A stretch of DNA of 31,102 bases from Saccoglossus kowalevskii (Eukaryota; Hemichordata; Enteropneusta; Harrimaniidae). The DNA is taken from the NCBI RefSeq assembly GCF_000003605.2, contig NW_003129368.1, forward strand, positions 154,894-185,995, in the 5' to 3' direction. Below are positions 1 to 31,102 of the stretch, one piece after another. The notes under the pieces are model-generated. The model did not search any database and was not told where the DNA came from. It saw only the letters and a list, made by a program, of their open reading frames with translations. The first letter of the stretch is position 1. Every line of letters starts with the position of its first letter. The translations under genes were made by a program, and so were the position numbers.

Positions 1-286
1 AATTATATACTAATGACAGTAGCTAAACAGTTGAATTATATACTAATGACAGTAGATACACAGTTGAATTATATACTAATGACAGTAGCTAAACAGTTGA
101 ATTATATACTAATGACAGTAGATACATAGTTGAATTATATACTAATGACAGTAGCTCAACAGTTTAATTATATAATAATGACAGTAGCTAAACAGTTGAA
201 TTATATACTAATGACAGTAGCTGAACAGTTGAATTATATGCTAATGACAGTAGCTAAACAATAAAATTATATACTAATGACAGTAG
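1..286. repeat. 33-bp tandem satellite array, about 8.7 copies
   Basis: A 33-bp unit beginning AATTATATACTAATGACAGT repeats with exact spacing; starts fall at 1, 34, 67, 100, 133, 166, 199, 232 and 265. Units differ mainly in the segment after the shared core (for example AGCTAAACAG versus AGATACACAG). The array continues off the left edge, so its true length is unknown. It ends where the next repeat begins with AGAGGACGC at 283. Confidence 0.95.
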
Positions 287-600
287 AGGACGCTTACGCG
301 CGTAATCATTTCCTAATATGGTAGGATGAAATTACTCCGTAAAATACCGCAAAATTACGGCACGCTGTAACTTATGGTGTTACGGTGGCAGATGTATAAT
401 AATGTATAATCATGCGTCCTCTAATAATAAAAACAAAAATGGCTGCCAACAGAGTTTGACCAGACCAGTTTTGAATTTCGGCATTTCCATGGTGTATCTT
501 TGGAAGAAGAAGATATATATTAATAAGGTTATTACGAGAATACCTCAGACAGTACGCCGCGAATGGACCTCCACTGTCGTCGGTCGATACTCCAGCTGTA
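283..600. repeat. Composite dispersed repeat, copy 1 (segment A followed by inverted segment B)
   Basis: Segment A (283 to about 402) starts AGAGGACGC and runs to CAGATGTATAATAAT. It is followed by the inverse motif GCGTCCTCT at about 413-421 and then a segment that is the reverse complement of 10700-10846. A stretch containing CGTCGGTCGATACTCC follows near 578-595. The same pieces occur at 10672-10982 in a different relative orientation. The inverted AGAGGACGC motifs suggest a small foldback or MITE-like element, but no target-site duplication was delimited. Confidence 0.7.
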
Positions 601-635
601 ATGTCTCATCTTTAACTCCACTGTCGACTTTGACG

Positions 636-810
636 AGCTGAGCTTATCACATGAGTGATTGTCCGTCATCTGTGTCAACTTTTTACTTTTTCGACTTCTT
701 TTTGAAAACTACAAGCCTAAATGCTTTGATACTTGGTGTATATGTACCTTGGGTAGACTTCTCTTAAATTTGTTCATTTCATGATATTTTTAGTTCTCTC
801 TGAGATTTGA
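636..810 (+). repeat. Single unit of the GAGCTTATCA repeat family
   Basis: The stretch from GAGCTTATCACATGAGTGAT through CTTCTTTTTGAAAACTAC to TTTGTTCATTTCATGATAT closely matches the first unit of the tandem array at 15868-16460. Only one unit is present here. It runs directly into the AAAACGGGG leader of another repeat at about 832. Confidence 0.75.
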
Positions 811-827
811 TCATTGTTAGTTCCTGT

Positions 828-1010
828 TTTGATGAAGCCCGAAAACGGGGATTATTAACTTGGGTTCCGTCCGGGTGTCCGCCCGGAGCCATTTCTCGGG
901 CACCCTTTGACCGATCTCGTTCAAACTTGGTATACTGACAATGTATGATGACAAACATGTGCCTGCCAATTTTCGTTATGATTCGATTAAATATGCCGAC
1001 TGGCTGTCAC
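828..1010 (+). repeat. Leader fragment of the CCGAAAACGGGG repeat family
   Basis: The GCCCGAAAACGGGGATTATT leader resembles the leader of the complete family member at 26388-26830. It is followed by a GC-rich stretch and by CCGATCTCGTTCAAACTTGG, the counterpart of the CCAATCACATTCAAACTT module in the other members. The 3' terminal palindrome found in complete members is absent, so this looks like a truncated copy. Confidence 0.6.
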
Positions 1011-1254
1011 ACGCAACGTAATATTACCGTAATTGATATAGTACAGGTGTGATGGTTCAAATACCAAAATGGCAACAGTAACAGAAAGACTTCCCTGGGG
1101 GGGATGATAAAATACGAACACGGAGCCAACAGATGAGGTTTCAACTGGTACTGGTATTATTATACTCTGCAAACATCAAGTACAATAACACGGTAAAACT
1201 CCATTACTCCAATAACTAGATACTTAAACTCCAATACAATTCAACGAGATCTCC

Positions 1255-1473
1255 GATCTGAACTCAGTGCTGAACAACTCCCCTATATATACCCACACTG
1301 TCTATAAATAGACCATTACATCAGCATACATAATGAGTCTGGAATTTACTATAAATTTCTAGAATGTTCCATTACCTTCTATTGCCTCCTACAGTGTTCT
1401 ATTACCTATTCAACCAGTTTCTAAAAAAAATCTAGAATATTTCACCCAGACACAGTACGGTTCTAGAACATTC
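1255..1473 (-). promoter_or_regulatory. Minus-strand promoter-like module: heat-shock elements and TATA box
   Basis: Two perfect three-pentamer heat-shock elements (TTCnnGAAnnTTC) lie at 1357-1369 and 1461-1473, with an imperfect one around 1431-1443. About 66 bp from the nearest element is a TATATATA box at 1284-1291. Read on the minus strand this gives the order HSE, HSE, TATA, with an expected start near 1255-1265 in TTCAGCACTGAGTTCAG. No convincing downstream coding exon was found. The module could belong to a solo LTR of a retroelement or to a relic host promoter; function is inferred only from motif order. Confidence 0.45.
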
Positions 1474-1559
1474 TCAGTGACACGGAAGTGGTAAATAAGT
1501 CGTATGCGACACTGGCATTCATTTTGTTTTCAAATTTGATAAATTCTTAGATTTAAACG

Positions 1560-1870
1560 TGCCTGGAACTGTTTCTCGGGGTTTCTCGCAGGGTGATTTC
1601 AACCAAACTTTGTATGGTGAACATGCATATTGCGTTATAGACGCACGCACGTTTTGTTTCGAGATTCGGTTCAAGATGGCCGACTAGCGGCCTTTTTGTT
1701 TATTTTCCGTTTTCGTGATGATTCCTCCATAAGATATGGCCCGATTCAGTTCAAAGATACTATACTTCAAGATAACGCACCATGTTTTGTTTTGAGATTT
1801 GATAAAATTTGTCGAAATGGCGGCCATTTAGTTTAATATTCTAAAATCACAGTCTGTAACATGTTTGGAA
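1560..1870 (+). repeat. Diverged AAGATGGCCGACT-type repeat
   Basis: This stretch contains TTCAAGATGGCCGACTAGCG near 1670 and GTCGAAATGGCGGCCATTTA near 1815, the hallmark of the dispersed family seen at 20447-21656 and 26388-26830. It also contains the CTGTTTCTCG wording seen near 890. Boundaries are approximate. Confidence 0.5.
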
Positions 1871-1879
1871 CTGTTTCTT

Positions 1880-2715
1880 GGAGATAAATATGGCGATGTT
1901 GTCGTGGATGCTTATCCACTTGTGTTTTTCTTCATTGATTCTATTTGTTGTTGTTTATTCAGATTTATCCATTCTTACTCGAAATTTAGTTGTATTATTA
2001 GATTATGTTTTGATTTATCTATTCGTCTTTATTTTGTTCAATTACAAGCAGTATTAGCTGAGATATAGCCAGTAGAAGTTATTACATGTCAAGATTTCAC
2101 ACTTTAATACATGTATCTCTATTATAAATTAACAGAGAGTCTAGTTACATAAGCCATTTAATAATAATCAATAGACAGCACGAACGCAATAGGAATCAGT
2201 TGCAAAGTCGACTTTAAGACCGGGGGGATTGGCACGAGAGGGCGCCATCCGATCTGAATGGAACGTTTCGACGTCAGTCGTCCGTAGCCCACCGTCAAAG
2301 CAACAACGTCCTGTTTACGAACAGATGAAATAATTTAAGCAATTTCTTTACAGAATAATCCTCAACAAAACTTAGAAACATTTCATAAACAAAAACAGGC
2401 TCCAAAATTATGTCTATTGCAAAACAATTCAACCGACAACCAGTTTGACGCCACAATTTCTTGCTGGAGCCCGAGTTCTACGCGTGATTTGATTGCGTTC
2501 AAAACTGTTCCATTTCAAACTGCGCATGCACACACACTGAGGTTTCTCGAAATGCATACTAATTAGGTAACTTGTCACTAATAAAAGTCACCGAAAACAT
2601 TTTGCGCAATTTTGAGCAATAGTACTCAACAATTCAACAATAGTACTCAACTCAACAATTCTAACTAGATTCTGCAGTGCATTCTACTCAAGACTGTTAG
2701 CGACCTACCAGCAAC
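1880..2715. other. No gene recognised; sequence leading into the BEL/Pao gag
   Basis: No coding exon or RNA gene was recognised. A CpG-containing stretch lies near 2220-2300 and an ACTAATAAAAG polyadenylation-like hexamer near 2578. Part of this may be the LTR and leader of the adjacent gag relic, but no second LTR copy exists in the window to define it. Confidence 0.5.
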
Positions 2716-3842
2716 ATGTCTGACAACGAAGTTCAACACGTCGACGACGCCATAGAGATTGACATATCTTAACAGAAAAGAAACAGAACAACGGCGAGGA
2801 GGCAACTCACCACGATAATGAACCAGATAGAACCGCTGATCCGAGACTACGAACAACAAGAAAACAAAGAACTGGCTTTCCAACAAATTCAACGACTATA
2901 CGATGTCTCAAAGATACGCATGGAACGACTGCTCGCTGCCGACGCCGAGATATTTAACGCAGTCCCACCCGAACACCCAGAATTTGACGAGACCGATCTA
3001 TATGAGATCGAAGCTTCGACTCGTCATCTAGAAGTTTCTTACTTCCTAAAGAAGTTTACTACAACTAACACGGGAAATTCAAGAGACGATACCGCACAAC
3101 AAGTAAGCCACCCTACACAAGTTGAATCAACGCAACAACCAACCAGATTCAAGTCCATACAACTGCCAAAACTTGAGATCCCTACGTTTCACGGAGATAC
3201 TCTCCTCTGGAGTGAGTTTTACGACACGTACAACGCTGCCATTCATTCAGACAATCAGTTATCGAATGTGCAGAAATTTACCTATCTCCGCAGTTTTCTT
3301 GGAGGTGAAGCAAAGGGACTGATTGACGGGCTAGCCACTACTGACGTCAACTACACCACTGCCATGGACCTACTCGAAAAACGGTATGGCAGCAAACAAC
3401 CTATCATCAATGCGTACATGACATCTCTATGGGAGCAAGTACCGCCAGAAAACAACCCGACCAGCTTACGGCGTTTTCACGACGAATTGGAAACAATATA
3501 TCGGGGCTTGAAGAATCTCGGTGAAGACGAAACTAATTATGGGGAAATTACTCATACCACTCATGTTACAGACGTTGCCCATAGAATTCCAACGTCAGCT
3601 AGCTCGAGCCAACTCGGATCACGAATGGACATTGTCACGTCTAAGTCAACTAATGCTGAACGAAATACGTATTCTAGCAATTGGCGAAATGCCAAATCTT
3701 GACAGCCCGCAAAACTCGGCCGTTGCAGCATTCTCAACGGGGTACAGCCACAGGGGCCTGACGATCTATTCGTCTCAATGCATGGACGTGTATGGGACCG
3801 AACGACTATGTCCCGGTACAGGACCTTGTCCTTGCTCAAAAT
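2716..3842 (+). mobile_element. BEL/Pao-type LTR retrotransposon gag fossil
   Basis: The longest open stretch (2818-3702) reads as the gag region of BEL/Pao elements, the family often labelled DUF1759. It includes the characteristic KLEIPTFHGD segment followed by a tryptophan-containing WSEFYDTYNAAIH stretch and a KFTYLRSFLGGEAKGLI stretch. Only gag is present. No protease, reverse transcriptase or integrase follows, and neither LTR can be delimited. The piece is a truncated, broken fossil with about two or three breaks, and LINE fragments on the opposite strand adjoin it. Confidence 0.85.
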
Positions 3843-3845
3843 AAT

Positions 3846-4202
3846 ATAAATTATAGAATTAAAACAGTTTAGTAATGTAAAGCAAGCATATGTTATTAAA
3901 TTTAATCATCACGCTAAATAGATTATGAAGTTTTTCTGGTAATATTTTGTCAGAGAATAGCTTTGATACAAAAACAGTATTATCAAATCTGATTTGCTAT
4001 TGCCAGTTCCACTAAATAGATTAGTCAGAAAACTACCCCAAACTTCTGACCCATAAAGAATAACTGGTTTAATAATAGAATCAAACAGTTTACAGGCTAG
4101 ACTCACTGAATGACATTCATTTGAATCCCAAAGCATTTTATACATTTTAAATGATGCTTTGTGAGCTTGTGTATATACATTTTCTATTTGCAGACTGTGC
4201 AT
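3846..4202 (-). mobile_element. LINE reverse-transcriptase C-terminal fragment
   Basis: The minus-strand reading contains LACKLFDSIIKPVILYGSEV followed by WG, a signature of the region just after the catalytic palm in CR1/Jockey-like LINE polymerases. The reading drifts out of frame after that block; the pattern KLHNLF, expected soon afterwards, is visible in another frame near 3905-3925. It is 5'-truncated and decayed. It abuts the end of the BEL/Pao gag relic. Confidence 0.7.
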
Positions 4203-4204
4203 GC

Positions 4205-4350
4205 TTGCTAATTAATTATAAATTGTGTATACCATTTCTTTCTCTCACAGTCTAACTTATTCAAAAATATCTCTAACTTGTAGTCTGTTCTAAATTTTGC
4301 ATAATTTCTCAGTTTACTCTTTTCCATTTGCATGAATTTCTCTCTGTAAA
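4205..4350 (-). mobile_element. LINE ORF2 C-terminal domain fragment
   Basis: The minus strand reads KLRNYAKFRTDYKLEIFLNK and then an RKKWYTQF block. This resembles the region between the polymerase and the terminal zinc-knuckle of LINE ORF2. In an intact LINE it would follow the RT fragment at 3846-4202, but on this strand it precedes it. The two are therefore either separate insertions or a rearranged copy. Confidence 0.5.
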
Positions 4351-5686
4351 TTCACATATTTACTTTCCAAAGAGATTATTAAAATGTTATTGATTTGACT
4401 TTTTTGTTGTCTACTAAAAGACCTTACTTCAATGAAATTTAAGTTTTCTTGTAAAATTGATTATACATTAAATACTTTTTTTTGTTGTGTTTTTTTTTAC
4501 CCATACCTTCATTAAGGAAAGGTGACCATCAAACCAATATTATTGCTAAATATGGAAAAAACATTGCAAATTGTTGATTCACACAATTTTGTAATCAGAG
4601 TTCAATAACCCTCAAGACACTGATTACCAGTTGTTGTGTAGTGTTAATCGAACAATAAGAATGTATTGTTTCAATATTGTAGAGTAGTGCATCACGTGAT
4701 ATGCAGGTCATTTAGTTTGAAGTACAGTTAAAGGAGGTTGCAGTGAGTTTCAAGGAGTGATTTGTAGTATGCATGTGAAGCAATTGGAACACTTCCACTT
4801 CTTTAATTTTAGTGAATATTGTAAAAAGTGTTTTGTTGTCGATTTTGGGTAAACAATGTTTTGTTGTTTTCTAATATAGATATTGTTGACGACATCATCA
4901 AATTTCTCATTCTGGTAAATATTCTTGTTATCTTAAAAACAGCTAGACTGGTTGATCAGATTTTCCTTTCACATGTTATGCATACTGCATCTCAAACAGC
5001 ATACCGGTATAGCTATAATAACAGCCAACAGCTGCTGTTTATTCTAAACTCTTATTATTTTTAAATTATCATGCCCAAGTTCTGACTTATGCATAGATTT
5101 TTTTCCCACCTGCAAAAATATTTTTACAGCATTTTCCATATATCTCACATTATATGATGATAATAACATAAATAAGAATTTGGTCTTATATAATACACCA
5201 TGTAATACTGTAAAATGAATAATTTTCACTGGGTTTAAATTTCACTGATTTAACATTTCAGGCATATTCAGTGGGTTTTAAATTCACAGTTTTATCATTT
5301 AGATAATGTGTTCTGTGCTCAATTTTACATATTCACTGGGCTTTAACTAGCGCATTTTCCAGTCAGCGAAATAAGCAAAATTAAAACCCATATAATAAAG
5401 GGTCCATCAAGTGCTCTACTACTAAAAAAAAATTATTAAAGAATTTAAAATAACCCTAATCAATGGGGACAATAATATGTGTCAACAACGGGAGCAGTCT
5501 ATTACATATTATGTATATACAAACTTGCTACACTTACATGTATACCAAATATGGCATCAATATTTATTTCTTTGCATTCCCCATTTTGTGTTTTGTATAC
5601 CCCAGTTGGTTGGTTTTATCGCCTTTTTAAATCTGGCTAGTACATGTATTTTATTTGGCTTATATACATTACTGCTCTATTATTTA
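4351..5686. other. AT-rich non-coding stretch, no gene recognised
   Basis: No exon with good splice sites and recognisable product was found. The missing 5' exon(s) of the MACROD2-like gene should lie in or beyond this region. Two loose direct copies of a roughly 50-bp motif (TCAsTGGGTTTwAA-like) occur at about 5225-5345. Confidence 0.5.
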
Positions 5687-6659
5687 GGAACTGTTATTCA
5701 ATTCACGTTATATTATTCTATAAAGGACATTGAGATTAATACAGTACATATAATATTGAGGAACATGTTACGTAATATTTTTCTTGCCAAATTTTGCTTA
5801 GTTTGTGTTGATGTACTATTATTTTTTTAGAAACTTTTATACAATTCATGTTACCGGTATTTTTTAAGGGGCATTGGATTAAACTACATATAATATTGTG
5901 TAACATGTTGGCTAATATATTTTCTTACTAAATTTTTCTTAATTACAATGTATTATGTTGTGCTATGTTTAAGAACCATTATACAATTCATATTGTTTTA
6001 TTCTAAAAGGGACATTGAAATTAATACATTGCATGTAGTATTATTTGAGAAACAAATATTTAATTATTTCTTTTTATATAATAATGATGACCTCATTGTT
6101 TGTTTTTGATCAGAATTGTTCTCATCTAAATTAAAGTCAGTATTTTTTGTGCAGAATGTTTGGATGTTTTTAATATTAGATTACATTGTTTGAGGACTTT
6201 TATACTCACTTTTGTCAAGAAACGATTTAGCATTCATCCATCATTTGTCATTTAATCTAAATAAAAACATATCGTAATTATTAAAACCATGTCCATTGAG
6301 AATCTAAATTAAATAACAAATGTATGGATGGATGGATACAAACTAAACAATGCAATATCTTTTCTTTAAAAGTGAGTCCTGAAACAATGCAATAAATAAT
6401 ATATCCAAACAGTTTACACAGACAATTTGGACCAAAAATGTCATCTTAATTAAATTATTAATCTCAATGTTCCTTATAGAGTAATATAACATGAATTGTA
6501 TGACAGTTTCAGAAAAAAATACTAGTACAGCAACATATCTAGGCAAAATTTGACAAGAAAAATACTAGCTAAAGTGTTTCTCAATAATTATTACATATAT
6601 TGTATTAATCTCAATTTCCTTCATAAAATAATACAACATGAATTGTTCCTAAATAATAG
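5687..6659. repeat. Large imperfect palindrome (foldback), about 970 bp
   Basis: The left arm (5687-6263) and right arm (6301-6659) are reverse complements at many points in the same order. Outer arms share CTATTATTTAGGAAC with its inverse at 6645-6659 and GACATTGAGATTAATA with its inverse near 6465. Middle portions share GTTTGGATG, and the innermost share CATCATTTGTCATTTAATCT with its inverse at 6301-6336. The left arm also contains three tandem units of about 132-142 bp (5698, 5830, 5972), so it is longer than the right. It may be a foldback DNA element. It ends about 50 bp before the first recognised MACROD2 exon. Confidence 0.8.
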
Positions 6660-6709
6660 TGTAGTAATTTTGTAATAATGTGCCTGCTTGATCTATTTAA
6701 TTATTACAG

Positions 6710-6850
6710 ACAGGTTTTTGAAGATGCCAATTGAAGAGAAAAGAAAATTGTATGCATGTCGGAATGACTATGTTACCCTGGATCAAGTACCCACCTGGAC
6801 GGAATATAAAAACAAACATATATCCAGAATAGAAAGAATAGTCAAGAAAG
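6710..6850 (+). CDS. MACROD2: MACROD2-like ADP-ribosyl hydrolase, first recognised exon
   Basis: This exon follows an acceptor (TTATTACAG) and ends at donor GTAAG (6851) in phase 1. It encodes RFLKMPIEEKRKLY and then a YVTLDQVPTWTEYK stretch. This matches the region just before the macro domain in vertebrate MACROD2, where the equivalent reads LLKMTLEERRKEY. The match continues in frame upstream of the methionine at 6724, so at least one earlier exon probably exists; the methionine could also serve as a start. The encoded enzyme family removes mono-ADP-ribose from acidic side chains and deacetylates O-acetyl-ADP-ribose, acting in the nucleus or cytosol. The exon lies only 50 bp beyond a large palindrome. 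Confidence 0.9.
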
Positions 6851-7103
6851 GTAAGATTACTTGGCTACAAACTTTAAAATATATGACATGAAAAATGTTG
6901 CAGATGTTGAATTTTAAATAAAGAAAGATTACATGTCCAAGATGGCCGGTGCGTTTCAAAACTATTAGGATTGAGAAAAGGTGTAAATACAACCTCCTGT
7001 GGTACCATACTTTATACTTAATATTACACCAGTTGTGTGGAATTGAATGTGTTAAGAGATCAGTATCACTATAAATAACTTAACTATTTATATCTTTTGC
7101 TAG

Positions 7104-7232
7104 AAAAACCTCTATTTTGTGTGAATGAAACTCTGAATGAGAAAGTGTCCATATGGAGAGGTGACATAACCACTTTAGAGATAGATGCCATTGGTAATGC
7201 AGCTAATTCAAGTTTAATGGGAGGTGGTGGAG
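7104..7232 (+). CDS. MACROD2: MACROD2-like, exon with first ADP-ribose-binding motif
   Basis: Acceptor TTTTGCTAG precedes it and donor GTAAGC follows. The phase-1 join from the previous exon gives KKEKPLFCV. The exon encodes the macro-domain start ([20 protein letters not shown]) and continues into NSSLMGGGG. The NAAN box, which contacts the distal ribose, and the start of the glycine-rich loop are intact. The residue before NAAN is glycine, where most relatives have valine; it lies outside the catalytic contacts and is an oddity rather than a defect. Confidence 0.95.
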
Positions 7233-8300
7233 GTAAGCTCTATATAGGAGGGCACACTTGTGCACTGACTTTTTGGCAACAAGTGAAATAAGTGGGTGTT
7301 TTTGTTTGTTTAAGATTGTTTTTAATTTTCTTTTGAGATGGTACAGAAACGGTTGAATGCAATAGACAAAAATATCATTAAAAATGGTGGTAATTAGAAA
7401 AATTCAAGAGTTTGAGATGTAGACTCCAATTTATGTAGCCTTAATTTTTCTTTGTTTACCATTATTTTGAATGTAAATTTTGTTAAATTTTTTACTTCTC
7501 CATTTTTTCTGGAGCAAAGCATTCAAATGCATATTTAGTTTATCTCTTAAGGTAGCGAGAAGGGAAATTTTCACTTTTTTCTTGATTTTTCAAAAATTGA
7601 TAAAACGGTTACTTTAGACCTTGATACATCACTCCAGTAGACCACCAAAGGTCTTGAAATGTTCTGACAGTTCACAAATTAATGGTCCCTGGTTTTATTC
7701 TTATTATTGCAAAACAAGCATTGTTGGGATGCTTCCAATGCTCTCAATTACTGACCCATACACTACAAATTCATTCAGAAACAATTAATCTGGTCACATG
7801 ACCAATGCTTAGCATATCCTATTTGATCGCGTATATCGTTTATGATCAGACTGTTTTTGCCCGTATTACTTTTATCTTAGGCATGAATAACATCTTCCCT
7901 AATTGCATTCGTGACTTGTCAGGGCTTGGAGCAATTTTGTTATTGTTCTGATTTTCTTTTTCCTGCGTTTTTCCTATCGAGCCGTTTGAGAAAACTGATG
8001 AACGAAATGGTCTGAAATTTGTCATACTGTTAGTCCCAGAAGTTTTTTATTGGTTTGACAGCCGTATTAGATTGAGATTAAACCGGAAGTGGCTTTTTGA
8101 CAACTTTCTGAGGATCAAGACGATCAGATTTTTTTATGGCATACTAGTATAGTACAACTCATGTGTAATAGATATCTGCAATAAATTTTACAGGTCACAT
8201 GACTCTTTCTGCCACTCACATTGATCTGAAATTTGGTTCATACATGTATGTGAAGCACATTTAATATTGAAATTTTGGATTTGTTCTAAACAGAAAGTAG
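7233..8300. other. Intron 2, unique-looking part
   Basis: No gene, RNA or clear repeat was recognised between the donor at 7233 and the hairpin leader at 8307. A poly-T-rich patch lies near 7565-7600. Confidence 0.5.
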
Positions 8301-8306
8301 TTTTTT

Positions 8307-9720
8307 GACTCCCGTGTGCGAAGCACAAAAAACGAGTCTTCGCAGTTAGTGTGTCTGTCTGTGTGTGTGTCTGTTCCACTGATACCTAAAGAACCATACA
8401 TTGATTTTTAATGAAACTTGGTGCATAGATGCTCTGGGCTAATGCACAGATTTGATTAGGTTTTGGTAAAAATCCATGCATATTAATTACTTAATTTGCA
8501 TGATAATTAGCTGATTTTTAGCTGTTCCATGACTGTTCCACTGAAATCGAAAGAACCACTCATTGGATTTTGATGAAACTTGGCACATAGATGCTCCAAA
8601 CTAATGCGCAGATTTGATTAGTTTTGGGTAAAAATCTGTGCAATATTAATTACCTAATTTGCATAATGATTAATCAATTTTCGGCTTTTCCACTGTTATC
8701 TCAAGTACTAATCATCAAATTTCAATAAAACTTGGTACATGTACATAGATGTCATAGGACACTGCACAAACCTGATTGTTTTTGGGGTAATATCAGTACA
8801 TATTAATTACCTAATTAGCTTAATTAATTAAATTTCAGCTTTTGATATTGCAAGTAGTAATCATCACATTTCAATAAACTTGGTACATAGATGTCATAGG
8901 ACACTGCACAGACCTGATAGTTTTTAGGGTAATATGAGTACATATTAATTACCTAATTTGCATAATTAATTAATTTCCAGCTTTTGATATTTCAAGTAGT
9001 AATCTTCACATTTCAATGACACTTGGTACATAGATGTCATAGGACACTGCACAGATCTGATAGTTTTTAGGGTAATATCAGTACATATTAATTACCTAAT
9101 TTGCATAATTAATTAATTTTCAGCTTTTGATATTTCAAGTAGTAATCATCACATTTCAATGACACTTGGTACATGTACATAGTTACTTAAGGACTGTGGG
9201 TAAATATTTGTGCATATTAATTATCTTATTAGCATAATTAGTTAATTTTCAGCTTTTTGCCTGATATTTCAAGTACTAATCATCATATTTCAATGAGACT
9301 TGCTACAGATCTCCTACGACTATGCAGAGACCTGATTAGTTTTAATTGGATATTAATTACCTAATTTGCATAATGTTCCACTGATATATAAAGAATTTTT
9401 AAAGAGAACTATGCAGAGACCCAATTAGTTTTTGGTAAATATTTATGCTTATTAATCACCTAATTAACATAATTAATTAACACTGATATCTCAATTACTG
9501 ATCATCACATTTGAATAAAATTTGGTACATAAATGCTCTGGGACAATAGACAACCCTGATTAATTTTGGGTTAAAATTTGTTCATATTAATTCCCTAATT
9601 AGCATAATAATTCATAATTTTTTTGTTCTGTTCTGTTCATATCAGTTACCTGATTTACATAATTAGTTTTCAGCTTTGCCATCAATATCTCATGTACAAG
9701 TAATTTTGAATTAATTTTTA
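8307..9720 (+). repeat. Hairpin leader, GT-rich tract and decaying tandem array
   Basis: A leader at 8307-8338 can fold (GACTC with GAGTC, inner GTGC-GAA-GCAC). A TGTCTGTCTGTGTGTGTGTC tract follows. From 8376 there are about ten diverged units built from a CTCAAGTACTAATCATCA-like start, an AAACTTGGTACATAGATG middle and an ATTAATTACCTAATTTGCAT end. Using the CAAGT position as marker, spacings are about 162, 152, 149, 142, 143 and 134 bp, then irregular. The architecture resembles tandem-core pearl or Helentron-associated elements of molluscs; that link is inferred, not shown. Confidence 0.8.
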
Positions 9721-9839
9721 ATGTGTCTTCAATACTCACAAGAGTTCTTTCTAAGCTTTCTTTGATTTATTAATGCCACAGTTACATGATTATTGTTAAA
9801 GTTGTGGCGTGTATCTCTACTGGGTATATTTAACTCTTT

Positions 9840-10310
9840 CAGACAGCGCAAAAAGAGTTCAGATCAGTCTCATGGTTTTGCTGCCATCTTAAATTTTTCT
9901 GCAAAAATGGCAAATATTTTGTGCATTTGTTTCTCATGAGTGCTGGTTTAACCAATCAGTTTGATACTCGGCATGTGGCATGGCTAAATGAAAAAATATT
10001 TATGAGTTATCTGGTTAAGTCCCCATTTTTGACAAAGTTAACAAAAGCTTGGCCATTTGTTTCTCATAAATGCTTCAACCTATCAACTTGATAATTTGTA
10101 TATAACATGTATGGCCATAGCTTCTGATGAAGAGAATAACATACTTTTGATCACTAAATTAAATGTAGTTTGGCCGCCATCTTGGATTTCTCCACAAAAT
10201 TACCACAGTTCAGGGCATTTGCTTCAACTGAACAATTTGAAATGCTGCATATGGTATGCACTTTATACAAGAGAAATGAAACAAATTTGATCAGTCACAT
10301 GGTTACCAAA
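9840..10310 (+). repeat. Diverged tandem repeat, about 140-bp units
   Basis: GCTGCCATCTTAAATTTTTC near 9887 and GGCCGCCATCTTGGATTTCT near 10173 sit in matching contexts (GATCAGTCTCATGG versus GATCAGTCACATGG). A half-way partial copy (GGCCATTTGTTTCTCATAAA) lies near 10052. This suggests about three units of roughly 140 bp, heavily diverged. Confidence 0.5.
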
Positions 10311-10564
10311 AATGTATAGTGTTTGTTTAAATGTAATATCTTTTATAATAACAGTACGAAATGATGGATTATTCACTGCACTGCAGTGCATTACAGACAA
10401 CAACTTGTCACTAGTCTTCAAATACATACCATCTATATACTAGTACATGCTATCAGGTCTTACAATAACCTGCTACTGCTTGCACCCTGCTGATCATGAT
10501 GCCGCTTCCTGCTTTAATTTTATTTATATTTTGAATAATTGTATATTTATTTTTTTAATTGCAG

Positions 10565-10660
10565 TTGATGGATGTATTCACAGATCTGCAGGACCTACTT
10601 TAAAAAAAGAGTGTGCAACTTTTAATGGATGCAAAACTGGAGATGCAAAAATAACATCAG
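10565..10660 (+). CDS. MACROD2: MACROD2-like, exon with catalytic glycine-rich loop
   Basis: Preceded by TTTAATTGCAG and followed by donor GTAGC. The phase-1 join completes the [15 protein letters not shown] loop, the MacroD-type signature whose aspartate is required for catalysis in characterised members. The exon ends [14 protein letters not shown], aligning residue for residue with the vertebrate form. The donor is followed after about a dozen bases by the copy-2 composite repeat (10672-10982). Confidence 0.95.
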
Positions 10661-10671
10661 GTAGCAAATAA

Positions 10672-10982
10672 TTGCGCGTCGGTCGATACTCCTGCTAGAT
10701 TGTTTTCATGCATACTTTGAGGTATTCTTGTAATAACCTTATTATTATACATCTTTTCCTTCAAGGATACATCATGGAAATGCTGAAATCCAAAAAGTTT
10801 AGAACAGAATTAAACCCTGATGGCGGCCATGTTTGTTTTTATTATTAGAGGACGCTCACACGCGTAATCATGCCATATTTGGAATTCGCATTCCCTTATA
10901 CAGTAGGATGAAAATACCCCGTAAAATATCGCAAAATCGCGGCATGCTGTAACTTATGACATTACAGTGACAGATGTATAAT
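10672..10982 (+). repeat. Composite dispersed repeat, copy 2 (segment B then segment A)
   Basis: The copy begins GCGCGTCGGTCGATACTCC, continues through GAGGTATTCTTGTAATAACC and TTTTTATTATTAGAGGACGC (segment B), and ends with segment A (CGCGTAATCAT to CAGATGTATAATAAT). Segment A matches 283-402 in the same orientation, but segment B is inverted relative to the copy at 283-600. It sits in MACROD2 intron 3, about a dozen bases after a splice donor. Confidence 0.75.
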
Positions 10983-11053
10983 AATAGTCATTACTCTTTA
11001 TTTCTTTCTAATGAAAACTTTCTCATTAGTGTTTTGTTTCAATTACCAGAATT

Positions 11054-11176
11054 CCACTCTGACAACCACATTAGGACCACAGTTATTCTCCCCCTTCACT
11101 CTGACAACCACAATAATGAATCACAGTTATTCTCTTCTTCCACTCAGACAACCATATTAATCAACCACAGTTGTTA
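11054..11176 (+). repeat. Three tandem copies of a 42-44-bp unit
   Basis: CACTCTGACAACCACA-type starts at 11055, 11097 and 11141, each followed by a CACAGTTATTCTC-like end. The repeat lies about 45 bp upstream of the microexon acceptor. Confidence 0.85.
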
Positions 11177-11220
11177 ATTTTTAATTATGTTCACTTATTT
11201 GTTTTATTCTATATTTACAG

Positions 11221-11241
11221 GATATAAGTTGCCCGCTAAAT
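11221..11241 (+). CDS. MACROD2: MACROD2-like, 21-bp microexon
   Basis: Acceptor ATATTTACAG and donor GTAAGT bracket 21 bases. With phase-1 joins on both sides they read GYKLPAK and supply the first base of the next tyrosine. This fits between KITSG and YVIHTVGP exactly as GYDLPAKYVIHTVGP does in vertebrate MACROD2. It is too short to show as an independent reading frame; phase, splice sites and homology together support it. Confidence 0.92.
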
Positions 11242-12094
11242 GTAAGTATAACCCACATTTTCTGTTTTCCCCTGTATTACAGACAATGTAAGACGTATAT
11301 GATGGGGAGACTATCTTTTCTCTTCACTTTAGCTGTTGTCATCACTGTCATTGTTATTGTTATTGTCATCACCATTATAGTCTATTTATTTATTTTCATC
11401 GTTTTTTCCATTCATTTTTGCTATCCTTGAAGACTTAGCAGGGGATGTGCTAATTTTTCCGAAGAAATTTTAGTTACATGTATACATCTATAAATTTGTG
11501 TTAGTTTACTTTCTACCACAATGGCACACTATAAAACCATGAACACACTGGTATTCAAAGACTAGTCACACTGTTAATGCTAAGAAAGGACACATGAGAC
11601 TGCATTGCAATTTGAAGTTGGGGAATTGAGTGTCACGCTAGGCATTGTCATGTGTCACCTTATAGTAACCCTCAAAGCTGTTGAGTGTCATTGTGTGTTT
11701 GTGACACAGTGGCTCTGCATCGGGCATTGTAGCGGACAGGCGATCAAAATATATTTGACTCATGTCATGTTAAGGGCAATGTCGTACCCGACCCGCGCCA
11801 GCATTCTCTGTGCGGCAATTCCCCCAAATTAAATGAAAAGGTGCTGGTATTTGAAAAATTTATATAACGTGGCAAGGCATCGCATGTTGTAGAAATTGTC
11901 AAGACTGCAAGAGATAACAAAGCATGGTTAAAAGCAAGAATTACAATTCGGTAAAAGCTGCAAGTGAATAATGATTTAAGTGAATGATCTGGATGCAATA
12001 TAGATTATGAGTGACTGGTAAATGTGAACAATTGACTACTACAAAGTGAAAGTGAAATCCAAGCAGGATCTTTTCAGCAAAAGCTTATGCAGGT
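11242..12094. other. Intron 4, left part without recognised gene
   Basis: No exon was recognised. A GTTATTGTTATTGTCATCACC-like low-complexity patch lies near 11337-11390 and a short GC-rich patch at about 11785-11825. Part may be the downstream end of the DIRS-like fossil that follows. Confidence 0.4.
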
Positions 12095-12282
12095 TCAAAC
12101 ATTGGAATGAATGTTTTGATAGCATTGTTCAAAACCATTGCGAGTGCCAAGGTTGGTTGGTTTAGTTTTGAAGTTCATTGTGGTTGGTAAGGAATTCTGC
12201 ATGAAACGTGGTGGCTGGTAGAGCTGGTAAAATTCACTACAGTAAAGGTCTTGATGAGCCAGTCGGGAAGGGGGACGGTCGA

Positions 12283-12408
12283 TTCGTCCCAAATCACATT
12301 CGTCCCAAGTCGATTCGTCCCACAAGTCGATTCGTCTCAAGTCGATTCGTCCCACAAGTTAATTCGTCCCAAAGTCGATTCGCCCCACAAGTCGATCGAT
12401 TCGTCAGA
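12283..12408 (+). repeat. Left arm: tandem TCGATTCGTCCCA motifs
   Basis: At least six copies of a motif of the form (C/A)AAGTCGATTCGTCCCA, some with ACATTCGTCCCA in place of the GATTCGTCCCA version. The right arm (13343-13480) carries the same two versions as reverse complements. Confidence 0.92.
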
Positions 12409-12537
12409 TTTAAGGTTAGCCCACTACTAACTCACCAAATAAACACAAAAATCCAAACAACGAACTGTTCACGTACACGTCATGCACTGGCATGCATAAT
12501 TGTTCGTTATGCCATTTTGTTTTTGCCGATGTTATAA

Positions 12538-13275
12538 ACAAATACACCGCACACGCAACGTGGAGTTATTAGTTAGTAAATACAAATACACCGTACATGC
12601 AACGTACAAGTTATTAGTTAATAAATACAAACACACCTTACATGCAACGTAGAGTTATTAGTTAATAAATACAAATACATCGTACATGCAATGTAGAGTT
12701 ATTAGTTAATAAATACAAATACATCGTACATGCAACGTACAAGTTATTAGTTAATAAATACAAATACACCGCACATGCAACGTAGAGTTATTAGTTAATA
12801 AATACAAATACACCGTACACGCAACGTACAAGTTATTAGTTAATAAATACAAATACACCGCACACGCAACGTAGAGTTATTAGTTAATAAATACAAATAC
12901 ACCGCACACGCAACGTAGAGTTATTAGTTAATAAATACAAATACATCGTACATGCAACGTACAAGTTAATAAATACAAATACACCGCAGACGCAACATAG
13001 AGTTATTAGTTAATAAATACAAATACACCGCACACGCAACGTAGAGTTATTAGTTAATAAATACAAATGCATCGTACATGCAACGTACAAGTTATTAGTT
13101 AATAAAATACACCTTACATGCAACGTAGAGTTATTAGTTAATAAATACAAATACATCGTACATGCAACGTACAAGTTATTAGTTAATAAATACAAATACA
13201 CCGCAGACGCAACGTAGAGTTATTAGTTAATAAATACAAATACACCGTACACGCAACGTGGAGTTATTAGTTAGC
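12538..13275 (+). repeat. 44/45-bp minisatellite, 17 units of two types
   Basis: Units start ACAAATACACCG and end TTATTAGTTAATAAAT. Two types differ at the middle: GTAGAG or GTGGAG (44 bp, H) and GTACAAG (45 bp, C). The order along the + strand is HCHHCHCHHCHHCHCHH. Unit 10 lacks a 7-bp segment, and the junction of units 13 and 14 lacks 5 bp or so. The C type usually carries TACATGC upstream of the marker, and H often CACACGC or CAGACGC, so the types are consistent along their length. Confidence 0.93.
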
Positions 13276-13342
13276 GTGTCAGTAACAGTTGGCATAGAAA
13301 TTGACCCTGCTCAAGATCGTAACGCTGACCGAAAATTAAAAA

Positions 13343-13480
13343 AAATGGACGAATGTGAATTGGGACGAATGTGAAATGGGACGAATGTGAATTGGGACGA
13401 ATCGACTTGTGGGACGAATGTGAATTGGGACGAATCGACGAATGTGTTGGGACGAATATGAATTGGGATGAATTGACTGT
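13343..13480 (-). repeat. Right arm: inverted tandem TGGGACGAAT motifs
   Basis: About eight copies of TGGGACGAAT followed by CGACTTG or GTGAAT; this is the reverse complement of the left arm at 12283-12408. It forms the other half of the foldback structure. Confidence 0.92.
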
Positions 13481-15867
13481 GAATCGTCGGGAAAGCTGGC
13501 CACTGCGTTTGTTGTGGCAGCTCCAGAGCGAAAACTGTGTATAAGGAGGGTTCTGATCGGGTCTGTGATAATTTGGCTTGTGGGATATGAGCCATCGATA
13601 AATGGGAACGCTGGTGCATGCTGAGAGAATGTGGTACTTGCCTCAGTGTATTTACTGCATGCTCTCACTGCACAAATTGAGGAGCCAGATGTCAGTTTGT
13701 GGCCACGTCAAAATGGGTCGTTCTTGGCTACCTTTATGTTGAGAATGATTGTACTACCAAGGTTGACGTTGGATCGGAGTAGAATGCGTTCGCAAGGCAA
13801 ACTTGCTTACTCGTAGAAACCAAAAAAAAATGTTATGGTGAATGCAGCTCATAACATCAATATATCTGTAGTGCCAATATTGACTAAACAGCATATCATA
13901 ACTAGTTTAATTGAATGGTTATGGGTATTTGTGTAGCTGTAGGGTCGCAATTTGTTTCTTGATGTCCTGGCGCAGGAGATGATCTTCTGTGTGCTGTCAT
14001 AGGATGGCACTGAGATATACATTGTTTGTTTCATACGCCAGTGACAGCGATGCTAGGTGCGTGACAAAGAGGATGGCAGAGCAGCGTGTGAATGGTAGCA
14101 GAGCAAGACCGTAGGTGTGACAGTAGACTGTCAACAGTCCTCGCCTAATGTACTTGTGTTTCCTAGACATTCAAACGCCATAGACGTTTGATTGGAAATG
14201 CAAAACATTTCACGGATCGGGTAAGAAATCTTACCAGTGAATTGCAGCACTGGACAGTCGGACATGCCTAACAGCACTCCATATTTCCTGTCTCGGTGTT
14301 CGCAATTTATTCACGCCTATTACGTTTATACACAATATTTCTTAGTAATAACAAATTAATATTAGGTACGATTGACTGTCGACAGTCTAATGTGACAGAT
14401 ATTGTAATATCACGTCTGCCTTGACTGATATGTGTGAAGTGTTGTGGTAGCAATGCTGTTAGTGATGTAGAAGGATGGTTGATTTTCCAACGCTTTCGTT
14501 GCACCACCATGTAATGTCCAGCCTGAAATCGTCTGACAGGTTTATGATTTAAGTGAGTTGTGGATAGGTCAATCATGTGTCCGAGCAAGATGTGATCAGC
14601 GGGAACACATTTGTATGCAAAACTCAGGGTGCCAGTGAGGCAGCTGTCACTTGGTACATGACTGTCTGTTGAGCCACTTTTGTAGCATTGTGGTGAGATC
14701 TGCCATTTTTTCGCTTGGCAGTCATATGACCATGGAGTTGCTGTCAAGTTCAATGCTTAGAAATGTCAGTGTTGTAGCTAGGCTCTTGATTTACTCTTTT
14801 GAAATGGGTACAACCAGGTGGGTGCATTTGTTGAGCATGATGTCCTGGATGTGCTGGCACTTGTTGATGTTAGGTGGGCCCACTGTGAAGAAATTGTGAA
14901 ATTAATGTAGTAGGTGGCAATTCAGTTAGTGTTGAACGTAGACCAAAAGGCAATACTCTATCAAAGAAGTAGAAGCCCTGCTACTTTTAACAGAGGAGTC
15001 TTATTTTCTAATGGAGCACACAAAAAATGAATGCCTTTTGTAAACAGGGACCATGCTTTATGTAGATTGCTACTGTTGTTGAAACTATTTACACTATTGC
15101 TAGTTGGGTGTGACAAGTCATTGATAAGACATATCCCCTATTCTTTTTTATGTGGACCTTATTTTGTGAATGGTGGTGCTCGAAGGTGCTGATGGCATTT
15201 ACTAACTTGACTTTATTCATAATTGCTTCGGTTATAACTGATGGATTGGAGCCTGCACTTTTTGCCTTGTGAGTGTAAAGTTGGTGATGGTGATGATAGG
15301 ACTTGCCTTAGGTGCTGCAGATATGTTGATGACTGTGTGGGCATATTGTTGTGCATAATTCCCAATTGAGTGCTGGTCTTCTAGTGATGGACATCCTTGT
15401 CTACTGTCAATAAATGGGTCAGGTATGCTCCAATTGCAGACATTGGGGTAGCGGGATACGTCTTCACGAAAAGCCATACTTCGGGTTTATAGATGTCAGA
15501 TTTTTCGCCATTGAATCTGATAATTGATGAGGCGGACTGCTTTTTGCAGAAAATAGAAGGCAAGATTCAAATGATCCAAATTCTGACACCCATCTGCCTA
15601 GCGTATTAACGGATTTTGCTCTGAAAGGCAACTGTAGCAACAGACAGGTTGTCTGGGTCTAATCTGAAACGTGTAAAAATCGATGGGGCGAAGTTTGGGT
15701 GTTGGTTGTCAGATGCAGGTTGGAAAGTGGAAGTGAATGGCAGTGAATGGTTGAGTAATGGTAGTGAGGTTGTTTATCGTTGTCACTATATATTGTGGTT
15801 TGCCCTGTCATCTGTATCTCTAATACACCAATTTGGTACAAAGTTTAGATTACCTCTTCAGTTAATT

Positions 15868-16460
15868 GCTTTGAGCTTATCATATGAGTGATTGTCTGTC
15901 GACTTCTTCTTGAAAACTACCAGCCTGAATGCTTTGATACTTGATGTATATGTACCTTGGGTAGGCCTCTCTTAAATTTGTTCATTTCATGATGATATCT
16001 TCAAATCTCTAATTTTGGTGAATATTTTTGTCATTTTTGGTAAAAAGTGATATTTTCGACTTCTTGTTTAAAAAGCAAGTCTGATTGCTTTGAAATTACA
16101 TATAGGTACTACATGTGGACCTCTCTCAGATTTGTTCATTTTGTGATGATATCATTCATCCTCTAATTTTGGTGAATATTTTTGTCATTTTTGGTAAAAA
16201 GTGATATTTTCAACTTCTTCTTAAAAACTGCAAGTTTGATTGCTTTGATATTACATATATAGGTACTACATGTGGACCTCTCTCAGATGTGTTCATTTCC
16301 TGATTATATCTTCAATTATCTAACTTTAATAAATTAATTTTGTGATTTTTGGTAAAGAGTGATATTTTCAAATTCTTGTCGAAAACATCAAGTCCGATTG
16401 CTTTGATACTATACATATTGTTCCTTTTCTAATGATATCTTCAGTTCTTTAATTGAAATG
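15868..16460 (+). repeat. Tandem array, about 156-bp units, 3.5 copies
   Basis: CGACTTCTTCTTGAAAAC-like markers occur at 15901, 16057, 16211 and 16369, so spacings are 156, 154 and 158 bp. Units contain GATTGCTTTGATA, GTACTACATGTGGACCTCTC and TTTTGGTAAAAAGTGATATT. The first unit matches the single copy at 636-810. It lies just upstream of the STGIYG exon of MACROD2. Confidence 0.9.
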
Positions 16461-16582
16461 TGCATTGCTAACAGAGAAGCTATCTCAGCCGACAGGCTGC
16501 TTGTTGATGAAATTACCAATGAAGATCATTTTAAGCATGTGAATATGTAATCACTAATCTCAGCATTGATTATTTTATGTAG

Positions 16583-16717
16583 ATGTTATACATACTGTTG
16601 GTCCTATGGGTGAGGACGAAAATAAACTGGAAAGTTGTTATAAAACAAGTTTAAACATTTTGAAAAAACACTCATTAAGAACTCTTGCAATGCCTTGTGT
16701 ATCTACAGGAATTTATG
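16583..16717 (+). CDS. MACROD2: MACROD2-like, exon with STGIYG motif
   Basis: Acceptor TTTTATGTAG, donor GTAGG. It encodes (Y)VIHTVGPMGEDENKLESCY, then LNILKKHSLRTLAMPC and VSTGIYG. The HTVGP strand and the STGIYG diphosphate-binding loop are both intact. It is separated from the microexon by a 5.3-kb intron filled by an antisense DIRS-like fossil and a tandem repeat. Confidence 0.95.
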
Positions 16718-16884
16718 GTAGGTGTAAATTACCTATTTATATACTCGGTATGATCTAGAGCAATACATACATGTTCATAGTGTATACTTTGCAGATAAAA
16801 TTTATATATAACCACACTATAATGATCTGGTGTATTATGATGTATTATCAACATGCATAGAAGGCTATGCAATTATTTGTCATT

Positions 16885-17480
16885 CTGAGACATGCCTCGA
16901 CCGATCACATTCAAACTTCATACACACATCATATATCTTTGTCGTAAATGGTTGGATTTTGTTCTAACTTGATACATACATTGGACAATATGGGACCTTG
17001 ATGCACATCATTTTGTTTTTCAGATCAGATTCATTTCTGCCATTACAAAACCAGATCTTTGGTACATTATTTTGTTTTTGAGTTCACATTTCAAATGGTG
17101 GCCATTTTGTTTGAATGAATGCTGTTTTAGGACCACATCTCTGACATGTCTTGATCATGTTCTAACTTTATATATATCATACATATTAATTTGTTCAATA
17201 ATCCGATTCTAGATGGCCAAATGGTGGTCATTTTAATGTTAAAAATGCATCAATATTAAATTTCAGTTAATCATAGACAGCTATTGTCCATCTTGGTACA
17301 TACATCGAACATATATATGTTTTTACTTGATTGTATTTCATACAGCCAAATGCAAGCAGTGTTTTATACCCATGCCTCGGACATACATGTACATTGACTA
17401 ATCACAATCACACTTACATTATACAATGTATTATTGAAAATCAGAACTACGTCATGTCATTTGTTCTGATTCAAAATGAC
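16885..17480 (+). repeat. Diverged AATGGTGGCCATTTTG-family array in intron 5
   Basis: It contains CATGCCTCGACCGATCACATTCAAACTT split over two modules, TTGGACAATATGGGACCTTG, CATTTCAAATGGTGGCC and GATGGCCAAATGGTGGTC. These are the same modules in the same order as in the array at 20447-21656. The ends of the family are not preserved here. Confidence 0.6.
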
Positions 17481-17567
17481 TGCTTCATTTAAATTGTATT
17501 TACTATCCATCCAATAGTGACTCATGATATGACTTGTATAATATACTGATTTTTTTAAATATTTCAG

Positions 17568-17641
17568 GTTATCCAAATGATAAAGCAGGGTCAGTAGTTT
17601 TAGCCACTGTTAGGAATTGGTTAGATGTCCATGGTGATTCG
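17568..17641 (+). CDS. MACROD2: MACROD2-like, exon after STGIYG
   Basis: Acceptor AAATATTTCAG, donor GTAAG. It joins in phase 1 to give GYPNDKAGSVVLATVRNWLD and VHGDS, and ends in phase 0. It corresponds to the GFPNEPAAVIALNTIKEWL helix in vertebrate MACROD2. The following intron is 6.4 kb and its 81-bp minisatellite begins about 90 bp after the donor. Confidence 0.95.
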
Positions 17642-17730
17642 GTAAGAATTAATACTTTATATCATTTAGCCATAACCAGCAACAGTATGTGTAGATTTTA
17701 CCCCACTATAGAAATGTTATTTATCGTTGT

Positions 17731-18071
17731 ATGAATATTGGTATAGCTATCGCCATAGAACTGGAAAATAGACAGATAGTCAGACAGGGATATTATTACA
17801 TGGAGTATTACATGAATATTGGTATAGGTATCGCCATAGAACTGGAAAATAGACAGATAGTCAGGCAGGAATATTATTACATGGAGTATTACATGAATAT
17901 TGGTATAGGTATCGCCATAGAACTGGAAAATAGACAGATAGTCAGACAGGGATATTATTACATGGAGTATTACATGAATATTGGTATAGGTATCGCCATA
18001 GAACTGGAAAATAGACAGATAGTCAGGCAGGGATATTATTACATGGAGTATTACATGAATATTGGTATAGC
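17731..18071 (+). repeat. 81-bp minisatellite, left part (4 units plus 17 bp)
   Basis: ATGAATATTGGTATAG starts at 17731, 17812, 17893, 17974 and 18055: exact 81-bp spacing. The unit has no stop in one frame on either strand, so both strands show open frames of a 27-residue period (for example YYYMEYYMNIGIGIAIELEN). The frame lies within a MACROD2 intron and has no splice support, so I do not call it a gene. The fifth unit stops after 17 bp where a LINE begins. Confidence 0.95.
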
Positions 18072-18895
18072 TTTTCAAACAAGATTTAAAAATTGAAAAT
18101 TACCTAATTAATATGCAGAACCATGGTCTTAGAAGGTTAATTGCAAAATTCAGGACAAGCAACCATGACCTTAAAATTGAGAAAGGCAGACATAATAATG
18201 TGCCGCTGGATAAAAGAACATGTGATATGTGCAGCCAAAATATAGTTGAGGATGAGCAACATTTTGTAATGAAATGTCCAGCTTACAGTCACCATAGGGA
18301 CAAATTATTCCTGACTGCACAAAATAAAATTCCAAATTTTGATAAAGAAAATAGTCAGAATAAATTCATTTTGATTATGGCAAACCATACTCTAGCACCA
18401 GCCTTAGCTGTCTTCTTAAAAAACAGCTATGGAACAAAACAGCAACAACTATCAGTGTATTAGGCCACATTTTGTGTTCATTCTATATTCTGTATTCACC
18501 ATTGGCTGCAAATTGTATTTTTTTGTTTTTGACTTGTTTTTTTTTTTTTTTTTTAGAAAANNNNNNNNNNNNNNNNNNNNNNNNNNNNNNNNNNNNNNNN
18601 NNNNNNNNNNNNNNNNNNNNNNNNNNNNNNNNNNNNNNNNNNNNNNNNNNNNNNNNNNNNNNNNNNNNNNNNNNNNNNNNNNNNNNNNNNNNNNNNNNNN
18701 NNNNNNNNNNNNNNNNNNNNNNNNNNNNNNNNNNNNNNNNNNNNNNNNNNNNNNNNNNNNNNNNNNNNNNNNNNNGTTTTTATTTTTTGTTTTCTTTTTT
18801 AGATTGTAGTTTTTTTTTTAATTTCTTTCTGTAAGACCCTTTTTATCCTTTCCTAAGGATTTTATGCGTCTAATAAAAAAATATAGTAAATATAG
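18072..18895 (+). mobile_element. 5'-truncated LINE 3' end inserted in the 81-bp array
   Basis: Directly after the minisatellite break, the sequence reads FKQDLKIENYLINMQNHGLR and continues to a stop at 18461-18463. It contains KFRTSNHDLKIEKGR and the terminal zinc-knuckle CDMCSQNIVEDEQHFVMKC (C-x2-C-x8-H-x4-C). This is the C-terminus of LINE ORF2, as in several invertebrate non-LTR clades. A T-rich 3' untranslated region follows, broken by a run of N, and the copy ends in an ATATAGTAAATATAG tail. The reverse transcriptase and endonuclease are missing through 5' truncation. Confidence 0.88.
18561..18775. other. Assembly gap (N run)
   Basis: 215 undetermined bases flanked by poly-T-rich sequence within the LINE 3' untranslated region. 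The real distance may differ. Confidence 0.98.
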
Positions 18896-19688
18896 TATCG
18901 CCATAGAACTGGAAAATAGACAGATAATCAGGCAGGGATATTATTACATGGAGTATTACATGAATATTGGTATAGGTATCACCATAGAACTGGAAAATAG
19001 ACAGATAGTCAGGCAGGGATATTATTACATGGAGTATTACATGAATATTGGTATAGGTATCACCATAGAACCGGAAAATAGACAGATAGTCAGACAGGGA
19101 TATTATTACATGGAGTATTACATGAATATTGGTATAGGTATCACCATAGAACTGGAAAATAGACAGATAGTCAGGCAGGGATATTATTACATGGAGTATT
19201 ACATGAATATTGGTATAGGTATCACCATAGAACTGGAAAATAGACAGATAGTCAGGCAGGGATATTATTACATGGAGTATTACATGAATATTGGTATGGG
19301 TATCACCATAGAACTGGAAAATAGACAGATAGTCAGGCAGGGATATTATTACATGGAGTATTACATGAATATTGGTATAGGTATCACCATAGAACTGGAA
19401 AATAGACAGATAGTCAGGCAGGGATATTATTACATGGAGTATTACATGAATATTGGTATAGGTATCACCATAGAACTGGAAAATAGACAGATAGTCAGGC
19501 AGGGATATTATTACATGGAGTATTACATGAATATTGGTATAGGTATCACCATAGAACTGGAAAATAGACAGATAGTCAGGCAGGGATATTATTACATGGA
19601 GTATTACATGAATATTGGTATAGGTATCGCCATAGAACTGGAAAATAGACAGATAGTCAGGCAGGGATGTTATTACATGGAGTAATAT
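18896..19688 (+). repeat. 81-bp minisatellite, right part (64 bp plus 9 units)
   Basis: The first 64 bp (TATCGCCATAGAAC onward) are exactly the missing part of the unit broken at 18071; full units follow at 18960 and every 81 bp to 19608. Eight inner units carry TATCACC where the left array, the broken unit and the last unit carry TATCGCC. The last unit decays into ATATTAATATGG. Confidence 0.95.
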
Positions 19689-19689
19689 T

Positions 19690-20446
19690 AATATGGCTTC
19701 TGGGTTTCTTATAAAAAATATTCATTGATGCTGGTCACCGCTGTGTCTACCCACTCCACGTCTAAGAACGTGGTCCAAAATAACTGTGTGATAAGTTGGT
19801 TGCTGGCCTTGTCTGTGTCTCAACACTACTTGCCTAGGAATGTGATCACTGCAATAAAGTCTTTGCAGCAATGTCCTTCTGTTTCTTACATGTACATATA
19901 ATATCTCTGTTGTTTAGGCTTTGGCGTATTTGACTTCTAGTTTGCATAAATAAAAATCCAGCTTTGCTACAATGTAGCATTAGCGTGATTTCCATTTGAG
20001 TACACTTCAGTGTCGCTACAGCATAATTCATTCTGAACGATGTTTGATAGATTGTTCTGCTAGTATCTTAATTGTATAATTATATTTCAAGCAAGATAGA
20101 GTAAAGCTTCAAATGAGTTGCGTGAGCTAGGCATAGTGAGCAGAAAAAATAGACAGAAAACATAAAGTTTGCAAAAAATCTACCTCTGTCAGGTAAATTG
20201 TATCAGTGTCAAGATTGCAGCTGTTAGATATTATTTGAGTTTTATTACATATCTACAAGTATGAGTGAGTATACGTCTGTAAAAAGCATAACTTTTATGT
20301 GAAAATAAGACACAAACCCGAGGAAAATATTATCGCGCATAAATTGTTTAAATACATGTATAAATATGTTTTCAACGACAGAAAAATGCATGATATGTGG
20401 TCAGTATTTACAGTTCACCTTCATTACTGGTAATTACAAAACTATT
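19690..20446. other. Intron 6 interval without recognised feature
   Basis: No coding exon, RNA gene or clear repeat was recognised between the minisatellite and the repeat starting at 20447. Confidence 0.5.
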
Positions 20447-21656
20447 AGTCCCAGTTCGAACGCAGTCAATCTTGGGAGCGTGTGTGTGGGCGTGCGTGCG
20501 TGTGTCCGGACCTGTATTTTAGAAATGCCTGGACCAATCACAATCAAATTTCACACATACATAATACATGATATTATACATATGCACGTCAATTTATTTC
20601 ACGATCTGATTCAAGATGGCCGAATGGCGGCCATTTTTGTGCTAAAAATCATCAAGCATTTTTCGGCTGTTTACAGATGGATTTTGTTCAAAATTGGTGT
20701 ATATGTTAGACATTACAGGACCTTGATGCACATAATTTTGTTTTTCAGATAAAATTAAAAATCGCCGACTGGCCATAATGAATGTGGTTCTCGTGCCATA
20801 TCTCTGACTTGCTTTGACTGATTATGTTCAAATTTTAAATATTCATTATAGATCATGTCATAGATATACAGATATATTGGTTTGACGATTCTATTATAAA
20901 AGGCCGAATTGTGGCCATTTTTGTGCTAAAAAATCATCAAATCAAGTGTTTCCCGGCTGTTTACAGATGGATTTTGTTCAAACCTTGTATATACGTTGGA
21001 CATTATAGGACCTTGATGCACATCATTTTGTTTTTCAGATACATGTAAGATTTAAAATGGCTGGCTGGCAGCCATTTTGTTTCAATGAATGTGGTTGTAG
21101 TGCCATATCTCTGACTTGCTTAGACTGATTATGTTCAAATTTTAAATATTCATTATAAATCATGTCATAGATATACAGATTTATTGGTTTGACGATCCTA
21201 TTCAAAATGGCCGAATGGTTGCCATTTTTGTGCTAAAAAATCATCAAATATCAGGCATTTCTGGCATTTATGGATAGATTTTGTTCAAACTTGGTACATA
21301 CATTAGACATTATGGATTCCTGATGCACGTCATTTTATTTTTCAGATCGAATTTAAAATGACTGACTGGTGGCCATTTTGTATTAATTAATGCAGCTCTG
21401 ATATGCTTTGACTGATTATGTTCAAAGTTTATATATTCATTATACATGTATTCAAAATGGCTGATTTTGTTTTAATTAATGCTGTTCCAGAGCAATATCT
21501 TTCAATACTCATTTGATGATCAGATACAAATGTCATTTTAATGTTAAACAGTCATCATAATCATATTCCTGACATGTTTATGTTCCTGCTATATTACTAT
21601 AAGCAAAACTATATATCTTAAATTCGATAACTAACGGGGACTGGGCCATGCATGGC
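20447..21656 (+). repeat. Long member of the AGTCC-leader / GCCATGCATGGC-end repeat family
   Basis: A leader (AGTCCCAGTTCGAACG) and a GTGTGTGTGGGCGTGCGTGC tract are followed by CCTGGACCAATCACAATC and about three units of 284-307 bp marked by ATGGCCGAATGGCGGCC (20618, 20902, 21209). The 3' module reads ATATATCTTAAATTCGATAA, then ACGGGGACTGG and the 12-bp perfect palindrome GCCATGCATGGC (21645-21656). Members at 21990 and 26388 share both ends but have fewer inner units. Confidence 0.82.
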
Positions 21657-21989
21657 GTTTGTAGTTCTTTACCTTATTTTCAACAACTTGATTTACATCA
21701 AATACAGCATAAATGATTTATTGAATACCATTGAATACCACTGGATTACAGTGCCATATATACATATTATATCACTCAAAGTTTCCCACGCCAACAAAAA
21801 AATTGTTTTGTTTTTTTTGGAAAACCCAAACATTTTAAAGTTTTGTGAAATTTGTGATTGGCGAGAATGATTGTTAATGTTTTCCTTCATTCCTGGAATA
21901 TTTATTATTACATTTTACTTGTGAATTAAAAAATAGATAGTTCAAGACTACCAAACAGAAATTTCACTATGATTGTTACAGTGACAATG

Positions 21990-22315
21990 AGTCCGAAAAC
22001 TGATACTTGCGGATTGTCCTAACATGCCTGGACCGATTTGTTTCACAATCAAATTCAAGAGGGGCAAATGGTGGTCATTTTTGTGCTGCAAAATCATCAA
22101 AATCAAGCATATCTGGCTCTCCTGAACCAGATCTCGGTCGTTTTTGGATGACTGAATACAATATGACTGAATTTCAATCGTTTTAATGTTAAAAAATCAT
22201 CATACTCAAGCATCAGCTTCTGGATCCATATCTCTAACATGTTTACGTTCCAATTATATTACTTGTAAACAGAATTACATATCTTAAGTTTGACGGGGAC
22301 TGTGCCATGCATGGT
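21990..22315 (+). repeat. Short member of the AGTCC-leader / GCCATGCATGGC-end family
   Basis: Starts AGTCCGAAAACTGATACTTG, contains ATGCCTGGACCGAT and GGGGCAAATGGTGGTCATTT, and ends ACGGGGACTGTGCCATGCAT plus GG. It is 326 bp long, about a quarter of the neighbour at 20447. Confidence 0.8.
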
Positions 22316-23280
22316 TTGCCTTTTTAGCAATGAACTGATCTAGTAATTATTTGGATTTTTAGTCATGAATTGTGAGTGTCATGCTTCCCATGAATAAAGT
22401 AGTCGATTTCATGCTGTGAGGTTTGATGAATTTGTTGCTGTCATTTATGATACAAGATTATTCATGAAATAATTTACCCATATGAGAAATGATGCAAAGC
22501 TTATTGGAAGCTGACACTGAAGCTATGCGAAAGTGAAGGTGATGCCATATTGTAGTGAATTTAGCTGCCTTTTGTGAAGGTGTAGCGAAAAGAAGCCAAA
22601 GCCTATGTGACAGCCATACTCTACATAATATATTGTACAGCTATGCTCAAGACCGTAGTACAGATGCAGACTTGTCTTTAATTTATCCAAACTATGAGGT
22701 CTCCTCCTTTTGAATTTATAGGATAGCTATTTTCCTTATGTTATTATTTCTGAATGAACTTTTAACAACAAACATTATTCAAAACAGAATTCAGGTGATG
22801 TTTAAATCAATCAAGCTAGGGGCATTTTTGTGTATTCTTACGTCAGCCATCATTCATTGTTGGAATATCTAGATTACACACACTCATTTCTCTAATCTGG
22901 TCTATGCGGTTTCTAGTCAACATCGTGCTTGAGCAAACCCAACATTTGGTTTACCTGGGTATGGAAACTACCATGTGCAACATTGTCTTCTGTCTCACAG
23001 AGAAAGATGTAAAGATCAGGATTTCTGCCATACATTTGTCATCTTAGATCTTATCTACACTTTTATAGTGGGTCTTATATGCCCAATACCACTTTCCGGC
23101 CCAGTCGTGTACAATGCTACAATCCTACATGGTGAACTTTCTGGAGAGATTTGTCAGGGGGACACACAAGTGCTGGGAAGCCCTTAGTGGTAGTGGTAGT
23201 GGAGTAGTGGACCATCCTGGTCACTTGATTTTCATCATGTACATGATCGTTTCACCCAACAGTATCAATAATAACATCAT
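22316..23280. other. Intron 6 interval without recognised gene
   Basis: Short open frames occur at 22975-23187 and 23114-23308 on the + strand, but none resembles a known protein or has supporting splice sites. A GGTAGTGGTAGTGG patch lies near 23190. Confidence 0.4.
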
Positions 23281-23715
23281 TCAGACAAGGGGTGAGGTGG
23301 ACACTTGATTGAATACATACATAGCGTTTCTGAGGCTCCCAAGATTGACAGATATATCAACTGAATAGAACTGCAGTTCAGCCTTCACTAGCAACTTTTC
23401 CCCATCTATCCATAGCAGAAAGGTATTGCCTCGTGGCGACAACACTATGACCAACTGTACTGTGTAAAAGCGGTCACCACTTCTCGGCTTGTTGGCAGGA
23501 GACACTCACCAGGTTTATGTATGACAAGATTTTGCTCAAGTGCCAACACATTATCAGAATTAATAACATCATTGCAAACTCTTTCTCTTAGATATAGAGC
23601 AGGTCCGGATAGTGCCGAGATATACCACACAAGGATCTGTATGGTGCTATTCAAACCACTCATTGATATGGCACACCACTGAACACTAACATGTGTGTAA
23701 TGCAGAGCTCCTGTC
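23281..23715 (-). CDS. Candidate minus-strand two-exon gene fragment
   Basis: On the minus strand an acceptor-like CTATTTGACAG (at about 23716) opens a frame reading GALHYTHVSVQWCAISMSGL onward to NVLALEQNLVIHKP. This ends at a strong donor, GTGAGT. Fifty bases later TTTTACACAG is followed, in the matching phase, by QLVIVLSPRGNTFLLWIDGE, SVDISVNLGSLRNAMYVFNQ and a stop at 23281-23283. The later part has the look of a laminin-G/concanavalin-like beta-sandwich strand (FLLWIDGEKLL), but I cannot assign a family. The 50-bp intron is short for such a genome, so a frameshifted pseudogene is equally possible. It lies inside MACROD2 intron 6. Confidence 0.33.
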
Positions 23716-23719
23716 AAAT

Positions 23720-24060
23720 AGGATTAGCACGGAAAACACTGTTGACTCATTTCAAATTTAATATTAGCAATATTTACTGTCAGCCAGCTAATCATTGGCA
23801 CTGATTTACTAGTACAATTCTGGCAAAATATCACCAATTGCATTTAACGTTTAGTAAATTTCTAATAAAAATAGAATAGATCTCAAAGAACAAAATTATA
23901 TTAATTTCCAGTATTCTTGTTTAATAGACTAGTTTTATTGTAATATCATTGACATCTATCTAGGTAGATGATCACACATAATGTTATACATTTATGCTTT
24001 GCTCGTTACAATAATATATATCTATTTCTGCCTTGCCTTCTTGTATACTCTTGTATGTTT
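23720..24060. other. End of intron 6, nothing recognised
   Basis: No gene or repeat was recognised before the acceptor at 24067. A short GTAGATGATC/CATCTATCTAGG inverted motif occurs near 23950-23970. Confidence 0.4.
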
Positions 24061-24067
24061 ATTACAG

Positions 24068-24194
24068 GTTGATAGAATAATATTCTGTCTGTTTCTACAA
24101 GAGGATGTTCGCATATACGAGTCACTGCTGCCATTGCATTTCCCAAGTAATGATGATTCATGGTTTATGACAGAAGAACATGATCACTTACCAG
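24068..24194 (+). CDS. MACROD2: MACROD2-like, last macro-domain exon
   Basis: Acceptor TGTTTATTACAG, donor GTTAGG, starting in phase 0 and ending in phase 1. It encodes VDRIIFCLFLQEDVRIYESL, equivalent to the final strand and helix of the macro domain (VDRIIFCVFLEVDFKIY in vertebrates). A less conserved linker with acidic residues (FPSNDDSWFMTEEHDHLPG) follows. Confidence 0.95.
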
Positions 24195-25684
24195 GTTAGG
24201 TTTAACTAATATGATTTTTTCATTTACAAAATGGGCTTAAATTTAGATGAGCTAGTTATGTTGATAAGTGTGCTGTGAATGTATACATACCATGGGATAT
24301 ATATTTTTACTGTAAATTAAGGTTAGTACTCTGTGTCCGACTGACATAGTACCAATGATAGTCTAGCTTGATCAGCAAAGGTACACAGTGTGCGTATTGA
24401 CTTAACAACAAGGTATAGGAAACATTGCAGCCAGGCCATATCGCTCATTTGAATATTATATTTGAATTTCTAAATGCGGACTGCTTCATTTCACTGTGAG
24501 ACATGTCACAAATTGCATGCTTGCTAATACCCTATGTTTATTACTGAATTAACTTAGATGTCAACGCATATTGTTTTTCGAAATTTGGTGATGAAAAAGT
24601 TAGTCATCTGATCCTGTATTTTAATATAGAATTTTTTATAATATGATCGGTTAATGCATTAACAAATATGCTAGTAGGATGTTCATGTGTATGTTGGCGA
24701 TTGCGTCTAGATTTCAATTCAGTGTATGTTTCCATATGCTTTCTTCTTTGCTAGGGAAATGATTCCTAGAAATAGATAACTTTTTATTGCTTTGTCTGTA
24801 TATGTATAAACAGTTTAATAGCCTCTCGCCCTCACATTGAAACAATTCTATAATAGTTGCATGACAACGTTTTTCAAAGCCAATTTCCCAATGCAATTAC
24901 ATGCTGGTGATGAACAATGATTTTTTTCAATGTCATCACAAGCTTGTTTTGCCTGCTGTTATGTTTAACTGCCACGTTCAGCATAAACTCTGCTGAGATC
25001 ATTCCCTGAATTCAGTGCATATCGAATTCAGTGCATTCCCTGCTGCTCATGTTGAACTGCTTTGTTCAGCATGATATCAGGGGGGATCTGATCTGCATAT
25101 CAAATTCATTGAATATTCACATGCGTTTGTTTCATGATCCAATTCAAAATGACTGAATAGATGTCCTTTAGAATATAGAATATTTGCCTTTGAAAGTTGT
25201 GAATCCTAGTGATGGTGCTTGTCCTGGCCTCTTTTCCAAAGTATGCTTAATAGTAATTCATTTGTTTCTTCTACATTATTCAATAGCCACGAAACCTTGA
25301 TAGTCTGATTCTGTTTCTGAGCTTGAGAAGTGAATGTCTGCCATTATCTCTGCAAGCAAACATGAAGGAAACAGCTTAGGATAGTAACTTTTATGGTATC
25401 CAAATTCAATGCCAGTACAGCAATCTTCAAGCCACCAAAACTGAAAGTTGCATTCATTACCTCTTTTTCACAAATCTATTGTGAATCAGACTGCGATCAC
25501 ATATCCCAATTAAAATATCCGTTGGTTTTCAGCCTTATCTTGCACAGCCAGCAAGTTTTTGTTAGACTGGTTTTTGGTTTAGACAGAGCTAAATTTAGAC
25601 AAAATCTTGCATTTACATGTACAGAGTTAAGTCTAGTCAAGCTTTACATAGGGCGAGTTAAAGAGAAATTTGGTCTTTTTATAG
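24195..25684. other. Intron 7, no gene recognised
   Basis: A weak remnant of the dispersed AATTCAAAATGACTGAAT family lies at about 25120-25165, and a small inverted repeat (CATGTTGAAC...GTTCAGCATG) at about 25048-25072. The frame of the last exon is open back to 25393, but nothing indicates that the intronic part is coding. Confidence 0.5.
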
Positions 25685-26004
25685 GGACTAAAGAGGACAA
25701 ATCTCCAAAGACCAAAATACCCAAGAGAAATGAAGATGAAAGCAATATGGTTACTGAAGAAGGAGCTCTTAGTGGTGGTAGTAAAGACAAACAAGAAGGA
25801 ACACTACTAGATGAAAGTTCATTAGATGTAAAACATGAGGATGTCTCGCTGTTGGCAGGTGGTGATTTGAAGACCGATAAGACAGATATACAGAAAGAAG
25901 GTACTGCTACAAAAGTGATAGTTGAAATGGAAAATAAAGCAAAAGTTTCTGAGCAAAATACAGAGACTGAAGATGCTCATTTATCCCCTAGTAAAACTAA
26001 CTGA
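25685..26004 (+). CDS. MACROD2: MACROD2-like, terminal coding exon (charged tail)
   Basis: Acceptor TCTTTTTATAG; the phase-1 join yields PGTKEDKSPKTKIPKRNEDE. It runs about 106 codons to a stop at 26002-26004. The tail is rich in lysine, glutamate, aspartate, serine and threonine with no predicted fold, like the long disordered acidic tail of MACROD2 (and unlike MACROD1). The same frame is open backwards into the intron to 25393; that extension has no acceptor reason to be coding. No canonical AATAAA was seen in the next 380 bases. Confidence 0.85.
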
Positions 26005-26387
26005 TAATAATGTGTTTTGAAAATAACAATGAGGTGTAAGGATGCAACCATGATAATGTCATTTTTATTGTATTACCTATAGAAACGGATTATTGATATC
26101 TATCGGTGCTACTCTTCCAATTGCTGTTTTCTATTGTTATTGGATACTTATTGTCTACATGTCATCTGTTTCATTTGACTTCTTGTGACCAGTTGCTTTA
26201 ATTGATATCTGTTTGAACAATGTAAACTCCTGATCTGCTCAAGTGTCAAACATTAATTATACAAATACCAATACTATAACAAATTAAGTGTGTGAATTTT
26301 TTCTTTATCACCTTCGTTCTTGTGAATCTAAACTAGTTTTTTGCTGATTCTCAAATGATCACAGTTTATTAGTCTGTGTTAAGACGC
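26005..26387 (+). other. Probable MACROD2 3' untranslated region
   Basis: AT-rich sequence after the stop codon, without a canonical AATAAA. Transcript end is unknown. Confidence 0.4.
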
Positions 26388-26830
26388 AGTCCGAAAACGG
26401 GGACTTATGGATTGACTTTTGTGCATCCGTGTGTCTTAGACATGCCTGGACCAATCACATTCAAACTTAACATATACATCACACATAATATTATCTGGCG
26501 GCCATTTTGTTTTCATGAATGGAGTTCGCGTGTCATATCACTGCCATGCTGCCATGTTCAAATTTTATATATCGTTATACATCATGTTATAGATATATAT
26601 ATGTATTCAAAATGGCCGACTGGTGGCCATTTTGTTTTAATTAATGCTGTTTCAGAGCAATATTTATCAACATGGACAAGTACGATTAGATACAAGATGA
26701 CTGAATTTCAATCATTTTAATGTTAAAAAATCATCATAATCAAGCATTAGCTTCAGGATCGATATCTCTGACATAAACAAAACTATATATCTTAAATTTG
26801 ATAACTTACAGGGATTGTGCCATACATGGC
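26388..26830 (+). repeat. AGTCC-leader / GCCATACATGGC-end repeat, downstream of MACROD2
   Basis: The leader AGTCCGAAAACGGGGACT (26388-26405) can pair AGTCC with GGACT. Then come ACATGCCTGGACCAATCACA, AATGGCCGACTGGTGGCC, the ATATATCTTAAATTTGATAA module, and the end GGGATTGTGCCATACATGGC. Length is 443 bp. It begins about 380 bp after the MACROD2 stop codon. Confidence 0.82.
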
Positions 26831-27169
26831 TTGTTTTTCCGTAATATACTATTTCAGATATGGTTTTACTTTTCTGGGAATGTTCAGTTTTTCTGCTTTC
26901 TACTGTGTAAAAGCTCACTTATTTTGTAAACAAATACAGCGCCATTATTGTTGGTATTCATGCGAAAGATATTTGCCCATATATCGTTTCAGATTACACT
27001 GAGATTCCTGTTCATGATGGTGTATATAGTTTAATATTTTATATTCATATAAGGAAAGAAGATATCTTGTGTAGTATGGCGACTGATGAGGTCAAACCCC
27101 CATAGTGATTCAGCTACCTGCATACTAAAAACAATTTAGACTTTAAAAAAAGAGCTTTGTAAATTTTAT
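26831..27169. other. Intergenic, nothing recognised
   Basis: No coding exon or repeat was recognised between the repeat ending at 26830 and the LINE relic beginning near 27170. Confidence 0.4.
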
Positions 27170-28058
27170 TTTAGGAATCAGTGTGTCAAATAAAACAACT
27201 GAGTCACAAATCATCGCTAGTTTTTTTTTTTTCAAATACCACATTCGTGGCTACGAAAAATATCGTCTCTGAGATGAATAATTCTTTGTCTAGGCAAATA
27301 GCAGCGATACTGGCAGAATCAAAGGCAATATACAATTGATTTAATTGAACAACACAATCTGGAAGATTACGTTGCCGAGATGCGTACATAAATGATAAGG
27401 TGAAATACGCAATTCCAATCCTACCAATTTAGAGGGTTTTCACACAGTTCGGATGTATTCGTGAACTAAATCAAAAAAGAACTGGGCAGTGAATATGACG
27501 ACTTGAATAACAGATCTCGCCGAAGTAACTTAGTATTTAAAGGTGTATATTAGGAGAAAAGTTCCTAATCGTGGAAAAAGTCCGAAACCATCGTGAAAAA
27601 CATAATTGAAGACAAATTAGGAATAAAGAGTGCACCGTGTTGTCAACGGCCCGTATTTTAATGGCGGGAAACTCATCGTCGTTATGAATACAAACGGGCA
27701 ATGAAATTATCCTAAAAAACGCATCACGGCTACAAGGATAAAATATTTAAATTGACGAGAACTATTCAAAAGAGATCAGATTTAAAAGAAAAAAATGTTC
27801 GAATTCAGAAAGGCGCTAAAGAATGATGAGCCTAACCTAAGAACATAAATTACGACAGACTCTCTGTGAAGAACTGTGGTGGAAAACAAACACTTTGCGA
27901 ATACGACGACACTGAACATAAAGTGATCATATGCCAACCAAAGTAGCAGTGCGGCCAACGCCCTTCTGAAAATAACAGGGTTAAACAGTGAAACTCCTTG
28001 TTGGAACGTAAGAGCATTGCTAGGCGAATGGGACAATACAATATTAATTGCATATTTA

Positions 28059-29137
28059 CAGCAATTCCAGGCACTAATTTGACGCTGTAGTAGTGCTAGA
28101 TGTTGATAACTTACTACAATAGGTTACACACATTGTTTTCAAATTTACATAAGTTGTAACTAGAAATATAAACATCGGCTGCAAATCAGATGAATGATTG
28201 ACAGATATTGTCCACAATATTTTCTATTTTTGCTACAAAGTCAGGTACACCTTAACTTTGAGGCGCGTCCGTCTTTCATTCACTTTTGGTCGGTCATCGT
28301 GTCGATTGCGTGTCTACAAATCTGCATTTGTCCAAGTTGTTTAAGCACCACGATGGAGAAGCAAGGAGTCAAAAAAACAGTTGAAGTGAGAACAAGAGTT
28401 GTCGTTTTGTATTTTCTTGGACTGTCATTTGCTGAGATTGGAGATCGAAATGGTGTTTCAAAGCAGACAGCTTATAATATCGTCAAATGGTTTGTTACCG
28501 AGAGTATCCTGCCAGGAAATTCAGGCTGACAACGTTATAGACTATGTTGAATATTATAAAACATTGCGACCGCGCATTTACGGACGGGAAATTCGACAAA
28601 AACTACTTGTGTACGGCGGCAACCCTCCCCGGACGTGTGATCGTGTGTTGCCAGTGATAAGCTTTTTAAAGCGATTATTTGGTGGCGCATCAACCTTTTG
28701 GTTCTCATCGTCGAGAACTAATAATTGAATAACACCCATTCTACTTACTTATTTATTCAATTTCATTATTGATATACTGGATGAAGTCTTCATAGGACAT
28801 TTGTTGCTGGCAGCTTTCAGTTATATACATCGACGTGATACGGATATTTCCATAGTAGGAATAATGCACTTTAATCAATAATTCTGTCATGATCAGTCGG
28901 TCAGCTGGTACGAAACTACGTTGAGAGCCTCGATCCTCGATCCGAGGAGAAATTCAAAACTAATGTACCGCCACTTTTATGGGCGGAGCTTTCTTCCGGT
29001 GCGCTTCAAATTGTAGACATGCTGTCTGCATTATTTGTAACAATTCTGTAAATTTGAAAACAAAGTGTGTAACCTATTGTAGTAAGTTATCAACATCTAG
29101 CACTACTTGAGCATCAAATAAGTGCCTGGAATTGCTG
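28059..29137 (+). mobile_element. Tc1/mariner-like DNA transposon, 1,079 bp, TA target site
   Basis: Terminal inverted repeats of about 102 bp begin CAGCAATTCCAGGCAC (28059-28160 and 29035-29137) and differ at roughly ten positions. TA flanks both ends (28057-28058 and 29138-29139). Inside is the DNA-binding part of a transposase only; there is no room for, and no sign of, a DDE/DDD catalytic domain. It is a non-autonomous deletion derivative sitting in a LINE. Confidence 0.9.
28353..28728 (+). pseudogene. Transposase fragment with two helix-turn-helix segments
   Basis: The frame starting ATG at 28353 reads MEKQGVKKTVEVRTRVVVLY, then FLGLSFAEIGDRNGVSKQTA and YNIVKWFV: a first helix-turn-helix. 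A frame change near 28500-28530 leads to VIDYVEYYKTLRPRIYGREI and RQKLLVYG, which resembles the second (RED-like) half of Pax paired domains and the matching half of Tc1-type transposases. It then runs out at GGASTFWFSSSRTNN and a stop. Evolutionary kinship between paired domains and Tc1 transposase DNA-binding regions is established knowledge. The catalytic domain is absent. Confidence 0.75.
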
Positions 29138-29659
29138 TAAAACAATGTGATGTTATTGCTCTAACTGGGACCTTTGTAGAATCATGCACCTTTAGTTTAG
29201 AAGATTAATGTACTTATTATGTTAACGCACAACGATCCGGTATATCTGATTTGCATGTCGGCTGTAGAACTGAACTGTGGTCTGAACGTGCCACAGAATT
29301 GTACTACAGGAGCCATTTACTAGTAATCATCGAACTTTAACTGTTAACAATGAAAGTATGTCACAATTTTAGGCGATACTATGTGAATCAGGTATCATGT
29401 AAAACAACTCCAACAAACTGGACAGGTGACTTTGATCATGTGATCTAAACCATTCAATATTAAGTAAAATGTTCAATAGAATATTGTACAATAAATGTAA
29501 ATTAAATGAAATTACTCAATTCACTATAGAAGAACAAGCAGGTTTCAGGGCAGGGTATATTTATCCAACATAGTGACGTTTTTATCATTCACACACTGTC
29601 ATTACAACCGATGGTCGAGCAGTGGCGATACGGTGGGAAATTAATTGATGCCTTAATAC

Positions 29660-29661
<2 letters not shown>

Positions 29662-29692
<31 letters not shown>

Positions 29693-29694
29693 AT
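29662..29694 (+). repeat. (TAAA)n microsatellite
   Basis: About eight perfect copies of TAAA following the end of the LINE reverse-transcriptase fragment; it may have grown from a LINE tail or mark a later deletion. Confidence 0.95.
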
Positions 29695-30035
29695 ATGACA
29701 AAGACAATTATTTTTTTCAATTAGAATCAAATTTATTCACGTCTACAGTCACTTATAATGAGCAGCATTATGTGCCATGTTCTCTAATAAAACGACCTAT
29801 AAACAAAGAAAATACATCAATGTCAGTATAGTATAATTGTGGAAGAGGAGGAATGACAATTCAGCATATTACTATAAGGCAGCATATGAGACTTGGTAAT
29901 GTTACATTCATATCATTTAAATTAGAAAAACACGCCCGAGCAAAAAACTTTAGATTGGAATTCACTGATAATGCATATGCCAATGCCGAGTCAGACAGTT
30001 TAGATCTAACATAAAATAAGTATTAACTTGCCTTT
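29695..30035. other. Region 3' of the protease gene, nothing recognised
   Basis: No coding exon was recognised. On the minus strand this is downstream of the protease polyadenylation signal. Confidence 0.4.
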
Positions 30036-30036
30036 G

Positions 30037-30042
30037 TTTATT
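30037..30042 (-). terminator. AATAAA polyadenylation signal of the protease gene
   Basis: The minus-strand AATAAA lies about ten bases past the TAA stop at 30051-30053, unusually close, giving a very short 3' untranslated region if used. Confidence 0.65.
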
Positions 30043-30050
30043 GTGTATAT

Positions 30051-30190
30051 TTAGTCACAATATAACAACAAATTTGGTGATCCGTTGGGATCATTTACTG
30101 CACCAATAGTAGAATCCACAACAACAATTTGATTTCTACAGCTGGCATTGTCGTTACAAGTGCCAGCACCAAGATGTACGGCGGCAACAC
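30051..30190 (-). CDS. Proteinase K-like serine protease, terminal exon
   Basis: Acceptor CTTTTCAAAG (minus strand); the phase-1 join continues the glycine of PHVSG into VAAVHLGAGTCNDNASCRNQ. It runs through STIGAVNDPNGSPNLLLYCD to a TAA stop. It matches the C-terminal helix and the last strand of proteinase K-type subtilases (equivalent to FGTVNLLAY). Two cysteines in CNDNASC and one in the terminal LLLYCD suggest disulphides of a secreted enzyme. Confidence 0.9.
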
Positions 30191-30300
30191 CTTTGAAAAG
30201 AAAAATCAAATTTGGATTATACAAAATACCAAAATAAATAAACAAATAATACCCAGACTTGAAAGCTGTTTTTAATAAAACTACTTCTATGTATTCTTAC

Positions 30301-30472
30301 CAGAGACATGAGGACATGCCATAGAGGTTCCACTTATGGTTTCATAACAAGAATCACACGTATACCAGGCGCTTCTAACAGCAACACCAGGTGCAAATAT
30401 GTCAAGACAGCTGCCCCAGTTGGAGAAGCCTGCTCGATTGTCGTTAACGTCGGTTGCACCAACAGTAATAGC
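30301..30472 (-). CDS. Proteinase K-like serine protease, catalytic-serine exon
   Basis: Acceptor CCGATTTAG, donor GTAAG. It encodes [20 protein letters not shown], then [19 protein letters not shown] and [15 protein letters not shown]. The GTSMA(C)PH box carries the nucleophilic serine of subtilisin-family (S8) proteases, and the surrounding order (TVGATD, FSN.G..LDIFAPG) is typical of the proteinase K subfamily. The S8 family hydrolyses peptide bonds with a Ser-His-Asp triad; the Asp and His exons lie beyond the window edge. Phase 0 at the start and phase 1 at the end agree with the neighbouring exons. Confidence 0.95.
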
Positions 30473-30635
30473 CTAAATCGGATTAAAGTGCGTCATATGG
30501 CATTACTGGTTATAGTCACTTAATGTATTTTTGTTTTCGTAATATATAACATTTTGAACCTATTATTCTAAACCAAGTAGTTCTAGTTCTAGTGTATCGA
30601 TTTGATTGCTATAAGTGTCCAATATGTATACGTAC

Positions 30636-30826
30636 ATCTTCAACTCTTGCAGGTGAAGTATTGCAAGCATCTTGGTTTTCATTGCCAGCTGCGATGGAAG
30701 CCGTATAACCATCATCGATAACTCGTTGTACGGCATTGTCTAGTGATGTACTAGCGCCAGCCCCAACAGACATGGATACAACAGACCTGGATGGAGTGTT
30801 TCCCCTAGCAACTATTTCATCAAGGC
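30636..30826 (-). CDS. Proteinase K-like serine protease, oxyanion-hole exon
   Basis: Acceptor GTTATTTATAG, donor GTACGT. It encodes GLDEIVARGNTPSRSVVSMS, VGAGASTSLDNAVQRVIDDG and YTASIAAGNENQDACNTSPA. AAGNEN contains the asparagine that forms the oxyanion hole in subtilases. The match to proteinase K (VVASLSLGGG, VAVAAGNNNADARNYSPA) is clear. It starts with two bases of a split glycine codon, so the preceding exon must end in phase 1, which the fragment at 31095-31102 does. Confidence 0.95.
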
Positions 30827-31094
30827 CTATAAATAACATAACTCTCATTGAGGAATCTTCATATTATAGTAACAATTTTTCATCAAAATAAGATCTACTA
30901 ATTTCACATTTCACTTGTTTGTCTGACTTTTGCGATATTTATGTCATTCGCAAGACGATGCATCTGAAACATTGTATCACATCTTGGGGGTCACTAGTTC
31001 ATTTCACCTACCAGATGGTATAACGATTTCTTAATTCAACGACAGGTTCTATGAATAATCAGATTTTAGTCAATCGATGTAAACCCCAGCTTAC

Positions 31095-31102
31095 CATCAA
31101 CC
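31095..31102 (-). CDS. Proteinase K-like serine protease, 3' tip of an upstream exon
   Basis: The last bases of the window read on the minus strand as VDG up to a donor GTAAGC at 31094. Joined in phase 1 they continue as GLDEIVA, as expected for a subtilase. Only eight bases are visible; earlier exons with the catalytic aspartate and histidine lie outside. Confidence 0.7.

Follow-up and report, generated by a model that had tools for sequence, protein, structure and literature searches.

A dispersed non-autonomous foldback transposon with a minisatellite core, leaning to the Mutator-like type, splits a tyrosine-recombinase fossil in Saccoglossus kowalevskii

Can a stretch of DNA made almost wholly of short tandem repeats be a mobile element with exact borders, and if so, which kind of transposase might move it? 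This question is raised by a 31,102-bp region of the Saccoglossus kowalevskii genome (contig NW_003129368.1; henceforth the window), for which the original prediction proposed that a foldback element flanked by an exact 8-bp duplication splits a tyrosine recombinase. The features that we delimited are as follows (coordinates in the window, strand, description and basis).

12270..13485, + strand: whole non-autonomous foldback element of 1,216 bp; both ends common to 16 sister copies; removal length 1,224 bp
12262..12269, no strand: left target-site duplication GTCGGGAA; exact match in the window and recombinase continuity
13486..13493, no strand: right target-site duplication GTCGGGAA; exact match in the window and recombinase match stopping at 13486
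12270..12281, + strand: left terminal 12-mer GGGGGACGGTCG; common to the family and unlike the right 12-mer
13474..13485, - strand: right terminal 12-mer GATTCACAGTCA, read inwards; comparison of 17 copies
12282..12410, + strand: left arm, with ATTCGTCCCA-type repeats in tandem, mostly 15-17 bp apart; inner border approximate
13345..13473, - strand: right arm, an inverted array of the ATTCGTCCCA-type repeat; inner border approximate
12538..13273, + strand: core minisatellite with a 44-bp unit, about 17 copies
13486..13674, - strand: tyrosine-recombinase fossil, upstream part, ending in HSFRSGAATTNAVASFPD; tblastn with three genomic relatives (L104-L106)
12250..12269, - strand: continuation of the recombinase fossil (PDWLIK), frameshifted and decayed further on
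14124..14390, no strand: separate dispersed repeat with inverted ends, within the fossil region; inverted-repeat pair and genome matches

The inverted arrays of CGTCCCA that had been predicted at both ends are present: the motif occurs five times in the window, in the left arm only, and its complement TGGGACG six times, in the right arm only, while after 20,000 base-shufflings of the left arm CGTCCCA was never found more than twice. Positions 12270-13485 have the long inverted, stem-capable ends, made mostly of short tandem repeats, that characterise foldback elements, and a long stem was predicted between the arms as a single strand (without a shuffle control at that length). The proposed 8-bp duplication also holds, with GTCGGGAA occurring exactly twice in the whole window (starting at 12262 and 13486). 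By itself this match is only mildly surprising for points 1,224 bp apart: random point pairs at that distance in this repeat-rich window shared an 8-mer in 1.3% to 14% of cases, depending on the search width (half-widths of 8 to 40 bases). The 8-mer alone would therefore sit comfortably with a reading in which two inverted tandem arrays and a short match came together by chance, with no transposition, and the borders have to be judged from the interrupted host sequence and from other copies.

At the protein level, we found eight relatives of the host in the genome, with 42-51% identity across the matched stretch. In L104, L105 and L106 the insertion point is uninterrupted and reads (I/L)PDWLIK.LGRW, and with these three as queries the recombinase match on the window breaks off at 13486. 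Among 6,561 trial joins of the two sides, 15, 15 and 14 (the true join included) scored at least as well as the true join for L104, L105 and L106, respectively, and every one of them removes exactly 1,224 bp, i.e., 1,216 bp plus one 8-bp copy of the duplication. Shifting the join by a base or a few while keeping this length raised the score slightly; the recombinase protein fixes the removal length and not the exact base, the exact insertion position being fixed by the duplication together with the sister copies. A recombinase motif also made the break at 13486 visible but left the join unfixed, 12 of the 6,561 joins outscoring the true one. The predicted splitting of a tyrosine recombinase by the element is thus upheld, with the best fit at exactly 1,224 bp, as is the expectation that some relatives would lack the insert; the contrary outcome, an insert shared by all relatives, was not seen. 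The empty site of the window copy is visible at the protein level only, via L104-L106, as no DNA paralogue of the host (query 13494-14900) was found among the best 40 of 161 genome candidates. The 53 other matches listed for this query all fall inside the dispersed repeat at about 14124-14390, whose genome matches cover query positions 500-789, mostly 511-777.

The nature of the host is less firmly drawn. The label "DIRS-like" finds indirect support in L104, which has a weak match to Phage_integrase (E 3e-4) and, immediately upstream in another frame, one to RVT_3 (RNase-H-type; E 0.0022), both under the Pfam curated cut-offs. An arrangement of this kind, RVT_3 followed by integrase, is in keeping with the domain order of DIRS/Ngaro-type elements, and the order in L104 fits a putative host of that type, short of proof. 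The label found no such support in the fossil itself: its recombinase pieces and the frames around the element had no relevant Pfam match, L105 and L106 had none at E 0.01 in three frames each, searches of PDB and IMG/VR with the recombinase returned nothing relevant, and a literature text search for recombinase motifs gave no match.

To place the element among other copies, we searched the 572 Mb genome assembly (4,830 contigs) and obtained at least 158 matches to it (best 40 of 143 candidates scored). Aligned to the two arms, 16 of the 39 loci retrieved proved to have both ends, an end being called when the alignment came within 4 bases of it and then extrapolated. Exact target-site duplications flank 10 of these 16 sisters (seven of 8 bp and three of 9 bp), or 11 of 17 copies with the window copy included, a count that leaves out the 23 loci without both ends and the end pairs at C3574 and C3824; by comparison, none of 272 control pairings of non-corresponding flanks from the 17 copies shared an exact 8- or 9-mer. 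The other six sisters have no exact duplication (matching bases: L019 and L027, 7/8; L034, 7/9; L014, 6/8; L021, 5/8; L012, 2/8), and two end pairs beyond the 39 loci likewise lack an exact one (L079, 7/9; L102, at most 3/8). The expectation that each further copy would be flanked by 8 bp therefore held for seven sisters and has to be widened, as the family follows an 8-or-9-bp duplication rule; the contrary outcome named in advance, other copies having no duplication or different borders, was not seen, as most sisters with both ends (10 of 16) have exact duplications at the same borders. Given that the duplicated bases vary between copies, these are separate insertions.

The family is dispersed in the genome. 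With up to 2 mismatches, the 22-base left end has 37 genome matches and the 22-base right end 58, whereas the reversed-pattern controls have none. The terminal 12-mers GGGGGACGGTCG and GATTCACAGTCA are near-invariant in the 17 copies, partly by construction since the copies were picked by their ends, and the left one is unlike the right. The arm repeats set in at base 13 as measured from either duplication, both in the window copy and in all 17 copies, for which the ends had also served as a selection criterion. The "21-base ends" of the original prediction were real as ends and not as identical sequences: they agree at 14 of 21 positions and differ mainly in the outer 12 bases. Between these ends the copies vary widely in an approximate motif count, with 5-14 repeats in the left arm, 5-38 in the right arm (one arm of L014 having 38 units) and 0-15 in the core. 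Dispersed copies, fixed ends and target-site duplications are together the marks of a Class II non-autonomous family.

An empty site at the DNA level, where the duplicated bases occur once, was found for one of ten sisters, L010. Its flanks, joined with a single TGTATATC, align gap-free across the junction with two places in the window, both of which contain one TGTATATC. The match to 20776-20881 is 92% across 106 bases, of which about 19 lie to the left of the junction; that to 21067-21268 is 78%, and its gaps are all further to the left. At 26497-26607 a third place matches more weakly and reads TATATATC at the junction; the host of L010 is a repeat that is also present in the window. No true empty-site match was found in the window or the retrieved loci for the other nine sisters, and the joined flanks of L026 matched only L026's own place in the genome. 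The insertion at 12262-13493 is settled by the sister borders with their own duplications, by the empty site of one sister and by the uninterrupted recombinase relatives, and we conclude that the unit at 12270-13485 is a genuine foldback transposon, non-autonomous and lying nested within a tyrosine-recombinase fossil. The chance-array reading is refuted by identical borders in the sisters, each with its own duplication, by the L010 empty site, and by a recombinase continuity that is restored at one removal length only; we regard its probability as negligible.

We then considered which superfamily the transposon belongs to. Duplications made by Mutator-like elements (MULEs) are about 8-11 bp long and those of hAT elements at most 8 bp, while those of the P superfamily may be 8 bp. 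The element type leans to MULE rather than hAT or P because of the mixed 8- and 9-bp duplications, the asymmetric termini and the arms of 15-17-bp repeats. Specifically, the sister duplications of 8 bp (7 of 16) and 9 bp (3 of 16) lie within the MULE range, the long ends, with their short tandem repeats in subterminal position, are shared with the MULEs Muta1, Muta5 and Tm1, and what favours MULE over the other two is that three of the ten sisters with exact duplications have a 9-bp one and that one MULE locus of the same genome (L049, see below) has the same build. Mobilisation by a hAT transposase would explain the exact 8-bp duplications of the window copy and seven sisters, and hAT-type domains do occur in the genome (34 matches), but the three sisters with exact 9-bp duplications have no matching 8-mer directly at their ends and so exceed the hAT length. 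Moreover, GGGGGAC and GATTCAC are to our knowledge unlike usual hAT ends, and on the three end-bearing contigs with hAT matches (out of 68 contigs with an end at up to 2 mismatches) each match is more than 80 kb from the end; we therefore consider a hAT source improbable.

A P-type transposase is brought to mind by the foldback-like Galileo of Drosophila, a member of the P superfamily, which according to the cited sections has long, internally repetitive ends whose repeats bind the THAP domain of the transposase at several sites (PMC3688188). The long repetitive ends resemble those of our element, the several transposase binding sites being a feature of Galileo; the same sections describe THAP binding in foldback and Phantom elements as still to be tested (PMC3688188). 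Galileo differs from the window family in its superfamily, in end repeats of about 210 bp (given for one subfamily; PMC3573991, PMC3688188) and in copies bounded by 7-bp sequences rather than by an 8/9-bp mix (PMC3573991, in the sections cited). Three exact 9-bp duplications also fall outside the 7-8 bp of the P superfamily, and mobilisation by a P-type enzyme seems to us improbable.

Of the 12 MULE loci that we examined (3.2-3.3 kb each), all lack CGTCCCA and none has the family's ends, so that no autonomous relative sharing those ends was among them. One of them, L049, has a MULE domain (50.9 bits against a cut-off of 27.6) inside an element of 1,488 bp that is flanked by an exact 9-bp duplication, ATGCAGTGG. 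The outermost bases of its ends are asymmetric, GATTC and GGATG, and next to them lie 15-bp repeats arrayed in inverted orientation, 7 on the left and 3 on the right; L049 is of the same build as the window element, with another motif. It is the only one of the 12 with both arrays and a duplication, and that duplication stands as the sole example. The inverted arrays of L051 consist of longer repeats, and the remaining loci examined showed no evident pair of such arrays.

Among the 68 end-bearing contigs, one (C1009) has a MULE match, 68 kb off, and the contigs of L090-L092 and L102 have none. No transposase was recognised between family ends when the ORF lists of 13 end-bearing loci were judged by eye (four of these loci run into gaps of N), nor in the ORF lists of the four further loci L090-L092 and L102, similarly judged, and the contigs of these loci have no MULE match; a domain scan identified the long ORF of L090 as a C2H2 zinc-finger protein. 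In so gapped an assembly the absence of an autonomous relative is weak evidence. Searches of the element DNA against a phage collection and of the arm pattern in IMG/VR and GTDB returned nothing relevant, Rfam gave no match, and no published description of the arm motif was found among the 20 of 114 matches listed in a sequence-text search, all unrelated by title, or in foldback searches of one open library. The choice that the original prediction had left between hAT, P and another superfamily thus now leans to Mutator-like, though the autonomous relative by which it was to be settled was not found. From the build, the duplication length and the one same-build MULE locus in the genome, we infer that a MULE is the best-supported, if unproven, source of the enzyme.

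The core raises a separate issue, namely whether it is the minisatellite or the arms that is propagated. The number of core units ranges from 0 to 15 among the 17 copies by motif count (about 17 in the window by repeat finding), and L034 has both arms and no core, its own duplication being imperfect (7/9). Because of this copy, the core is not needed for a bounded copy and is best read as a variable-length passenger. A 30-base core pattern has 79 genome matches at up to 3 mismatches, 66 of them on end-bearing contigs; the other 13 lie on C3869 (8), C3426 (2), C1911 (1), C690 (1) and C4724 (1), the C1911 locus (L044) having arm repeats beside the core. Core-like arrays also stand alone on three contigs: C3426 has 28.5 units (the contig ending within 0.5 kb of the array), C3869 has 31 units that are about 77% alike, and C4176 has 14.6 units that are about 73% alike. 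Flanks of about 0.5-1 kb on each side of these arrays contain neither an element end nor an arm array, and those on C3426 and C3869 are longer than the core of any copy with both ends. Candidate satellite material at hand comprises arm repeats, as in the L014 arm of 38 units, and these three arm-less arrays.

Such arrays would be expected if amplification centred on the core minisatellite and the arms came second to it, as in foldback families of modular build that capture dispersed repeats between their arms. We think this unlikely, as L034 has both arms and no core, most core-pattern matches are on contigs with an element end, and borders and duplications track the arms, not the core. With the core read as a passenger, we tentatively suggest that a MULE-type foldback might carry and shed the 44-bp minisatellite and so disperse two young kinds of satellite, arm repeats and core repeats, a scenario that we hold to be conceivable rather than likely.

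Taken together, 12270-13485 is probably a cut-and-paste non-autonomous foldback DNA transposon, most likely moved in trans by a MULE transposase. Such a transposase would be supplied by another element and would bind the many ATTCGTCCCA repeats of each arm; the ends would then be paired by it and cut at the asymmetric 12-bp termini, and insertion at cuts offset by 8 or 9 bp would leave GTCGGGAA on either side here. That the arm repeats may serve as binding sites is suggested by analogy with Galileo, where binding was measured.

As for age, the split recombinase must be older than the element, since the element splits the fossil. The recombinase is decayed and frameshifted whereas the duplication of the element is exact, and the decay fits the greater age of the recombinase. 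Mismatch among the terminal stretches of the 17 copies averages about 6%. CpG dinucleotides stand at 1.83 of expectation in the element against 0.67 in the CpG-poor window, although counts in tandem repeats are non-independent and have no dating value.

The window family is new, while its MULE/foldback build has already been published for Muta1, Muta5 and Tm1. In the cited sections, Muta1 and Muta5 are Mutator-like elements of Aedes aegypti with 8- or 9-bp duplications, ends of 145-151 bp composed of a short terminal motif and 9 copies of a 12-15-bp repeat, and non-autonomous derivatives numbering in the hundreds, those of Muta1 varying in their interiors and repeat numbers (PMC5225508). They share with our family the duplication lengths, the terminal motif followed by repeats and the non-autonomous derivatives, and differ in having transposase-encoding copies, none of which was found with the window family's ends, and, for Muta1, in a terminal motif that is a 10-bp imperfect palindrome; the likeness is one of description. 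Tm1, a Mutator/foldback family of root-knot nematodes, is described with 8-10-bp duplications (mostly 9), asymmetric outer 7-bp motifs (CGGTTAA and CCTACCC) and inverted arrays, variable in number, of a repeat of about 14 bp, CGATTCAGTATCCGC; the cited sections mention no large minisatellite core (PMC3169594). Tm1 thus resembles the window family in its asymmetric outer motifs and inverted short-repeat arrays and differs from it in the sequences of those motifs and of the repeat and in its mostly 9-bp duplications. Membership of the window element in Tm1 is ruled out by its termini (GGGGGAC and GATTCAC) and its ATTCGTCCCA repeats. Calling the structure uncommon, as the original prediction did, was an overstatement, similar MULEs with 8-9-bp duplications being described for mosquito and nematode in the sections cited (PMC5225508, PMC3169594).

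What our family adds is one more genome for a MULE architecture already known in animals, and a clean case of a body that is almost wholly tandem repeats and yet has moved with exact borders. The TU elements of sea urchin, foldbacks that make 8-bp duplications and whose outer arms of tandemly repeated 15-bp units enclose heterogeneous middles, are like the window element in build, as judged by their general description rather than by sequence. A sea urchin foldback is also named in the paper on Tetris, a non-autonomous foldback of Drosophila virilis with 8-10-bp duplications for which the authors suggested Mutator, and whose tandem repeats also form satellite-like arrays outside the element, in the cited sections a published example of a satellite seeded by a foldback element (PMC4079207). 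The window element is likewise a non-autonomous foldback whose tandem repeats have counterparts in outside arrays, with the difference that the Tetris repeats are of 220 bp and lie in arms of up to 1.7 kb, while those of the window element lie in a central core. The variable 44-bp core and the related arm-less arrays are the less ordinary part of the element. Because arm and core repeat numbers vary between copies and related core arrays stand alone, whether foldback elements seed satellites, as described for Tetris, or capture them becomes testable within one genome.

At one locus of the same genome (L102, G000:C2962:36950-42700), four right ends of the foldback family come after a single left end. 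The last ones sit in a 329-bp tandem duplication and have nearly identical flanking bases; here, a tandem duplication is amplifying ends of the family. In a sister copy carrying both ends (L014, G000:C2511), a motif count across 17 copies gave 38 right-arm repeats vs. 5-15 in the other 16. Arrays of 44-45 bp related to the element's minisatellite core were found on contigs G000:C3869 (L043, ~77%) and G000:C4176 (L046, ~73%), with no arms found within the fetched flanks of either.

A further locus (L051, G000:C1009) has a match to Mutator-like transposases (MULE), the candidate enzyme source for the family, at 159963-160238 with inverted arrays on both sides (offset ~52 bp; ~163 bp paired at 87%). 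Among MULEs of this genome, it is the second with a foldback-type build.

The window holds additional repeats and coding stretches:

2773-3702: open reading frame that matches DUF1759 strongly (E 1.4e-30)
14124-14390: separate dispersed repeat with inverted ends, within the recombinase fossil region
17731-18070 and 18891-19684: 81-bp minisatellite, 97-98% uniform

The dispersed repeat has at least 53 additional matching stretches in the genome among the matches listed. A short minus-strand reading at 15581-15610, VNTLGRWVSE, resembles the recombinase LGRW motif, yet lies distant from the recombinase and scores inside the shuffle range. The 81-bp minisatellite has an open frame on each strand, and between its two blocks lie a 215-base N gap and a coding stretch resembling a reverse-transcriptase tail (zf-RVT at E 0.13 only, below the cut-off). 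DUF1759, the domain matched by the open reading frame, occurs in gag-like parts of BEL-type retroelements.
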